From contig AP025252.1 of assembly GCA_016865505.2 (NCBI GenBank), forward strand, positions 5,106,137 to 5,170,136: 64,000 nucleotides of DNA, written 5' to 3'. Both the position numbers and the translations under genes were made by a program. Positions within the stretch are counted from its first letter, which is position 1. Every line of letters begins with the position of its first letter. This document shows positions 1-64,000 of this stretch, piece after piece. This DNA is from Bryobacterales bacterium F-183. GTDB taxonomy: Bacteria > Acidobacteriota > Terriglobia > Bryobacterales > Bryobacteraceae. A model generated the notes under the pieces. It saw only the letters and a list, made by a program, of their open reading frames with translations, was not told the origin of the DNA and did not search any database.

Positions 1-1
1 G

Positions 2-679
2 GACCTCGCGCTCACCAGCAACGCCGTCGACTTCCCGAACGTCAACACGCTACCCGTCGCCCTCGCCAACACCGGAACGCGCGTTCTCGTACACAATCGC
101 CCCATCGGCCTCCTCACCGTATCCCCGCAGGAAATTGTCGCGCTACTCCCGCCAGACCTCCCGGTCGGCGTCAGCACCCTTCAGATCCTCGTCAACGCAC
201 TCGCCGGACCCGCCATCCCCATCGTTGTCCGCGCCGCTACCCCCGCCCTTTTCCTGCAGGCAGAAGGCGTAGCAGCGTTAACCAACAATCAGACGGACGA
301 GAACATAACCATGGACAACCCAGCCCCCCCTGGTTCGGAAGTTGTCCTCTTTGCCACCGGACTCGGCGCCATGCGCCCCTCCCCAGTCGGCTTCACTCTG
401 CTCAAGCGAACCGCGCCCGTCGTGAATCCGGTGGATGTCGAACTCGACGGCGTACCCGTGCCGGCAGACGCCATTCTGTACGCTGGCTTGCAACCCGGCC
501 TCGCCGGTCAGTACCAGATCAAGTTCCGCGTACCCATGGGGGTGAGCGACTTCCCGACGGTCCGCCTCCACTCCGCCGGCATGTTCAGCCAGGAAGGCAT
601 CCGCCTGCCCATCCGCACCACTCCACCCCCAGCAACGGAAGAGGTAGCCCCTATAGCAGTTCGCTTTGCCGGCCGATAA
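2..679 (+). CDS. Secreted protein, C-terminal part with Solibacter-type TIGR03437 domain (5' truncated by window edge)
   Basis: The frame is open from the first bases, so the start lies outside the window. The visible 225 residues form the domain that ends many large secreted Solibacter proteins (TIGR03437). The signature features are a beta-rich segment with a PVALANTGTRVLV stretch, a segment ending in TPALFLQ, the PGSEVVLFATGLG turn near the middle, and the AGLQPGLAGQYQIKFRVP stretch near the end. In the family this domain follows extracellular repeats or enzyme domains and is thought to act at the cell surface; its exact role is unknown. The next gene starts 10 bases downstream on the same strand and could be co-transcribed. 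Function of the missing N-terminal part cannot be judged. Confidence 0.85.
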   Translation, partial: DLALTSNAVDFPNVNTLPVALANTGTRVLVHNRPIGLLTVSPQEIVALLPPDLPVGVSTLQILVNALAGPAIPIVVRAATPALFLQAEGVAALTNNQTDENITMDNPAPPGSEVVLFATGLGAMRPSPVGFTLLKRTAPVVNPVDVELDGVPVPADAILYAGLQPGLAGQYQIKFRVPMGVSDFPTVRLHSAGMFSQEGIRLPIRTTPPPATEEVAPIAVRFAGR

Positions 680-688
680 TCCGGCTAG

Positions 689-1288
689 GTGCTGTCGTTC
701 GTTTCACTCATTCTGGTACCGCTGCTCGCGCAGCAACATCAGGGCAAGCCGTCGCCCTTTGCGGTTCGCCGCACAGGTGCGGACATCCCCGCAGGCCGTG
801 TCGTATCGCCAATCTCGCCGGTCTCGCCGACCGGGCGTTCCATGGCCGCGCCGCTACCCAAGCAAGCGATGGTCGTATCACCCGTGGCCCCCGCTGCGCC
901 TGTTGCCGCTCCCGTCACCGCGCCCGTACTCAAGATGGCAGTTGCCACTGTTGTAACTCCAGTGAACCGGTCGCAGTTCCGTGCCGAGTCGCCCGTGCCG
1001 CCAGCCCCGGAACCACCCGTCGCCGAGCCAGCCAAACCAGCAATTCCGCCACCGCCAGACGCCATCTCGCCCACGCCGGTGCTCCGCACGGCCCCCAACT
1101 TCGCCGCCGTCGAAACCGGAACATCGAAGTTTGAAGCCCTGCGCCTCCTCGGCCCACCCGTCACATCGATCCAGATGTACGATGACGACGGTACATTCGT
1201 AGAAAGCCTCCGGTATGACTGGAAAGGCAACTGGGCAGGAACCGTACGCTTACGCAACGGCAAGGTCGCCAAGATCGATCAGCCCTAA
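689..1288 (+). CDS. Exported proline/alanine-rich protein with a small C-terminal BamE-like domain
   Basis: The protein has 199 residues and starts with GTG right after the preceding gene. The first 15 residues (MLSFVSLILVPLLAQ) look like a short signal peptide or anchor. Residues 25 to about 135 are low-complexity Pro/Ala/Val sequence, typical of an extended linker through the periplasm or cell wall. The last 55 residues are compact: they begin with a FEALRLLGPP segment and end in a WAGTVRLRNGKVAKI stretch. That pattern (helix, glycine turn, then strands) recalls the BamE/SmpA fold, but I cannot confirm homology by eye. Its stop overlaps the convergent PhzF gene by four bases. Function unknown. 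Confidence 0.6.
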   Translation: MLSFVSLILVPLLAQQHQGKPSPFAVRRTGADIPAGRVVSPISPVSPTGRSMAAPLPKQAMVVSPVAPAAPVAAPVTAPVLKMAVATVVTPVNRSQFRAESPVPPAPEPPVAEPAKPAIPPPPDAISPTPVLRTAPNFAAVETGTSKFEALRLLGPPVTSIQMYDDDGTFVESLRYDWKGNWAGTVRLRNGKVAKIDQP

Positions 1289-2130
1289 AGAGACACAGTC
1301 CCCGAAATCAACGTCGTACAGTCGCCGCCCACCCAAAGCCGCTCGCCGCGCTTTGCGATGTACACCCGGCCCGCGCGTCCAAGCGCCGTACCTTGCGCAG
1401 CGACATACTCATCGGGCGCCGCGCCGATCGCGGTCAGCCAGCCACCGAGTCCGGCCTGAAAGCTCCCCGTCACGGGGTCTTCAATTGGACCTTCGCGATA
1501 CGGAAACGCACGCACCTCAAACGCACATTCGTGTGACCCGCTAGGCCACGCGCCGGCAAATCCAAAGTCGTACTCCCGCAACTCCGAATAGTTCGGCTTG
1601 AGCCCCAACACCAGTTCGGCATCGCGCAACAGAAACCCCAACCATGCGGGACCATTCACCAGCCAGGACGCCGCCAGCACATCCTCGCGCTGCAACCCCA
1701 AGCTCGCCACAAACTGGGACACAACCGCCTCGTCCACAGTGCGCAAGGTCAACGGTGGCGCGGCAAACGCAAGCCGTCCATCGTGGCCAGCCTGAATCTC
1801 AACCAACCCAACCCCGCACTCCTGCACCACGCGACCCGCCACCCGAGGCATCCCGCCAGTATCCAGCCACGCAAAGCAACTCCCCAACGTCGGATGCCCG
1901 GCAAACGGCAACTCGGAGTTGGTGGTAAAGATCCGTACCTTGTAGTCCGCCGCACTTGGATCGGTCGGTGGCAACAGAAACGTAGTCTCGGCCAGATTGG
2001 TCCACGCGGCAAACCGCTGCATCTCAGCGTCGGTCAAACCTTCGGCATCCACTACGACGGCCAGCGCATTGCCCTTACAGGCCTCCGCGGAAAACACGTC
2101 CACCTGCCGGAAGGGTCGTTCCCTCGCCAT
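1285..2130 (-). CDS. PhzF family isomerase/epimerase
   Basis: This 281-residue protein has the usual length and all family landmarks. The N-terminus contains QVDVFSAEACKGNALAVV, the catalytic glutamate sits in NLAETTFL (E48), the first half carries PFAGHPTLGS, and the mirrored second half carries DPVTGSFQAGLGGWL. PhzF proteins fold as two pseudo-symmetric diaminopimelate-epimerase-like halves and catalyse isomerisation; the substrate of most non-phenazine members is unknown. No phenazine genes are nearby, so a phenazine role is unlikely. It begins five bases downstream of the M20 peptidase gene on the same strand, which suggests co-transcription. The short gap leaves no room for a separate promoter. 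Confidence 0.9.
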   Translation of the reverse strand: MARERPFRQVDVFSAEACKGNALAVVVDAEGLTDAEMQRFAAWTNLAETTFLLPPTDPSAADYKVRIFTTNSELPFAGHPTLGSCFAWLDTGGMPRVAGRVVQECGVGLVEIQAGHDGRLAFAAPPLTLRTVDEAVVSQFVASLGLQREDVLAASWLVNGPAWLGFLLRDAELVLGLKPNYSELREYDFGFAGAWPSGSHECAFEVRAFPYREGPIEDPVTGSFQAGLGGWLTAIGAAPDEYVAAQGTALGRAGRVYIAKRGERLWVGGDCTTLISGTVSL

Positions 2131-2135
2131 CGCGA

Positions 2136-3419
2136 TTACTTCAACTCCGCGCTCGCCCGCCGAATCAACAGCGCCGCACGCTTGGCCTGCCGCGGAATGC
2201 TATCCAAGTCCACCATCTCGCCCACCGCGTGAGATCCGCCGCCAATCGCACCCAGGCCGGACAGCGAATCGACATACGGCGCCACAAACGAGATATCGCC
2301 CGCGCCACGCTGCATCGGATCGAGCTCGCCGACCTCGCCCAACCCTGCCGCCACGCTTCCTTCGGTCAGCATCTTCAACAGCCGCTTATTGCCAGCCGTA
2401 GGAGCCATGGGAGGATACCCTTCCTCGAAGGTAATCTCCGTCTTCGTCCCCGGCAGGCTCTTCGCGGCAATCGCGTACATCTTGTCCTTCAACCGCGCCA
2501 TCTGCTCCGGCGACAACGCGCGAACCTCACCCCGAGCCAGCGCGGCAGACGGAATAATGTTGTCCTTACCCTTCACCGAACCCTCGCCCGCACGATCCGC
2601 CTTGGGATCGGCGCCCCCCAGCAACATGCCCACGTTAAAGGTCATGTTCGGCTCCCGCAAAGTCCGCCGCATTTCGTCAATGACGCGCGTCAACTCATAC
2701 ACCGCGCCGTACCCGAACTTGTCCGTAAAGATCTGTCCCGAGTGCCCGGCGGTACCCGTGGACCGAATCATCCAGCCCGTAAACCCACGCCTTGCGGTCG
2801 ACGCAAAATCCTGGTTCACACCGCGCACGCCGGTCTCAAAGCATAGAGCCGCCTTGGCTTTCTTGCCCTCAGCGATCAGATCACCACGAGTGATTGTGAG
2901 ATCGTCGCCTGGGGCCTCCTCATCGGCGGTGAGAAACACAGTAATCGCGCGATTCTCGAGTTCCCCAGACTTATGCAACGCCTTCAAAGCAGTGATCAAC
3001 ACGACCAGTCCGCCCTTCATATCGGACGTCCCAGGACCCACAGCGGTACGTCCGCCGGGCTTCGGTTCAAACTTCTGAAAAGGACTCGACGGCTCAAAAA
3101 CCGTATCCATATGCCCGATGAGCAACAGCGGACGTCCGGTCCCCTTCCGCTCGGCAATCAGATGCGGCGCCCGCTTCTGGGACTCCATCGAGATAAAGCG
3201 CGTCGTAAACCCAAGCGCCTTCAACTCGGCGTCCATAACATCGCCAACCGTCTTCACGCCCGGCGGATTGAACGTCCCGGAATTGATATTGACGATCCGT
3301 TCCAGCAACACAGCAGCAGCTTTCGCTTCAGCATCCACAGCACTAGCAACCGCCTGCTCCTGCTTCGAAAGCTGTGCGAACGCCACAGCGGCAAAAAAGA
3401 CAAACCCAAACCGGATCAT
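2136..3419 (-). CDS. Exported M20-family metallopeptidase (glutamate carboxypeptidase-like)
   Basis: The 427-residue protein begins with a signal peptide (MIRFGFVFFAAVAFAQ). The M20 zinc-peptidase signatures follow: LIGHMDTVFEP with the first metal-binding His and an Asp, GPGTSDMKGG with the bridging Asp, and TADEEAPGDD with the catalytic Glu pair. A central dimerisation-like domain lies around residues 210-320. Near the C-terminus the GGGSHAVGE stretch supplies the last metal-binding His. The closest described relatives are carboxypeptidase G2-like enzymes that remove C-terminal glutamate or hydrolyse dipeptides. With the signal peptide it should work in the periplasm or outside. It is followed after five bases by the phzF-like gene. 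Substrate is not predictable from the sequence. Confidence 0.9.
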   Translation of the reverse strand: MIRFGFVFFAAVAFAQLSKQEQAVASAVDAEAKAAAVLLERIVNINSGTFNPPGVKTVGDVMDAELKALGFTTRFISMESQKRAPHLIAERKGTGRPLLLIGHMDTVFEPSSPFQKFEPKPGGRTAVGPGTSDMKGGLVVLITALKALHKSGELENRAITVFLTADEEAPGDDLTITRGDLIAEGKKAKAALCFETGVRGVNQDFASTARRGFTGWMIRSTGTAGHSGQIFTDKFGYGAVYELTRVIDEMRRTLREPNMTFNVGMLLGGADPKADRAGEGSVKGKDNIIPSAALARGEVRALSPEQMARLKDKMYAIAAKSLPGTKTEITFEEGYPPMAPTAGNKRLLKMLTEGSVAAGLGEVGELDPMQRGAGDISFVAPYVDSLSGLGAIGGGSHAVGEMVDLDSIPRQAKRAALLIRRASAELK

Positions 3420-3547
3420 AAACAGATAGCGTACCGCGAGAGATTCCCTAAACGCCCACTACCCTCGGACCTATCCAGCCGCTCCTCACGGTTCTCCCCC
3501 AACCCCCAACAAAACAAACCCAAAAACCCCAATCGGTGCCTGTCACG

Positions 3548-3568
3548 GTGCCGCTTCGGAAGCGGTAC
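3548..3568. terminator. Possible hairpin downstream of the epimerase gene
   Basis: GTGCCGCTT and AAGCGGTAC pair around a CGG loop (one G-T wobble), about 50 bases past the end of the minus-strand epimerase gene. No T-run follows directly on the minus strand, although T-rich sequence appears about 20-45 bases further along. It may be a Rho-assisted terminator or chance. The rest of the 199-base gap (3420-3618) shows no gene. Confidence 0.25.
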
Positions 3569-3618
3569 GCCCAGACAAATCCGGTAACCGCGATTCCGTA
3601 TCCAAGGGTGATTTCGGA

Positions 3619-4494
3619 CTAGGTAGACCTCTGCGCGACCCACCACTCGTACGTCTGCCGGAGCCCTTCTGCAAAAGGCCGAGTCGTAAACTGCAGGACA
3701 TTCTGCACATTCGACGTATCCTGCGGAATCGGAGGCAAGTCCAAGTACTCGCCAAAAGCGCCCGCCGGCAGTTCCTCGCGAGGCACAAACACCTTCTCGA
3801 AACTCCCGCCAGCCGCCGAAGCCAGCGCATCCACGAACTCCACCTGCGTTACCGCCTCCGGATTCGCCGCATTGAAAGCCAACCCCGCCGCATCCGGATG
3901 CTCCACAGCCAGAATCGCGATCTCCGCCAGATCGTCGACATGGATAAACTGCATCGTCCGCTCACCGTGCTCGGGAATCAGCACCCGCTGCCCCAACCGC
4001 TCCCAAAAGAACGCCTCGCGATGAAAAGGATTCCGAGGCCCGTACACAAACGGCGGCCGCAGCGTACAAACAGGCAGCCCCGGCATGGCAAACAGCGCCC
4101 GCTCACTCATCGCTTTATCCCGCGAGTACACCAACCGGTAATCATCGGGCGCCAGCGGCGAGTCCTCATACCGGACCTGCATTCCCTCTTCCCCATACGC
4201 CGCCACGGACGACATAAAGACATATCGCCGCAACCCCTCATGCAGGCAAGCCTCCGCCGTACCCGCTACCTGATCCGCAGTCGTCCCACGCTCCCAGTCG
4301 TAGACGTTATCGAACACAACATCAAACCGCAACCCCGCCAAAGCCCGCCGGACCTCATCCGGATTGTTCCGATCCGCCCGAATCCCACTGCTCCGCGACA
4401 GGATCGACACCTCGTACCCGCGAGCCTTCAACTTCTCGACAAGAACGCGCCCAATAAACAGCGTCCCGCCAACAACTAGCGCGCGCTTCAACAC
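3619..4494 (-). CDS. NAD-dependent epimerase/dehydratase family protein (extended SDR)
   Basis: The 291-residue protein opens with the Rossmann nucleotide-binding motif [16 protein letters not shown] (residues 7-22). The [11 protein letters not shown] strand around residue 90 holds the catalytic Ser region. A tyrosine/lysine pair sits in YSRDK, spaced as in short-chain dehydrogenases. FVYGPRNP and the IHVDDLA segment are typical of sugar-nucleotide epimerases and reductases. It probably acts on a nucleotide sugar or related alcohol in the cytoplasm; substrate unknown. Its ATG overlaps the end of the serine dehydratase gene by seven bases, so both are likely translated from one message. No glycosyltransferase lies next to it. 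Confidence 0.87.
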
Positions 4495-5831
4495 TCCACC
4501 ACGTTCACCGCCAGCCCCGCCAGCGACGTCTCCTTGTACTTGCTCTGCATATCCATCCCCGTCTGGTACATCGTCTTGATCACCTGATCGAGCGACACCA
4601 CATGACCCGGCGTATCCCGCATCGCCATCCGCGCCGCGTTCACCGCCTTCACCGCGCCAAACGCATTCCGCTCAATACAAGGCACCTGCACAAGACCTCC
4701 AATCGGATCACACGTCATGCCCAGGTTATGCTCCATCGCGATCTCCGCCGCATGCTCGATCTCTTCCGGCGTACCGTTCAGCGCCGACACCAGCCCGGCT
4801 GCCGCCATCGAACACGCCACGCCGACCTCGCCCTGGCACCCGACCTCCGCCCCCGATATCGACGCGTTCTCTTTGTACAAAACGCCAATCGCCGCAGCCG
4901 CCAGAAAGTACCGCACGATCCCGTCGCGATCCGCGCCTCGCACAAAGTCGCGATAGTAATGCGCCACCGCCGGAATCACCCCCGCCGCTCCGTTGGTGGG
5001 CGCCGTCACCACGCGACCACCCGCCGCATTCTCCTCGTTCACCGCAATTGCGTACAGATTGACCCAATCCATGGCGGCGAGCGGATCGTCAACTCTCGCG
5101 CTGTTTTCCAGTTGCTTCTTCATCCCCGCCGCGCGACGCTTCACGTGCAGTCCGCCCGGCAGTTCGCCATCCCGCGTCAGGCCCCGCTCCATGCAATCCT
5201 GCATCACGCGCCATATCCGCAGGATGCCGTCGGTCACCGCCGCGCGATCCATCCATGCGCACTCGTTTGCCAACATCAGCCCGGCGATCGTCAGCCCATT
5301 GCAACGGCACTGCGCCAGCAACTCCGCGCCAGAACAAAATGGATACGGCACTGCGGGACGCTCATTCCGGACACCATCCAAAATCTCCCGCTCGTCCACC
5401 ACAAAGCCGCCGCCCACGGAAAAGTACACGCGCGACACCACCTCGCGGCGATCCCCGTCGTACGCAGTAAAGCGCATGCCATTGGGGTGTCCAGGCAACA
5501 CCAGATCGGAATGATAAATGATGTCTTGGGCTTCTTCGAACGGCATCTCGCCGATGCGCTTCTCCAGGCGGATGCGCGCCACCATGCCGTCGATCTCAGC
5601 CGGTTCGATCGTGTCGGGAGCCTCGCCGGCAAGTCCCAGAAGGATCGCCCGATCCGTCCCGTGGCCTTTTCCGGTCAACGCCAGCGACCCGTACAGTTCG
5701 GTGCGAATGCGCCAAACGCGCCGCCCATCCAACAGCTCGGTGAACCGCTTCGCCGCCCGCATCGGACCCACCGTATGCGAGCTCGAAGGACCAATTCCGA
5801 TCTTGAAAAGGTCGAACAGGCTGGTTTTCAT
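4488..5831 (-). CDS. sdaA: L-serine ammonia-lyase, single-chain iron-sulfur type
   Basis: I start the gene at the ATG at 5831 because the family begins with a short leader before [17 protein letters not shown]; the open frame extends 21 codons further upstream without family support. The 447-residue length fits single-chain bacterial SdaA. The beta domain carries the serine-binding SSSHT motif. The alpha domain has the cysteines in [15 protein letters not shown] and [14 protein letters not shown] that hold the catalytic 4Fe-4S cluster. The enzyme deaminates L-serine to pyruvate and ammonia in the cytoplasm. A plus-strand MetE-like gene starts 43 bases away, so the two share a short divergent promoter region. 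The epimerase gene overlaps its 3' end. Confidence 0.95.
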
Positions 5832-5874
5832 GCCGGATTCGTAGCGTAATGGTAGCATTCGCTTATCCATAGAA

Positions 5875-6894
5875 ATGGCCGATAAACCTCGCATCCAGAC
5901 AACTACTGTAGGCTCCTACCCGATCCCCGATTGGCTTGCGGCCCTGCCCAGTGAATCCGCCCGGCTCGACGCCACCCGCGTCGTGTTCGACATTCAAAAG
6001 CAGGCAGGCATTGACCTGCCCACCGACGGTGAGCTCTACCGCTTTGACGTGAACCACCCCGACACCAACGGCATGATTGAGTACTTCATCAAGCCGATGG
6101 CCGGCATCCGTACCGCGCTTGGCCGTACCGAACTCGAAGCTTTTGCCAAGAAAGAAACGATGAAGTTCCGCCGCAAGCCGGCCGGCGTCGTCGAAGGTCC
6201 CATCGCCGAAGGTTCCCTGAACCTCCTGGCCGATTGCGAGGCCGCCGCCTCCGTCGCCCAGGGCGACTTCAAGTTCACCGTCACCAGCCCCTACATGCTG
6301 GCCCGTACCCTGCTCGACAACTTCTATCACGACTTTGAATCGCTCATCATGGCCGTGGCCGACGTCCTGGCCGCCCAGGTGAAGGACCTGCCCTGCGCCT
6401 GCGTCCAGATTGACGAAGCCAACATCCCCGGCAACCCGGACGACGCCCAACTCGCCGCCCAGGCCATGAACGTCGTGCTGGATCGTATTGATAAGAAGAA
6501 GTCCCAGCGCGCCGTACACCTCTGCTTCGGCAACTACGGCGGCCAGACCATCCAAAAAGGTGAATGGAAGAAGCTGACGAACTTCCTGAACACCATCCAC
6601 GTCGACCATCTCGTGCTAGAGTTGGCGCACCGCCCGGTGCAGGACTTGGATGCCCTGAAGGATGTGAATGACAAGATCGGCATCGGCATCGGCGTGGTGG
6701 ACGTAAAGGTCAACCACATTGAGTCCGCTGACGAAGTGGCCGCCCGCATCGAGCAGGCGGAAAAGGTGCTCGGCAAGAATCGCGTCACCTGGATTCACCC
6801 GGATTGCGGCTTCTGGATGTTAAAGCGTTCGGTGGCCGATCGCAAGATGGCCGCCCTGGCGGCCGGACGCAACAAGTACCTCGGAATCCGCTAA
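5875..6894 (+). CDS. MetE C-terminal-domain-like cobalamin-independent methyltransferase
   Basis: The protein has 339 residues, the size of a lone catalytic domain of cobalamin-independent methionine synthase. It starts with [13 protein letters not shown], equivalent to the family's VGS(F/Y)P start. All four zinc ligands expected from E. coli MetE can be placed: H215 and C217 in [11 protein letters not shown]249 in LVLELAHRP, and C311 in HPDCGFWML. Such short proteins may make methionine from a small methyl donor or act on other thiols. They cannot bind polyglutamyl folate in the usual two-domain manner. It lies divergent from sdaA and convergent with the AIM24 gene. The exact donor is not predictable. 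Confidence 0.88.
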
Positions 6895-6906
6895 GGCGAA
6901 CCAACC

Positions 6907-6952
6907 CGGCGTACCCATAAAGGGTTTTCAAATACCCAAAATGGGTACGCCG
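6907..6952. terminator. Two-step hairpin between convergent genes, probable bidirectional terminator
   Basis: A perfect 12-base inverted repeat (CGGCGTACCCAT at 6907-6918 and its complement at 6941-6952) encloses a second smaller stem, GGGT at 6922-6925 with ACCC at 6934-6937. It sits in the 96-base gap between the stops of the MetE-like gene and the AIM24 gene. No strong T-run follows on either side. The fit to a shared terminator rests on position and symmetry. Confidence 0.55.
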
Positions 6953-6990
6953 TTCGTACGTCTAACCCCGTTTGTTTGCAGCGAAAGCCT

Positions 6991-7875
6991 TTAATCTTCG
7001 CTCGAAAAAATGCCGGTAAACGCGCCCAGCGGGCTCCGTTCGTCCCCACCGCCGGCCATCCCCATCGGTGCGATTTCGCGGCGCAGCTTTGCCAGGGTCA
7101 TGCTTTGGACAATCACCTTGCCCGGACCTGTCAGGGTCGCCAAAAACAGCCCTTCACCACCAAAGATCGCGGTTTTGATGCCGCCCACAAACTCGATGTC
7201 GTACTGGACGCTCGCGTCAAACGCCACGATGCAGCCGGTGTCCACCTGCAGGCGTTCGCCGGGACGCAGGTCGAACTCGATGAAGTCGCCGCCCGCGTGA
7301 ATAAACGCCATGCCAGGACCTGTGATCCGCTGCAGGATAAAACCTTCGCCGCCGAAGAAGCCGGCGCCCAGGCGTTTGGTGAACGCGATGTCCAACTGCA
7401 CGGTATTCTGCGCAAACAGGAACCCGTCGCGCTGCACCATCACCTGCTGTCCGGGAGCCAGGTTGAACGCCTGGATGCGGCCCGGGTACGCGCCGGCAAA
7501 ACCGACCTCCGAATCCTGACTGGCGCGGAAGTAGGTAAAGAACAAAGACTCGCCCATCAGCTTGCGCTTGACGGCGCCCCAGATCTTCTCGCCCACGCTG
7601 TTGCCGCTCATTCGCGTTTCCCAATACACGGCCGGAAACTTGTAGAGCATCTTGCCCGCTTCGGCAAAGAGTTCCTGTCCCGCCTTGAGGTACACGCGGG
7701 CGACCTGCAGGTTATCTCCCTCGATCTTGTAATCGAGAGTGGTGGCGGCAGCCACAGGCGGCTGATAGGGAGGAACCGGCGGCGGCGCACCTCCGCCTGC
7801 GATGGCATTGCCACAATTCGGACAGAAGCGGCTTCCGTCGGCGAGTCCGGTTCCACACTTGGTGCAGTAGATCAT
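6991..7875 (-). CDS. AIM24/TIGR00266 family protein with N-terminal zinc ribbon
   Basis: The 294-residue protein begins with a zinc ribbon: C4 and C7 in YCTKCG, then C18 and C21 in FCPNCG. A proline-rich linker follows. From residue 46 onward it is a beta-helix-like AIM24 (DUF124) domain, with glycine-rich repeats such as GAGFFGGEGFILQRITGPG and its second copy IFGGEGLFLATLTGPGKV. The bacterial family has no settled function; members are often soluble and oligomeric. The family normally lacks the zinc ribbon, which here may serve in protein contact. The gene points toward the MetE-like gene and away from the secreted HExxH protein, whose start is 27 bases from its own start. Confidence 0.88.
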   Translation of the reverse strand: MIYCTKCGTGLADGSRFCPNCGNAIAGGGAPPPVPPYQPPVAAATTLDYKIEGDNLQVARVYLKAGQELFAEAGKMLYKFPAVYWETRMSGNSVGEKIWGAVKRKLMGESLFFTYFRASQDSEVGFAGAYPGRIQAFNLAPGQQVMVQRDGFLFAQNTVQLDIAFTKRLGAGFFGGEGFILQRITGPGMAFIHAGGDFIEFDLRPGERLQVDTGCIVAFDASVQYDIEFVGGIKTAIFGGEGLFLATLTGPGKVIVQSMTLAKLRREIAPMGMAGGGDERSPLGAFTGIFSSED

Positions 7876-7902
7876 TTCGATACCAGTTTAGAATGAGGGC
7901 AG

Positions 7903-9951
7903 ATGATCCCTCGCTCTGTGATACGGCTTGTGGCGGCGCTTTGTTCCAGTCTCATGGTGTTTCCGGTAAGCGCCAAGCCATTACCGGCAGGCTGCGGGAC
8001 AGACCCGAGTACGGAGCGCCGGGCCGCACGCCAGTATCTGTACGAGCAGGCGCAGTGGAACCGCCTCATCGAAACTGCATCCCCGCTTGCCCTCGCACCT
8101 CGCCCGGAAACCACCGAAAGCAGCACCGATTATGGACCCGGTATCGCGGTGATCGACGATTCCAACGGCGTTCGAGTCCGGCAGAACCCGTTCAGCCTGA
8201 ACGGCAAGCAACTCGTGTTTACTCCTCAGGCGGACGGCTCTGGCTACAAGCTCACGGCCGGGTCCGGCGGGTACGACACGGCAGCCGCCACCGCGGGGCA
8301 AGCCATCGAAAATTTAGATGACGACGACACGCGCCAGGTGAACCTGCCCTTTGACTTTACGTTCTACGGCAAGAGCTACCGGTCCCTCTTTATCAACTCG
8401 GACGGCAACCTGAGTTTTGAGCAGGGCGACAGCGCGTCGAGCGACCGCAGCCTCAGCCGCATCGCTGCTGGACCTCCACGCATTGCCGCCTTTTTCAGTG
8501 ACCTCAACCCGGTCGATTCGGTGGAAGGTGTACGAATGCTATCGGCGTCCGATCGCGTGGTGATCAGCTGGGTCGGTGTGCCGTTTTATGGCACCCTGCG
8601 CCGCCAGACGTTTCAGATCGAACTTCGCGCGAGCGGCGAGATTGCCATGGCGTATCTGTCCAATCAGATTCTGGCCGACGACATCGTCACCGCTATCAGC
8701 CCCGGTGGACTCATAGGGCAGACGCGCCTGCTGCCGCTCGGAGCAGGCGGCGGCGATGAGGTGTTTCCGGCCACCATCGCGGAAGTGTTTTCGAGCCGCG
8801 AAACCTACGACATTCCACGTGCTTTGCAGCGCTTTTATTCGACGCATGAGGACGCCTACGACAACATTTTTGTCTTCAACGCGCTGAACATGGAGCCGTC
8901 GTACTGTCCGACGGCGATCGCCTGCACGGATGTGGTTCGCAACAACGTACTCGGGTACGGAAGGCCGCCGATTGATGACGGACCCATCTACGGTTCGCCC
9001 AAGCGTTTGGAAGCGATCATCGACATGGGTTCGGTGGACGGCTACCCGGACAATCCATTCCAGGAACATCCGTTGCGCGGGGGCACAGGCGACACGGGCT
9101 TGAACATTTTTGGGCATGAAGCGTCGCACCGGTACCTGGCGTGGGCATCGCCTCGGAACAGCGCCGGCACCCAAATCTTGCTAGGACGCCAGGGCGCGCA
9201 CTGGAATTTCAATTTCAACTCCGAAGGTTCGCTTGTGGAAGGCAACCGCATCATGGATCTGGGCGAAGCGGCGAACCCCAGGTTCCTGTCCGTGGGCGCC
9301 GGCGAGCGCATCGGTCCGTTTGACCAGTACTTCTTCGGCTGGCGCGATCCGGCCACCGTGCCGCCGTCGTTTGTGGTGCTGAATTCCACGGTGACGAATA
9401 CGTCCGCACCGCCAAGGCCGGGCGCTCGCTTCAACGGCGTGCGCCGCGATGTGGAGTTGCAGGAACTGATCGACGCGGCCGGCGCGGCGCGATATCCGGA
9501 CTATCAGATTGCACCTCGCAACTACCGCTGGGCCATCATTGTGATTGTTCCGGAAGGCCAACCACTCCCGGAGCCTGTCGCTGCCAAACTCGAGCGTTAC
9601 CGCGCGGCGCTGGGCGAGTTCTGGGCCTATGCATCGGAAGGCAATTCCAACTTGGACATGCAGTTTCGCCGCGCGCTCGACGTATCGTTCGCCCCGTTTC
9701 AGGAACTGAGCGCCCGCACAACGACGTCCGCTACAATCTCGATTCAGAAGGCGCACACGGAAGACTTGCGATTGACTTTAGAAGGCGTAGGTGGTCCGCA
9801 TGTGAAGGTACCGGCGGAGGTTGTGATTCCTGCCGGCGCCACCACGGTGACGTTTGAGATGGAAGCGCTGGACCCGGGCTACCAGATCCTGAACGTACGC
9901 CCATCGGACGACCGTTGGGAGACGCGCCAAACGCGCATCCGAGTGAATTAG
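7903..9951 (+). CDS. Large exported protein with a nidogen-like beta domain and HExxH metalloprotease motif
   Basis: The 682-residue protein has a clear signal peptide (cleavage probably near SAKP, residue 24). Residues 145-265 resemble an extracellular NIDO-like beta domain: LPFDFTFYGKSYRSLFINSDGNL with later FQIELRASGEI. Residues 312-480 form a second domain that contains GHEASHRYLAW, an HExxH zinc motif with H405, E406 and H409; a WNFNFNSEGS segment about 25 residues later could offer a third ligand. The last 80 residues read like a Calx-beta or Ig-type strand domain (VVIPAGATTVTFEMEA). I infer a secreted zinc peptidase, but no named family is recognised. It is convergent with the transporter gene; the two stops adjoin. 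Confidence 0.75.
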   Translation: MIPRSVIRLVAALCSSLMVFPVSAKPLPAGCGTDPSTERRAARQYLYEQAQWNRLIETASPLALAPRPETTESSTDYGPGIAVIDDSNGVRVRQNPFSLNGKQLVFTPQADGSGYKLTAGSGGYDTAAATAGQAIENLDDDDTRQVNLPFDFTFYGKSYRSLFINSDGNLSFEQGDSASSDRSLSRIAAGPPRIAAFFSDLNPVDSVEGVRMLSASDRVVISWVGVPFYGTLRRQTFQIELRASGEIAMAYLSNQILADDIVTAISPGGLIGQTRLLPLGAGGGDEVFPATIAEVFSSRETYDIPRALQRFYSTHEDAYDNIFVFNALNMEPSYCPTAIACTDVVRNNVLGYGRPPIDDGPIYGSPKRLEAIIDMGSVDGYPDNPFQEHPLRGGTGDTGLNIFGHEASHRYLAWASPRNSAGTQILLGRQGAHWNFNFNSEGSLVEGNRIMDLGEAANPRFLSVGAGERIGPFDQYFFGWRDPATVPPSFVVLNSTVTNTSAPPRPGARFNGVRRDVELQELIDAAGAARYPDYQIAPRNYRWAIIVIVPEGQPLPEPVAAKLERYRAALGEFWAYASEGNSNLDMQFRRALDVSFAPFQELSARTTTSATISIQKAHTEDLRLTLEGVGGPHVKVPAEVVIPAGATTVTFEMEALDPGYQILNVRPSDDRWETRQTRIRVN

Positions 9952-11055
9952 CTAGTAGTTCGGCGCTAGGCTGATCAACGCGGCGGCGCTGAAGATCAAC
10001 ACAAACATCAGCATCACCAGCGTCCGCACGCGGGAACCGGTGCCTGCAAACTCACCCCAAACCACCACGCCCCAAGCGGTGCCGAGCGCCATGATGCCCA
10101 TGGTCAGGGCGAGTGAGATGACGGTACCGATTTGCTGGTTGGCGGGGACTGCACCGGCTAAGGTCATGGCGGCAAAACCGGCCATGGCAATGACACCGCC
10201 GACAAAGCCAAGCAGATGTGTTCTGACATTGGCTTTCTTGAAGTACGCGCTGATGCCGAGGGGTTCGCCCTCGATGGGGAAGTTCATCCAGAAGGGCGAA
10301 ACCAGCAGGCTGGTGAACAGCATACCGACCGCAAAGAACATGATGACGACGTAGCCGGGGATGCCCATGTCGCCTTCGCGGGACATGTCGATGAGGATCG
10401 AGACGGGGCCGAGAAAGAAGCCTGCCAGCAGGCTAAGCACCACGCCTTTGGTGGCGATGGACTTGGTCTTGCCGGTTTTGCGGGGGCGGCGGGTAGGTGC
10501 GCCGCGAGGAACCTGAACCGGCGGTTGATCGGACGACGCTGCTGCCTGCGCCGCTTCCATGGCACGGCGGGTTTGGGCGGCCATACGGTAGGCTCGCGCG
10601 GTAACCACCATGGCGCCGATCAAGAACAGCGCCCCGGCGATCATCATCGTGACGTTGCCCTGCGGGTTGAGAAAGTAGTTTCCAATCAGGGTGATGAGCG
10701 CGCCCAGGCCGACCACCAGCGGGAACGCCAGCGACATACCGGAAATCGAAACGACGGATATAAAGAAGGCGTTGGCAAGATTGAAGAGAACTCCGGCCAG
10801 GATTGCGATGGAGACCTTACGAAAAGCGATACCTATAAGGGAATCAGTGAAGGTGATCTCGGCTTGATTCACGGATCCGAGCGTGAAACAGATTGCAATC
10901 GCGAACAGAAATGCGCCAAGTGTGAAGTCCAGATAGAAGATTTCGAAGCGGTGTTTGTTGCCCGTCATCTTCTGCGTATTTGCCCAGGAACCTAAGCAAA
11001 TTGAGGCGATTACAGCCAGCAACAGAGCGATCTGATAGGTACTTGGAACAAGCAT
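9952..11055 (-). CDS. Ten-helix DMT-superfamily transporter, GRP/ureide-permease-like
   Basis: The 367-residue protein is strongly hydrophobic with about ten predicted membrane segments and one charged loop near residues 170-205 (Gln/Pro/Arg-rich). The GSWANTQKM turn after helix 1 and the YLDFTLGAFL segment recall the sugar (GRP) and ureide permease branch of the drug/metabolite superfamily, which import small polar compounds. The C-terminal half repeats the five-helix pattern, as expected for an internal duplication. Glycine-rich helix ends (GGVIAMAGFAAM) support tight packing. No metabolic gene beside it reveals the substrate. It is transcribed toward the HExxH gene and lies divergent from the TPR gene. 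Confidence 0.75.
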   Translation of the reverse strand: MLVPSTYQIALLLAVIASICLGSWANTQKMTGNKHRFEIFYLDFTLGAFLFAIAICFTLGSVNQAEITFTDSLIGIAFRKVSIAILAGVLFNLANAFFISVVSISGMSLAFPLVVGLGALITLIGNYFLNPQGNVTMMIAGALFLIGAMVVTARAYRMAAQTRRAMEAAQAAASSDQPPVQVPRGAPTRRPRKTGKTKSIATKGVVLSLLAGFFLGPVSILIDMSREGDMGIPGYVVIMFFAVGMLFTSLLVSPFWMNFPIEGEPLGISAYFKKANVRTHLLGFVGGVIAMAGFAAMTLAGAVPANQQIGTVISLALTMGIMALGTAWGVVVWGEFAGTGSRVRTLVMLMFVLIFSAAALISLAPNY

Positions 11056-11187
11056 GAACCCCTAAACTGTACCATAAGGCCTCGGACCGGGAAAATGGAG
11101 CGGTTCCAATCTGTTCCGCTGCTAAAGGTCTGGCAAAAATCAACCGAATTTATGCCTAAGGCTGTGTCCCAGGAGTACCGGTTCCGC

Positions 11188-12300
11188 ATGAAAATTTTGG
11201 TTGTTGCTCTGTTCTACGTGGCTCTAGCGCTCCCCCTTCTGGGCGGACGCTACAGGCTCAATATCGACCCGGAAACCAAAGAGGGCTACGTCCTACAGCA
11301 GATCAAGCAGGAACGGAACTCCACCAAGAAGTTTGAGTTGATGTTGTCGTTTGTGGAGGAGTTTCCCAAGGATGAAAATCTGCCTTGGGTGTTGGACCAG
11401 TTGCTGTCTATCTATTCGGATAACAAGGATTGGGACAAGGTTCTGGCCACGGCGGACCGTCTGCTGGCGCTGCAGCCGCAGGATCATGACGCGGCATTCG
11501 CGTCTCTGCGTGCGGCCGAGGCTTCGAACAACCCGGAAACGATTCGCAAGTACTCGAACCTGGCCTGGAAGGCGGGCGAGTTGGTGCTGGATACGCCAAA
11601 GCCCAAGGTGCAGGCGGACGTCGCGGCCTGGCAGCAGAATGCCGAACAGGCGCGGAACCTGAAGCTTTACGCCGAGTACGCGGTGTACAGCCTGTCCAAG
11701 GGTCAGGATGCGCAGAAGCGCGAAGCGGCGCTGAAGCAGTTGGAGGAGTTGAATCCCCGGAGTGTGTACCTTCTGGCGGCGCGGCAATCCACGCAAAAGG
11801 CGAACCAGAGCATCCCGGCGATTCTGGACGGCCTCAAGACGGACCCGTGGAATCCGGACTACCTGGCCGTGCTGGCCGACCATTACATGCGCCAGAACGA
11901 CTTGCCGAAGGTCGTACAGTTCAGCGGTAAGCTCATCGAAGCGCTGAACAGCCACAAGCCGGATAGTATGACCTTGGCGGAGTGGACCGCAAAGCGCGAT
12001 CGTTACCTGGGGCATGCGTTGTGGATGAACGGCGTGATCAGCAGTACGCTGGGGCAGTTTCATCAGGCGGACCGGTCGTTGCGCGCGGCCCTTCCCTATA
12101 TGCGTTCAAACGCGAAACTGTTGAGCGCGGGGCTCTACCACTTGGGGTACGTGAATTATCGTCTGGCCGAGTTGGGTGAGCCGAATCGCGTGCAGGAAGC
12201 CCTGAAGTTTAACCGCGAGTGCGCGACGCTTCGCGGGGACTTTCAGGAGCAAGCCCAAAAGAACATTCTCGCGATCAAGAGCGAATACAACCTGCAGTAA
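11188..12300 (+). CDS. Exported TPR-like repeat protein
   Basis: I choose the ATG at 11188, not the longer frame from 11095, because it gives an immediate signal peptide (MKILVVALFYVALALPLLGG) and an AGGAG site lies 12 bases upstream. The mature protein, about 350 residues, is all-helical, with repeated pairs of helices such as the DWDKVLATADRLLALQPQDHD segment and QADRSLRAALPYM. These are tetratricopeptide-like units, which bind partner proteins. No enzyme domain is seen. It is divergent from the transporter gene and convergent with the nuoI gene, with eight bases between the stops. The role is probably scaffold or binding in the periplasm; I cannot be more specific. Confidence 0.75.
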   Translation: MKILVVALFYVALALPLLGGRYRLNIDPETKEGYVLQQIKQERNSTKKFELMLSFVEEFPKDENLPWVLDQLLSIYSDNKDWDKVLATADRLLALQPQDHDAAFASLRAAEASNNPETIRKYSNLAWKAGELVLDTPKPKVQADVAAWQQNAEQARNLKLYAEYAVYSLSKGQDAQKREAALKQLEELNPRSVYLLAARQSTQKANQSIPAILDGLKTDPWNPDYLAVLADHYMRQNDLPKVVQFSGKLIEALNSHKPDSMTLAEWTAKRDRYLGHALWMNGVISSTLGQFHQADRSLRAALPYMRSNAKLLSAGLYHLGYVNYRLAELGEPNRVQEALKFNRECATLRGDFQEQAQKNILAIKSEYNLQ

Positions 12301-12308
12301 AGCGGTTT

Positions 12309-12818
12309 TTAGTGGCCGCTGCCGCCGGGGTTGAGCGGAGCCGCCTTCAACGGGAACTTTGCGCCTTCGGGGATCTGGGTCAACATCTGTTCCTTGCGGT
12401 AGATCAAGGTGGAGGTGTTGTAGCTGGCGATCTCAAAGCCGTGGCCGTGCGTGATGGCATCGGTCGGGCAGGCCTCTACGCAATAGCCGCAGAAAATGCA
12501 GCGGTTGTAGTCGATGTTGTAGACCTTGGCGTAGCGCTCGCCGCCGCTGATACGAAGCTTGTCGGTGTTTTCCGCAGCTTCGATGTAGATGCAGTCGGAC
12601 GGGCAGGCCGCCGCGCACAGGAAGCATCCCACGCACTTTTCGAGGCCGTTTTCGTCGCGCTGTAGAACGTGCACACCGCGGTAGCGCTCCTGGAAGTTTG
12701 GAGGAGCGTCCGGATACTCTTCGGTGATCGCGGGTTGCATCATCTCGCCAAAGGTGATGCCCATTCCCTTTACGAGCGCAGCCGCGCCCTGCAGCACTTC
12801 AGTGATTTTCCCGGCCAT
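12309..12818 (-). CDS. nuoI: NADH-quinone oxidoreductase subunit I, lone copy
   Basis: The 169-residue protein has two full ferredoxin motifs: C62-C65-C68-C72 (CVGCFLCAAACP) and C107-C110-C113-C117 (CIFCGYCVEACP). These bind the N6a and N6b 4Fe-4S clusters that pass electrons toward N2 in complex I. The GITFGEMM segment near the N-terminus and the SGGERYAKVYNIDYNRC stretch between the motifs match NuoI rather than a general ferredoxin. It should sit on the peripheral arm at the inner membrane. No other nuo gene is in the window: upstream on the same strand lies the Ser/Thr kinase, 26 bases away. The subunit must assemble with parts encoded elsewhere. Confidence 0.93.
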   Translation of the reverse strand: MAGKITEVLQGAAALVKGMGITFGEMMQPAITEEYPDAPPNFQERYRGVHVLQRDENGLEKCVGCFLCAAACPSDCIYIEAAENTDKLRISGGERYAKVYNIDYNRCIFCGYCVEACPTDAITHGHGFEIASYNTSTLIYRKEQMLTQIPEGAKFPLKAAPLNPGGSGH

Positions 12819-12844
12819 GGTGTCAATTTCAGTCTACCGCAGTA

Positions 12845-15385
12845 TCAGGCAAACCCGGTTGCAAGGTGTAGAGAAGAAACGTCGCGCTGGTAGGTGAAGG
12901 CGTAGGTGGCGCCGTCGGGGGAAACAACAGGGGGATCGGCAAAGGCCGCACCGGGTTCCTGCAGGCGAAACGTGTGGCTGCGCGAGCGGCGCCCACCAGC
13001 GGGTTCGACGAGATCGATCCAACCATCGCTATCTTCATACGCGCTGGTGTAGATGCCTTTGGATCCCCAGCGAATGACGGATTCGTCCATCTTGGCGGCA
13101 GTGAGTCCGCGGCCACCGCTGGTCTGCGTGGTGGAGAAGACGCGGACCTGACCGTCGGCGATACCAGCGCATTGCTGTCCGTCCGGCGAAGCTTGAATGG
13201 CGCGGATGCCAGGAGCAGTCACCTGCTGGATCACAGCTCCGGTTTGGCTATCGACAACGAAGGTGGCAGGCTGCGCGCCTTTCTTCGCACCATAGACAAG
13301 CAGGCGGGCACTGTCAGGCATCCAGCCTGCGGCCTCAAAGCTCCACTCGGGCGTGTTCAAGGTTGTCCCGTCGCCGGGTCCGTTGGGAAGGATCGCGATG
13401 GTGGACTGCGTACGGTTGCGCTGGATGCAGACGACCTTGCGGCCGTCCGGAGACAGCGCGGGGCGATTCCCTTCTCCGATCATGCGCGGCGGCAAACCTT
13501 TGAGGTCGCCGAGGTAGATCGCGGGGTTGCGGCCTTCGCCGTACGCGAGTTCGACAAACAGCAGATATTTGCCGTCGGCGCTGATGTCGTAGACGTTCGA
13601 TGAGCCGAGGTGCGAGAGCGACTTGAGGCCCGCAATGCCCGTGCCTCCGAAATGCATGTTGAGACGCGAGATCGTCTGCGCGACGAGCAGACGCCGGTTG
13701 GCGTCAAAGTCATGCAGGTAGAGCCATTCGGGGCTTTGGCCGACGACCCGTTCCGAGCCGTTCATGGATAAGGCGTAGATCATTGGGTCGGCGCGGCCTC
13801 GTACGCCGGTGAGCCATATTTCTTTGCCGTCCGGGGTCCAGACGAGAGAGCCGAAGCTACGCCATCCGGTGCTGAGAATGCGGGATGCGCCGCTTTTGTT
13901 GACGACGACCACCTGGTAGTCGCCGACGTCGGGTACGAATTCGAAGAAGGCGAGGTCGTCGCCGGAGGGAGAGACGCGCAGGCTTTCGGGCTTGCGCTGT
14001 GGCGATTCGTGCACCTTCTTGCCGAGCGGGTACTCGGTTTCAAAGACGCCTCGCGGCTTGGCCACAATGACCGCTAAGGTGGTGCCGTCGGGGCCCCAGC
14101 ACGCCTGGGTGACATTCTCGCGGCGTGGACGAGGGAGTCCGCCGCCGAGCGATACCGTATTCAGTTCGTCGTTCTCGAAAATGATGGCGACTTCGTTGTT
14201 TTGGGTGACGCCCATCAGCCGGCCAGCCGGCACGTCCACCTTGCGGGCCTCGCGATTGCCGGGCAGGCAGGTAAAGAGCATGGACGGCTCACCGTCCCAG
14301 GCGGCGGTGTAGGCGATGAGGTTCGACGGGGCGAAGCGCGCGCCGGTGATGTCGCCGTTGCGGAAGGTGAGGCGCTGGTAGGTGGCGCGCGGAGGCTGAC
14401 GGGTACCGTAGTAAATCGCGGGGATCAGCCCTGCGGCGAGGCCTCCGACTGCGGCGAGAAACGCACGTCGATTGCTGGTGGTGCGCAGCAGAATGGTTTG
14501 CGTACCGGTGCGATTGCCGCCGCGGCGGATGTCTTCGAGAGCCGACAGGAGTTCGCCGGCCGTTTGCCAGCGGCGGTCCGCATCTTTGCGCAGGCAGCGC
14601 ATGACGATCGCCACCAGTTCGAGCGGGATGAAGGTGAGGTCTTCGGGTTCGTTGGTGAGTACGGCAGTGAGGCGATCGGCAGTGGTGGCGCCGGTGAACG
14701 CGGGCTTGCCGGACAGCATCTCGTAGAAGACTGCGCCGAAGGAGAAGATGTCCGAGCGGGGGTCGACTTCGAGGCTGCGCGCCTGTTCGGGGGACATGTA
14801 GGCGACGGTGCCGATGATGGTGCCCTCATGGGTGAGTTCCATCTGTACGCTGCCGGTTTCGGCGTACGGGTCGGCGGGGCGTTCGTTGAGCTTGGCGAGG
14901 CCGAAGTCCAGCAGTTTGACGACGCCGGAGTGGCTGACGATGATGTTGGACGGCTTGATGTCGCGATGGGTGATGCCTGCCTGGTGAGCGGCCTGGAGGG
15001 CGGCGAGGATCTGGATGCCGAGACCGAGCGCCTCTGCGACGGGCATGGGCTGGCCGCCGATGCGCTCGGCAAGAGTACGGCCGGAGACGTACTCCATGAT
15101 GATGTAGTCGCGCATCTGGCCGGCGATCTCTTCAAAGCCGACGTCGTAGATGCGGACGATGTTGTCGTGGCGGAGTGAGGCCGCGACCTTGGCCTCATTG
15201 CGGAAGCGGAGTTGGCGGTCCGGTTCGGCGAGGGCCTTGGGGGAAATGATCTTGATGGCGTAATCTTCGCCGGTGTTTTTGTCCTTGGCGCGGTAGACCA
15301 CGCCCATGCCGCCGGAGCCGATTTCCGATTCCACGAGATACTGCCCACGGATCGTCGATCCGATGATTCCTTCCATGCTCATCAT
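12845..15385 (-). CDS. Membrane-anchored Ser/Thr protein kinase with C-terminal beta-propeller sensor
   Basis: The 846-residue protein has a Hanks-type kinase domain in residues 15-285: glycine loop GSGGMG (23-28), ATP lysine K45, catalytic HRDIKPSN (H140, D142) and DFG at 160-162, with an MSPEQARS activation segment. One transmembrane helix follows near residues 308-326. The remaining 500 residues outside the cytoplasm look like TolB/WD40-type propeller blades, with repeated patterns such as LVWTPDGKEIWLTG and RPALSPDGRKVVC. In acidobacteria this architecture is common and ligand-sensing is assumed, not proven. The gene follows the YfhO-like gene after 33 bases and is followed by nuoI. Targets are unknown. 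Confidence 0.93.
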   Translation of the reverse strand: MMSMEGIIGSTIRGQYLVESEIGSGGMGVVYRAKDKNTGEDYAIKIISPKALAEPDRQLRFRNEAKVAASLRHDNIVRIYDVGFEEIAGQMRDYIIMEYVSGRTLAERIGGQPMPVAEALGLGIQILAALQAAHQAGITHRDIKPSNIIVSHSGVVKLLDFGLAKLNERPADPYAETGSVQMELTHEGTIIGTVAYMSPEQARSLEVDPRSDIFSFGAVFYEMLSGKPAFTGATTADRLTAVLTNEPEDLTFIPLELVAIVMRCLRKDADRRWQTAGELLSALEDIRRGGNRTGTQTILLRTTSNRRAFLAAVGGLAAGLIPAIYYGTRQPPRATYQRLTFRNGDITGARFAPSNLIAYTAAWDGEPSMLFTCLPGNREARKVDVPAGRLMGVTQNNEVAIIFENDELNTVSLGGGLPRPRRENVTQACWGPDGTTLAVIVAKPRGVFETEYPLGKKVHESPQRKPESLRVSPSGDDLAFFEFVPDVGDYQVVVVNKSGASRILSTGWRSFGSLVWTPDGKEIWLTGVRGRADPMIYALSMNGSERVVGQSPEWLYLHDFDANRRLLVAQTISRLNMHFGGTGIAGLKSLSHLGSSNVYDISADGKYLLFVELAYGEGRNPAIYLGDLKGLPPRMIGEGNRPALSPDGRKVVCIQRNRTQSTIAILPNGPGDGTTLNTPEWSFEAAGWMPDSARLLVYGAKKGAQPATFVVDSQTGAVIQQVTAPGIRAIQASPDGQQCAGIADGQVRVFSTTQTSGGRGLTAAKMDESVIRWGSKGIYTSAYEDSDGWIDLVEPAGGRRSRSHTFRLQEPGAAFADPPVVSPDGATYAFTYQRDVSSLHLATGFA

Positions 15386-15418
15386 TTCAAAAAGGCAGCC
15401 ACGTTGGGCCTTATGGTA

Positions 15419-17308
15419 TCAGGTTCTTTTTCGTACTAGCAGCATTAGTACGCCGATTCCGAGGACGGTGACGGTACTGCCATACCAGACACTTACGGGG
15501 CGGTATTCGAGGCGGACTTCGTGCGCGCCAGCGGGTACGGCAAGCTTTTGAAAAGCCTTGGAATAGGTGGTGATTGGGGTGCCAGTTCCGTCGATGTAAG
15601 CACGCCAGCCGGGCAGGTTCTGCTCGATCAGAATGAGGTCGCCACCGGTGGCGGATTGGACGCGGTAACGGCGGTTGCTGGGGGTCCAATGTTCGATGTT
15701 CACCTGGCCGTTGGCGAGGCGGACAGCGGGTTCGGCGTTGGTGTACTCGAAGACGTGATAGTAGGGTCCGACGGGTTCGAGCTTGCGGAAGTACGGCAGG
15801 GAGATCAGCTCTTTGTAATGCGGGCCGGATTCCGAAGAGATGTAGTAGCGGATGGCGAACGCCTTCAACATCGCCTCATTGCTGACGGGGAACTCGAACT
15901 CGCGATTGGAGCGGAACTGGGTGTACTGTTCGACCTCGGCTTTGTAGGCGGCGGACAGGAAGGGATCGAAGCCTTGGGCGGCGGACATACGGTAATGCCG
16001 GAAGTCCGTGGGGAGAGGTCCCATGTCGGGGGCGACGCGGTACCAGGGTTCGGCCATGAGTCGCGCGGCCATTTCGGGGTTCATGCCGACGATGCCTTTG
16101 CGCTTGAGCCTGGCGTCGTCCTTGAAGAAGTTGTCTTCATTGCCGGGCTTGCGGCGGTAGGTGTCGAGACGGATGCCGTAGATGTACTGTTCGGCGAGGA
16201 AAAGCGGGATCAGCAGGAAGACCCAGGTTGGTCTGGCAGCGGCGAGAGGTCCCCAGGCGGCGGCGACGAGCAGTGCGGCACCTGCCTGTACAGGAGCGTG
16301 GAAGTTCCAATGCTGCATGACGTCGAAGAGCTTGGGTGCGAAAAAACCAGCACGGTTGACGATTTCGAAGGGGTTGTTGAGAAAGAGGAGCCCTGCAGCG
16401 ATGAGGGCAGCGGCACCGGCGAGGGTCCGCCGTTCGGGGCGGCGCCAGAGCAGCAGTGCGAGGGCGAGGGGTACGGCTGCGCCGAGGTACAGGTAAATAT
16501 CGGTGCCAGGGATCACCGCGCGCAGGAAATAGTGCTGGAGCCAGTCGAAGCGGATGCCGTAGAGGTAGACGGGTTCGGCCGGGCGTAGCTTGGCGAGTTC
16601 CAAGGTCGGTGCGAGTTGGATGCCTGCGAGGACGAGCGAGAGGGTAAGGGCCGCGATGGCACGCCAGACAAAGCGAATGTGGATGACTGCCGCGTAGGCG
16701 ACGATGGCGATGGCGCAACTGATGAATGTCGCAGGGTAGCCGCAGAGGATCATCAACGCGCCGCACAGTGCGACGCCCCAGGTACGCTGTTTGTCCACGG
16801 CCCACAGCGCGTAGGGGAACCAGGCGAGCGCACACATGACCCCGAGATGCTGGATGTCGTTGATCATATAGCCGGTGATGCCGAAGGTGAACGCGCCCAG
16901 CAGCGATGAGGCGATGGGGAGGTTACGGCCAGCGCGAAACCACCAGTACGCGCCGTTGATGAGGATCCAGTAGTGGAAGAGCAGAAAGGCGTGCAGGGCC
17001 ATTGCGGTGATGCCCTTGCGGAACCAGACAGCGGCGAACATCACCCAGGTGGGCGGGTAAAACAACTGCGCCTGGATGTTGCCGGCAAAGCTGATGCCGC
17101 AGTAAATCCAGGGGTCCCACCAGGGGAATTGGCCGTCCTGCAGGGATTGGAAGGCGTAGTTGAGGAGCGGCCAGTGGTAGCCCTGGATGTCGCCGCCGAC
17201 ATGCATCATTCGCAAAGGCGGCAGGTATTCGCAGAACATCGCGTACAACGCGAGCAGAGTGATGCCCGCTATGATTTGCGCCTCGCGGCGCCGCGATATG
17301 GAGTTCAC
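15419..17308 (-). CDS. Polytopic membrane protein, YfhO-like
   Basis: The 629-residue protein has about eleven transmembrane segments in residues 12-385 and a C-terminal exposed domain of some 200 residues before a last helix. Its first periplasmic loop carries GDIQGYHWPL and QFPWWDPWIYCG, typical of the YfhO family and related GT-C-type glycosyltransferases that use polyprenyl-linked sugars. The C-terminal NLPGWRAYIDG and VPAGAHEVRLEYRP segments are the usual YfhO end. In Gram-positive relatives the family glycosylates lipoteichoic acid; the substrate in this organism is unknown. Its ATG overlaps the stop of the small exported-protein gene by four bases, so translation of the two is coupled. 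Confidence 0.82.
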   Translation of the reverse strand: MNSISRRREAQIIAGITLLALYAMFCEYLPPLRMMHVGGDIQGYHWPLLNYAFQSLQDGQFPWWDPWIYCGISFAGNIQAQLFYPPTWVMFAAVWFRKGITAMALHAFLLFHYWILINGAYWWFRAGRNLPIASSLLGAFTFGITGYMINDIQHLGVMCALAWFPYALWAVDKQRTWGVALCGALMILCGYPATFISCAIAIVAYAAVIHIRFVWRAIAALTLSLVLAGIQLAPTLELAKLRPAEPVYLYGIRFDWLQHYFLRAVIPGTDIYLYLGAAVPLALALLLWRRPERRTLAGAAALIAAGLLFLNNPFEIVNRAGFFAPKLFDVMQHWNFHAPVQAGAALLVAAAWGPLAAARPTWVFLLIPLFLAEQYIYGIRLDTYRRKPGNEDNFFKDDARLKRKGIVGMNPEMAARLMAEPWYRVAPDMGPLPTDFRHYRMSAAQGFDPFLSAAYKAEVEQYTQFRSNREFEFPVSNEAMLKAFAIRYYISSESGPHYKELISLPYFRKLEPVGPYYHVFEYTNAEPAVRLANGQVNIEHWTPSNRRYRVQSATGGDLILIEQNLPGWRAYIDGTGTPITTYSKAFQKLAVPAGAHEVRLEYRPVSVWYGSTVTVLGIGVLMLLVRKRT

Positions 17309-17895
17309 TTGACGGCCAGGGTGAAGTCTACGGTCAGGATCAAGGCGTGGTTGGCCGGTACGATGTTGCTGACGTCGAACCGCATGAGTTCGCGCTTGAC
17401 CGCGCCGGGGCCTGTGTTGGGGCTTTCTTCGAGAAGCTTTTTGGCGTCGTCGAGTAAGTTGTAGTCGAACGACTTTTCGAGGCTCTGCATGAGAGCCTGC
17501 TTGACCTTGCGGATATAGTACGAGTCCCTGTCTGTTTGCACGGCGATGTCCTTAAAACCCACGCGTCCCTTGTTGTAAAACGGAACGCCGTATACAGTGA
17601 GTTGAAAAGCGTCGCCAATTCCGACACACCGGCCAAACATATTCATCGCGGATTTGCCGGTGAACTTGGCGTTGATGGCGATTTTGCCGTTGGCCGGGGT
17701 GATTTTGGGATTCTCGAGATACGCGAAGGAGCACTTCTCGGTCTTGTTGCCCTTGACGTAGCGGCGGCCTTCGTCGGTAAAGGCCTGTTGCGCAATCATA
17801 CGTTCCAGCACCTGGTAGGAGAGCTGGATTTCGGTGGCTTGCGCGGACGCCGCGGCTAGAAATAGAAATGCGATCAGGCTTTGACGTCGTAACAA
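17305..17895 (-). CDS. Small exported protein, unknown function
   Basis: The 196-residue protein has a signal peptide (cleavage near SAQATE, residue 20). The mature part alternates helices and strands: a QLSYQVLERMIAQQAF start, a central PANGKIAINAKFTGK strand region, and an amphipathic stretch YYIRKVKQALMQSLEKSF. The pattern loosely recalls periplasmic lipid-binding or YceB/DUF1439-like proteins, but I do not recognise a family. It overlaps the PQQ-propeller gene by 22 bases at its start and the YfhO-like gene by four at its end. That places it in a tightly coupled three-gene unit and suggests a shared envelope role. Confidence 0.7.
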   Translation of the reverse strand: MLRRQSLIAFLFLAAASAQATEIQLSYQVLERMIAQQAFTDEGRRYVKGNKTEKCSFAYLENPKITPANGKIAINAKFTGKSAMNMFGRCVGIGDAFQLTVYGVPFYNKGRVGFKDIAVQTDRDSYYIRKVKQALMQSLEKSFDYNLLDDAKKLLEESPNTGPGAVKRELMRFDVSNIVPANHALILTVDFTLAVK

Positions 17896-19139
17896 CTGAG
17901 CAGACCCTGATTTCGAATGTACAGTTTGCGTCCACAGACCACGGGATGCGCCCAGGAGGGCAGACCCTGGTCCTCAATCTGGAAGCGGCCCAGCTCCTTG
18001 TAGCCGGCCGGTGTCGCTTCGGCAAGGCCCATGACGTGGCCTTCGCCGAGAAGGTAAAGCTTGCCGTCGGCTAGGGTGATGGAGCCTTTGCCGACGCTGC
18101 GATCCTTCCAGACGGATCTGCCGGTGGCGAGTTCCATACAGGTGAGGATCGCGTTTGAGAAGCCGTAGACGTGGCCCTTGTGGACCACGACGCCGCCGTG
18201 GTGATTCTGCATTTCGCGGTTGAAGTACTTCTTTTCCGCGTTGACGGTGTTGTTGGCTGCTGCCGTGAGTTCGAGCATGGTGCACCCGGTGCCGTAGGCG
18301 GAGGTGTAGAAGACGCGATTGCCTTCGAGTACGGGCGTGGTGCAGTTGGCGGTGCCGTTGGCGGGCGAGGATTCGCGCCACATCAGCTTGCCGTCAGAGG
18401 CGCGGACACCGACGCCTGCTTCCGCGGTGAGGTTCATGATGGTGCGCACGCCTGCGACGTCGGCGACGATGCAGGATGAGTAGCCAGCGCCGTCGCTGAG
18501 GCCTTTGGAGGTCCAGACATTTTTGCCGGTGGTCTTGTCGAGGGCGACGATGCAGGCATCGCGGCCACCGGGGGTGACGATGACGTTGTTGCCGTCAATC
18601 AGCGGGGACTCGCTCAGGTTCCAGTTCGGGTTCTCGCCACGGAAGTCGCGAAGGACGTTGCGCTTCCAGGCGGAACTGCCATCCTTGAAACGGATACAGC
18701 TGAGGTCGCCGTTTTCGGACATGGCGTAAATGAATTCGCCGTCGACGGTGGGGGTGGAGCGGGGGCCGGGTCCACGGTCCTGGTCGAGGCGCGGGCCGAG
18801 GATCGAAAACCAGATGGGTGCGCCGTTGGTACGGTTGAGGGCGAATACGACAGAGTCGTTGCCTTTGCGTCCCTGGACATAGATACGGTCACCGGCGATG
18901 GCGAGGGAGCCGTAGCCTTCTCCGAGGTTGGAGATCTGCCAGAGGCGCTTGGGTCCACCGGAGGGCCAGGAGGCGAGGAGGCCGGTTTCTGGTGAGATCC
19001 CGTCGCGCTTGGGTCCGCGCCACTGCGGCCAATCCTGCTGCTGGGCGGGGGACTGTGCGGAAGCGGCGCCTACCGAAGCGGTAGCGGCTGCGGCAAGACC
19101 AGAGAGGAATTGCCGGCGGTGCATCGTCGTCATCTTCAT
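17874..19139 (-). CDS. Tat-exported PQQ-type beta-propeller protein
   Basis: The 421-residue protein opens with a twin-arginine signal (MHRRQFLSGLAAAATA). An AGGAG site lies about nine bases before the ATG. DWPQWRGPKRDGIS is the usual start of outer-membrane-assembly-like or PQQ_2 propellers in acidobacteria and planctomycetes. Repeats such as GSLAIAGDRIYVQG, SPLIDGNNVIVTPGG and GSITLADGKLYLLGEG mark the blades. No dehydrogenase catalytic aspartate or calcium site is evident, so it is more likely a binding propeller than an alcohol dehydrogenase. It is the first gene of an overlapping set with the small exported protein and the YfhO-like protein. Confidence 0.85.
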   Translation of the reverse strand: MKMTTMHRRQFLSGLAAAATASVGAASAQSPAQQQDWPQWRGPKRDGISPETGLLASWPSGGPKRLWQISNLGEGYGSLAIAGDRIYVQGRKGNDSVVFALNRTNGAPIWFSILGPRLDQDRGPGPRSTPTVDGEFIYAMSENGDLSCIRFKDGSSAWKRNVLRDFRGENPNWNLSESPLIDGNNVIVTPGGRDACIVALDKTTGKNVWTSKGLSDGAGYSSCIVADVAGVRTIMNLTAEAGVGVRASDGKLMWRESSPANGTANCTTPVLEGNRVFYTSAYGTGCTMLELTAAANNTVNAEKKYFNREMQNHHGGVVVHKGHVYGFSNAILTCMELATGRSVWKDRSVGKGSITLADGKLYLLGEGHVMGLAEATPAGYKELGRFQIEDQGLPSWAHPVVCGRKLYIRNQGLLSCYDVKA

Positions 19140-19214
19140 TCGAGAATCTCCTCTGCTTCCTTCAACAAGTGTATGAAGAAGAGACGTTGCGCCGCCAGCT
19201 TATGTCACTTTGCC

Positions 19215-20057
19215 TTATGCAGCGGTCATCTCGGGGGTTTCCGAGGGGACCGACTGCCGCCAGTAGTCTTCAAACAGGCCTTTCATGGCCGCGCCCATGC
19301 CGTCGTGATCGAACATGACCGAGGTCCAGGCGGGTTTGGTGACCACCGGATCGAGCAGCGCGATCATGCCCTGCTTGCAGTCAAACAAAGCCAGTTTCAT
19401 GGGGAGGGAATCCACAAAGCGGATGTTCACACCCATGGCGAGGTACTCTTGCAGGCGCTGGAGGTGGGCATCGTCGAGCGCTCCGGCCTGAAAGATCAGG
19501 CGGCAGGCGACGCCACGCTGGCGAGCCTCGCGCACGAGCTGTTCGTCGAGGGGGTCCACGGCGTAGGGCGGGCGCGAGAATTCAAGGTACTCGTTCTGGA
19601 CCTCGCTGAGCATCTTGCGATACTGAGCGGCGGTTTGCCCCTGGTCGCCGACGATGCGGAGGAAGTCGAGGGTGCCTCGGCCTTCCTGGCCTTCGGAATA
19701 GGTTGAGTTGAGGTCCTCCACAAGCCCTGAGGCCATGCGCGCTTGTTCAGTTATCTCCTGTTGCAGTTGCTGGGAACGGCGTTCGAGATATGCGGGAACG
19801 GCCAGCGCGGGTTCGACCGCGGAGAACAACTTGGTTTTCTCCTGAATCACCTGCGCAAAACCTTTTTCCACCAGAGAGTCGAGCACTTCGTAAATCTTCT
19901 GCCGCGGGACGTGCGCGCGGGCAGCGAGTTCAAGGGCCTTGAATCGTGGATGGCCGACCAGCACCAGATAGGAGCGAGCCTCGTAGGCGTTGAGCCCCAG
20001 AGTCTGCAACCTTCTCCAGAAGCGCTGGAAATCGTTGTCTTTGAGTTCCTGGGTCAT
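19215..20057 (-). CDS. TrmB-family transcriptional regulator
   Basis: I start at the ATG at 20057 because the 35 extra codons of the longest frame are not protein-like; this gives 280 residues. The N-terminal 85 residues are a winged helix: LGLNAYEARSYLVLVGHP, then AARAHVPRQKIYEVLDSLVEKG, the classic TrmB recognition region. A coiled region (residues 90-120) leads to a C-terminal effector-like domain with a PLDEQLVREARQRG segment and an SVMFDHDGMG turn. Archaeal TrmB proteins sense sugars; bacterial ones with this arrangement are mostly uncharacterised. It is divergent from the DUF507 gene with a 92-base gap, a likely site of autoregulation. Confidence 0.87.
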   Translation of the reverse strand: MTQELKDNDFQRFWRRLQTLGLNAYEARSYLVLVGHPRFKALELAARAHVPRQKIYEVLDSLVEKGFAQVIQEKTKLFSAVEPALAVPAYLERRSQQLQQEITEQARMASGLVEDLNSTYSEGQEGRGTLDFLRIVGDQGQTAAQYRKMLSEVQNEYLEFSRPPYAVDPLDEQLVREARQRGVACRLIFQAGALDDAHLQRLQEYLAMGVNIRFVDSLPMKLALFDCKQGMIALLDPVVTKPAWTSVMFDHDGMGAAMKGLFEDYWRQSVPSETPEMTAA

Positions 20058-20149
20058 CTTCAAGTTCCTAGAGCATATCAGAAGAAGATTCGAGGGCAAG
20101 GCGGGGATTGGAGAGGCGTTTGATACACTGGACAAAGTTTCCGCAGCCC

Positions 20150-20740
20150 ATGCTTCTTGCACCCGAGTTCATCGACTACATCGCCGCGCAGTTGCTTAAG
20201 CGGATGACGCCTCGCATCATCGAGACGAGCGATCTTGGCCGCGCGGCCGAGTCGATTGCCACGTTGATTGAAGACGATCTGGCGATTGAAGATAAGTTGA
20301 ACGACGAGGCTCGCGACCTGCTGGAGCAGTACTCCGAAGTGATGCGCAAAGAAGGCATCAGCTATCAGGACATGTTCCGGAAGATCAAGAATCAGTTGAT
20401 CCAGCAGCGGAAGATCATTCGGGCGTCGGGTAGGGATACGGGCGACAAGATGAAGCTGTCGCGCGACAAGATCAACGATTTATCGCACAAGCTGGTGCAG
20501 TTGTTCAAGAGCCGGCGTGAGTTCCGTGTGAAGGGCGATGCCAATACGGCGCGGTTGGAGATTGTGAAGATTCTGACCGAGATCCTGCAGATGGAAGACA
20601 AAGTGGATCATGCCGCGCGGTTGAAGGTGAAGACGATCAAGCGCGAGATCACGGAAGGCGGCGAGGAGTGGGATGTGCTGCATCGCCGGTACTATGCGGA
20701 AGAGATGAAGAAGTTGGGGATTGATCTAGCGAAGATCTAG
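20150..20740 (+). CDS. Tandem DUF507 protein
   Basis: I start at the ATG at 20150, giving 196 residues. The second half (from about residue 104, MKLSRDKINDLSHKLVQLF) matches a complete DUF507 protein, including its EGGEEWDVLHRRYYAEEMKKLG end. The first half (PEFIDYIAAQLLKRM, then EDDLAIEDKLNDEARDLLEQY) has the same helix order and reads as a diverged copy of the domain. The protein is highly charged, all alpha-helical and lacks a signal peptide, so it is cytoplasmic. DUF507 has no known function. The 3' end overlaps the convergent zeta-toxin-like gene by 15 bases. Confidence 0.85.
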   Translation: MLLAPEFIDYIAAQLLKRMTPRIIETSDLGRAAESIATLIEDDLAIEDKLNDEARDLLEQYSEVMRKEGISYQDMFRKIKNQLIQQRKIIRASGRDTGDKMKLSRDKINDLSHKLVQLFKSRREFRVKGDANTARLEIVKILTEILQMEDKVDHAARLKVKTIKREITEGGEEWDVLHRRYYAEEMKKLGIDLAKI

Positions 20741-21295
20741 CAGGATCTTTTTTGCCCAGGCGGGGAGTTCCGTGGCCTCCCAAATGAGCTTTGCATCCAT
20801 CACCGTTGCAATTCGCCGACTGTTCGAGTGCGAGTTATCGATCAAAATCGCCTCATCTGCGAGCTTGAGCGCTTCCACACACTGTTCCATGCTTCGAACG
20901 TAGCGGCGGCGGATGTCCGCATCGGGTACATCGTGCCCGCCCTCGGCGACACGCCGTCGAACACGCTCGATGTTCAAATCCGCGTTCTCCAACGCCACGT
21001 AAATGAAAATGATCCGAAATCCGGCAGCTTTCGCTTGGCGCAGCAGATTCACCGCCCAATTCCCTGCTAACGTGCTCTCCAGAATGAAGTCGCATTGTTC
21101 GTCGATGTAGCCGCGGCATCGGTGGATCGCCTCACGGCCAGCAGAGACAGAGGCCCGCAGAGGATCTTCGGGATCGATCTGCCTGGCGATTGCGTCGGGA
21201 TCTACAAGGTTCTCACGTCCCTTCAGCAGCAGTGAAGCAGTGATCGTACTCTTGCCAGAGCCGTTAGGACCTGCGACGAGAGTCAGTATCGGCAC
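20726..21295 (-). CDS. Zeta-toxin-like P-loop kinase
   Basis: The 189-residue protein carries Walker A GPNGSGKST at residues 9-17, then NLVDPDAIARQI, where the Asp is the acidic residue expected in zeta-toxin kinases. CDFILESTLAG follows, equivalent to the family's E-S/T-T-L segment. RVRRRVAEGGHDVPDADIRRRY supplies the arginines of the lid. Zeta toxins phosphorylate UDP-N-acetylglucosamine or related sugars and poison wall synthesis; short relatives on chromosomes may have other substrates. A 77-residue gene ends four bases upstream on the same strand and is the obvious partner. The 3' end overlaps DUF507. A housekeeping kinase role cannot be excluded. Confidence 0.85.
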   Translation of the reverse strand: MPILTLVAGPNGSGKSTITASLLLKGRENLVDPDAIARQIDPEDPLRASVSAGREAIHRCRGYIDEQCDFILESTLAGNWAVNLLRQAKAAGFRIIFIYVALENADLNIERVRRRVAEGGHDVPDADIRRRYVRSMEQCVEALKLADEAILIDNSHSNSRRIATVMDAKLIWEATELPAWAKKILLDLR

Positions 21296-21298
21296 GTC

Positions 21299-21532
21299 TT
21301 ACTTGGTGATGAGATCGAGGTCGCCCACCACGGTGCTATGGGATTCGCGGGGGTTTGACGGGTTGAGCTTGACTTCCACCTTGCGGCCGTCGGCGTACTC
21401 TTCGATGTAGCGTCCCTTGTCATCCATGTAGATGACCGGCTGTCCAGCACGGAAGGCGCGCTCACGAGCGAACTCACCGACCTTGGAGAGATCGCGGAGG
21501 AACTCTTCGGTCAATATGCTGGTGTGTTCCAT
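21299..21532 (-). CDS. Small protein upstream of the zeta-like kinase, possible antitoxin
   Basis: The 77-residue acidic/basic protein begins MEHTSILTEEFLRDLSKVG and contains a short strand region, QPVIYMDDKGRYIEEYADG, ending in VVGDLDLITK. It has no membrane segment. The gene ends four bases before the zeta-like kinase starts, the spacing seen for antitoxin-toxin pairs in which the antitoxin is made first. It does not resemble the three-helix epsilon antitoxin, though several chromosomal zeta-like kinases have unrelated small partners. The call as antitoxin is inferred from position only. Confidence 0.55.
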   Translation of the reverse strand: MEHTSILTEEFLRDLSKVGEFARERAFRAGQPVIYMDDKGRYIEEYADGRKVEVKLNPSNPRESHSTVVGDLDLITK

Positions 21533-21541
21533 GACTTTATT

Positions 21542-23128
21542 CTAGCGGAGCTTGTAGATGGCGTATTTTGTGTTCTTGTACACCGGGGGTGAATCTTCGA
21601 ACTTGGTGGCTGTCTTCAAGACGATGTAGTCGACGCCTTGGTCGCGCCAGGAGGCTAGGGGCTTCTTTTTGTCGTCGGCGATTTCCATTCGACGCCACCA
21701 CTCCATCGAGAAATCTCGCGAGTAGTTCACTTGACCTCCGGACTTTTGGTCTACGTATAGCGCTCGCTGGCTGCGGACCCGGAAGACCCCTGCGACTAGG
21801 GATCGGGTAAGTTCGGGGAGTTGGAACATCGCGTCCTTGGGGGTGTTCTGCTTGGCCCAGCGGGCGACGTCGTCGATTTCGGCCTCGTGGACTTTGCCGT
21901 AGTTGGTCTGCTTTGTGACGTCTAGGAACAGCCAGCTTGTGAGTGCGAAGACCGCTACTGCCGCTACTTGCGGGTAGCGCGTGAGTAACAGGACCGCCGT
22001 GGCTACGATGGCGGCGGCGCTGGCGAGGCGGATGGGGTCGAAGAAGGCGTCGATGAGCAGGTAATGATTCAGCGCTACCAGGGCGACCGGCGTTAGCCAG
22101 ACGGCGCGTTCCCACCAGGACTTGGCGAATACTGCGGCGGCGACGCAGAGGATGCCGGAGAATGCCACGGTGTACAAGACGGCGCGGGCGGGCTGTACTT
22201 GAGCCATCAGCAGCCACTTGTAGTGCTCCATGAGCACGTACGACACGGGCATGCTGAGGAGGCCGAGTACAGGGAGGCCCAGCGCGTAGAGGCGCTGGCG
22301 TGATTGCAATCTAGGCCAGAGTCGCCAGGCGGCGGCGAGGGCGAGCAGGCCGTGGAGGCCGAATTCCTGGAAGTTGCGGGGACGCCACTGGGTAAGCCAG
22401 TTGTAGCCGGCGCGGACGCGCTGGAGTTTCTCCCATTCGGGGTCCGCCTGGCTGAAGAAGGGTTGGCGTTCGATAGTGCCTGGCTGCAGGATGGCCAGCA
22501 GGGCGGATAGGGCGATGGCACCGGCGAGGTAGGCCAGCGGGCGCCAGTTGCGGTCCCGCAGTTCGCGGTACACGAAGGGGATGAGGAATGGGATCGCGGC
22601 GGGGGCGTGGAAAAGAAACGCGATACCTGCGGCAATGGCGGCGGCGGTACTGCGGCCGTGCATGGCGAAGCCGAGTGCGAGAAAGATGAGCAGGACGGCG
22701 TAGCCTCGGGGGACCGGTTCGTATTCAAAGGTGACGACGGCGGGTCCGGCGATGAAGGTCCCGATGGCGAGGAACGCGGGGACGAGCAAGGCCGCGAGTT
22801 CGCTTAAACCTAGAGCGGTGCCAATCAGATAGAGGCCGTAGATGCCGGCGAGGCGGGTGATGAATTGGACGGCGGCGAGGACGTACTCGTAGTCGAGGCC
22901 GGTGGCTTGATGGCCGAAGCGGGCGACTTCATCGTAGATGGTGAGCGAGACGTGCTGGCGTTGCACCATGATGTCGCGCTCATAGAGCGAGGGATCGGAG
23001 ATCCGGTCGAACATCGGGGTGTAGATCTGTGTGTCCGATTGCAGCCAGGTACGGCCGGGGACGAACCAGAAGCCGCAGATGGCGAAGAAGGATAAGACAG
23101 CCCAGCGTAGCGCCGTCATCATCGTCAT
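21542..23128 (-). CDS. Polytopic membrane protein, GT-C-like
   Basis: The 528-residue protein has around eleven hydrophobic segments between residues 8 and 430 and a short soluble C-terminal domain. The first periplasmic loop has SDTQIYTPMFDRISDPSLYERDIM, a pattern of acidic residues between helices 1 and 2 that recalls GT-C glycosyltransferases. The C-terminal domain includes ARWAKQNTPKDAMFQLPE and SMEWWRRM, similar to the soluble end of several acidobacterial GT-C-like proteins. I recognise no named family. Its ATG overlaps the upstream TPR gene by four bases; ten bases separate its stop from the start of the small protein downstream. Confidence 0.7.
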   Translation of the reverse strand: MTMMTALRWAVLSFFAICGFWFVPGRTWLQSDTQIYTPMFDRISDPSLYERDIMVQRQHVSLTIYDEVARFGHQATGLDYEYVLAAVQFITRLAGIYGLYLIGTALGLSELAALLVPAFLAIGTFIAGPAVVTFEYEPVPRGYAVLLIFLALGFAMHGRSTAAAIAAGIAFLFHAPAAIPFLIPFVYRELRDRNWRPLAYLAGAIALSALLAILQPGTIERQPFFSQADPEWEKLQRVRAGYNWLTQWRPRNFQEFGLHGLLALAAAWRLWPRLQSRQRLYALGLPVLGLLSMPVSYVLMEHYKWLLMAQVQPARAVLYTVAFSGILCVAAAVFAKSWWERAVWLTPVALVALNHYLLIDAFFDPIRLASAAAIVATAVLLLTRYPQVAAVAVFALTSWLFLDVTKQTNYGKVHEAEIDDVARWAKQNTPKDAMFQLPELTRSLVAGVFRVRSQRALYVDQKSGGQVNYSRDFSMEWWRRMEIADDKKKPLASWRDQGVDYIVLKTATKFEDSPPVYKNTKYAIYKLR

Positions 23129-23799
23129 TGGGCGGGCGTCTTGTCCAATTGCTCTTTGGCCCAGCGTCGCGCGGGGTTTAGTTCGAGCGCCTTTTGGAAG
23201 GCTTTACGAGCCTCTACATTGCGGTTGGCTTTTCGTTGCGCGATGCCCAGCCAGACGTACGCGTCGGCGGATTTGGCGTTGAGCGCGATGGCTTTTTCAA
23301 AGCTCTTGATAGCGAGTTCGACACCGCCGCCGAAAGAGGATGGCAGATAGTAGTTGCCGACACCTTGGGCGATGTAGCCGTTGACGAGTTTGGGGTCGAG
23401 CTTGAGCGCGGTTTCGACTTCGCCTTGGGCGCACTTGCCGTACTTGAGACCGGCGAGAACGTTGGCGGGGATCACCTGGCCGCACAAGGTGCCGAGTACG
23501 CGATGGTATTCGGCATTGTCGCCCTTGAGTCCGATGGCCTTTTTGGCAGGGTCCATGCCGGCTTCCGCAGCGGCGCGGGCGGCGTTCTTGTCGCGCTGCT
23601 CTTGCGCGACTTCGGCGAGGTACGACTGGGCGAGCGCGACCTTGTACTGCGATTCCGCGTCGGTAGGCTTGGCCGCCGCTTTGAGCTTGGCAATTTGTTG
23701 TTCGAGGGCCGGACGATCCTGCGAGTCGCGTGACTTTCTTAAAGAGGCGTCGTCTTGCGCGGTGAAGGCGAGGACAACGAGGCTACAGTGCAGCAACAT
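23125..23799 (-). CDS. TPR-repeat protein, probably exported
   Basis: The 224-residue protein has a possible short signal peptide (MLLHCSLVVLAFTAQ). The last third contains clear tetratricopeptide units: AIKSFEKAIALNAKSADAYV followed by AQRKANRNVEARKAFQKALELNP. The middle part, with VLAGLKYGKCAQGEVETALKLDP, is a third, looser unit. TPRs bind peptides or proteins. The start overlaps the MFS gene by 17 bases and the stop overlaps the GT-C-like gene by four, so three genes are translationally linked, hinting at a common envelope task. Confidence 0.78.
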   Translation of the reverse strand: MLLHCSLVVLAFTAQDDASLRKSRDSQDRPALEQQIAKLKAAAKPTDAESQYKVALAQSYLAEVAQEQRDKNAARAAAEAGMDPAKKAIGLKGDNAEYHRVLGTLCGQVIPANVLAGLKYGKCAQGEVETALKLDPKLVNGYIAQGVGNYYLPSSFGGGVELAIKSFEKAIALNAKSADAYVWLGIAQRKANRNVEARKAFQKALELNPARRWAKEQLDKTPAQ

Positions 23800-25003
23800 C
23801 AGGGTGGACCATCCAAAAATAAACCGCTAGAACGACGAGTAACACACCGTTCCAGGTGAGCACGACCGGGAGTGTGAAATGCGGGATGAGATAGCCGGAG
23901 AGGAGCGCGCCAAGAGGCATGCCGCCGCGTAGCGAGAGGTTGTAGACGCTCATGACGCGGCCGCGCATGTCATCGGTGATGATGGACTGCACCATCGACA
24001 TCAGCATCGCGAACATGGAGATCAGGCAGGCTCCGCAGAGGAAGATAATCGCTGTGCAGAGCCAGAGCGAGCGGGAGAACGAGAACGCAATGGTAAGCAG
24101 TCCCAGGGTGGCGAGTACGATGAGCGAGGGACGCCCAAGTCCACGACGCCGGGCGAAGGCCGCAACGATCAGAGCGCCGCAGATGGAGCCGAAGCCTGAG
24201 GCGCTCAAGAGTGTGGTGAAGGCGTCGGAGTCCGCATGCAGCACTTCACGCGAGAAGACCGGCAGGAACTGCAGCAAGCTGACGGAAAGGAAGGTCATCG
24301 AGAACGTCAGGGCGATGAGGGGCACCATTGCGGCGCGGGTACGGACAAAGTCGATGCCCTGGCGCATGCTTTCGAAAACGCCTGCGGTGGTGGCCTTGGG
24401 TGTGAACGCGGGGCGAACAATGATCAGGGTGGCGATGACTGCGAGGTAGGAGACGGCGTTCATGCCGAAGCACCAGGCAGCGCCGAGCGTCTTTAGCGCC
24501 ATTCCGCCCAGGGCCGGACCGATGACGCGCGCCAGGTTGAACTGAATGGAGTTAAGCGAGATGGCGTTGGGCAGGTCCTCTTTATCGACGAGCGATGGGA
24601 CGAGGGCCGAATACGCGGGGCCGCCGAAGGCCTGCGCGGTGCCGACCAGGAAGGACAGGATGAGAATGGGCCAGACGATGGGGTTGGACTTTGAGATCAC
24701 GCCCATGAGGAGCAGGATCGTCAGAATCGCGGCGCAGGCCATTTGCAGGAACTGCGATGCGAGGAGGATGTAGCGACGGTTGATACGGTCGGCCAGTACG
24801 CCGCCGAATAACGTCAGCAGCACGATGGGGATCTGGCCGAGAAATCCGTCGAGCCCGAGTAGTTCCGACTTACCGGAGAGATCGTAGATGAGCCAGCTCT
24901 GGGCAGTGGACTGCATCCATGTGCCGATTGTGGACACACAAGCGCCCAGCCACATGAGCCGGAAGTCTCGATATCGAAATGCGCGGAAAACTCGGGCGAG
25001 CAC
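23783..25003 (-). CDS. MFS transporter, EntS/TetA-like (MFS_3)
   Basis: The 406-residue protein has twelve predicted helices. It begins FRAFRYRDFRLMWLGACVSTIGTWMQ, the hallmark of the MFS_3 group that includes the enterobactin exporter EntS. The loop between helices 2 and 3 reads GGVLADRINRRYIL, the standard MFS G-x-x-x-D-R-x-x-R motif. Helix 4-5 contains GPALGGMALKTLG. Export of a siderophore, drug or peptide is the usual role; no biosynthesis genes are near. It is followed by overlapping TPR and GT-C-like genes, and preceded by the VOC gene with a three-base gap, so all four may form one operon. Confidence 0.92.
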   Translation of the reverse strand: MLARVFRAFRYRDFRLMWLGACVSTIGTWMQSTAQSWLIYDLSGKSELLGLDGFLGQIPIVLLTLFGGVLADRINRRYILLASQFLQMACAAILTILLLMGVISKSNPIVWPILILSFLVGTAQAFGGPAYSALVPSLVDKEDLPNAISLNSIQFNLARVIGPALGGMALKTLGAAWCFGMNAVSYLAVIATLIIVRPAFTPKATTAGVFESMRQGIDFVRTRAAMVPLIALTFSMTFLSVSLLQFLPVFSREVLHADSDAFTTLLSASGFGSICGALIVAAFARRRGLGRPSLIVLATLGLLTIAFSFSRSLWLCTAIIFLCGACLISMFAMLMSMVQSIITDDMRGRVMSVYNLSLRGGMPLGALLSGYLIPHFTLPVVLTWNGVLLVVLAVYFWMVHPDVAAL

Positions 25004-25006
25004 GAG

Positions 25007-25381
25007 TTAGGGGAGGGGCTTTTCCCGCTTGATCAGGTGGAAGACGTTGCCGTCGCAGTCCTCAAAGAAGACGAGGCGGTTGCCCTGCATCTCGTAGGGT
25101 TCGACGACGCACTTGACGTTCTTGCCTCTGAGTTCGGCGGTGGCCGCGTCAAAGTCCGTGACTTCGATGGCCAGGTGGCTGATGCCGGGGGTCTTCAACT
25201 GGACCTGCGGGCGGTCGCCTTCCGACGGGATGATTTCGAGCATCGTACCGTTGGCCGCCTTGACGAAGAAGAAGGGGCCGTAGGTGAAGTTGATGTGGAA
25301 GCCGAGGTGATCGCAATACCAATCGGCGAGTTTTTTGGGGTCCGGCGAGGCGATGGCCGTGTGTTCGAGTCCGATGAACAT
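25007..25381 (-). CDS. VOC (glyoxalase/dioxygenase fold) family protein
   Basis: I start at the ATG at 25381, giving 124 residues; the longer frame runs out of frame through the neighbouring DUF1080 gene. The vicinal-oxygen-chelate pattern is clear: FIGLEHTAIASPDPKKLADWYCDHLGF with a metal-binding His (H7), a central GISHLAIEVTDFDAA with the second His, and GNRLVFFEDCDGNVFHLI with the C-terminal strand. Members open C-C bonds, isomerise hemithioacetals or bind antibiotics. No specific subfamily is recognised. The gene sits three bases upstream of the MFS gene, so a detoxification or resistance function together with that exporter is conceivable. Confidence 0.88.
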   Translation of the reverse strand: MFIGLEHTAIASPDPKKLADWYCDHLGFHINFTYGPFFFVKAANGTMLEIIPSEGDRPQVQLKTPGISHLAIEVTDFDAATAELRGKNVKCVVEPYEMQGNRLVFFEDCDGNVFHLIKREKPLP

Positions 25382-25413
25382 GATCGCGGAAATAGCCAGT
25401 GTAACAGGCGTGT

Positions 25414-26040
25414 TTATTTGGCTGGCTTGAAGCTGATCTCTTTGAAGTGCACGGAAGAGTTCTTGTCGTGGTTCTGGAGACCGATGTAGCCGGAGTCGGG
25501 ACGGGGTCCGCGAATGGGTTCGTACCACTGTTTGCGGGGCGGCACTTCCTGGTTGCCCATAAACTCGTTGACCTTTTCGCCGTTCAGGATGACGGTAGTC
25601 TTTTGGCCGTCGAGCACGATGTCCATGGTGTTCCATTCGCCCACACCTTTTTGACGCCGGGAGGAAACTTTGGATAGCGAATAGAGCGCGCCGGTGCTGT
25701 GCCACTCATCGCCGCGGGCGTCGATTTGGACTTCGTAACCGTTGTGGACGCCGTACCAGGGGTCTGGCGGGGCATCGGGCAGGCGGATGACGACGCCCGA
25801 GTTGTCATGATCGGTGGTGGCCTTGAAAACCACGCGGAGGGTACCGGCGCCGAACTTTTGGCCGGTGTAGTAGAGCAGGCCCATACCGCCTTCGGTAATC
25901 ATTTCCCCGCCCTCGACCTTGAAGTTGCCTGGGCCGGTCATCTTCCAGCCGGTGAGGTCCTTGCCGTTGAAAAGTTGCTTCCAATCGGCGGCGGAGAGTG
26001 TCAGGGCGGCAAGGGCGAAGACGGTAAAGATACGCTTCAT
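25414..26040 (-). CDS. Exported DUF1080 (3-keto-disaccharide hydrolase-like) protein
   Basis: I start at the ATG at 26040, which begins a signal peptide (MKRIFTVFALAALTLSAADW). The 208-residue protein matches DUF1080: WKQLFNGKDLTGWKMTG at the start, NSGVVIRLPD and NGYEVQIDARGDEW in the middle, and RGPRPDSGYIGLQNHD near the end. The family folds as a concanavalin-like sandwich and includes hydrolases acting on 3-keto-glycosides; it is abundant in planctomycetes and acidobacteria. It should act outside the cytoplasm. It lies 13 bases downstream of the amino-acid permease gene, so a joint message is possible. Confidence 0.9.
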   Translation of the reverse strand: MKRIFTVFALAALTLSAADWKQLFNGKDLTGWKMTGPGNFKVEGGEMITEGGMGLLYYTGQKFGAGTLRVVFKATTDHDNSGVVIRLPDAPPDPWYGVHNGYEVQIDARGDEWHSTGALYSLSKVSSRRQKGVGEWNTMDIVLDGQKTTVILNGEKVNEFMGNQEVPPRKQWYEPIRGPRPDSGYIGLQNHDKNSSVHFKEISFKPAK

Positions 26041-26053
26041 GACAGACACCATT

Positions 26054-27367
26054 CTACTGTTGTTCGTTGAAAGCCATTGTCTGGGTGAAACCTTTGGTTT
26101 TGTACCAGCCGTAGACGAGTCCGAAGGCGAGCCAGGCGAAGCCGGCGGTTTTGGCGAGGACACTCAGGTTGAGCCAGATGCCGAAGCAGACCAGGAAACC
26201 TAACGCAGGCAGGATGGCGCGCATCAAGGTACGTTCACCGGGGGTGCGCCAGTCATGCAGGAGCGCCGCGAGGTTGACGCCCATGAAGCCGATGAAGGCG
26301 CCGAAGTTCAGGAGTTCTGCGCCGATCTGGTAGCTCATGGCGAAGGCGCCAATGGCACACATCACGCCGATGAGCATCACGTTGTTGGCGGGGATCGCGG
26401 AGCCTGGGCTGAGCTTGCCGAAGAAGCCTTTGGGTAGTGCGCCGTCGCGGCCCATGCCATACAGCAAGCGCGCGCCTGCGAGTTGTGCGCCGCCTCCGGA
26501 GCCGATGGTGGCGATGAGCAGGGTGAGGTTGACCACTTGGAAGAGGACGGGTCCGCCGACACGACCGGCGACGTACACGTATGCGGTGTCGACATCGGGG
26601 AAGGCCTCGCCGTAGGGCCAGGCGAGTTGTCCAGCATAGACCTGCAGAGCAGACATCAGGCCAATGAACAGACAAATGAGCACCATGGCGATGGCGATGT
26701 TGCGGCGCGGGTTTTCGACCTCTTCGGCGAGGGTTGAGACGCCGTCGAAGCCGATGTAGGTGAGTACGGCAAGCGCGGTGCCGGAGCCGATGGTGGACCA
26801 GGCGAAGGTCGCGGGGTCGTAGAAGGGCTTGAGGAAGTCGGTTTGGGGTCCGATGGATTTGGCGACGGCGACGAAGACCCAGGCGATGACCACCATCATG
26901 AGCGAGGCGAGGATGGTGTTGGTACGCGCGGTGGATTGGATACGGCGCAGGTTGAGGAAGGTGAAGAGTCCGGCAAAGAAGAAGACCCAGGCAGCGTACG
27001 GCACTTGGGGCAGGATGTTGCCGGCGGCTTTGGAGCACCAGATGGTGCAGATGATGGGGTTGACGACGTAGTCGAGCAGCATGGTCCAGCCGGTGAGGAA
27101 GCCGAGCGACCCGTGGATCTCGTTGCCGACATAGGTGTATGCCGAGCCTGCCGAAGGGTACGCGCGGGCCATGCGGCCGTAGCTGATGGCGGTGAACAGC
27201 ATGGCGACCATGGCGATCAGAATGATCGTGACCACGTGGCCTTTGGCCTCCTGCTGGGCGACACCGAACAGCGGCATCGGCGCGGTGGGCTGGACCAGGA
27301 TGATGCCCATAATGACGAGGTCGCGAAGGCCTAGCGTACGGCGCAAATGGGTTGGATCGGTCTGCAT
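26054..27367 (-). CDS. APC-superfamily amino-acid permease
   Basis: I start at the ATG at 27367 (437 residues), since family members begin with a short basic tail before helix 1 (RRTLGLRDLVIMGI). Twelve helices are visible. Family marks include SYGRMARAYPSAGSAYTYVG after helix 2, GFDGVSTLAEEVENPRRN in the helix 6-7 loop and the unwound glycine segment of helix 1, here altered to VQPTAP. This altered start is common in a branch of basic or neutral amino-acid transporters. Substrate unknown. The gene is divergent from the DUF58 gene, only 26 bases away, so the two promoters must overlap or face into the neighbouring genes. Confidence 0.9.
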   Translation of the reverse strand: MQTDPTHLRRTLGLRDLVIMGIILVQPTAPMPLFGVAQQEAKGHVVTIILIAMVAMLFTAISYGRMARAYPSAGSAYTYVGNEIHGSLGFLTGWTMLLDYVVNPIICTIWCSKAAGNILPQVPYAAWVFFFAGLFTFLNLRRIQSTARTNTILASLMMVVIAWVFVAVAKSIGPQTDFLKPFYDPATFAWSTIGSGTALAVLTYIGFDGVSTLAEEVENPRRNIAIAMVLICLFIGLMSALQVYAGQLAWPYGEAFPDVDTAYVYVAGRVGGPVLFQVVNLTLLIATIGSGGGAQLAGARLLYGMGRDGALPKGFFGKLSPGSAIPANNVMLIGVMCAIGAFAMSYQIGAELLNFGAFIGFMGVNLAALLHDWRTPGERTLMRAILPALGFLVCFGIWLNLSVLAKTAGFAWLAFGLVYGWYKTKGFTQTMAFNEQQ

Positions 27368-27393
27368 GCGTTCTGAGAAGGTTAACCTGAAAT

Positions 27394-28548
27394 TTGCGAC
27401 TGACGTGGCGGCCACGGTTCGATTTGCATCATGTCCATTGGAACCGGACGTGGTGGGCGAAGCTGCGCGATACGTTGCAGGGCGGCGTACAGCAGCAGGT
27501 GACGCTGTTCGGCATGATGTTTTCGCTGGCGATTGTGCTGATTGGCATCGCGGCGTTTCTTTCCGGCAACAATCTGATCTTTTTGCTGCTGGCTTCGATG
27601 CTGGCGACGATGTTGGTTTCCGGGCTGATCAGTAGGCTGTCGATTTCGGGGCTTGGGGTGGAGTTCCTGCTGCCGGAACATATTTCGGCGCGGCGGGCGG
27701 TGCATGGGCGCATCAGCGTTACCAATGAGAAGGTCTGGATGCCGACGTTTTCGATTCAACTGACCAAGCTCGAGAGCGATGGGGGTAGCGGAGCGAGACG
27801 TACGGTGCTGTACTTTCCGTGCATCCCCGGCGGGTCACGCATTGAGAGTTCGGTGGAACTGACCTTTCCGAAGCGGGGTACGCAGCAGAGCAATCGTTTT
27901 TTGTTTTCGTCGCGATTCCCGTTTGGATTTACCGAGCGGCGGATTGAGGTTCCGGTGTTGCACGAGATCCTGATTTATCCGTGTCTCGATCCGCAACCGG
28001 GGTTTGAGCAACTGCTGCGCGATGTGGCGGGGGAGATCGAGTCCAGGGTGCGCGGCCAGGGTACGGACTTTCATCAGTTGCGGCCGTACGTGAACGGGGA
28101 AAGCTCGCGGTATGTGGATTGGAAGGCCAGCGCGCGTACGGGCAAGATGCAGGTACGCGAGTTTCATCGCGATAGCGATCGCAAGGTGGATCTGTACCTG
28201 GACCTGAACACCACCGATGAGGCGTGGTTCGAGCAGGCAGTGGATTGTTCGGCGTACCTTGTTTGGAATCTTACGGGAATGGGGGCGTCGGTGCGATTTC
28301 GCAGCCAGGATTTTGAGTACACAACGCCTTTGAGCGGCGATGTTTACGGTATCCTGAAATATCTCGCTACGGTAACCACGCACCCCACTGCGCCGCCATC
28401 CTTTTCACATGACCGTGATCGCTACCAGATTCTGTTTTCGGCTTCGTCGCCCGATGCCGAAGCCGATGTTCCGGGCACTGTCCGCCGTGTTGGTCCTGGG
28501 GCAATTGGCCATCGCGCAGCAGAACACGAACCCTCCCACAGCCAATAA
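27394..28548 (+). CDS. DUF58 domain membrane protein
   Basis: The gene starts with TTG at 27394, supported by GAGAAGG about 12 bases upstream and by the basic N-terminus before two helices (residues 41-80, including LSGNNLIFLLLASMLATMLVSGL). The soluble part has the DUF58 signature: GQGTDFHQLRPYVNGESSRYVDWKASARTGKMQVREF. A degenerate VWA-like segment follows (VDLYLDLNT). DUF58 proteins usually work with MoxR ATPases and transglutaminase-like proteins; neither is present here. The C-terminal 28 codons overlap the signal-peptide region of the TonB receptor in another frame and look unlike conserved sequence. Confidence 0.88.
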   Translation: MRLTWRPRFDLHHVHWNRTWWAKLRDTLQGGVQQQVTLFGMMFSLAIVLIGIAAFLSGNNLIFLLLASMLATMLVSGLISRLSISGLGVEFLLPEHISARRAVHGRISVTNEKVWMPTFSIQLTKLESDGGSGARRTVLYFPCIPGGSRIESSVELTFPKRGTQQSNRFLFSSRFPFGFTERRIEVPVLHEILIYPCLDPQPGFEQLLRDVAGEIESRVRGQGTDFHQLRPYVNGESSRYVDWKASARTGKMQVREFHRDSDRKVDLYLDLNTTDEAWFEQAVDCSAYLVWNLTGMGASVRFRSQDFEYTTPLSGDVYGILKYLATVTTHPTAPPSFSHDRDRYQILFSASSPDAEADVPGTVRRVGPGAIGHRAAEHEPSHSQ

Positions 28549-30385
28549 GACGCCGGAGATCGAGCCGGTCCGTACGTCAATTACGGTTGCCGAGAAGGTA
28601 ACGGCGGAGACGCCTGCGCCGGTGACGTCGCTGGGCAAGTTGGAACTGAAGCAGGTGCCGGGCATCAATCTGGACGACCGTTTGCGGAGCGTACCGGGGT
28701 TCAGTTTGTTCCGGCGGTCTTCCAGTGTCGCGGCGAATCCGACAACGCAGGGTGTGTCGCTGCGAGCGCTGGGGTCGACGGGCGCGTCGCGTACGTTAGT
28801 GCTGTGGGATGGCATACCGCTGAACGATCCGTTTGGCGGCTGGATTTATTGGACTCGCGTGTCGCCGGAAGAGATGGAGCGCGTGGAGATTTCGCGCGGC
28901 GCATCGACGAGTTTGTTTGGAGATCGGGCGATTGGCGGGGCGGTGCACATTTTTTCCCGCGAACCGGAACCCAAGCGCATCTCAGCATCGTATGAAGGCG
29001 GCAGCAGGAACACGCACGAGGTGACAGCAGGCGCTTCCCATCGCTGGCGGCAGTTTGGCGCGTCGGCCAACGTACGGTTATTTGAGACCGATGGGTACTT
29101 CATCGTGCCGGAGCGGAATCGCGGTGTGATCGATACGCCGGCTGGTGTGCGGTTTGCTGCGGGTACGGCGCGGATTGATTATCTGGGTGCGAAGGACCGG
29201 TTCTTTACCAGGCTGGATGTGCTGACTGAGGATCGTGCCAATGGGACGATTGCCCAGCGCAATTCGACCAGCCTGGGTACGATTGGGGCGAACTATTCGC
29301 GGCAGATTACGTCGCGCGACACGATGTCCCTGGTTGGGTATCACACGCGTGAGGAGTTTCATGCGACGTTTTCCGCGATTGCTGCGGATCGTGCAACGGA
29401 ACGGCTGACGTCGCGGCAGCGCGTTCCATCTGAGGCGACCGGCGCGGCGGGCTTCTATTCGCACGGCCATACGAGTTGGAATGCATTGGTGGGCGCGGAC
29501 GTCGAACGTACGGAAGGGTATTCCACCGACATTGTGTTTCCCACCGGGCAGCGGTTTGGCGGAGGGTCGCGATTGCAGCACGGCGTGTTCACACAGTTGA
29601 ATGCGGGCCTGGGTCCGGTACGGTTCTTTGGTGGCGCGCGGCATCATGTGACGGGTACAGGGCGGAACTTCTTTAGTCCTTCGGCCGGGTTGAGTGCCGG
29701 TAAAGGCATTTGGCGGGCACGCGGCAGTGTGTACCGCAGCTTCCGCAATCCTACGTTGAACGAGCTGTATCGTGAATTTCGCGCCGGGAATACGGCGACG
29801 TTGGCGAATGCACTGCTGCGGCCGGAGACGCTGTTTGGCGCGGAGTTCGGTGTCGATGCGGTGGGCGAGACTCGGCGGTTTAGCGCGACGGCGTACCGCA
29901 ACGAGATGAGCGATGTGATCACCAACGTCACCTTGGCGACCACGCCGACGCAGATCACACGGCAGCGGCAGAATGCAGCATCGGCTTTGACGCGAGGCAT
30001 TGAGTTGTCTGCGCGGCAGACCTGGAGGTCTGTGATTGCCGACGTGTCGTACCTGTTTGCCGAGTCGCGCTTTGCGGCAGGCGAGCGCGTACCGCAGATT
30101 CCCAAGCATCAGGGCAATGCGCAGCTCACATATTTTTGGAAAGGAACTTTGGCTTCGGCCGGTATCCGCAGTTTCTCATCGCAGTTTGAAGACGACCGCA
30201 ATACGTTGTTGCTGCCGGGCTTTGCGAGCGTGCAGTTGGCGGTACGGCAGCGATTGATCGGCAAGCTGTCGTTTACCGCTGCATTTGAGAACCTTCTGGA
30301 TCGCGAATATCTGACCGGCCTGGGAGTTGTGCCCAACATTGGTCCCCCACGGTTGGTGCGTGCTGGTTTACGCTGGGGACTGTAG
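28466..30385 (+). CDS. TonB-dependent outer-membrane receptor
   Basis: I place the start at the ATG at 28466, which begins the signal peptide (MFRALSAVLVLGQLAIAQ); earlier ATGs at 28409 and 28454 add only charged residues. The mature protein has an RTSITVAEKV segment that could be a TonB box. A plug domain follows (LDDRLRSVPGFSL, then RTLVLWDGIPLNDPFGG, then VEISRGASTSLFGDRAIGG), and then a long barrel of alternating strands ending LVRAGLRWGL. That is the full architecture for iron-siderophore, cobalamin or sugar import. The start overlaps the DUF58 gene by 83 bases. It is followed 20 bases later by a macrodomain gene. Substrate unknown. Confidence 0.92.
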   Translation: MFRALSAVLVLGQLAIAQQNTNPPTANKTPEIEPVRTSITVAEKVTAETPAPVTSLGKLELKQVPGINLDDRLRSVPGFSLFRRSSSVAANPTTQGVSLRALGSTGASRTLVLWDGIPLNDPFGGWIYWTRVSPEEMERVEISRGASTSLFGDRAIGGAVHIFSREPEPKRISASYEGGSRNTHEVTAGASHRWRQFGASANVRLFETDGYFIVPERNRGVIDTPAGVRFAAGTARIDYLGAKDRFFTRLDVLTEDRANGTIAQRNSTSLGTIGANYSRQITSRDTMSLVGYHTREEFHATFSAIAADRATERLTSRQRVPSEATGAAGFYSHGHTSWNALVGADVERTEGYSTDIVFPTGQRFGGGSRLQHGVFTQLNAGLGPVRFFGGARHHVTGTGRNFFSPSAGLSAGKGIWRARGSVYRSFRNPTLNELYREFRAGNTATLANALLRPETLFGAEFGVDAVGETRRFSATAYRNEMSDVITNVTLATTPTQITRQRQNAASALTRGIELSARQTWRSVIADVSYLFAESRFAAGERVPQIPKHQGNAQLTYFWKGTLASAGIRSFSSQFEDDRNTLLLPGFASVQLAVRQRLIGKLSFTAAFENLLDREYLTGLGVVPNIGPPRLVRAGLRWGL

Positions 30386-30405
30386 CCTACAATAGTTGAA
30401 ATTGA

Positions 30406-30966
30406 ATGATCGAAGTTAGCTTGACCAACAACCGGCTCCTGAAGGTTGTAGAGGGAGATATCACAAAGATTCCGGTCGATGCGATCGTAAATGCCGCCAA
30501 CAGCAATTTATCGGGAGGTGGCGGTGTGGACGGCGCGATACATAAAGCGGGCGGACCCCAAATCAAGGCCGAGTTGGATGCGATTCGATCCAAGGTGCGG
30601 AGTGTACCTGCCGGTAAAGCGGTGGTGACGTCGGCGGGGAATCTGCCGGCCAAGTACGTGTTTCACGCCGTTGGGCCGGAGTATCAGGATGGCGAGTCGG
30701 GCGAGCCCGAGTTGCTGGCCGATACGTATCGCGAGTGCCTACGGCTGGCGGATGTCAACAACGTCAAGACGGTGAGCTTTCCCTGCATAAGCGCCGGGGT
30801 GTACGGATACCCGATGGGCGAGGCGGCGGAGATCGCGTTGACGGAAGTGATGGATTACCTGGGACGTCCGCAGACCAAAGTCGAGCAGGTGATCTTGGTT
30901 GTGTTCGGAAAGTCCAACTACGGCACGTACGTTCGCGTGATGCGCGAGATGGACCTGACCGAGTAG
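30406..30966 (+). CDS. Macrodomain protein, ADP-ribosyl hydrolase type
   Basis: The 186-residue protein is a single MacroD-like domain. VVEGDITKIPVDAIVNAANSN binds the adenine and distal ribose, GGGGVDGAIHKAGG is the substrate loop, and PCISAGVYGYP is the phosphate-binding turn. Such enzymes remove ADP-ribose from proteins or deacetylate O-acetyl-ADP-ribose. No sirtuin or ADP-ribosyltransferase lies nearby. It follows the TonB receptor by 20 bases and is convergent with the biotin carrier gene, with four bases between the stops. Confidence 0.93.
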   Translation: MIEVSLTNNRLLKVVEGDITKIPVDAIVNAANSNLSGGGGVDGAIHKAGGPQIKAELDAIRSKVRSVPAGKAVVTSAGNLPAKYVFHAVGPEYQDGESGEPELLADTYRECLRLADVNNVKTVSFPCISAGVYGYPMGEAAEIALTEVMDYLGRPQTKVEQVILVVFGKSNYGTYVRVMREMDLTE

Positions 30967-30970
30967 TTGT

Positions 30971-31444
30971 TTATTCGATAATCAAAAGCGTCTCGCCCAC
31001 GGCCACAGTGGCACCGGCATCCACCCGGACCTCAGCAACTGTACCGGCCTTGGGTGATTTCATTTCATTCTGCATCTTCATCGCTTCCACGACGATTACG
31101 CCTTGGCCTGCTTCTACGGTGTCGCCGGCTTGGACGAGAACGCGTACGACTTTGCCGGGCATCGGCGCGTTGATGTTCTGACGTCCGGCAGCGCCTGCGC
31201 CACTGCCTTTGGCGGCCCGCTCACGAGGGTCGCGCAGGGAGACGGTTTGCGTACGGCCGCTGGCGGAGACGTTCCAGGATCCTGCGGCGCCAGGGGTGGG
31301 ATTAACACGCATCTCGATGCTTGCGCCTTTGGCGGTGAGCACCGAGTAGACGCCGGGTTCCACTTCGACGACGGATGCGCCGTCGAGGATAGATTGGGGA
31401 TCTAGGGGGCGTTCTGCGCCGTCAATTGTGGCGATCCATTTCAT
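30971..31444 (-). CDS. Biotin carboxyl carrier protein, acyl-CoA carboxylase type
   Basis: I start at the ATG at 31444, which overlaps the biotin carboxylase stop by four bases; this gives 157 residues. The last 75 residues are the biotinyl domain with the EAMKM motif, whose lysine receives biotin, preceded by APMPGKVVRVLVQAGD. The N-terminal part (residues 1-85) is a beta-rich region as in the BT domain of propionyl- or methylcrotonyl-CoA carboxylase alpha chains. The gene pair therefore looks like a split alpha chain rather than the AccB of fatty-acid synthesis. No carboxyltransferase gene is in the window. Confidence 0.92.
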   Translation of the reverse strand: MKWIATIDGAERPLDPQSILDGASVVEVEPGVYSVLTAKGASIEMRVNPTPGAAGSWNVSASGRTQTVSLRDPRERAAKGSGAGAAGRQNINAPMPGKVVRVLVQAGDTVEAGQGVIVVEAMKMQNEMKSPKAGTVAEVRVDAGATVAVGETLLIIE

Positions 31445-32940
31445 GAGCGGTGCAACCTCGCGCGGCCCTGTTCGAGCCACTTGGATTTGGTTTCAGCAGT
31501 GGGTAGCGCTTGGGGCTGTTTGGTTTTGGCGTGGAGCCAGGCGACTGCTGCGGCAAGCTCGGACATTTCTTCGGTATTCTCGGCGGCTTTGGTACGTTCC
31601 AGGAACTCGGCGATGAAGCCGGTATGGAGAGCGCCGTCGCGGAAGGGCTTGTCGCGCAGGAGCGCATCGAAGAAGGCGATGTTAGTTTTGATGCCGGCGA
31701 CCGAGGTTTCGTGGAGGGCGCGGATCATCCGATCGATGGCGAGTTCTCGGGTCTCGGCCCAGGTGGCGAGTTTGGCAAGCAGTGGGTCGTACTCCATGGG
31801 TACGGTCCAGCCGGGGTAGACGCCGGAGTCGAGGCGGATGCCGGGTCCGGAGGGCATGCTGAGCTGCTGGATCTTGCCGGGGGACGGAAGGAAGTTCGCA
31901 TCGGGGTCTTCGGCGTAGAGGCGGCATTCCATGCTCCAGCCGTTCCAGCGGACGTCCTGCTGCTGGATGGTGAGCGGTTCGCCTGCGGCGATGCGGAGCT
32001 GCCAGTGTACGAGATCGGTGGAGGTGACGAGTTCGGTGACCGGGTGTTCCACCTGCAGGCGCGTGTTCATCTCGAGGAAGTAGAACGCGCCGGTGTCGTC
32101 GGCGAGGAACTCTACGGTGCCCGCATTGTAGTAGCCGGCGGCTTTGGCGACGAGCACGGCGGCGGCACCCATACGGTCGCGCATGCCGGGGATGCTGGTG
32201 ACCAACGGCGAGGGGCACTCTTCAATCACCTTCTGATGCCTGCGCTGGACGGAGCATTCGCGTTCGCCCAGGTGGATCATGTGGCCGTGCTGGTCCCCCA
32301 GGACCTGGATTTCCACGTGGCGGGGGCGGAGGATCGCTTTTTCAATGTAGACTTCGGAGTTCTTGAACGAACGTTCGGCTTCTGAGGAAGCGTCGCGCAA
32401 GGCGCCCGCGAGTTCTGCTTCGGTGTGGACCAGGCGCATGCCTTTGCCGCCACCGCCTGCCGCGGCTTTGAGCATCACGGGGTAGCCGATTTGGGCGGCG
32501 ATCTCTTTGGCTTGTTCGGCGTCGGCGAGGGCTTCTGAGGTGCCGGGTACGACAGGGGCTCCTGCGGCTTCGGCGATTTTGCGGGCGGCGGTTTTGGAGC
32601 CCATAGCCTGGATCGCGGAGGCGGAGGGGCCGATGAAGGTGATACCCGCGTCGGCACAGGCTTGCGCGAAGTCTGCGTTCTCCGACAGGAAGCCATAGCC
32701 GGGGTGGATCGCGTCGGCACCGGTGCGGGCGGCGGCTTCGAGGATCTTGGCGCTGTTCAAGTAGCTTTCGCTGGAGGGCGCGGGACCTATGGCGACCGCT
32801 TCGTCGGCCATGCGGACGTGGAGGGAGTTGCGGTCGACGTCGGAGTATACGGCGACGGAGGGAATCCCGCGTTCGCGAAGGGCACGCATGACGCGCACGG
32901 CGATTTCGCCACGATTGGCGACCAGTACCTTACGGAACAT
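31441..32940 (-). CDS. accC: Biotin carboxylase subunit of an acyl-CoA carboxylase
   Basis: The 499-residue ATP-grasp enzyme begins FRKVLVANRGEIAVRVMRA and contains the glycine loop AAAGGGGKGMRLV and the EMNTRLQVEHPVTE active-site motif. It carboxylates biotin on the carrier protein using bicarbonate and ATP. After the usual end around residue 445 it has about 50 extra residues (ERTKAAENTEEMSELAAAVAWL onward), as in acyl-CoA carboxylase alpha chains, where this region leads to the BT domain. The downstream gene encodes the carrier, overlapping by four bases. The unknown 299-residue gene lies 18 bases upstream and may be co-transcribed. Confidence 0.93.
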   Translation of the reverse strand: MFRKVLVANRGEIAVRVMRALRERGIPSVAVYSDVDRNSLHVRMADEAVAIGPAPSSESYLNSAKILEAAARTGADAIHPGYGFLSENADFAQACADAGITFIGPSASAIQAMGSKTAARKIAEAAGAPVVPGTSEALADAEQAKEIAAQIGYPVMLKAAAGGGGKGMRLVHTEAELAGALRDASSEAERSFKNSEVYIEKAILRPRHVEIQVLGDQHGHMIHLGERECSVQRRHQKVIEECPSPLVTSIPGMRDRMGAAAVLVAKAAGYYNAGTVEFLADDTGAFYFLEMNTRLQVEHPVTELVTSTDLVHWQLRIAAGEPLTIQQQDVRWNGWSMECRLYAEDPDANFLPSPGKIQQLSMPSGPGIRLDSGVYPGWTVPMEYDPLLAKLATWAETRELAIDRMIRALHETSVAGIKTNIAFFDALLRDKPFRDGALHTGFIAEFLERTKAAENTEEMSELAAAVAWLHAKTKQPQALPTAETKSKWLEQGRARLHRS

Positions 32941-32958
32941 TCAGAACGAATGGTATCG

Positions 32959-33858
32959 CTATTTGGAGGAGGCGCCGGGGACGGTCAACTGGTAGCTGGT
33001 GCGTGCGCCGCTGGCGGATTCGCGCTGCAGGACAAGGTCCGTGCGGCCTAGGGACATCCAGGCGCCGGCGTACAGGATCATGGCTACTGCTGCGGTGGCG
33101 GACTCGACCTCGACGACCGCGCCATTACCGGGTACAAAGGGGCGCTTTAGGGAGATGGACAGGGTCTTGAGCAGGTTGCGGATGTGGCTCTTGCGATCCT
33201 CATGGGTACGCGTAAAGATGCCTTGTAAAGCGAAGCGGAAGACATCGATGCGTTCGTCGTAGCGCTTGGCAAAGCCGGTACGCAGGAGGCAGTCCGACAT
33301 GCGGCGAGCGATGTCCATGGCGACGTGCGAGTTGCCGCGGATTTGGGCCATGTCTTCCTGAAACTGGGTGAACATACGGTCGAGCGCGGGGTCTGCCGGG
33401 TAGCTGAGGTAGGGCTTGCCGTCGCCTTGTAGCGGTAGAGCGCGGAGGGTCAAGGCCTGGTGCATCGCGCCGGGCTGTTCGAGGCTGCGTACGAGCGATT
33501 CCACAAAGGGGAAGGCGGCGCTGAACCACTGTCCGTCTGCTTTGCAGATGTCGGGGGCATCCCAAGGGAGGATGATGTCGGCGACAAGGGCGGCACCGCC
33601 ATTTGTCTTGATCGGTACCCATTCGGTGACGAGTTGGGTGTCGCTCCAGGAGTCAAAGGCGCGGGCGTAAAAGGACGCTTTGCCGGCTGCGGGACCGTCG
33701 CGCAGGACACCTTGGAAGCGGCCGGAGAGATCCGTGTCGGTACGATACACCTCGGCGATGCCCTGGCTGCCGTTTGCGGCACCCAAAGCAACGGGTGTAA
33801 ACGCGACTTTTCTGCCCGATTGATAGCAGACAGTTCCGTCGAACTGCCAGGCGCTCAT
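32959..33858 (-). CDS. Unknown cytoplasmic protein upstream of the biotin carboxylase
   Basis: The 299-residue protein has no signal peptide or membrane helix. The first 100 residues are beta-rich with an alternating pattern (AWQFDGTVCYQSGRKVAF, then DLSGRFQGVLRDG), like an Ig- or carboxypeptidase-regulatory-type sandwich. The rest is mainly helical (MFTQFQEDMAQIRGNSHVAM, then RNLLKTLSISL) and ends in strands. I do not recognise a family. It starts 67 bases from the divergent pyruvate kinase gene and ends 18 bases before accC, so it could be part of the carboxylase operon. No catalytic motif is seen. Confidence 0.65.
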   Translation of the reverse strand: MSAWQFDGTVCYQSGRKVAFTPVALGAANGSQGIAEVYRTDTDLSGRFQGVLRDGPAAGKASFYARAFDSWSDTQLVTEWVPIKTNGGAALVADIILPWDAPDICKADGQWFSAAFPFVESLVRSLEQPGAMHQALTLRALPLQGDGKPYLSYPADPALDRMFTQFQEDMAQIRGNSHVAMDIARRMSDCLLRTGFAKRYDERIDVFRFALQGIFTRTHEDRKSHIRNLLKTLSISLKRPFVPGNGAVVEVESATAAVAMILYAGAWMSLGRTDLVLQRESASGARTSYQLTVPGASSK

Positions 33859-33925
33859 GAGGTCCCCCTCGAACAGACTAGCGCGAACGGCGGGAGAAAT
33901 GGTTCACCCAGTTACCATATTTGGA

Positions 33926-35362
33926 ATGGATAGCCGAGCTACGAAGATCGTTGCCACTTGCGGACCTGCTACGGACGGCGAGGGGATGATGGAACAACTT
34001 TTGCTTGCCGGTGTGAATGTGTTCCGGATGAATGCATCGCACGGGAGTCCTGAAGAGCGCGTTGCGAGAATTCGAAAAATACGGCAAATTTCGGCCGAAA
34101 AAGGCATACGCTGCGCGATTTTGCTCGATCTGCAGGGTCCAAAAATTCGCCTGGGGCGCTTTGAGGGTGGGGTCGCGACGCTGAAGACTGGCGCGAAGTT
34201 CACCATCACCACAACACCGCTTTTGGGGAATGAAAACATCGCGTCGACGGTGTACGAAAACTTTGCCAAGGACGTGAAACCGGGCGACCGGGTGCTGTTG
34301 GCCGATGGAGCGGTGACTTTGAAGGTGCTTTCCACCGATGGCGTGGAGGCTGTTACCGAGGTAGTGTCCGGCGGCCCGATTGGGGATCGCAAGGGCATCA
34401 ATTTGCCGGGTGTGACGGTGAGTACGCCGTCGCTGACGGATAAGGACAAAGAGGATCTGGATAGCGGCCTGGAAGTGGGCGTGGATATGGTGGCGCTGTC
34501 GTTTGTGCGCGATGGCCGGGATGTCCAGCATTTGCGCGAGTATCTGACGGCGCGGGGGCAGCCGCACTTGCCGATTATCGCGAAGATCGAAAAGCCGGAA
34601 GCTTGTTTGGCGATTGCGGGAATCATACGCGAGTCGGACGGGATCATGATTGCGCGCGGCGATCTGGGTGTGGAACTGGCGCTTGAGAAGGTGCCGGCGG
34701 TGCAGAAGATGGCGATTGAGAAGGCCCGGGCGGCGGGCAAGTTCATCATCACGGCGACGCAGATGCTGGAGTCTATGATCGAGAATCCGTACCCGACTCG
34801 AGCGGAGGTCAGCGATGTAGCTAATGCGATCTACGACGGTACGGATGCGGTGATGTTGTCGGCGGAAACGTCGGCGGGCAAGTTTCCGCTGGAGGCCGTG
34901 CGTACGATGGCGCGGGTGGCGGAGGAGACGGATCGTGAGATCCAGAAGCAGGGGTACCGGCCGCTGCAGGTGACGGGCGGTGTGGATTACGCAACGATCA
35001 TCGCGGAATCGTCCTACCGGATGGCGAAGGCGGCAGGGGTGAGCGGGATCGCGGTGTTTACGACATCGGGGTACTCGGCGCGGCGTATTGCGAGCTTCCG
35101 GCCTCCCGTTCCGGTGTACGCGTTTACGGCGAGTGAAGATGTCGCACGGCAGATGGTGGCGTTGTACGGCGTGGTGCCGATTGTGGCGCCGCTGGTACAT
35201 TCCACCGACAAGATGCTGGCGCAGGTGGACGCGCTGCTGGGCGACCAGGGGGAACTGGTGAGCGGCGATAGCGTGGTGTTTGTGGCGGGACAGCCGATTG
35301 GGCAGAAGGGCACCACAAACCTGCTGAAGCTACATCGCGTGGGCGAGTTGACGTCGCACTAA
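33926..35362 (+). CDS. pyk: Pyruvate kinase
   Basis: I start at the ATG at 33926 (478 residues), which leads straight into RATKIVATCGPATDGEG; the longer frame lies over the divergent gene's start. The A domain holds FRMNASHGSPEERV, KIEKPEA and the catalytic MIARGDLGVEL. The B domain lies in residues 68-165, between LQGPKIRLGRFE and VSTPSLTDKDKEDL. TATQMLESMIENPYPTRAEVSD is the metal and substrate loop. The C domain (from about residue 350) carries the allosteric region. It makes pyruvate and ATP from phosphoenolpyruvate. It is convergent with the GGDEF-like gene, six bases apart. Confidence 0.96.
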   Translation: MDSRATKIVATCGPATDGEGMMEQLLLAGVNVFRMNASHGSPEERVARIRKIRQISAEKGIRCAILLDLQGPKIRLGRFEGGVATLKTGAKFTITTTPLLGNENIASTVYENFAKDVKPGDRVLLADGAVTLKVLSTDGVEAVTEVVSGGPIGDRKGINLPGVTVSTPSLTDKDKEDLDSGLEVGVDMVALSFVRDGRDVQHLREYLTARGQPHLPIIAKIEKPEACLAIAGIIRESDGIMIARGDLGVELALEKVPAVQKMAIEKARAAGKFIITATQMLESMIENPYPTRAEVSDVANAIYDGTDAVMLSAETSAGKFPLEAVRTMARVAEETDREIQKQGYRPLQVTGGVDYATIIAESSYRMAKAAGVSGIAVFTTSGYSARRIASFRPPVPVYAFTASEDVARQMVALYGVVPIVAPLVHSTDKMLAQVDALLGDQGELVSGDSVVFVAGQPIGQKGTTNLLKLHRVGELTSH

Positions 35363-35368
35363 AGTGCG

Positions 35369-36370
35369 CTAGCGGCTGCCGGTTAAGACGACGGGCGACA
35401 GGCAGGCGGCGCGTTCGAGGAATGCGTCGATGGATTCGCCTTTGCGGGCTTCGGTGGCTGCGCCGGTGAGTTGGACGTCGGCGTACACCTGTTCGCGGCC
35501 GAGATAGAGCTTGTACTCACCGGAGAGCCAGAGCGAGATCTGGTGGGCACGGGCTTCGGCGTTGTCGAGCGGACAGTCGAAAAACAGCAGCAGGAAGGTG
35601 CTGGGGTCCCACTGGCCGACGACGTCGCGAGGGCGGATCTGTTCGCCAAGCCGGTCATGCGCGGTCTTCATGAGCAGGTTCATGCCGGGTTCGCCGTGCT
35701 CTTCACGGAAGCCGGAGAACTCGTGTACGCCGAGTTTGAGAATGCAGAACTGGCGCTCGGTTTGTAGCGCGACGCGGATCTTGTGTTCCACCTCGCGGCG
35801 GGTGAAGGCGCCGGTAACAGGGTCAATCGTGGTGATTTCTTCGTTTTCGCGGCGGGCGGCATCGAAGGCGGCGAGTTCGTCGCGCAGTTCGGCGTGGCTC
35901 TGGGCGCTGTCCTGACGGTAAGTCTCGGTGAGCTTGGTAAGCGCGAGGGCGATTTTGCTGGTGTTTTCGCGAACTTCCTGGGCGTCTTCGAGGGTGGAGA
36001 CCGACTGGAGCTTGCGGGTGACTTCGGCGAGCAGTTCGAGGTACGACCGGTCCCGCGCGGCGTAGAGTTCCGCAGTGCGCTGGGCAAGGTCATACAGCTT
36101 GGCGGTTTGCTGGCGGCGACGGTCCGAATTTTCTTTGGCGCGACGGCCGAAATCGCGCACGGTGGATTCGAGCACCATCTGCGCTTCATCGAGAGCCTGG
36201 CGCTGCGGACTAAAGGCGAGACGGCGGCGCAAACGAAGCAGGGTTTCCTGCACTCCGGCGCCGAGTGGGGGACACACCTCTGCAGCGCAGCGTCCGGTGA
36301 CCCGAAGAGCTTCGAGGTACGCGTTGGAAAGTGCCAGTTCGGTGTCGGTAGGTGTCGAGTCCGGATGCAT
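35369..36370 (-). CDS. Degenerate GGDEF-domain protein with N-terminal coiled coil
   Basis: The 333-residue protein has an N-terminal helical region (about 25-180) rich in charged residues and likely a coiled coil. The C-terminal 150 residues begin with TTIDPVTGAFTRREVEHKI, the recognisable first motif of diguanylate cyclases (D-x-x-T-G-x-x-x-R-R). The active-site hairpin, which should read GGDEF, is here VGQWDPSTFLLLF, so metal- and GTP-binding residues are replaced. I infer loss of cyclase activity and a possible role as a binding or regulatory domain. No signal peptide. It lies 48 bases downstream of the convergent-facing phosphoesterase gene's end on the same strand. Confidence 0.8.
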   Translation of the reverse strand: MHPDSTPTDTELALSNAYLEALRVTGRCAAEVCPPLGAGVQETLLRLRRRLAFSPQRQALDEAQMVLESTVRDFGRRAKENSDRRRQQTAKLYDLAQRTAELYAARDRSYLELLAEVTRKLQSVSTLEDAQEVRENTSKIALALTKLTETYRQDSAQSHAELRDELAAFDAARRENEEITTIDPVTGAFTRREVEHKIRVALQTERQFCILKLGVHEFSGFREEHGEPGMNLLMKTAHDRLGEQIRPRDVVGQWDPSTFLLLFFDCPLDNAEARAHQISLWLSGEYKLYLGREQVYADVQLTGAATEARKGESIDAFLERAACLSPVVLTGSR

Positions 36371-36418
36371 GGAGATAAATGGCTCTCCTCCGCTTATCGG
36401 CTCAACTTGCGGTTTCCG

Positions 36419-37300
36419 TTAGGCGCGGGACTTCCAACCGTAGGTCTCGTAGCGCCAATTGACTTCCCCGCCCCGTACTTGGATGTACGCAAAGCCTTCC
36501 GGATGGCCTAGGCGAGCGCCGCGCCACCAGTCGCCACAGACGGCTCCCGAGGTAAGGTACTGCACGCCGTCGTAGACTACCTTCTCGCGGATGTGGGTAT
36601 GCCCCTGGAGTACAGCTTTGACGTTGTAGGGTTTTAGGGCTTCTAGAACCTCTGGGCCATTGGTAATCAAATAGGTAGAGGCTGTCTTCCAGGGGTCCGG
36701 TACGATCTGCATGGCGGCGGACACGAGAGGTACGTGGGTGGCGACGATGACGGGCGTCCCTTTGGGCTGCGCGGCCAGGTCATTCTTAAGCCAGCGGAGT
36801 TGTTCGGCGTCGATCTTTCCAGAGAAAATTCGCATGGCATCGGTCTGGATCGAGTCGAGCAGGACAAAGTGCCAGCCCTTGTAGTTGAACGACCGGTAGC
36901 GTGCGCCGAACTGCCTTTCAAACCACGCCTTGCCCATGTCGGGATCCTCGTCGGCAAAGCCGCTATCTGGTTGTGTACCCACGACATCGTGATTTCCGAT
37001 GACGGCGTGTACGGGCATGCGTAGCTCTTTTTGGACTTCCTGATAGCCGCGGTAAAGGTCTTGCGCGCGCTTTTTGGGTCCGGCGTCGGCATCCATGACA
37101 AGGTCGCCGCCGGCGATGGCGAAGGCGGGCCGCAAGGTATTGATTTTTTGGAAGCATTGGCGGGTGCCCGCGATGCCGTCCAGTTCGGGCTGCAGGTGAC
37201 AGTCGGTAAAGTGAACAAAATCAAAATCTTGTGGCGGCGCAGCGAAGCCTACCAGCGGGAGTGCGGCAGTTGCTGTCAGGAAGTTGCGGCGCGAGGGCAT
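36419..37300 (-). CDS. Tat-exported calcineurin-like metallophosphoesterase
   Basis: The 293-residue protein begins with a twin-arginine-like signal (MPSRRNFLTATAALPLVGFA). Calcineurin-type metal ligands are all present: FTDCHLQPE (D-x-H), AGGDLVMD, IGNHDVVG, ATHVPL and GHTHIRE. It should hydrolyse phosphoesters, possibly of nucleotides or lipids, outside the cytoplasm. Relatives of this length in acidobacteria and planctomycetes are annotated only as phosphoesterases. The start is 81 bases from the divergent DUF1549 gene. Substrate not predictable. Confidence 0.9.
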   Translation of the reverse strand: MPSRRNFLTATAALPLVGFAAPPQDFDFVHFTDCHLQPELDGIAGTRQCFQKINTLRPAFAIAGGDLVMDADAGPKKRAQDLYRGYQEVQKELRMPVHAVIGNHDVVGTQPDSGFADEDPDMGKAWFERQFGARYRSFNYKGWHFVLLDSIQTDAMRIFSGKIDAEQLRWLKNDLAAQPKGTPVIVATHVPLVSAAMQIVPDPWKTASTYLITNGPEVLEALKPYNVKAVLQGHTHIREKVVYDGVQYLTSGAVCGDWWRGARLGHPEGFAYIQVRGGEVNWRYETYGWKSRA

Positions 37301-37381
37301 TATTGTTTATTCATCTCCCTTACAGTTGTCGTAAAAGCATCCCGCTGCATGTCAATATACCTCGAAGGAGCACGCTATTTG

Positions 37382-39295
37382 ATGACTGGCGCTAAGCGGT
37401 TTACCACCGTCGCTGTGCTGACCACTCAGTTGTGGGCGCAATCCGCCGACAACTGTACCTTCCGTTCGGACCCGGACGCGTATCTCGAGGCGTCGAAGCG
37501 CGCGAGAAGCCGGGTGCAGGCGGAGATTGAGTCGTTTTCGGCGTCGTCCGTACGGGCGATGCGAAGCGGCGCGGCGGCAGCGGCCGGCGAATCGCGGTTG
37601 CTGGACCCGGCGTCGGTTCCGCAGAAGAACTTTATCGACAAAGCGATCTTCGGCAAGATGGTGCAGGAGGGCGTGAAGTCCGCGCCCCTGGCGACGGACG
37701 CGGAGTTTGTCCGGCGCATTTACCTGGACCTGACGAGCCGCCTGCCTTCTCCGGCGGACATTCGGCGCTTTATGAACGATAGCGACCCGGAGACCAAGCG
37801 TAGCCGCCTGATCAATGAGTTGATGTACAGCGCCGAGTTCGCCGACAAGTGGACCTGGTGGATGGACGAGTGGGTCGGCAACAAGCGGAGTTCGCCGTCC
37901 GGTGCGCATCGCAACCAGAATCAGCAGGGACGCAACGCTCTGCACAAGTACTTCTGGACGGGCATCATGAACGAGCGTCCGCTGCGGGACATCGCGCGGG
38001 AGTTGATTGCGGGTACGGGCAATAACTATGAAGAGTCGACGGGCGCGGCAAACTTTGCCGTGGCGGCGGAGACCTTTAATGGTCCGGTGGAAGATACGCA
38101 TGACACGATGCTGGTGCGGTCTGCGAATGTGCTCTGGGGTATCTCGCATTATGACTGCCTGCTTTGCCATAACGGCCAGTATCATCTGGAAGGGCTGAAT
38201 CTTTGGGCGAGCAAGGTGACGCGCGTACAGGCGCAGCAGATGGCGGCGTTCTTTTCGCGTACGACGCGCACGCTGTATGCCTTCCCGCCCGGTACGCCGG
38301 CGGCGGAACAGCAGGCGAATTTCTATTTCCAGAGCTACGACATTCAGGACGTCACGAACCGTTCGTACTCGATTCGTACATCGTTTGGGAATCGCCCTGT
38401 GCGTACGCCGATTGGGATTCTGACGTCGTTGACGCCGGAGTTTTCGTTCTCGCACGCGGCGAAGCCGGCTACCAACGCCTGGCGCCAGGAGATGGCGGAC
38501 TTTATGGTGAAGGAGCGGATGTTTTCCCGCAACATCGCCAACCGGCTTTGGAAGCAGATCTTCAACTTAGGAATCGTCGATCCGGTGGATACGATGGACC
38601 CGGCGCGACTGGATCCATCGAAGACGCCTACCGATGGCTGGACGCACCAGGCGACGCATCCGCAACTGCTCGAAGATCTGGCGACGTGGCTTGAGCAGAA
38701 TGACTTCAATCTGCGCGGGTACTTGCGGCTACTGGTAGAGTCCAACGCGTATCAGTTGAGCTCGGAGTATCCGGACGAAGAGTGGACGACGAACATGGTT
38801 CCGCTGTTTGCGCGGCATTATGTACGGCGGTTGGAAGCGGAAGAGATCCACGATGCGGTTGTGAAGGCGAGCGGCGTGCTGCCGAACTATACAGTGAACT
38901 TTTGGGGCGTCGTGAATTGGGCGATGCAGTTGCCCGACACCGTGGATAACATCGCGATCCTGAATCCGTTCAATCGTGGCAATCGGGAAACACAGTCGCG
39001 CAACCGCAATTCGACGACCTTGCAGCAACTCGCGCTGATGAATGATTCCTTCGTCGTGAATCGCGTGAAGTTCGCGAATTCGCCGAACATGAAGGCCGTG
39101 GTGGCGATCACTTCGAACGATGCGGCGGTAGACGAGTTGTTCCTGTACTACCTGTCGCGGATGCCCAATGCCACTGAGAAGTCGAAGGCTTTGGCGCATA
39201 TCGCTAAGTCGACGACGGCGGCGCAACGTCAAGCGGCGATCGAAGATCTGGCATGGGCGCTGGTGAACAAGATCGACTTCGTATTCAATTACTAG
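37382..39295 (+). CDS. Exported DUF1549/DUF1553 protein
   Basis: I take the ATG at 37382, preceded by AAGGAG at 11 bases, as it opens a signal-like segment (KRFTTVAVLTTQLWAQS); an ATG at 37349 is an alternative. The 637-residue protein contains DUF1549 (DAEFVRRIYLDLTSRLPSPADI, then KWTWWMDEWVGN) and a CLLCH motif in the segment the family usually shows as C-x-x-C-H. DUF1553 follows in the second half (FSRNIANRLWKQIF, LRGYLRLLVESNAYQLSS). These PSD-type proteins occur beside DUF1501 proteins, as here, 19 bases upstream of one. The pair is thought to act together on the cell surface; biochemistry unknown. No separate cytochrome domain is attached. Confidence 0.9.
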   Translation: MTGAKRFTTVAVLTTQLWAQSADNCTFRSDPDAYLEASKRARSRVQAEIESFSASSVRAMRSGAAAAAGESRLLDPASVPQKNFIDKAIFGKMVQEGVKSAPLATDAEFVRRIYLDLTSRLPSPADIRRFMNDSDPETKRSRLINELMYSAEFADKWTWWMDEWVGNKRSSPSGAHRNQNQQGRNALHKYFWTGIMNERPLRDIARELIAGTGNNYEESTGAANFAVAAETFNGPVEDTHDTMLVRSANVLWGISHYDCLLCHNGQYHLEGLNLWASKVTRVQAQQMAAFFSRTTRTLYAFPPGTPAAEQQANFYFQSYDIQDVTNRSYSIRTSFGNRPVRTPIGILTSLTPEFSFSHAAKPATNAWRQEMADFMVKERMFSRNIANRLWKQIFNLGIVDPVDTMDPARLDPSKTPTDGWTHQATHPQLLEDLATWLEQNDFNLRGYLRLLVESNAYQLSSEYPDEEWTTNMVPLFARHYVRRLEAEEIHDAVVKASGVLPNYTVNFWGVVNWAMQLPDTVDNIAILNPFNRGNRETQSRNRNSTTLQQLALMNDSFVVNRVKFANSPNMKAVVAITSNDAAVDELFLYYLSRMPNATEKSKALAHIAKSTTAAQRQAAIEDLAWALVNKIDFVFNY

Positions 39296-39314
39296 GAACC
39301 GGAAGATAAGGACG

Positions 39315-40739
39315 ATGAAACACGACTACCTGAATCATCCGCAGGCGGACGGCGACGTCACCGACGTCTATACCGGTAAGAAAGACTACTTCGGACAGGA
39401 CTGGTCGAAGTCTCCGAAGACGCGGTTCTGGCGAGGGCAGCATTTGAGCCGGCGGGCGTTCTTTCGGAATGCGTCAGCTGCTGTGGGCGGGTACTTCCTG
39501 CTGCCGACGGCGTTGAGCGAGCGAGCCAATGCCGCGGTGTCGACCTTGAGCACAGCCAAGAACTGCATCTTTATCCTGTTGGCTGGTGCGGCGAGCCATG
39601 TCGATACGTTCGACCTGAAGGTTGGCTCGTGGACTCCGGCGTACTTCAATCCAACCTCGTACAACGGGGTGTTGTTTCCGCAGGGGTTGATGCCGAAGAT
39701 CGCGGAACAGATGGATTCGATCGCCTTGGTGCGTTCTGTGCGTGCCTGGGCGACGGCGCATGAAGTGGCGCAGGTATGGTCACAGATGGCGCGGAATCCG
39801 GCGAATGCGCTGGCAAAACTGGCACCGCACATGGGATCGGTTGTGGCGATGGAGTTGGGCGACAAGACGCAGATCCTGCCGCCGTTCTTTTCGATGAACA
39901 TCGGCGCGGGATTGGGGCAGGGTTACCTGGCACCGTTCAATGCCCCGACGTTTATTTCGCCGGGCGGTGGCGGCTTGCCGGGATCGACGCATCCGGACGG
40001 TGAAGCCGTGTTCAACCGGCGTTATGCGCTGGCATTGGATCTGGATTCGGACCTGCGGTCGAGCGCGCGGTTGGGCGAGGCCACCAACGAGATGGTGACG
40101 TTCAACGAAGCAGCGCGCAAGCTGATGTACAACCCGCAGGTGTCGTCGATCTTTACGTTCGATCAGGCGCAGCGGAATTTGTACGGCAATACGGGATTCG
40201 GCAATGCGTGTATTGCCGCGCGCAATCTGCTTCGCGCCCGCATGGGTACGCGGTTTGTGCAGATTACGATTGGCGGGTGGGATAACCACGTCAACATCTA
40301 TGCCAACAACGCGAATCTGCAGGCGGCTACGCGAGCGCTGGATAACGGCCTGGGGCCGCTGCTGGCGGACTTGAAGCAGGATGGTCTGCTGAACGAGACG
40401 CTGGTTGTGGTGATGGGTGAATTTGGGCGTACGGTGGGTCCGCTGAATGTACAGGGCGGGCGCGACCATCATCCGCAGCAGACGGTGTTGATGGCAGGCG
40501 CAGGGATTCGCGGCAGGCGTGCGATCGGTGTGACGAATGCGGATGGGTCGACGGTGATCGAGCCGGGGTGGTCTTACAATCGTGAGATCCGCGCCGAGGA
40601 TATTGGCGCGACCATCTATTCGGCGCTGGGCATCGACTGGACGCAGATCAAGCGCGATTATCCGCTGGGTCGCGGCTTTGAGTACATCCCGGGTGCGAGT
40701 ACGGGCGACTATGCTCCGATTCGCGAACTTTGGGGATAA
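39315..40739 (+). CDS. DUF1501 protein, sulfatase-fold
   Basis: The 474-residue protein has a Tat-like motif after a 50-residue cytoplasmic tail: LSRRAFFRNASAAVGGYFLL. The body matches DUF1501, a distant alkaline phosphatase/sulfatase relative, with NCIFILLAGAASHVDTFDLK (metal-binding Asp region), MGEFGRTVGPLN and GGRDHHPQQTVLMAGAG. It follows the DUF1549 gene by 19 bases, the standard arrangement in planctomycetes and acidobacteria. Role unknown, probably envelope-associated hydrolase. A strong hairpin lies 31 bases after its stop. Confidence 0.92.
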   Translation: MKHDYLNHPQADGDVTDVYTGKKDYFGQDWSKSPKTRFWRGQHLSRRAFFRNASAAVGGYFLLPTALSERANAAVSTLSTAKNCIFILLAGAASHVDTFDLKVGSWTPAYFNPTSYNGVLFPQGLMPKIAEQMDSIALVRSVRAWATAHEVAQVWSQMARNPANALAKLAPHMGSVVAMELGDKTQILPPFFSMNIGAGLGQGYLAPFNAPTFISPGGGGLPGSTHPDGEAVFNRRYALALDLDSDLRSSARLGEATNEMVTFNEAARKLMYNPQVSSIFTFDQAQRNLYGNTGFGNACIAARNLLRARMGTRFVQITIGGWDNHVNIYANNANLQAATRALDNGLGPLLADLKQDGLLNETLVVVMGEFGRTVGPLNVQGGRDHHPQQTVLMAGAGIRGRRAIGVTNADGSTVIEPGWSYNREIRAEDIGATIYSALGIDWTQIKRDYPLGRGFEYIPGASTGDYAPIRELWG

Positions 40740-40770
40740 TCGGACGCCAAAACAATTGCGATAAACAAGA

Positions 40771-40802
40771 AAACGGGCCACCCTTTGTTGGGCGGCCCGT
40801 TT
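40771..40802. terminator. Strong hairpin terminator shared by convergent genes
   Basis: AAACGGGCC (40771-40779) pairs perfectly with GGCCCGTTT (40794-40802); CCC/GGG inside extends the stem with one mismatch around a TTTGTT loop. The plus strand continues TCTTTATTC and the minus strand ends in a T-rich TTT run, so it can stop transcription from both the DUF1501 gene and the RRM gene. Confidence 0.85.
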
Positions 40803-40827
40803 CTTTATTCCAACTGAACGTGTGCAA

Positions 40828-41187
40828 TTAGTAGCGGTCGCGTCCGCCACCACCACCGAAGTCGCGGCGTCCACCACCGCCACCACCGCGCCGGTCGCCG
40901 CCGGGCCCGCCACGACGTTCTCCGCCGCCGCCACCGCCCTGGGTCATCGGACGCGCTTCATTCACGATGAGCGCACGGCCGAGCAGACTTTTGCCGTTGC
41001 AGGCCTCAATGGCCCCTGCACCTTGTCCGCCGTCATTGAACTCGACGAACGCAAAGCCACGCGAATCCCCGCTGAAACGGTCCCGCACGATCTCGACCTT
41101 ATCCGGAGTAAAGCCCCCGTCCTGGAAAAGGCCAGTGACATCCGACTCGTTCGCCTTGAACGGTAGATTGCCCACGAACAATCTCAT
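40828..41187 (-). CDS. RRM RNA-binding protein with glycine-rich tail
   Basis: I start at the ATG at 41187, with an AGGAG site ten bases before it; the longer frame has no support. The 119-residue protein has one RNA-recognition motif: RNP2 LFVGNLP (3-9) and RNP1 RGFAFVEF (43-50). The last 40 residues are Gly/Arg-rich (GGERRGGPGG and similar). This is the layout of bacterial Rbp proteins that bind mRNA, are often cold-induced, and act like RNA chaperones. The 207-base gap upstream leaves room for a long leader. It shares the hairpin terminator with the DUF1501 gene. Confidence 0.94.
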   Translation of the reverse strand: MRLFVGNLPFKANESDVTGLFQDGGFTPDKVEIVRDRFSGDSRGFAFVEFNDGGQGAGAIEACNGKSLLGRALIVNEARPMTQGGGGGGERRGGPGGDRRGGGGGGRRDFGGGGGRDRY

Positions 41188-41394
41188 ACAAAAAACTCCT
41201 TGGACTACTTCCTGATGCTGTCGCTGAAGAGGTACAGGGTGGGTGACGACGATCTGTTCGCTGGCAAAACTCCAACTCTCAAACTGGCCACAATCCGGCT
41301 GACTCTTTCCAACTGACCTCAACATTATGCCATAAGAAAAGCAAATGTGTTGGCCAAGTTATTACGGCCGGATTAGGTGGAGTAGGTGTACCTT
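41188..41394 (-). promoter_or_regulatory. Putative promoter and long 5' leader of the RRM gene
   Basis: The minus strand reads CATAAT at about 41329-41334, which could be a -10 box; no convincing -35 box lies at 16-18 bases. If real, the leader would be around 135 bases, as is common for cold-shock RNA-binding genes. No coding frame is seen in this gap. Confidence 0.3.
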
Positions 41395-44007
41395 TTAAAA
41401 CTGCAAACGAAGCTGCAAGCGGAAGGTACGACCGTCGTTCAAGGTGTTGGTGATCTTGCCGAAGGCGGGAGAACTCAAGTCCGGGTTGGGATCAGCAAAC
41501 TGGGGAGTATTGAAGAAGTTTATAGACTCGGCGCGGAACTGCAGTTTCATTTCGCGCGCGATGCTCCAACTGCGGGCGAGCGAAGTGTTGAGATTGCGGA
41601 TACCGCCGCGACGGAAGGTAGCGACACCGAGGTTGCCGGCTAAGTCTGTTGGCGCGATGGTGGCAAAGGCAGAACGCGGCAAGATGATATCCGGGCGGTT
41701 TACGGCGAGGCCCAAAATCGAGGTATCGACGAGGTTGGGACGGTCGCCATTGACACCATCGACATTGCCGGAGCCCGGTCCGTCTGAGCCAGTGATGACA
41801 GTGAACGGCATGCCGGACTTGGCAAGGAATACGGCGTTCCAATTCCATTCGCCGAGCCAGCGCATGCGGCGGACGCGTGGCACGCTGTAATTCATGCGAA
41901 GCAGGAAGGCGTGACGCTGATCGAATAATGAAGCGCCTTTCAAGTCCTTGGTAACGTCAAAGGGTGTCTGGCTATAGCCCTGGCGCGCGTCATCGCCGGC
42001 AGCGGTGTTGAGGTATGTCGCGCCGGTATCGATCGCCTTGCTGAACCAATAGGAAGCATCGAGTGTGAGACCGCGGAAGTTGGGCGCGATGAGCGAGACG
42101 CGACCCGCATCGAAGTAGGCATTGGCGCCGTTTTCGACGACACGGTAGTCAAAGTAGTTGGGGTCCGGACGGCGGTCCTGCACGGTGTTGGTGGTTTGCG
42201 CGATGCCGGGTACGGGACGGGCGCGATTGAGATGCCAAAGGATCAGAAGCTTGCGGGAGCGCGAGCCGACGTAGCCGGTCTGGATGCGCCAGTTGCGATG
42301 AAGCGTACCTTCCCAGCTGAAGTTGTAATGGTGCGTATACGGCGCCTGGAGGTCCGACGGGTAGGTCGAGAAGATGGAACGGGCGGTGGGAGATACGACG
42401 ACGTTCGCCGCGGGATTGATGAGGTTCGGCGCGAGGATTTCCACCTTTAAGAAATTGGGGAGATTCCAACGCGTCTGCTGCAGGGTGGTGGGAAAGATGT
42501 CGCCGAAGTGGAGGCCCCAGGCCGAGCGGATGACACCGTAAGACTTGGGCAAACGGTAGGCGAAGCCGAAGCGGGGTCCGAAATTATTACAGTCGCATGA
42601 ATACGGTATGACGTCGAGGTTGTCCTTTTCATGCGGCGCGGGGAGCGGCGTGTAGCGCACGGCGTAAGACAACGTAAGGTTGGAGTTGACGCGCCAGACG
42701 TCGCCGGCGGAGAAGTTGGCTTCCCAGCCGCGGTGGTAACGCTGGGGGTCCCCAAAGGCGTAGCTGAAGCGGCTGACGCGGCCTTCCAAAAAGTTGGTGA
42801 TGGCGTCGCGACCAAAGTCGTTGCGGAAGTAGTAATTGCCGCGGTTGCTGGAGACTTCAAAGGTATTGAAGTGGGCGCGGATGAGGTCGGCGGCGAAGGT
42901 AAAGGAGTGGTTGCCGGAACGGCGTTGGAGCAGCGCGGCGCCACGGAAGCGATTGTAGGAGCGGTCCAGCGGGACGTTGCTGCCGGGACCCAGCTTTTCA
43001 AAGGCTGTCCCGATTTGTACCTGGGGCCCGACGGCGTCGGGTTCGGGTACGAGCATGGTGGTGTTGCGATCGACGCCCAAGGTGAAGTCGGCCTGGGTGC
43101 GAGGGTCGAAGCTGTGGGCAAGGCCGAGTCTTGCGGAATGCGAGCGCGTGGTGGTGATGGGGTTTTGCCCGGCCACCAACTGGAAGGCGTCGACGAACTG
43201 CGAGGTAAAGGTATGGCGCGCGCTGAGGCGGCTTTTGGCCGTTAGCTTCTGGTCAAGCTGGGCGGACGTACTGTTGGTGTCGACGCGCTGCGGGGAATTC
43301 GTGTTCAGCGCGCGACGATCGATGTCGGTACGGTTGGGGCTGATGGCCGGAAAGGCGTTGATGAAGCGCTGGATGAGCGCGTACTCGGCGGGGTTGGTGG
43401 TCCGCGGGGTACGTTCGGAGTCGAGCGGGACCAGGATGTTGCCGTTGACGAAGCCGCTGACCTTTTGCTGTGACAGATCTGCCGAGAAGAACGCACCTTT
43501 CCAAAGAGAGGTGCCGACGTTTACGCCGTACTGGTTGTCGCGGGCGGGCATCACGTCGCCGACCTGGAAGAAGGATCGCGCGGAGAAGGCGCTGTTGCCG
43601 TGGGTAGCGTGGATGCTGCCGTGTAAAGCCGAGGCCGGGCGGAGGGCCGTGAGGTGAGGGATGGACGGTACGGGCGCGCCGAACTCCGTGCCGTAGTAGT
43701 TCCGCTCGGGGCGGAACTCGGTGATGATGGTCGCGCTGGTGCCCATCCGGGAGTTCAGTTCCTTCTGGGCGTTGTTGTCGATCTGGTTGAACTGGATGTT
43801 CTCGTTGCGGCGTGCTTCGCCACTTTCGGTGTTGGGCTTGCCGAGGAGATTCAGGTCGGTTCGCTTTTCCGCTTGTGGGGTAGGGGGAGCGGGAGCGGCG
43901 GATACTGGTGCGGCGGTGACGGCCGGCGAGGGCGGTTGGGCGGCCTGTACAGGGGGAGCCACCTGACCGAAACGAACCAATATCCAGACTAGTAAGACCG
44001 CATTCAT
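41395..44007 (-). CDS. Oar-like TonB-type outer-membrane protein without plug or CarboxypepD domain
   Basis: The 870-residue protein has a signal peptide (MNAVLLVWILVRFGQVAPPVQA) and a Pro/Ala-rich linker to about residue 50. From residue 100 it is an acidobacterial Oar-type beta barrel: LHGSIHATHGNSAFSARSFF, GWEANFSAGDVWRVN, RWNLPNFLKVEILAPNL, LTLDASYWFSKAID, and a C-terminal FRLQLRLQF. Typical members have an N-terminal carboxypeptidase-regulatory domain and a plug; here both are missing or reduced to 60-odd residues, so the protein is shorter than the usual 1000-1200. It may bind surface proteins or polymers. No substrate clue nearby. Confidence 0.85.
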   Translation of the reverse strand: MNAVLLVWILVRFGQVAPPVQAAQPPSPAVTAAPVSAAPAPPTPQAEKRTDLNLLGKPNTESGEARRNENIQFNQIDNNAQKELNSRMGTSATIITEFRPERNYYGTEFGAPVPSIPHLTALRPASALHGSIHATHGNSAFSARSFFQVGDVMPARDNQYGVNVGTSLWKGAFFSADLSQQKVSGFVNGNILVPLDSERTPRTTNPAEYALIQRFINAFPAISPNRTDIDRRALNTNSPQRVDTNSTSAQLDQKLTAKSRLSARHTFTSQFVDAFQLVAGQNPITTTRSHSARLGLAHSFDPRTQADFTLGVDRNTTMLVPEPDAVGPQVQIGTAFEKLGPGSNVPLDRSYNRFRGAALLQRRSGNHSFTFAADLIRAHFNTFEVSSNRGNYYFRNDFGRDAITNFLEGRVSRFSYAFGDPQRYHRGWEANFSAGDVWRVNSNLTLSYAVRYTPLPAPHEKDNLDVIPYSCDCNNFGPRFGFAYRLPKSYGVIRSAWGLHFGDIFPTTLQQTRWNLPNFLKVEILAPNLINPAANVVVSPTARSIFSTYPSDLQAPYTHHYNFSWEGTLHRNWRIQTGYVGSRSRKLLILWHLNRARPVPGIAQTTNTVQDRRPDPNYFDYRVVENGANAYFDAGRVSLIAPNFRGLTLDASYWFSKAIDTGATYLNTAAGDDARQGYSQTPFDVTKDLKGASLFDQRHAFLLRMNYSVPRVRRMRWLGEWNWNAVFLAKSGMPFTVITGSDGPGSGNVDGVNGDRPNLVDTSILGLAVNRPDIILPRSAFATIAPTDLAGNLGVATFRRGGIRNLNTSLARSWSIAREMKLQFRAESINFFNTPQFADPNPDLSSPAFGKITNTLNDGRTFRLQLRLQF

Positions 44008-44082
44008 CTAATTGAATTCCATAGTTTACCGCAACGTCATTGCAGCCCCGGCCAGTGCCGCAAGTGGAGGGTAAGATAGAGG

Positions 44083-45291
44083 ATGGTGTCCAACGAACAG
44101 CGTCTGCCGGCAGAGGCCGGACTGCTCGAAGCCAAAGGTACGCGACCCGCGCTGGCCGGCTTCTTCGTCTCCGGACTCCTCCTCTCCTTTCTAGGCGCGA
44201 TTCTTCCGGTTTGGGGTTACCACTACACGGAACTCTACATCCAGGTGGGCAACTACTTTGTTGCGTTCAACGGCGGGTTGTTTTTGTCCAACCGGATCGC
44301 CGAGCGGCTTTTGTTAAAGACCGGGATACGCTGGTGCCTGATCGCATCGTGCGTGGCGTCGTGCCTGGCGATGCTTTGGCTGGCCTGGTTTTCCCCGCCC
44401 CATCCGGCACCCTTCCGTCTTGTCGGCCTGCTTGTACTGGGTTGTGGAGCGGGCCTTTTACATTCGGCGATCTTTCAGGCAATCGGGCCGATCTATCGTC
44501 ATGATCGCGCCGCTACAGTCAACATCGCCGGGATTTTCTTTGGTTTGGGCTGCCTGACGATGGCTCTGCTGGTGGCCGGCACCTATTATGTGTACAACGT
44601 GCAGAGCATCCTGGTGCTGCTGGCGGTGATCCCCGGATTTTTCGCGATCGCATACCGGCGAACGGTGTACGATGTGCCGGTGATCAAGCCGCCGAGTATG
44701 GCGGAGGTGATGGCGGACTTTCGGAGTCCCGTAGCCATTCAGTTTGGGGTGCTGCTTTTGTTGCAGTTCGCGAACGAATGGTCCATTGCCGGATGGCTGG
44801 CGCTGTTTGTGATCCAGCGGTTGGGCATCAATCCTTCCACGTCTCTCTTTTATTTGGCCTTTTACTGGACGGCGTTGCTGGTGGGTCGGATTGTGGCGCA
44901 GCGGGTACTGGCGATTGCGAGCCATGGAAAAATTCTATTCGCCGGTGCGGGATCTGCAATGCTGGGCTGCGCGATCCTGTCGTTGACGGACAACCAGTTT
45001 GGCGTGATCAGCGGGATTGTTTTCGTTGGCGCAGGCTTCGCTCCGGTGTATCCTTTGGTCGTGGAGCAGATCGGGGATAAGTTTCCCTACTACGACCCGG
45101 TTTTCTACCACGGCATCTTCTCTTTAGCATTCACTGGTGCACTGTTGGCCCCAGCGGCGCTAGGATATCTTGCAGCGTGGCAAGGTGTAAAAAGCGTAAT
45201 GATTTTGCCCCTGGCGGGCAGTTCGCTGGTGTTCTTTCTGCTACTAGTGCTCTGGATTGAGTCACTCTTGGCGCAAAAACGCGCCAAGTGA
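44083..45291 (+). CDS. MFS transporter
   Basis: The 402-residue protein has twelve predicted helices, the first at LAGFFVSGLLLSFLGAILPVWG. Helix 4-5 has GLLHSAIFQAIGPIYRHDRAAT, a pattern seen in the FucP/sugar-related and uncharacterised MFS branches. The central cytoplasmic loop is short (YRRTVYDVPVIKPPSMAEV). No substrate-specific motif is recognised. The stop is 88 bases before the Crp-family gene on the same strand, which has its own promoter. It starts 75 bases from the divergent Oar-like gene. Confidence 0.88.
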   Translation: MVSNEQRLPAEAGLLEAKGTRPALAGFFVSGLLLSFLGAILPVWGYHYTELYIQVGNYFVAFNGGLFLSNRIAERLLLKTGIRWCLIASCVASCLAMLWLAWFSPPHPAPFRLVGLLVLGCGAGLLHSAIFQAIGPIYRHDRAATVNIAGIFFGLGCLTMALLVAGTYYVYNVQSILVLLAVIPGFFAIAYRRTVYDVPVIKPPSMAEVMADFRSPVAIQFGVLLLLQFANEWSIAGWLALFVIQRLGINPSTSLFYLAFYWTALLVGRIVAQRVLAIASHGKILFAGAGSAMLGCAILSLTDNQFGVISGIVFVGAGFAPVYPLVVEQIGDKFPYYDPVFYHGIFSLAFTGALLAPAALGYLAAWQGVKSVMILPLAGSSLVFFLLLVLWIESLLAQKRAK

Positions 45292-45341
45292 CTTATTTTT
45301 AGCCACCTTTGGTCCGTTCACCCTCAAATCTGACCCACCCC

Positions 45342-45369
45342 GCGACAAAGGTTAAGGTTTGAGTATAAT
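45342..45369 (+). promoter_or_regulatory. Sigma-70-type promoter of the Crp-family gene
   Basis: A perfect TATAAT lies at 45364-45369, with GCGACA (four of six matches to TTGACA) at 45342-45347 and a 16-base spacer. Transcription would start near 45376, only about four bases before the ATG at 45380. The message would be almost leaderless and no ribosome-binding site fits in between. Confidence 0.55.
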
Positions 45370-45379
45370 CAAGGCACCA

Positions 45380-46183
45380 ATGAATTCTGCTCTAACCTCC
45401 CTAATCCGCGGGGAGCTCCTCAACTCAGAGGGCGTCAGACGATTAGCACCCGTCCGGCGATTTGCGAGCTTGCTGACGTCGGAGACCGCTCCGGAAAGTT
45501 TGTACTTCCTCGATTCGGGCTTTGTAAAGATCGTCCGGCGAGGGGAAGATGCAAAAGAAGTTATCGTCAGTATCATCGGCCCAGGGGAATTATTCGCGGA
45601 ACATGCAATTCAACGGATCTCACGACCGTTTACAGCGGAAGTAATCCAAGACGGAGTGATCTTCGAGATCCCCCGCGACGTTTTTCTGGCGTTCTGCCAG
45701 CGTCATCCAGAAGTTTGGAAGATGCTGTGGGAACTGTCGGTAGAGCGTCAACTGGATCTTGAACAGAAGGTTTCGCTGCTGTGCCTGCAGGATGTGGAGT
45801 ACCGCATTCTGTACTATCTGGCGCAGTTGGCGGGGCCGTTTGGACCGCCAGCCAGCGAGACGACGGAGTACAGCATCCCGCTTTCCCAAAGCGAGCTTGC
45901 CGCGCTCATCGGCGCCACGCGCGAGACGACCTCGACAACCCTCAACGCGTTGTCTCGGCAGGGACTACTCAGGCTTGGCAGGCGGATGGTAATTGTCGGA
46001 TCAAAGGAAGCCCTGCGAGCAGCCGCCAAAGCGCGTGCAGCAAAAGCAGGGGCAACCGCTGTCGCAGCCGTAGCCGCGACTGGAGTCGCACCCAGTATCG
46101 CCGCATCGGCCACCATCACAGGCGAAAACGACCAGGAATCTGCGGCAACCTCAGCAACTGCCTCGGAAACCGAGTCGAACTAG
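45380..46183 (+). CDS. Crp/Fnr-family transcriptional regulator with alanine-rich tail
   Basis: The ATG at 45380 gives 267 residues; a TTG 21 bases upstream lies over the -10 box and is unlikely. Residues 20-115 are a cyclic-nucleotide-binding-type barrel (SLYFLDSGFVKIVRRG, then IIGPGELFAEHA), without the arginine-serine pair that binds cAMP. Residues 150-215 are the winged helix (SIPLSQSELAALIGATRETTSTTLNAL, in which the recognition helix carries R-E-T-x-S). The last 45 residues are almost all Ala, Thr, Ser and Val, an unusual appendage. No FNR cysteine cluster is seen. Its stop overlaps the tiny convergent membrane-peptide gene. Confidence 0.92.
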   Translation: MNSALTSLIRGELLNSEGVRRLAPVRRFASLLTSETAPESLYFLDSGFVKIVRRGEDAKEVIVSIIGPGELFAEHAIQRISRPFTAEVIQDGVIFEIPRDVFLAFCQRHPEVWKMLWELSVERQLDLEQKVSLLCLQDVEYRILYYLAQLAGPFGPPASETTEYSIPLSQSELAALIGATRETTSTTLNALSRQGLLRLGRRMVIVGSKEALRAAAKARAAKAGATAVAAVAATGVAPSIAASATITGENDQESAATSATASETESN

Positions 46184-46287
46184 TGTGGGAGGTTTCGGGA
46201 TGGATTTTTGGGAGGCGAACCTGAAAGCGACTGGAGAAACAAAGCCAGTACAACCAACCCCGGAATGATCGCGCTCAGCAAAATCAT
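46180..46287 (-). CDS. Small 35-residue single-pass membrane peptide
   Basis: An ATG at 46287 opens a 35-codon frame ending at TAG (46180-46182), overlapping the Crp stop by four bases on the other strand. A GAAGAGGG ribosome site stands about ten bases before the ATG. The peptide has one hydrophobic stretch, MILLSAIIPGLVVLALFLQS, then a basic, proline-rich tail, PPKNPSRNLPH. That is the design of a small membrane protein with its tail in the cytoplasm or periplasm. No known family is recognised. The rest of the gap (46288-46442) shows no other gene. Confidence 0.5.
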   Translation of the reverse strand: MILLSAIIPGLVVLALFLQSLSGSPPKNPSRNLPH

Positions 46288-46442
46288 GATTGTTGACCCT
46301 CTTCTTTAAGCAAACGTCTTACTGCATTAGAGGTCCGCTCCATCTGGCTTGACGACGCTTGTGGCATAAAGATTTTGGCCACGGCGCGGTGAGCAGGGTG
46401 GAGCGGTTTTTATTCTGCCCGGTCATGTTACGTTTCCCTCAT

Positions 46443-47729
46443 ATGCATGTGGACTTGGCGTTTGGCCGTACGGGCTTGCCCATTGAGTTGCCGGAGGGCC
46501 CGGTGTACCGGGTGTTAGAGGCGCGGGGGGCGACGCCGTTAGCGGATCCGGCGGCCGCGCTGAACGACGCTCTGGACCATCCAATTGGCTGCGCACCACT
46601 GGCCGAAATGGCACGTGGCTGCGCGAGCGCCGCGATATCGGTTTGCGACATCACGCGTCCGGCACCGAATCGCCAGACTTTGCCACATATTCTGAAGCGG
46701 TTGGAAGGTGGCGGGATCCCTTCGAGCGGGATTCGGATTCTCATCGCCACGGGACTGCATCGGGCCGCGACGGAAGCGGAGATTCTGGAGATCGTGGGGC
46801 CGGAGATCGCGGCGAAGTACGCGGTGCTCAATCACGACGCGCGCGCGTTTGCCGAGCACCGGCACCTGGGCAGCACAAAGTCGGGCATCCCGGTGTACAT
46901 CGATGAGCGGTTTGTGTCGGCAGACCTGCACATCACGCTGGGATTTATTGAGCCTCACCTCATGCTTGGGTTTTCCGGGGGACGCAAGTTAATTGCCCCC
47001 GGCTTGGCGGCGCAGGAAACGATAAAGGTGATTCATAGCCCGAAGTACATGCGGCACGCAAGGTCCGTGGAAGGCTCGATTCAGAACAATCCGCTGCATT
47101 ACGAACTGGTTGAGATTGCGAGCATGGCGCGGCACGACTTTATGCTGGATGTCGCGCTAGCGCGGGACCGGCAGATTGCCGGTGTGTTTGCCGGCGAGCC
47201 TGTCGCGGCGCATCGGGCGGGCGTAGAGTTTGTGTCGAATACGTTGCTGGAGTTGCTCGACGAGCCTGTGGATGCAGTGATCACGACAGCAGCGGGCTAT
47301 CCGTTGGACCTGACGTTTTATCAAACGGTGAAGGGCATCACGGCGGCGCAACACATTCTGAAGCCAGGCGGAAAAATTCTGGTATTTGGGGCGTGTACGG
47401 AAGGGCCTGGAGCGCCGGAGTTTCAGGAGATGCTGAGGAGCTTTGGGTCGTACAGTGCGTTTCTGGATACGATTCGGGATCGCGAAGTGATCGTCGATCA
47501 ATGGCAGATGGAGAAACTGGCGCTCGTTGGCGAGCGGTTTGAAGTGATGTTCTACACGCCGGGCTTGCCTGCCGAATTCCGCGGGTGTTTTGGGACGAAC
47601 ATGTTTGGGTCACCCGAAGAGGCTGTGGCGGATCTGGTGCGGCGGTGTGGACCCGGAGCGAGGATCGCGGTGATTCCCGAAGGTCCGTATGTACTGGCGA
47701 AAGTTCGCGAGGCGGAACTGGTAGGTTAA
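46443..47729 (+). CDS. larA: LarA-type nickel-pincer racemase/epimerase
   Basis: I start at the ATG at 46443 (428 residues); an ATG six codons upstream is possible. The LarA family marks are present: CDITRPAPNRQTLPHIL near residue 65, IATGLHRAAT with a catalytic His, HRHLGSTKSGIPVYID with the second His, and LGFSGGRKLIAPG. TTAAGYPLDLTFYQTVKG follows in the C-terminal domain. LarA relatives use a nickel-pincer nucleotide to racemise lactate or epimerise other 2-hydroxy acids and sugars acids. The cofactor genes larB, larC and larE are not in the window. It is followed after five bases by the DinB gene. Confidence 0.9.
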   Translation: MHVDLAFGRTGLPIELPEGPVYRVLEARGATPLADPAAALNDALDHPIGCAPLAEMARGCASAAISVCDITRPAPNRQTLPHILKRLEGGGIPSSGIRILIATGLHRAATEAEILEIVGPEIAAKYAVLNHDARAFAEHRHLGSTKSGIPVYIDERFVSADLHITLGFIEPHLMLGFSGGRKLIAPGLAAQETIKVIHSPKYMRHARSVEGSIQNNPLHYELVEIASMARHDFMLDVALARDRQIAGVFAGEPVAAHRAGVEFVSNTLLELLDEPVDAVITTAAGYPLDLTFYQTVKGITAAQHILKPGGKILVFGACTEGPGAPEFQEMLRSFGSYSAFLDTIRDREVIVDQWQMEKLALVGERFEVMFYTPGLPAEFRGCFGTNMFGSPEEAVADLVRRCGPGARIAVIPEGPYVLAKVREAELVG

Positions 47730-47734
47730 TACGA

Positions 47735-48244
47735 ATGAGTCCCGAAAAAGCATCAGTGATTTTGGAGTACGTCGTCGCCAATGCGCGGCGTGAGATGAAG
47801 ACGACGGCGAGCGTACTGGCCGCCACGCCGCAAGCGAGCTTTGACTATAAGCCGGCGGACAAGTATATGGATGGCGGTACGCTGGCATGGCATATCGCGG
47901 TGACCGAGGTGTTCTTTTTGGAAGGTGTCGCGACGGGGAGCTTCACAGGGAAGCCGCCAAGCCAGCCAGCGGACGTCGTCTCCGGCGAACAGATCGCCGC
48001 GTGGTATGTGCAGGAAGTCACCAAAGTGCTGGACCGTTGCGCGGCGTTGACGCCAGAAGAAGCAGCTCGTGAAGTGGACTTTTTCGGCGTGTTCCAAAAT
48101 CCGGCTTGTACGTTTGTCACGCTCGCGACGCAGCATACGATTCATCATCGCGGACAGTTGTCGGCGTACTTGCGGCCAATGGGCGGCAAGGTTCCAGCGA
48201 TCTATGGTCCAAGTGGGGATGAGAATCCGTTCGCTAAAGGCTAG
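47735..48244 (+). CDS. DinB-family protein
   Basis: I start at the ATG at 47735 (169 residues). The four-helix DinB fold is marked by three metal-binding histidines: H53 in GTLAWHIAVTE and the two in the HTIHHRGQLSAYLR segment. The tail GKVPAIYGPSG is typical of a large thiol-transferase-like subgroup. DinB-like proteins are often mycothiol- or bacillithiol-dependent transferases; in acidobacteria the thiol is unknown. It lies five bases downstream of the LarA gene and overlaps the convergent SpoIID gene by eleven bases. Confidence 0.92.
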   Translation: MSPEKASVILEYVVANARREMKTTASVLAATPQASFDYKPADKYMDGGTLAWHIAVTEVFFLEGVATGSFTGKPPSQPADVVSGEQIAAWYVQEVTKVLDRCAALTPEEAAREVDFFGVFQNPACTFVTLATQHTIHHRGQLSAYLRPMGGKVPAIYGPSGDENPFAKG

Positions 48245-48986
48245 TGACTCTGGTACCCGGATAGTAGTGGCGTAGGATCTCTTCGGCGGTCTTGCCAGTG
48301 CGTGCAAGATCCGCCGCTCCTGCCTGGCACAAGCCTTTGCGATGCGCGAGACGCTTTGTATTGCCGGGGTGGCGCTGGCAGTAGTTGCATGGGACGGCCG
48401 CATAGACATAGCCGTCGGCATTCGCGACGCCAGCCTGGCGAGATCCCGTGCACGCTGCCGAGTACATGGCGGTGAGAATCTTTGATTGATACTGCAGCAC
48501 CAAGCCTTGGGTGGCTTTGGTGGCACGGGCTGCTGGATGATCTGACGCGATGGCGCCGCGGATGTGCTGGCAGTGTGTGGTGTCGCAGAAGGCGCGGTAG
48601 GCATGGCGCCCTGCGGGTAACGAGGCGAAGTAACTGCGTACGGCAATGGCTTGCGCTTCGAGAGCGGCGGCGGGCGTCGTAGACGGTAGCTCTGCGGCGA
48701 CGGTAGCGGCGACGGCGGATTCCAGGTCCAAGGTGAGGAGCGCGGTGAGGCCGGGTTCGACGCGCAAGTGGCCGGTGAAGGTACGTTCGATGCGGCCGGG
48801 GACGGAGAGAGTGAAGGTCCCGCTGACGTGGCATCCGACCTTGAGGGACAGCTTGCGCGCTTTGCCTTCGAGTTGTTTGCGGGTGCTGCCGCAGGTGACC
48901 TCCAACAGGCGATGGTCTGCGGGCGCGATGTCGAGTTCCGTTGGATGGAACAGTCCGAAGACGCTGATCACAACTTCGCGCAGCAT
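48234..48986 (-). CDS. SpoIID/LytB-type lytic transglycosylase
   Basis: The 250-residue protein has the SpoIID core. E99 in ATVAAELPSTTPAAALEAQA matches the catalytic glutamate of clostridial SpoIID, followed by AIAVRSYFAS. The FCDTTHCQHIRG segment (C134, H138, C139) recalls the zinc site reported for the clostridial enzyme; TAMYSAACTGSRQ holds the conserved S-x-x-x-G region. There is no evident signal peptide, though the N-terminus (MLREVVISVFGLF) is hydrophobic. The enzyme cleaves glycan strands lacking stem peptides. Its ATG directly follows the stop of the mini-transpeptidase gene. It contains several further cysteines (CNYCQRH). Confidence 0.9.
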   Translation of the reverse strand: MLREVVISVFGLFHPTELDIAPADHRLLEVTCGSTRKQLEGKARKLSLKVGCHVSGTFTLSVPGRIERTFTGHLRVEPGLTALLTLDLESAVAATVAAELPSTTPAAALEAQAIAVRSYFASLPAGRHAYRAFCDTTHCQHIRGAIASDHPAARATKATQGLVLQYQSKILTAMYSAACTGSRQAGVANADGYVYAAVPCNYCQRHPGNTKRLAHRKGLCQAGAADLARTGKTAEEILRHYYPGTRVTSL

Positions 48987-49727
48987 TTAGGTGAGGATCC
49001 TTTTGGCGGCGATGGCGCCGGGTACGCCATGTTCGCGGACGAGGATCACACGGCGAGGTTGATCTTCCGGCCAGAGCCAGATGGCGAGTCCATCACCGGG
49101 CATGGGCTTCGAGTGTTCGCATGGCGCGGTACCGGTTTTGGCGAGGCCTTTGCCGATGGCTCGCGCGGTGCCTTGCGTGGCGCAGAGGCGCATACCTTCT
49201 TTGATGGCCGGATGCTGTGCCGTGACGCGAAGGTACGCCTGTAGCAGGGCTGCTGGAGGGATACGCCAACTGCGTCCCAAACCGAGACGAGCGTCGATGA
49301 TGTCCGGCGCTTCCGGCAGGCCGTACTCAGCGCAGACCAACTGCATCTGGCGAGGATCGACTCGCTGGGACAGTTTTTCAAAGTAGCGATTGCAGGAGAG
49401 GGCCAGCGCGCGCGGGAGGTTGACGGCGCCGTGTACCTTGCCGCCCCAGCAGCCCTTGCAGTTGACCGTTGGAAAGCGCTGGTGCGTACGTTCGTAGGCG
49501 AGCGCGGTGAAGGGCTTGACCAGGCTGCCTGGCAACACAGGTTGATCGGCGCCACCGGTCCAGGCGCGATCCCGCAACGTGGATGTCGCGGGATCGTATT
49601 CGATGCGGTCGACGTTGGTCGCGTTGGCGGCGTGCAGCGCCTTTGTACAGCAGGCCAGCAACGCCGTGCGCCGGCTAACTGCGCTTGCGTTGGTAGACCA
49701 CAGACTGCCGGACCACGTTGCCTTCAT
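48987..49727 (-). CDS. Minimal penicillin-binding transpeptidase-like protein
   Basis: The 246-residue protein holds all three active-site motifs of a penicillin-binding protein: SLVK (S68-K71, in PGSLVKPFTAL), SCN (S111-N113) and KTG (K197-G199). The spacing is compact, about 43 and 85 residues, compared with some 55 and 150-plus in ordinary class A or B enzymes. IPPAALLQAYLRV matches the usual helix after SxN. No pedestal or glycosyltransferase domain is present and no clear signal peptide. The first ATG lies 53 bases inside the upstream gene; a TTG at 49661 is another possible start. It has eight cysteines. SpoIID follows with no spacing. Confidence 0.78.
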   Translation of the reverse strand: MKATWSGSLWSTNASAVSRRTALLACCTKALHAANATNVDRIEYDPATSTLRDRAWTGGADQPVLPGSLVKPFTALAYERTHQRFPTVNCKGCWGGKVHGAVNLPRALALSCNRYFEKLSQRVDPRQMQLVCAEYGLPEAPDIIDARLGLGRSWRIPPAALLQAYLRVTAQHPAIKEGMRLCATQGTARAIGKGLAKTGTAPCEHSKPMPGDGLAIWLWPEDQPRRVILVREHGVPGAIAAKRILT

Positions 49728-51309
49728 CCTTCGTTTCCATTGTCACCGTTTCCACGCGACCAAGGACATCGCCGATGCTGGCGATGGTTTCGGAAAACAG
49801 CATGGGCGGACGCGGCGTGGTGGTGGGCAGCTTGGGAAAGTCCAGCATGCGCATCAGCCGTGCGTATTGGGCGTTCTCGGTGGCGTGGCGATAAACAGCC
49901 GTATGCGTGACGCCGGGCGCCGCGGCAGCAGCAGTATTGCCTCGCTTGGCGGCGATGCGATCGAGCAGCGGCTTGGAGTTGGACAGCGCGAGGATCTTGC
50001 CGTCGATGAGCACGTGTACCGGTTCGAGTCCAGAGGGTTCGACGCCGGAATCGCGCAGGGCACGATCGATGCTGTTGCGATCCCAATCACCCTGACCTCT
50101 GAGGAGGACGACGGCGCTATCGATGCCCGTGAACACGCCGTCGGCGAGTGTACGCGATGCGGCGACCTTCGCTGCAGCAACAACCGGCGCGGTGGAGCCT
50201 AGCTGCACGATGGGAAGCTGACGCACGCCGTTCTGCAGGAGCACGGGTTGTTCGGTGTCGATGCGCTGTTCGAGGTCGCCTTCGTCCCCGGCTTGCTGTT
50301 CCTGCGTCTCGCCGGGGGCATACAGCTGCGGCGCTGCGCCTGAGGCTTGGAGTTGCGGCGCGATCTGCTGGCGGATGAGGTACTGCACGACGGCCGCTTG
50401 GGGACGGGCCCAGCTTTGCGTGAAGCCAGCGTCCGACGGAAGGTACGGAAGCAGGGCCGCGAGCTGCGTGTTGGCTTCCACGGTTTGCGGTTCGGCGCGG
50501 ACGAGGGTGCGCTTTTCGGTCACATCGGCCTGGCCGAAGTAGAGATCCGACACGGTGGCGGTGTAGGCCTTGAGATCCGTGATGTTCTGCTGAATCCAGT
50601 AGGAGCGGAAGTGCGGGGTACGCACGGTGCGTTCCATATGAACGGTGAGGCGGACATCGGGCGCGTTCTGTGAAACTGCCGCGGCGGCCGCATCGGTGTA
50701 CCAACGTTCCTGACGCAGCGAGGTTCCGCCATTGCGAAGCAAGGTGAGCGAGTTGGCGACGAGGTCCTCACGCGTGGCGAGGACGAGGAGGTCGCCGACA
50801 ATGGCGAAGGCGACCGTGCCGTCGGTGGTTGCCTTTGTGTAGTAGGACTGGCCGGCGGCATTGCGCTGTTGGAACTTGGTACGCGCGCGGGTCAGCAGAT
50901 TGTCGGCAGCGCGCGCTTGCGGCAAACGCGTGAGGTACAGCATCTCAAGCTTGCCGATGTCGTAGACGGCCACGGCTGCGTCGCCGCCGGCGATGTTTTC
51001 GAGTAGCGCCAGGTCAGGGCTGACACCAAGGCCCGTAGCGTACTGATTTTGGACTTCGTCGAGACGCAGCGCGAGTTTACTGCGAATGTAGGTTTGGTAG
51101 GCGCTACTCGAGACCCAGGTCTTCTTTTCCGGTGACGCGTTCCAACTGGTGATGAGTGCGTTGGCGTCGCGAGCTTCCAAGGTGAGTAAGGCTCCTGGAG
51201 GGATGAGGTCCGGAAGCGCTTTTGTAGTCTGCGCCTGCTGCTGGGCGATGAGCCACGCAGTGGCGAGTGCGAGGGTCACGGCTGCGGCTGTTACGGTACG
51301 GCGATTCAC
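49675..51309 (-). CDS. DUF3352-like exported protein
   Basis: The 544-residue protein has a signal or anchor helix (MNRRTVTAAAVTLALATAWLIA). LIPPGALLTLEARD at residues 36-49 and the later AIVGDLLVLATREDLVANSL pattern recall DUF3352, secreted proteins of unknown function from many phyla. A second repeat of the same kind, VHVLIDGKILALSNSKPLLDRI, lies near residue 460. No cysteines seen. The start overlaps the giant TPR gene by four bases and the stop overlaps the mini-transpeptidase by 53 bases. E. coli YfaA (DUF2138) has a similar length; I could not test the match. Confidence 0.75.
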   Translation of the reverse strand: MNRRTVTAAAVTLALATAWLIAQQQAQTTKALPDLIPPGALLTLEARDANALITSWNASPEKKTWVSSSAYQTYIRSKLALRLDEVQNQYATGLGVSPDLALLENIAGGDAAVAVYDIGKLEMLYLTRLPQARAADNLLTRARTKFQQRNAAGQSYYTKATTDGTVAFAIVGDLLVLATREDLVANSLTLLRNGGTSLRQERWYTDAAAAAVSQNAPDVRLTVHMERTVRTPHFRSYWIQQNITDLKAYTATVSDLYFGQADVTEKRTLVRAEPQTVEANTQLAALLPYLPSDAGFTQSWARPQAAVVQYLIRQQIAPQLQASGAAPQLYAPGETQEQQAGDEGDLEQRIDTEQPVLLQNGVRQLPIVQLGSTAPVVAAAKVAASRTLADGVFTGIDSAVVLLRGQGDWDRNSIDRALRDSGVEPSGLEPVHVLIDGKILALSNSKPLLDRIAAKRGNTAAAAAPGVTHTAVYRHATENAQYARLMRMLDFPKLPTTTPRPPMLFSETIASIGDVLGRVETVTMETKDEGNVVRQSVVYQRKRS

Positions 51310-54300
51310 TGCACACCTCCTAATACGGCCGTTGCCGGCAACTGCGGAAGTTTGGGTTTGACGATCGCGTTCTGTTCGTAGTTTTCGTGGAAGACCGGCA
51401 TACGGCTTTCGTTGAAGCGTTGGAGTTGCAACGCGCGACGGGCGAGATTGATCAAGCGCGTCTCGCCTTCGATGCGCGAGGCGACCTCCAGCGCTTCATC
51501 GTTACGGCCAAGGCGGAGGTACGCATCGGCGAGGCGGCGCAGGTCGGCGGGGGATTCGATCTGATGCGGTTCGATGGACGACACAGCGGTCTGGAAGCGA
51601 TTGGCTGCTGTCGCAGCGCGGAACAGTTCGCGATGCGATTGGACATCGCCGGGCAACTGCGCGACCACACCGCTCCAGAGCCGCAGGCGAGCGCTGGCGT
51701 CGTTGGGAGTGCGCGCTGCGACATAACGGCGCAGGTCCAGGGTGTACGGCGATGCGGAGGCTTGTTGTTCGGTGATGTTCTGCTGCGCGCTGGAGAGCAG
51801 ATTGAGTTCCGTCTCACCGGCGATTTGCAGCGGCGCGGCCTTCAACTTTCGCAAGGCAAGAGCGGCATCCACGCGTACGGCGTACGGTGCCTGGGACGAT
51901 TCCGCTACCGCTTGTAGTGCGGGCGCGGAGCCGGAGGTACGAGCGGCAAGCAGTTGTACGCGAGGGTCCCAAGGTCTGGCTTTAACAAGCGCGTTGGTGA
52001 ACTCAGCGGCAGCCTGCGTTTGGCCGCGCGCGAGGAGCAGGTCCGCGGCAAAGGCGGTGGTCTCAAACGGGTCGCCCACGGTGTTGTTCAAGCGGCGGAG
52101 GATGTCCAGCGCCTCGGCGTTACGGCCCTGATCGAGACGGATACTGGCGAGGCCGAGGTACATGGCAGGGACAGCTTGCCGGTTGGCCGCGAGTTCGCGC
52201 TGATACAGATACTCGAGGAGCGGCTGTGCGACCTTAGGGTCCAATTGCGCGGCAACGGCCTCGATGGTTTCGGCGCTGTCGTTGCTGAGGCTGGTGAAGT
52301 CGCCGTTGAGCGTGGCAAGGTGTACGCGGAACTCATCGAAGCGAATCTGCTGCGCGGCGCGAACCTCTTCCGGCAATGCCTGAATGGCGGTGGCGGCACG
52401 GGCGGTCTCCTTACGACGTAGCAGGCTGGAGATCCAATCGGATTGCAGGCGGGCGGCGGTTGCGGCGGCTTGCACGCGAACCTCACCCAAGGTGGACTGC
52501 ACGCGGCGTAGCGCGAGTTGCGCGGCCGTTTCCGTGAGCGTGTCCTTCTGCGCTTGTGAGAGCCATGCGGCTTGGAGCAAGCTGGCCGCGACCTCGGCTG
52601 GCTCTGGCGCTGTATTGACGGCATCCAGAAGCGCGGCGGGATCGTTGGCGAAGACTTGCAGTACGTCGGGCGCTTGGTAGCCGCCGCGGGTACGGAAGTG
52701 GGTGCGAATGGCGGCGTCGATCTCGTTGCGAAGCGAGGCTGTGGCGTTGGCACGTGCGATATCGGCCAGCAGTTCGGGCAACTGGCCTTGCGGAGCGGCG
52801 AGAAGGTCGCGCCAGATGCGTACAGCCTCGTCGCGCTGGTTCAAGGCGTACTGCGCGGCAGCCATGCGGCGCAATGCCGGAGTCGACTTGGGCTGCAGTT
52901 CGAGCGCGTAGGCAAACTCGGTTACGGCTTTGTTCGCGTCACCACGATCGAGGTACAACTGGCCGAGGTCGAGGTAACGTTGGGCGGTCGCGGGGGACTC
53001 TTCTAGTTCCGCGGCGGCGTAGTCATCGGCGGCAGATGCTACGTTCTGGCCAAAGCGGGCGGCGTAGTAGAACCAGTCCTTGCCGGTGAGCTGCGCTTGA
53101 CGATCGGGCTTGGTGGCAAGCTGTTCTCCGATCGAGTTGGTGCCGAGCAGCGTACGGAAGGAGGCCTCATCGGGACTGCCGAGATACACGCTGGTGAGCG
53201 CGGTGTAGGCGCTGGTCCAGACGGGCGGGCGACCCTTGCCACGGGCGGCGAGGATGGCGTAAGCATCGGAGGGCTTGGCGGCAAAGACGCTGACCTTGGC
53301 CAAGGCATCACGCATGGCATCGGAGGTCTGCGGGTTGGTGGCGAGCGTTAAGGCCGGCGCACCCTGGCGGACCAGCAACAGCGCGTAACGATCCAGCATG
53401 TCGCCTTCGGCCGATTCCATGCGTACCAAGGCAGAGAGTACGCGAACCTCGCCCGCGGTGTTGCCGCTGGCGCGGTAGGCTTGCGCAGCCTCGCGCAGGA
53501 TGCCGCTGGCTTGATCTCCAGCGCGCGCCGGGATACGGGCCATGGCTTCGAGTTGCTGGCCAAGTTCATCGAATCGGCCGCGGGTACGCTGCAGGCGGAC
53601 GAGTTCGTACATGTTGTCTTTGGTGACCGACGCGGCGAGCAGCGATGCTTCGACATCGGCGAGTCCGGCGGCTCTGGCGAGCTCGAGACTACGCGACGTT
53701 CGAAGGGTGGCGGCAAAGGCGGCCTTCTCTTTGGGCGTGTAGTATTGTGCGACCACGGGTCCGATCATGCTGGCGTAGTTGGCGCTGGACGCAGGGAGCG
53801 GCTGACGAAGGCGAGCGGCGATGACCGCCTGCATCCCAGGCGTCGCTTTGGTGGCGATCGCCGACGCTTGCGGGACAAGGTTCCAATCGAGCAAGCGAGC
53901 GATGACGATGTCAGGCTGCTTGTCAAGGTAGGCGTCCTTGAGGGTCGCGACGGCCTGCTCTGTACGGCCCAGGCGCAGGTGCTGTTCGGCGACCTTCTCC
54001 ATCCAGGCGGGGTCGCGGTAGCTGAGTTCCCAGACCTTCTGATAGGTCTTCAAAGCATCTTCAAACTGCAGTTGGCGCTCTTCGCGCTTGCCTCGCGCGA
54101 TCATCAGGTCAGCGCGGTCGGGACGGATGGCGGTGGCTTTGCTGAGCGATGCCAAAGCATCGGCGGGCTGGTTCCATTCCGACTGCATACGGGAGAGGAT
54201 CAAGGGCCAGCGGAGGTCCTTGGGCGAGTCATTGACGGCCTTTCTGTAGTAGCTGTCGAGGTATGGCTGGATGTTGTTGGCAAGGGCAAAGCGCGCGGCT

Positions 54301-57300
54301 TCACGCGCGAGACCGTCATCCTCGGGGAAGGTACGCAGCAGTTCGATGTACTGATCGGCAGCGGCGTTGAAGTCCTTCTGGCGGATGAGCACCGGGATGA
54401 GATTGCGGCGCAGGCCATCCACGGGTACTTTTGCAGCGCGAAGATCGGCGATGGCTTTGGCGTACATCGCCTTCAACCCTGCGTCATCCTTACGGGCGGC
54501 GTAGTACGCAGCGGCAAGTGCCAGGTACTCAGAGTTGGCGGGTTGCGCGGCCAGCAACTGATCGGTGAGGCGCTTGGCTGTGTCCAGATCCTGCGCGTCG
54601 AGCGAGCGGCGTACGGCCTCGGCGCGGAAGGCGTTGGGGTAGCTGCCCTTGGCCTTTGTGGCGGCTTCGGCCAGGATCGATGCGGAACGCTTGGGGTCCT
54701 TATTGCGGGCGTAGAAGTTGGCGGCGGTGCGTACCACGCCGAGCAACATCGGGTTCTGGCCGTACGCCTGATCGATGATGCGCGCGGCTTCTGCGGTGCT
54801 GCCGCGGGCTTCGAGGAAACGCGCGAGGTCGAGGCGGGCGCGAAGCTTGGCGGTGTCATCCGAGGCGAGTTCGATGCGGCGCTCCATGGCGCGACGTTCG
54901 AGTTCCGGCATTGCGTTCGAGGCAGCGGCGCGTTCGGCGCGTGCCAAAACGTCGATGGATCGCGTACTCTGCTGGAGGTTTTGCAGATAGCGTTCGAGGT
55001 CGGCACGGCGGTTCTGGCTTTCGAGTAGGTCGATGCGGAGTTCTGCGGCTTGCAGGTTGCCAGGATCGCTGGCTTTGGCGGTAACGGCCTTCTCCACGGC
55101 GTCTCGCAGGGTAGGGCGTGCGGCGAGACGAATGAGGCGGAAACGTGCGCGTTCGCCGTTGGCGCCGCTGAGTGCACCGGTGACGTACTCTTCGATGGCG
55201 CGGTTGTAGTCACGCTGATTTTCGCGGATCGCGCCGGCTTCATACGCGCCCATGGCGGGGTCCTTGAGGCGCTTGCGGCCTTCTTCGATCGTACGCAGAG
55301 CGTCGTCAAAGCGGAAGTAGTCCCAATAGAGAGTGGCGGCTTCGATTGCGCCTTCGGGCTTGCCGGGCTCGATGTTAGGGATGGTGTCCCAATAGGGTTT
55401 GGCAGCGTTGAAACGTTCGCGATCAGCTTCCATTTCGCCGAGGCGCGTGATGGCTGCGGTATCGCGGGGGTCCGCTTTTACGAGGTTGCGCTCGATGTTC
55501 GCCGCGATGTCGAACTGGCCGAGCGAGCGATGTAGCGATGCGGCGCGAACGTCCACAATCGCGTCGGCGGGCAACTGCGTGGCGACGGCGCGAATGGGTG
55601 CAGCGGCGTCCTCATAATGGGTGCGCCAGATCTCGCCTTCTGCGAGCAGGCGCGCGGCGATGGCGTTGTTCTTGTTGGTGGCGACGACGGCGCGGATGGC
55701 GTCGAGTTCCGCTTGCAGGCGGTTGGTGCGCTGCAGCAGCGCGAAGAAACGCGCACGAAGGTCGTCAGCTTCAAACCAATGCTGGCGCAGAAGGCGCTCA
55801 TACGCAGCGGGGTCTGCCGTGGGGCGCGATTCGTAGGTCGCGAGAAGGTTGCGGACGAAGGTCAGGTTGTGGGGAAAGCGCTGGTGGGCGTACAGATTCA
55901 GCTGCTGCGTTGCCGCCGCGCCGAGTCCACTGCCGGGTACGACTTGCTGGAAGTACGCTTCAAGACCTGTGCCGGAGAAGGTCTGGATGAGATCTTTGGA
56001 CAGTGCCTCGAACTGTGCTGTTTGCTTGCGCATCAGGTACCAACGCGCGAGGCGATTGGCCCAGCCTTCGTCCTTGAACTTGGCGAGCGCCTGCTTGTAG
56101 ACCTGCTCGGTTTCGTTGCCCAACTTGTTCTGATCGAGGAACACGGCGAAACGCTCGTAAAGGCCGGGGTCACTTGCGTTGCGGTCGATTTCCTGGCGGA
56201 AGACGGTGAGCGCTTGGGGTACGCGCTTGAGGGCGACGAGGCGCGCGACGTAACGGTCAAGCGCGCGGACATAATCTGGCGAGTTGACCTTGGACGGCGA
56301 GCCTACAGGGGTGTTCCCGGCCTGCGCGGCGAGTTGCTTCAGCAATACGTCGTAAGCGGCGAGTTCCTCGTTGACTTGATTCGTGGCGGCGTAGGCGTCG
56401 GCCATCAGGAACGTGACGCGGAGGCTCTGCGTCGATGAGGCGAAGGCTGCGAGAAAGGCTTTGCCAGAGCGGATGACACCCTGACGGTCTCCATACGATG
56501 CATAGGACTCGATGAGCTTGGCGGACAGCTCAGCGCGTGCGGCATTCGCGGGAAAGCGTTTGGCGATGACGTCCAAGAGTTCAGAAGCCTTGGCGCGATG
56601 GAAGTACGCACGGGAGGCTTGATTTTGTTGGTCGAACTCCCACGGTATGCCTTGCGTGTTGAGGATGAGCGACAGGACGCCGTTCAGGTAGCCGGGACCT
56701 TGGTCCATGGTGGCGATGTCGCGATAGAGTGCGAGGTCGCCCATGCCGATGTGCATGTCCTGATCGGGCATCTGCAAAAGCAGGCGCGCAACTTCGACGA
56801 TGCCTTGTTCGTTGTCCGCGAGGTAGAGAGATTCATACGCACGGGCAGCTTCTGCGGGCATCTGCGCCTTTTCAAACAGGCGGCCGAGGGTACGCCATTC
56901 GGTGGCGGTGAAGGTCTTGGTTTTGTTGCGAACTTCGAGCAGCGCGTTCTTGGCGGCGATGGGATTGTTCAGGCGATTCTGCAGGTGAAAGAGCTTGGCC
57001 GCGGTCTGCAGGTCCGACGGGTTGCGGAGCTTGGCGAGTAGCTGACGGTCGCCGACCACTTCAAAGAAGCGGGCGATGGTTTCGTCGGGCCAGAGCGGGT
57101 CAAACGCTTCATCCCAGATTCTGGCGGCATTGGTTGCGTTGCCTTGCGCGAACTCAATGTCCGCAGCGGCGCGGGTGGAAAATGCACGATCGTCGGGGAA
57201 ATTCTGACGATAGAGTGCCACCACTTCGCGCGCCAGGGCCGGGGTGCGCGCCTGATTGTTGAGGTACGCGAGGGCTTTTTCATAGAGCGCCTGATCCTTG

Positions 57301-57806
57301 GGGAACTTCGCGACCCATGCACGGTACTGGCGCGCGGCGAGGGCTTTGTCCATGGCCTGTGCGTCGATCAGCGCGATGCTGCGGGCAAAGGCTTCCGGCG
57401 TTGCGGCGGCGGTGAGGGCTTCGAGTTCCTGGGTGGGTTGTAGGCGGCGATGGTAGTAATCGGCGAGGTCGATGTGGCGGCCGGTGAGTTCGACGTACTT
57501 CTTCCAGTCCGCTTCGGCGGCGGTAAAGTCGAGTTGGCGTTCGGCTTCGAGCGCGCGGAGCGAGTAGAGTTGAGCTTCTGCAGGCGCGGCCGCGATGAGC
57601 TTGCCGAGTTCTACGCGGGCTTCGGCGGGCGCGCGGCGGGCGGCGACGGAGCCTGACGGCAGTGCGACAGATTCAAAGAACACCGCGTCGAACTTGCTGG
57701 ATGCTTCAATGTCCTGCAGGAAGCGCGAGAGGTTGGCGCGCGCGGGTCCAAAGGCGACGAACAGCGCGGCGGCCGAGGCGATGACGGCGTTACGGAATAA
57801 CTTCAA
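51306..57806 (-). CDS. Giant exported TPR protein, 2166 residues, cysteine-free
   Basis: The protein starts with a signal peptide (MKLFRNAVIASAAALFVAFGPARA). The rest is a nearly continuous array of helix pairs, tetratricopeptide-like, with units such as LADYYHRRLQPTQELEALTA, GQLYLDRGDANKAVTEFAYA and LADAYLRLGRNDEALEVASR. I see no catalytic domain, no membrane helix after the signal, and no cysteine anywhere. That is consistent with a periplasmic or surface solenoid. It starts 17 bases inside the VIT/VWA gene and ends overlapping the DUF3352-like gene. At 6.5 kb it is the largest gene in the window and the central part of the envelope operon. Confidence 0.88.
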   Translation of the reverse strand: MKLFRNAVIASAAALFVAFGPARANLSRFLQDIEASSKFDAVFFESVALPSGSVAARRAPAEARVELGKLIAAAPAEAQLYSLRALEAERQLDFTAAEADWKKYVELTGRHIDLADYYHRRLQPTQELEALTAAATPEAFARSIALIDAQAMDKALAARQYRAWVAKFPKDQALYEKALAYLNNQARTPALAREVVALYRQNFPDDRAFSTRAAADIEFAQGNATNAARIWDEAFDPLWPDETIARFFEVVGDRQLLAKLRNPSDLQTAAKLFHLQNRLNNPIAAKNALLEVRNKTKTFTATEWRTLGRLFEKAQMPAEAARAYESLYLADNEQGIVEVARLLLQMPDQDMHIGMGDLALYRDIATMDQGPGYLNGVLSLILNTQGIPWEFDQQNQASRAYFHRAKASELLDVIAKRFPANAARAELSAKLIESYASYGDRQGVIRSGKAFLAAFASSTQSLRVTFLMADAYAATNQVNEELAAYDVLLKQLAAQAGNTPVGSPSKVNSPDYVRALDRYVARLVALKRVPQALTVFRQEIDRNASDPGLYERFAVFLDQNKLGNETEQVYKQALAKFKDEGWANRLARWYLMRKQTAQFEALSKDLIQTFSGTGLEAYFQQVVPGSGLGAAATQQLNLYAHQRFPHNLTFVRNLLATYESRPTADPAAYERLLRQHWFEADDLRARFFALLQRTNRLQAELDAIRAVVATNKNNAIAARLLAEGEIWRTHYEDAAAPIRAVATQLPADAIVDVRAASLHRSLGQFDIAANIERNLVKADPRDTAAITRLGEMEADRERFNAAKPYWDTIPNIEPGKPEGAIEAATLYWDYFRFDDALRTIEEGRKRLKDPAMGAYEAGAIRENQRDYNRAIEEYVTGALSGANGERARFRLIRLAARPTLRDAVEKAVTAKASDPGNLQAAELRIDLLESQNRRADLERYLQNLQQSTRSIDVLARAERAAASNAMPELERRAMERRIELASDDTAKLRARLDLARFLEARGSTAEAARIIDQAYGQNPMLLGVVRTAANFYARNKDPKRSASILAEAATKAKGSYPNAFRAEAVRRSLDAQDLDTAKRLTDQLLAAQPANSEYLALAAAYYAARKDDAGLKAMYAKAIADLRAAKVPVDGLRRNLIPVLIRQKDFNAAADQYIELLRTFPEDDGLAREAARFALANNIQPYLDSYYRKAVNDSPKDLRWPLILSRMQSEWNQPADALASLSKATAIRPDRADLMIARGKREERQLQFEDALKTYQKVWELSYRDPAWMEKVAEQHLRLGRTEQAVATLKDAYLDKQPDIVIARLLDWNLVPQASAIATKATPGMQAVIAARLRQPLPASSANYASMIGPVVAQYYTPKEKAAFAATLRTSRSLELARAAGLADVEASLLAASVTKDNMYELVRLQRTRGRFDELGQQLEAMARIPARAGDQASGILREAAQAYRASGNTAGEVRVLSALVRMESAEGDMLDRYALLLVRQGAPALTLATNPQTSDAMRDALAKVSVFAAKPSDAYAILAARGKGRPPVWTSAYTALTSVYLGSPDEASFRTLLGTNSIGEQLATKPDRQAQLTGKDWFYYAARFGQNVASAADDYAAAELEESPATAQRYLDLGQLYLDRGDANKAVTEFAYALELQPKSTPALRRMAAAQYALNQRDEAVRIWRDLLAAPQGQLPELLADIARANATASLRNEIDAAIRTHFRTRGGYQAPDVLQVFANDPAALLDAVNTAPEPAEVAASLLQAAWLSQAQKDTLTETAAQLALRRVQSTLGEVRVQAAATAARLQSDWISSLLRRKETARAATAIQALPEEVRAAQQIRFDEFRVHLATLNGDFTSLSNDSAETIEAVAAQLDPKVAQPLLEYLYQRELAANRQAVPAMYLGLASIRLDQGRNAEALDILRRLNNTVGDPFETTAFAADLLLARGQTQAAAEFTNALVKARPWDPRVQLLAARTSGSAPALQAVAESSQAPYAVRVDAALALRKLKAAPLQIAGETELNLLSSAQQNITEQQASASPYTLDLRRYVAARTPNDASARLRLWSGVVAQLPGDVQSHRELFRAATAANRFQTAVSSIEPHQIESPADLRRLADAYLRLGRNDEALEVASRIEGETRLINLARRALQLQRFNESRMPVFHENYEQNAIVKPKLPQLPATAVLGGVQ

Positions 57807-60108
57807 GGGACACCTCCTGGCTGCCGATGTTGTGCGCGAAGTCTTCCGCTGTAACCGTCAGCGTGTACTTGCCGACCGGTAGATGCGCGGGTATGGTCAT
57901 GGCGCCGGTGTTCGACTTGTCGTCCGCGCTCCAGCGCAGGAACACTGGCGCGGCGCCGGGCATACGGGCGGCGATGGTACGCGTAGAGGCTGAGGCGCTC
58001 ACACGCATCTTCATCGACTCGCCGGCCTTGTAACGAGCCTTGTCGAGCGACACACGAACCACAGGCGCCTGGCTGGCGATGACAAAGCTTTTGGATTCGC
58101 GATAGATGTTGCCTGCTTTGTCCTTCAACAGGAGTTGGACATGGTACGTACCTTCGCGCATGTCGGGCGGCGCGAGAAAGCGCGTCTGCCAAGTCTGTTC
58201 GCCATCGAGGTAGCGGAGCGGCTTGACCAGACCGAAGGGGAACATCGCGACGACGCTCTTGATGCTGGGGTCGGTCTTGATGCGAAGTACGGGGTCGCCG
58301 GGGCGGATCAGGCGCGGGCGAAGCAGTGCGCGAGGCGCGGCGAGGAACGACGTGTACGGCGTAACGAACTTGTACTTGCGCGAGAGGCGGATGATCTCGT
58401 CGATGGTGGCTGCGTCTTCGCCGTCGCGATCGATCTTTTCAAGTAAGGCGTCCACACGAGCCTTGGCCCATTCGCGAGGCAGATAGTCGTTGTTGAGGGC
58501 CGTGCCGCCCGGCAGGCTGGTGGAAGCACTGGCACGCAGCGGCTTGGTGTTGTCGCGGTTGCCGGTGACGCTGAACTCCGCACGCGCGGCGGCGTTCTGG
58601 AACTGGCCGACCCATGCGGGATTGGAGCCTGGGAACGCAGTGTCCTGCAATGGGTACACGAGGCTGACGGGTACGGAGGAGGTGAGGCGCAAGCCGTCTA
58701 TGGCGCGGACGCCGATCTTGGACAGGAACGAGTTGAGCTTGAAGTCGATGGGTTCACTGGAGCGTACCCATTCAAAGACGCCGTTGTTGCGCGCCAGCAT
58801 GCGGAGGAGCGGCAGGTTTGCGTCGTCACCCACGCCGAAGACATAGACGCGAGGCTTGACGGTAGCGGCGCGCCACTTGGTAGCGAATGCTTCGGCGAGC
58901 TTGCCGGTGTGTACGGAACCGCGAGTGGCACCGCCGTCGCCGAGGACGATCAGGTAGCTTTCGGGGGTCGCGTTGTTGGCGGCGGTCTGCGCAAGGCCTG
59001 CGTCGAGCGCGGCTTTGAGATTGGTTCCGCCCCGAAGGCGTAAAGACTTGACGAAGGCGAGCGCGGCGTCGACCTGCGCCGGCGTTGCGGCGGTGGCGTT
59101 GGGCGCGAAGGAGGCGACGGTCTCGTTGTACACCAGGACGTTGAATTTGTCGTTCGGCGTGAGCCTACGCAGTACGGCTTCCAAAGCCTGGAAGCTGCGT
59201 TCCAGCTTTTCCCACTGCATGGACAGTGAGGCATCGAAGAGCGCGACCACGGTACGAGGTGCGGCCGCGGGTGTTGCGCTCACGGCGGGGTTCATCGCGA
59301 GCAGCGCCTGCGCTTCAAAAAAGCCAGGTTCCATGCTGTTTTCGCGATAGGTGGCGACCTCGACAGCGTCCCCGCGAGTCGCGTCCAGCGCGTACTCGAT
59401 GGTGAAGTCTTCGGTGAACGCAACGTTGGTGCCGTCGAACTTGGCAACGATGCGATTGGGCGTACGTTCGGAGATCTTGAGCGGATACGCTTTGCTCAAG
59501 GTTTGAAAGTCACGGAACTTGTGGTGGCCCGTGATGTCGAGTTCCAAGGTGAAGCGGGCGGCGCTTTGCTGCTTGAACGAACTGGGGCGGAGCGGAATGG
59601 TGAGGCGCCCCTTGAGGTTCTCAATGGCGATGCGTTCGCGATACTCGATTTCCAAACGCTTGTTGCCATAGCCGGGGATGGGTACGATGCGTGCTAAAAA
59701 TACAGCACTGCGGCGGGCTTCGTCCTCGCCGCGCTCGCCCTGCTGCAGAAGGCCGGGATCGATGGCCTGGGCGCGGATCTCTTCGTAGAGTTCTTCGGCG
59801 CGCTTGCGTTCGAGGATCACGCCCGGGATGCGGGTGACGTCGTCCCACACGGCAAAGTCCGATATGGCAGCTCCGGCGGGCAACGCGAATGTGTAGGTGC
59901 CCTCCATCACTTCGGGCTTGCGATTTTGAAAGACCTGTCGCACGTTGACCTTGGCGTGGCCATTGACCACCGCGATCTTGACGTGCATTTCCGCAAGGGA
60001 CAGGATTGTGGGATCCGGTTCCTGTTTGTCGCCTGGCAAAATGACACCTACGTCTGCCTTTAAGAGAAGACAGCCGAGTGTGCCCAGGGTCAATAAAAGT
60101 CGTCGCAT
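57790..60108 (-). CDS. Exported VIT and VWA domain protein
   Basis: The 772-residue protein has a signal peptide (MRRLLLTLGTLGCLLLKADVG). The VIT domain spans residues 35-170: VRQVFQNRKPEVMEGTYTF, FAVWDDVTRIPGVILERKRA and ARIVPIPGYGNKRLEIEYRE. The VWA domain begins about residue 285 with an intact metal site, DASLS (D292, S294, S296), a later RGGTNLKAAL and GDGGATRG. A final Ig-like region follows (KAGNIYRESKSF onward). Such proteins bind other proteins in a metal-dependent way. The gene starts six bases after the propeller gene ends and overlaps the TPR gene by 17 bases. Confidence 0.93.
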   Translation of the reverse strand: MRRLLLTLGTLGCLLLKADVGVILPGDKQEPDPTILSLAEMHVKIAVVNGHAKVNVRQVFQNRKPEVMEGTYTFALPAGAAISDFAVWDDVTRIPGVILERKRAEELYEEIRAQAIDPGLLQQGERGEDEARRSAVFLARIVPIPGYGNKRLEIEYRERIAIENLKGRLTIPLRPSSFKQQSAARFTLELDITGHHKFRDFQTLSKAYPLKISERTPNRIVAKFDGTNVAFTEDFTIEYALDATRGDAVEVATYRENSMEPGFFEAQALLAMNPAVSATPAAAPRTVVALFDASLSMQWEKLERSFQALEAVLRRLTPNDKFNVLVYNETVASFAPNATAATPAQVDAALAFVKSLRLRGGTNLKAALDAGLAQTAANNATPESYLIVLGDGGATRGSVHTGKLAEAFATKWRAATVKPRVYVFGVGDDANLPLLRMLARNNGVFEWVRSSEPIDFKLNSFLSKIGVRAIDGLRLTSSVPVSLVYPLQDTAFPGSNPAWVGQFQNAAARAEFSVTGNRDNTKPLRASASTSLPGGTALNNDYLPREWAKARVDALLEKIDRDGEDAATIDEIIRLSRKYKFVTPYTSFLAAPRALLRPRLIRPGDPVLRIKTDPSIKSVVAMFPFGLVKPLRYLDGEQTWQTRFLAPPDMREGTYHVQLLLKDKAGNIYRESKSFVIASQAPVVRVSLDKARYKAGESMKMRVSASASTRTIAARMPGAAPVFLRWSADDKSNTGAMTIPAHLPVGKYTLTVTAEDFAHNIGSQEVSLEVIP

Positions 60109-60114
60109 GTTGTT

Positions 60115-62049
60115 TTACGGCACCAATACCTGTTCTTCGATCCGTACCAAACCGTTGTCGGTCCCCGCGTAGACGATGCCGTTTTGGACGGCTACCGCGG
60201 TGACATTGAGAGAAGGCAAACCGTCGCGCACAAAGTGCCAGCGGTTGTTGGACTTGTTCCAGACGGCGAGTCCTTTGCCGAGGGTCCCGGCATAGGCGCC
60301 ACGGGGGCTGGCGGCCATCGCGTTGGGGTTGACCTCGAAGCCGCGCACATTGGGCTGCGTGAGGTCTGGAAAGCTTTGCCATGTGCCGTCGGGTCCAAAG
60401 GCGAGGACACCCGCGCCGTACGTACCGACCAAGCAACTTGTGCCTGTGTCCGCGATGGCGGTGATCCAGTTGTGGCCGAGCGTGGAGTTGGCTGTGGTGT
60501 AGCTGGCTTTGACCAAGCCGCCTTCGATGGCGGAGAGTCCACCGAGGGTGCCCGCAAGGAGCTTGCCGTGGCACTGGCCGAGCGCGTATACGTGATTGTT
60601 CACGAGGCCGTGAAAGGCATAGATGCTGGAGGCCTCGCCGCGTGCTTCCAGAAACGTTACGCCGCCGGGGGTGGAGACGGTTAAGCCTGCGCCGCTGGGC
60701 CGCAGCAAAATGTCGGTAGCGTGATTCGCGATCAATCCATCCGCCTTGCGCATGACCCTTTGGATTTGTCCCCCTGCATCGAGGAATGCAAGTCCATTGC
60801 CAGTGGCCACGACGGTGCGCAGATTGTCGCGATCGTGCACGATGCGGTTGACGCAGAAGACGGTGTCGTCCTCGACGTGTCGCGCGGTGGATGTACCGTC
60901 GGCGGTGTCGAGGATGTCGAGTCCACGGTCAAAGTAGCCGATCCAGAGCCTGCGTCCGCCGTCTTCGGGAGCCAGCGCGGCGATGTTGCCATCGGCGAGC
61001 CTCGATTCGGGAGCGCGAAGGAGTTCCTCGTCGCTGCCCGAGAGCAGGCGAGTGGGCGTAAGCACCATTTCACGGCCATTTGGCGTGAAAAACACCTTGC
61101 GGATCTCACCTTGGGCAAGCGCTTCGGTCTGGCGGCGGAAGGGCTTGGGCGCACGCTGTTCCAGCGGGACTTCCAGCAGGCCGTCTTCCAGGGTGCCGAC
61201 GAGCAGGGTGTTCTTGCGCAGCGCGATGGTAGAGACAAACTGTCCGGCGGCGAGTTGGCGTTGGAACGTACCGTCGCGAAACTCGGCGATGCCCAACGGG
61301 GTGCCGACCCAGACACGAGCGCCGTCTATTTCGATACACAGAATGCGCTTGTCGGGTACTGGGGTGACGGGTTGCAGTTGGCCTGCGCGATAGCGGAACA
61401 AGCCTTGATCGAGGGTGCCGATCCAAAGGTCGGACTCATCGGTGCCGGCGATGGCGGTGACGCGTTTGTTGCGGAGAAGGTCCTGCAGGGGGGCAAGACC
61501 GCGGGCGTCATGCGCGAGGAGTCCTGCACGATCCGTGCCGAGAAGGACACGGCCGTTGCTCAGGATATGCAGGGACAGCAGCTTTTGATCGCCGATGGCC
61601 ACTTGGCGCCAGCTGTCGCCATCGAAGGCGAGGTAGCCGGCGTGTTGGGTGGCGACGAGAAGTTCGGGTCGCGCGGCGCCGGCGGGTGTACCGGTGCGAA
61701 GTGCAATCAAGGCGGACGGCGGCAGTTCAAATCCGGCGCGATAGGACGCGATCTTCGAACCGTCACGGTACTGGGTGAGTTCAGAGGAACTGAGCACAAA
61801 GAGGTCGCCACCGAAGAGCGCGGCGTCGACGTAGCCGGAGGCGGCGCCGCCGATCCAGGAAAATCCGGAAGGCGCGCGACGATCGAGTGCGGCGGCGGTG
61901 AAGGTTATGGTGCCGTTGGCGGCCACATCGCGGGAGGCGGCGTCGAGCGCATCGCCCGCGCGGGTTATGGATCGCGCTGCGAATACCAGGGCGAGCGTGC
62001 ATACGGCGACCGCTCCACCAATCATCCACAACCGCTTGTTCTTGCTCAT
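60115..62049 (-). CDS. Membrane-anchored two-component-regulator-type beta-propeller protein
   Basis: The 644-residue protein has an N-terminal helix (LWMIGGAVAVCTLALVFAA, residues 7-25) and then repeated four-stranded blades of the Reg_prop kind: ESDLWIGTLDQGLFRYRAG, GARVWVGTPLGIAEFRDG, NGIVYAGTDNGLVRIEE. These are the extracellular sensor modules of hybrid two-component systems, but here no kinase or DNA-binding domain is attached. It is the first gene of the envelope operon, with 98 bases to the MATE gene upstream; the rest follows with tiny gaps or overlaps. Likely a sensor or adaptor. Confidence 0.85.
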   Translation of the reverse strand: MSKNKRLWMIGGAVAVCTLALVFAARSITRAGDALDAASRDVAANGTITFTAAALDRRAPSGFSWIGGAASGYVDAALFGGDLFVLSSSELTQYRDGSKIASYRAGFELPPSALIALRTGTPAGAARPELLVATQHAGYLAFDGDSWRQVAIGDQKLLSLHILSNGRVLLGTDRAGLLAHDARGLAPLQDLLRNKRVTAIAGTDESDLWIGTLDQGLFRYRAGQLQPVTPVPDKRILCIEIDGARVWVGTPLGIAEFRDGTFQRQLAAGQFVSTIALRKNTLLVGTLEDGLLEVPLEQRAPKPFRRQTEALAQGEIRKVFFTPNGREMVLTPTRLLSGSDEELLRAPESRLADGNIAALAPEDGGRRLWIGYFDRGLDILDTADGTSTARHVEDDTVFCVNRIVHDRDNLRTVVATGNGLAFLDAGGQIQRVMRKADGLIANHATDILLRPSGAGLTVSTPGGVTFLEARGEASSIYAFHGLVNNHVYALGQCHGKLLAGTLGGLSAIEGGLVKASYTTANSTLGHNWITAIADTGTSCLVGTYGAGVLAFGPDGTWQSFPDLTQPNVRGFEVNPNAMAASPRGAYAGTLGKGLAVWNKSNNRWHFVRDGLPSLNVTAVAVQNGIVYAGTDNGLVRIEEQVLVP

Positions 62050-62147
62050 GTGTCAGTTCTGCAAAATGTACAGGCAATTGGATTGCCGCGACGCCGCAGC
62101 CGCAGTACGGCCATACCTGTACTGGCGTAAAGCGCCGCGAAAACAGT

Positions 62148-63461
62148 TCACTTTTGACTGATTCGCCGGAAGACCACCATCGTGGCGTAGGCGAGGCCGA
62201 GGCCGTAGATCGCAAGGCCTGTGGCGATGGCGGCAAACACCGCGGTGACCGATCCACCAAAGGCAACCAGCGCCCAGCCGAGTGCCAGCGCGACACCGAG
62301 GCGGCCAAGGCTGAGGAAGAGAGGTATGTTGGCTTCTCCGGCACCCTGACAGGCGAAGTAGAGGATCATGCCGAGGCCTACGAGGGAATACAAAGGACCG
62401 ACGATGCGGAAGTAGCTGTAGCCGAGCTTGAGTACCTGCTGGTCTGTGGTGAAGATGCGTAGCCAGAGGCCGGGGAAGGCGGCAAGGATGAGTCCGCTGA
62501 CGCCCCAGGAAGCGGCGCCGATGAGAGCACCGGTACGGGCGACCTGTTTGGCTCGCGCCGGGTTCCCTGCCCCAACGGCGGCGCCGACCATAGAGATGAC
62601 GGCCGTGCCGAGGCCGAAGACGACGGGGATCAGGATGAACTCGAAGCGTGTGCCGAGTCCGAAGGCGGCGAGCGCGGTGGTACCGAAACGTCCGACGAGA
62701 CCGGTCATCACCATGAAGCCGAGGGTTCCGACAGCGGTGTTGACCGAGCTGGGCAGGCCGACGCGGAGGATTTCCCAAAACTGCGCGGTTTCAAAGTGGA
62801 AGCCGGTGAACGAGAGGCGCAGCGGGCTGCGGGCACTGAAGAGGCGTTGCAGCAGGACGAGTGAGCCGGCAGTGACATAGAGGATGACGGCGATGCCTGC
62901 GCCGGCGATGCCGAACGCGGGGAAGGGTCCGAGGCCGAAGATCAGCGAGGGGGACGCGATGACGATGATTAAGCCCCCGGCCGCGCCGACGATGGCGGGG
63001 TACGCGGGTTGGCCGAGGCCGCGGTAGATGCTCGAGAGCGTGTTGAAGATCCAGAGTACGACCACGCCGCGGAAGAAGGCGGCGGAGTAGGCGACCGAAG
63101 CGGCGAGGGTCTCGCCTTGGCCTCCCATGGCCTCATAAAGGTGGGAGCCTACCAGTTCCATGAGGATGGTGAAGAACAAACCAAAGGCGGCGCCGAGTGC
63201 GAGCGCGTGGATGGCGAGGGAGCGAGCTTTATTGAGGTCCTGCGCGCCGATGGAGCGGGCGATGGCTGAGGATACGCCGCCGCCGAGGCCCGCGCCCGAC
63301 ATAGCGGACATGAGCATCATCATCGGGTAGCAGAGGGAGGCTCCGGCGAGCGCGGTGGAACCGAGGCGGCCGACGAAGTACACTTCCGCAGTGTTCACCA
63401 GGCCTTGGATCACCATGACGGCGACCGTGGGGGCGCTCAGCTTCCAGAGGGTTGAGAGCAC
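62148..63461 (-). CDS. MATE-family efflux transporter
   Basis: The GTG at 63461 gives 437 residues with twelve helices: TLWKLSAPTVAVMVIQGLVN, LGGGVSSAIARSIGAQDLNKARS and GTAVISMVGAAVGAGNPARAK carry the conserved MATE pattern in both halves. The codons upstream of the GTG read ERIRLLLEGPV, a common MATE start, and the frame is open back to a TAA at 63519-63521 without ATG, GTG or TTG. A rare start (CTG at 63509 or 63476) is possible. MATE pumps export drugs or metabolites against sodium or protons. Substrate unknown. Confidence 0.92.
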   Translation of the reverse strand: MLSTLWKLSAPTVAVMVIQGLVNTAEVYFVGRLGSTALAGASLCYPMMMLMSAMSGAGLGGGVSSAIARSIGAQDLNKARSLAIHALALGAAFGLFFTILMELVGSHLYEAMGGQGETLAASVAYSAAFFRGVVVLWIFNTLSSIYRGLGQPAYPAIVGAAGGLIIVIASPSLIFGLGPFPAFGIAGAGIAVILYVTAGSLVLLQRLFSARSPLRLSFTGFHFETAQFWEILRVGLPSSVNTAVGTLGFMVMTGLVGRFGTTALAAFGLGTRFEFILIPVVFGLGTAVISMVGAAVGAGNPARAKQVARTGALIGAASWGVSGLILAAFPGLWLRIFTTDQQVLKLGYSYFRIVGPLYSLVGLGMILYFACQGAGEANIPLFLSLGRLGVALALGWALVAFGGSVTAVFAAIATGLAIYGLGLAYATMVVFRRISQK

Positions 63462-63525
63462 CGGGCCTTCGAGCAGTAGCCGGATGCGTTCCTGTTGAGA
63501 CGTCGACAGACCTTTAGTTTAGCGT

Positions 63526-64000
63526 TTATAACGCCATGTACGACTTCATCTGCTTGCTGATCATGATGACGGCGGGTCCTAGAGTGACCAGGATGACCGA
63601 GGGGAAGATCAGGAAGAAAACGGGGAAGATCAGCTTGACGCCCACTTTGCGTGCCGCTTCCTGCGCCTGCTGCTTAACGCGGATGCGGAGGTAGCGCGCG
63701 TGATTGCGCAAGGCTGGGCCAAGGCTGGTTCCAAAGCGGTCGGTATCGTTTAAGAGGTTCGCGAGTTTACGGAATTCGGAATCGCCACTGCGGTCGGCAA
63801 AGGCGCGTAGCGATTCGGTACGCGAGGTGTTGGCGCGCAGGTCGCCGTTGAGGGCGCTGAACTCGGCGGCGAGTTCCGGGTACGCCTTGCGGATGCCGCG
63901 GGCGGTTTCAAGCAGTGCGGCATCGAGCGACTGGCCGGCTTCGATGGAGAGCACCATGAGGTCGATTGCAGAGGGGAGGCCCGCGCGGAGGCGTTTGCGG
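63526..64000 (-). CDS. TadC/type II secretion F-domain protein (partial, start beyond window)
   Basis: The frame is open to the right edge, so the N-terminus is outside. The visible part has the T2SSF domain: AIDLMVLSIEAGQSLDAAL, FGTSLGPALRNHARYLRIR and QEAARKVGVKLIFPVFFLIFP, followed by a final helix and MKSYMAL. This is the second half of TadC, the membrane protein that helps assemble Flp/Tad pili. A Tad locus probably continues to the right. The stop is 65 bases from the MATE GTG. Confidence 0.9.
   Translation of the reverse strand, partial: RKRLRAGLPSAIDLMVLSIEAGQSLDAALLETARGIRKAYPELAAEFSALNGDLRANTSRTESLRAFADRSGDSEFRKLANLLNDTDRFGTSLGPALRNHARYLRIRVKQQAQEAARKVGVKLIFPVFFLIFPSVILVTLGPAVIMISKQMKSYMAL

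Follow-up and report, generated by a model that had tools for sequence, protein, structure and literature searches.

The window analysed here is a stretch of 64,000 nucleotides from the soil-type bacterium Bryobacterales F-183, and its minus strand carries five genes that abut or overlap one another (Table 1). They encode a VIT-VWA protein, a giant TPR protein, a conserved protein designated p544, a compact protein designated mini-PBP and a SpoIID-domain protein; the VIT-VWA gene is the most upstream one found conserved in the cluster. Six bases further upstream, 60115-62049 (-) encodes a protein of 644 aa that matches a Reg_prop propeller and was not detected in 40 loci of relatives, many of which end before its position. 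From the opposite strand, lactate racemase-like and DinB-family genes (46359-48244, +) converge on the cluster.

Table 1. Features of the cluster, in window positions, and relatives in which two of its genes are fused
Feature	Position	Strand	Remarks
SpoIID-domain protein, partner gene, 250 aa	48234..48986	-	PF08486 E 1.4e-14, 54.9 bits against a cutoff of 23
mini-PBP, compact SxxK transpeptidase-family protein	48987..49727	-	246 aa from ATG 49727; alternative start TTG 49661
KTG (K197-G199), followed by invariant T200	49131..49139	-	invariant in 40/40 rows
SCN (S111-N113), SxN motif	49389..49397	-	invariant in 40/40 rows
SLVK (S68, K71), SxxK motif	49515..49526	-	S and K invariant in 40/40 rows
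p544, conserved 544-aa protein	49675..51309	-	no Pfam family at E <= 1
2166-aa TPR protein	51306..57806	-	PF14559 and other TPR models; overlaps p544 start by 4 bases
772-aa VIT + VWA protein	57790..60108	-	PF08487 E 1.2e-19, PF13768 E 1.5e-17
Fused mini-PBP-SpoIID loci			L086-L091, L093, L094, L096, L100, L105-L107, L109, L110

The original prediction had placed a compressed penicillin-binding active site at 48987-49727, with SLVK, SCN and KTG in that order, and had named no strand. The plus-strand frame is interrupted by a stop, and the open reading frame is the minus-strand one, in which the three motifs follow each other as predicted with S68, K71, S111 and K197 at the proposed positions. 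When the window's 291 stop-to-stop frames of 100 aa or longer were scanned for an ordered S..K / S.N / K[TS]G chain at PBP-like spacing, mini-PBP was the sole carrier, and shuffling of its protein sequence reproduced the chain in 8 of 20,000 trials. The start codon is uncertain, since L031, the closest relative (JAFDVT010000625.1, 'Acidobacteria bacterium isolate SZAS-8'), lacks an ATG opposite ATG 49727 and its own ATG aligns with TTG 49661.

Searching the 237 genomes of the window's family with the single mini-PBP sequence, a query that misses divergent members, returned matches in 85 genomes at E <= 1e-3, 56 of them strong (E <= 1e-10); 18 of the 29 weaker matches lie within 2 kb of a SpoIID gene. 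Alignment A1 combines the window's protein with those of 39 of the loci L037-L076 (of these 40, L041 was omitted as close to L075) and includes three divergent rows, and the core alignment A4 retains 33 of its 40 rows, without L048, L050, L052, L053, L054, L055 and L073. Two further alignments, A2 and A3, comprise the window with 24 of 31 and 29 of 36 relatives found, respectively. Inspection of A1 revealed S68, K71, C90, S111, C112, N113, F116, G186, T187 and K197-T200 to be invariant in all 40 rows, that is, the catalytic residues of the three motifs and the GT preceding KTG. The dN/dS ratio between mini-PBP and its sister L031 is 0.18, similar to those of the neighbouring SpoIID (0.18) and p544 (0.17) genes, and mini-PBP is under purifying selection. 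The suggestion that the protein might be degenerate is therefore contradicted by both its invariant catalytic residues and its dN/dS ratio.

In the 33 core rows the total length is 206-282 aa, with 38-48 residues from SxxK to SxN and 64-99 from SxN to KTG. A hydrophobic N-terminal stretch is found in 23 of these rows (threshold 1.6) and an RR motif of the twin-arginine type in 11. The window's protein has SRR followed by a weak hydrophobic stretch scoring 1.32, below the threshold. The predicted lack of a clear export signal is thus correct only in part, and the window's protein may itself be exported. In L075 and L076 (genus g22), mini-PBP starts at MNxxLYS... with no visible signal peptide or RR, and the motifs are intact. 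Scanning viral contigs with profile A4 found no relative.

Assignment to the penicillin-binding transpeptidase family was examined at several levels. PF00905 matches mini-PBP marginally (23.4 bits against a curated cutoff of 22.1, E 4e-5), and a genome-wide PF00905 search at E <= 1e-3 returned four other genes and not mini-PBP. The NCBIfam PBP2 model gives E 2e-9, far under that model's full-length cutoff. Across the 40 rows of A1, PF00905 matches 38 and the PBP2 model all 40 at E <= 1. These profile matches place mini-PBP within the family, though at its margin. A PDB search with the single mini-PBP sequence gave chance-level matches (best E 0.27), and among the best 60 of 106 matches to profile A1 the closest solved relatives are the PBP chains 7rd0, 4ztk, MrdA, SpoVD and FtsI, with E down to 1.5e-20. 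From these matches to solved PBPs, SxxK, SxN and KTG likely meet in one pocket; an AF2 model computed from a two-sequence alignment (A5, the window and L031) has a mean pLDDT of 31.2, too low for use.

Neither class A, class B nor the class D/BlaR1 group accommodates the protein in full. Against class A, there is no GT51 glycosyltransferase domain, and PF00905 is the only Pfam assignment in the 246 aa. Class B comes near in that the transpeptidase domains of PBP2/MrdA and FtsI are among the best solved relatives of the profile; mini-PBP, however, has no N-terminal pedestal, its SxxK serine being already residue 68, and its relatives are similarly short. Nor does the family fit class D, whose model matches 1 of 40 rows (E 0.027), or the BlaR1 sensors, chains of which the family profile matches weakly. 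The predicted stand-alone protein with neither pedestal nor glycosyltransferase is thus what the sequence holds, and its small size was correctly noted, yet a fold of under 250 residues is less exceptional than had been supposed: profile A1 weakly matches BlaR1 chains of 255-262 aa and beta-lactamases of 250-255 aa (E 7e-4 to 2e-3), which gives a fold of this size a precedent. Compared with an ordinary PBP of the same genome (L032), where the corresponding spacings are 68 and 128 residues, the motifs of mini-PBP lie closer together; the motif-chain pattern finds L032 and misses the other three PF00905 genes of the genome. One of the genome's genes, the PBP2-type L033, has a C..C / HG / SC.SYF stretch in common with mini-PBP.

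A tree of 67 of 68 sequences (PbpC gave no segment; 11 of the 15 fused proteins described below were included) splits 61 mini-PBP rows, YfaQ of E. coli among them, from 6 classic rows with a support of 99/96. By this sequence comparison mini-PBP is a separate branch of a known superfamily and not a categorically new class. The term 'new minimal class' was accordingly too strong, all the more since the pairing of a transpeptidase-like with a SpoIID-like domain is already known from the published description of YfaQ (PMC12282094).

The gene downstream of mini-PBP is the sole PF08486 match of the genome at E <= 1e-3. Its family profile matches the solved SpoIID structures 4rwr, 5i1t and 5txu over 165-178 profile positions (E 2.5e-26, for 4rwr, to 2.9e-25). 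The catalytic residue of SpoIID is a glutamate, and the invariant glutamate E99 is kept in the relatives of the window's protein. The protein differs from the solved ones in being shorter (250 aa versus chains of 330-354 aa) and in its partner, which is a transpeptidase-type protein rather than the amidase SpoIIP, the usual partner of SpoIID.

The tie between the two genes, proposed in the original prediction, is borne out well beyond the window. SpoIID is encoded in 55 of the 56 genomes with a strong mini-PBP, within 2 kb of it in 44 and elsewhere in 11 that belong to one genus; the exception is G069, whose mini-PBP match (21-443) is at the edge of a contig. The 11 genomes belong to genus g10 and each encode SpoIID once, away from mini-PBP; none is seen beside mini-PBP in the g10 loci L037, L040, L042, L043, L047, L062, L072 and L074. 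Fisher's test, which ignores shared ancestry, gave P 2.6e-14 and 5.8e-38 for co-occurrence of SpoIID and p544, respectively, with a strong mini-PBP.

In a sample of the phylum, profile A1 matches 296 of 396 genomes at E <= 1e-10, although many of the matches listed are confined to the SxxK-SxN stretch of PBPs of ordinary length. The best 30 phylum-level loci, the window's included, carry the motif pattern with one exception (L107). SpoIID follows mini-PBP in the same open reading frame in 15 of these 30 loci (Table 1) and is encoded by a nearby gene in 14 (with a gap of about 750 bases in L081); L092, the one locus without it, ends there. Pfam analysis of 10 of the 15 fusions placed both domains above cutoff in L091, L100, L105 and L110 and both below cutoff in L086, detected a sub-cutoff transpeptidase alone in L087 and L089, and found nothing at E <= 0.01 in L088, L094 and L096; the fusions weak in Pfam rest on our own profiles, with SpoIID at E 5e-8 to 4e-11. 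On the tree, the fused rows need three changes, at least two of which are forced. Mini-PBP and SpoIID are, as far as gene order and fusions tell, a unit.

The remaining genes of the cluster accompany this unit in the window's family. The 40 mini-PBP loci contain p544 in 36, TPR in 34, SpoIID in 31 and VIT-VWA in 28 cases, numbers that are to be read with the fact that many loci are cut by contig or region ends, often inside or before VIT-VWA. Genome-wide, p544 is present in 52 of the 56 genomes with a strong mini-PBP and in nine genomes without one. Five of the genomes with p544 (G011, G041, G042, G169 and G172) are missing both a strong mini-PBP and SpoIID, as would be expected had the two been lost jointly, and in two of them (G011 and G042) the p544 match is interrupted by a stop. 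G092, G094, G095 and G097 have a p544 match broken up into two or three segments around profile positions 315-340, perhaps through an insertion or a frame change.

Three loci from elsewhere in the phylum (L111, L112 and L115) show a TPR-like protein of 2400-2540 aa (to the locus start), then a protein of 507-542 aa and then a fused mini-PBP-SpoIID protein of 582-735 aa, an arrangement that is a variant of the window's cluster. The gene in the p544 position resembles p544 in L111 (507 aa, 70.9%) and hardly does so in L115 (12%). Identification of p544 with YfaA (DUF2138) was considered and rejected, as there is no similarity (0.1%). Among the papers listed in literature searches, judged by title and opening of the abstract, none deals with a VIT-VWA/TPR/p544/mini-PBP/SpoIID cluster.

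A different gene setting emerged from other relatives. In L124 and L125, mini-PBP and SpoIID lie beside DUF1175 and a full alpha-2-macroglobulin (a2M) gene, and in L117 the pair is near the macroglobulin. Taking all 142 SpoIID places and the MG2 (a2M) places above the Pfam cutoff (105 genomes; in 18 more, MG2 is matched below the cutoff only), we found MG2 4.7-6.7 kb from SpoIID in 50 of the 139 SpoIID genomes among the 237 of the family. It is near SpoIID in 49 of 84 genomes without p544 versus 1 of 55 with p544 (G229), a comparison that ignores shared ancestry, and the other 35 of the 84 have no MG2 within 10 kb of SpoIID. Twenty of the 50 loci were fetched and contain a2M and SpoIID in every case, a YfaT-like (DUF1175) gene in 19 and mini-PBP in 17. 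The three without mini-PBP are L129, which is cut off, and L130 and L142, which are not cut off and have room for it; all 17 mini-PBPs beside a2M retain the S..K/S.N/K[TS]G pattern. Two partner sets that seldom occur together thus accompany the SpoIID/mini-PBP pair: DUF1175-macroglobulin and VIT-VWA/TPR/p544. The DUF1175 protein of L125 (2667-3347) also has an NLPC_P60 match just under cutoff (E 4.9e-4), so that a third peptidoglycan enzyme may be encoded in the macroglobulin loci. Elsewhere in the window's own genome a2M, DUF2135 and DUF2300 were sought and rejected, neither MG2 nor DUF2135 nor DUF2300 (PF10062) giving a match at E <= 1e-3.

The macroglobulin setting recalls the yfa genes of E. 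coli. In YfaQ (b2226), GSLWK, SCGLYF and VKTW lie in the N-terminal half, which is followed by a SpoIID-like stretch, so that a transpeptidase-like domain precedes a SpoIID-like one in the order of the window's two genes, with SxxK kept. YfaQ ('tandem DUF2300') is a single polypeptide, whereas the window has two genes, and SCG and KTW stand there in place of the SCN and KTG of mini-PBP. The surroundings differ as well: yfaQ has as neighbours yfaP (DUF2135), yfaS, which we take to be the a2M gene (a pseudogene in K-12), yfaT (DUF1175) and yfaA (DUF2138), while the window has VIT-VWA, TPR and p544. YfaQ has been described as bipartite, transpeptidase-like and SpoIID-like, and its deletion gives wider cells (PMC12282094); the accessible part of that paper mentions neither a split form of YfaQ nor gene settings of the window or macroglobulin type.

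Alignment with hhalign of the 33-row A4 with the single YfaQ sequence gave 88.5% (P 2.7e-6) over YfaQ 42-217 and paired SLVK with SLWK, SCN with SCG and KTG with KTW, and the SpoIID profile matched the C-terminal half at 65% (P 6e-5) over 303-411; the control, YfaA, gave 0.1% with each profile. By profile comparison, this shows the first half of YfaQ to belong to the same superfamily as mini-PBP. Its match is not specific, however, since A4 aligns with E. coli MrdA as well as with YfaQ (91.2%, P 1e-6). HMMER with the wider profile A1 gave YfaQ at E 7.6e-10 in the set of 68 sequences, ahead of MrdA (3.2e-8) and FtsI (3.1e-8) and behind the genome's own PBP2-type gene (6.4e-21), and with the core profile A4 did not list YfaQ at E <= 10. 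In phmmer searches of a small set, YfaQ retrieved relatives of SpoIID (best E 1.6e-7) and no mini-PBP row at E <= 1. Because MrdA scores equally and both HMMER with A4 and phmmer miss the match, it is chiefly the order of the domains, the fusions and the gene setting that link mini-PBP to YfaQ; a kinship with YfaQ in particular, closer than with PBPs in general, would follow from these. The place of YfaQ in the tree is unsure owing to its long branch (3.39). The model of YfaQ's own Pfam family, DUF2300 (PF10062), matches none of the 40 mini-PBP rows at E <= 1, for which reason we do not file the mini-PBP family as a member of it.

The Pseudomonas aeruginosa mag operon encodes MagA-F, in which MagD is the macroglobulin and MagB, of 589 aa, presumably belongs to the YfaQ family. 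The relatives' macroglobulin loci resemble it in joining a YfaT-like (DUF1175) gene, a2M, SpoIID and mini-PBP; the window's genome differs from it in having no MG2 match. MagB stabilises MagD and ties the MagD complex to the inner membrane (PMC5764988). In a further study, magD confers protection from VgrG3, a peptidoglycan-cutting effector, and limited protection from Tae1, gives none against TseH and is dispensable under attack by B. thailandensis, and the exact molecular protection mechanism of the type II (Mag/Yfa) macroglobulin systems is said to be still to be elucidated (PMC12663445). The available parts of the two papers report no enzyme activity of Mag proteins (PMC5764988, PMC12663445).

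Three other explanations of mini-PBP have to be weighed. It could be a catalytically idle scaffold, a pseudoenzyme that binds peptidoglycan or partner proteins and holds SpoIID as MagB holds MagD. The stabilising and tethering role of MagB (PMC5764988) and the altered SCG and KTW of YfaQ would fit such a protein, but the residues of the three motifs are invariant in 40 of 40 rows, and their pattern is kept in 29 of the 30 phylum-level loci (not in L107) and in 17 of 17 mini-PBPs on the a2M side, which makes an idle scaffold unlikely. An ordinary house-keeping DD-carboxypeptidase or endopeptidase, sharing its transcript with unrelated envelope genes by chance, seems improbable as well. It would be left a minor role, the essential reactions presumably being carried out by the four ordinary PF00905 genes that the genome has elsewhere, and its similarity to PBP2 is as strong as that to YfaQ; a chance neighbourhood is nevertheless hard to reconcile with the 15 of 30 loci in which it is fused to SpoIID and with two partner sets that alternate around a constant SpoIID/mini-PBP pair.

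A beta-lactamase or beta-lactam sensor of the class D or BlaR1 type is very unlikely. Profile A1 does match BlaR1 and beta-lactamase chains (E about 7e-4 to 2e-3), and the spacings of the 33 core rows, 38-48 residues between the two serines and 64-99 from serine to lysine, resemble those of class D beta-lactamases. PBP chains match far better, however (down to 1.5e-20), the class D model detects 1 of 40 rows with E 0.027, and SpoIID is the constant neighbour.

We therefore favour, with a probability of roughly 0.6, the reading that mini-PBP and SpoIID form an active periplasmic pair of peptidoglycan-editing enzymes, a split relative of the YfaQ component of Mag/Yfa envelope-protection systems in a version without macroglobulin. 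As predicted from its motifs, mini-PBP would be a compact serine acyltransferase of the SxxK superfamily, periplasmic and probably active, whose S68 would attack stem peptides of the D-Ala-D-Ala type as a transpeptidase, carboxypeptidase or endopeptidase, and its SpoIID partner would cut glycan strands. The two may act as the peptidoglycan-editing enzymes of a single machine, the pair being a split form of the two-domain module whose counterpart would be YfaQ in E. coli and presumably MagB in Pseudomonas. VIT-VWA, the giant TPR protein and p544 would replace macroglobulin as the scaffold and thereby stand in functionally for the DUF1175-macroglobulin set, and these large proteins may form a complex that holds the enzyme pair at sites of wall damage. 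The role would be repair or protection of the wall, as the mag operon, with its action against peptidoglycan-cutting T6SS effectors, suggests by analogy. More tentatively, we regard the VIT-VWA/TPR/p544/mini-PBP/SpoIID cluster as a candidate for a second, undescribed Mag/Yfa architecture, in which a VIT-VWA-TPR scaffold takes the place of macroglobulin and the pair represents the working enzymes that gave rise to the N-terminal half of YfaQ in its altered form.

For structural studies mini-PBP offers a transpeptidase-type protein of very small size, and a two-protein YfaQ-like component with intact active-site motifs would permit a direct test of peptidoglycan editing in a system without macroglobulin. 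If the more tentative reading is true, the VIT-VWA/TPR/p544/mini-PBP/SpoIID cluster itself would be a self-contained machine for the repair or guarding of the cell wall.
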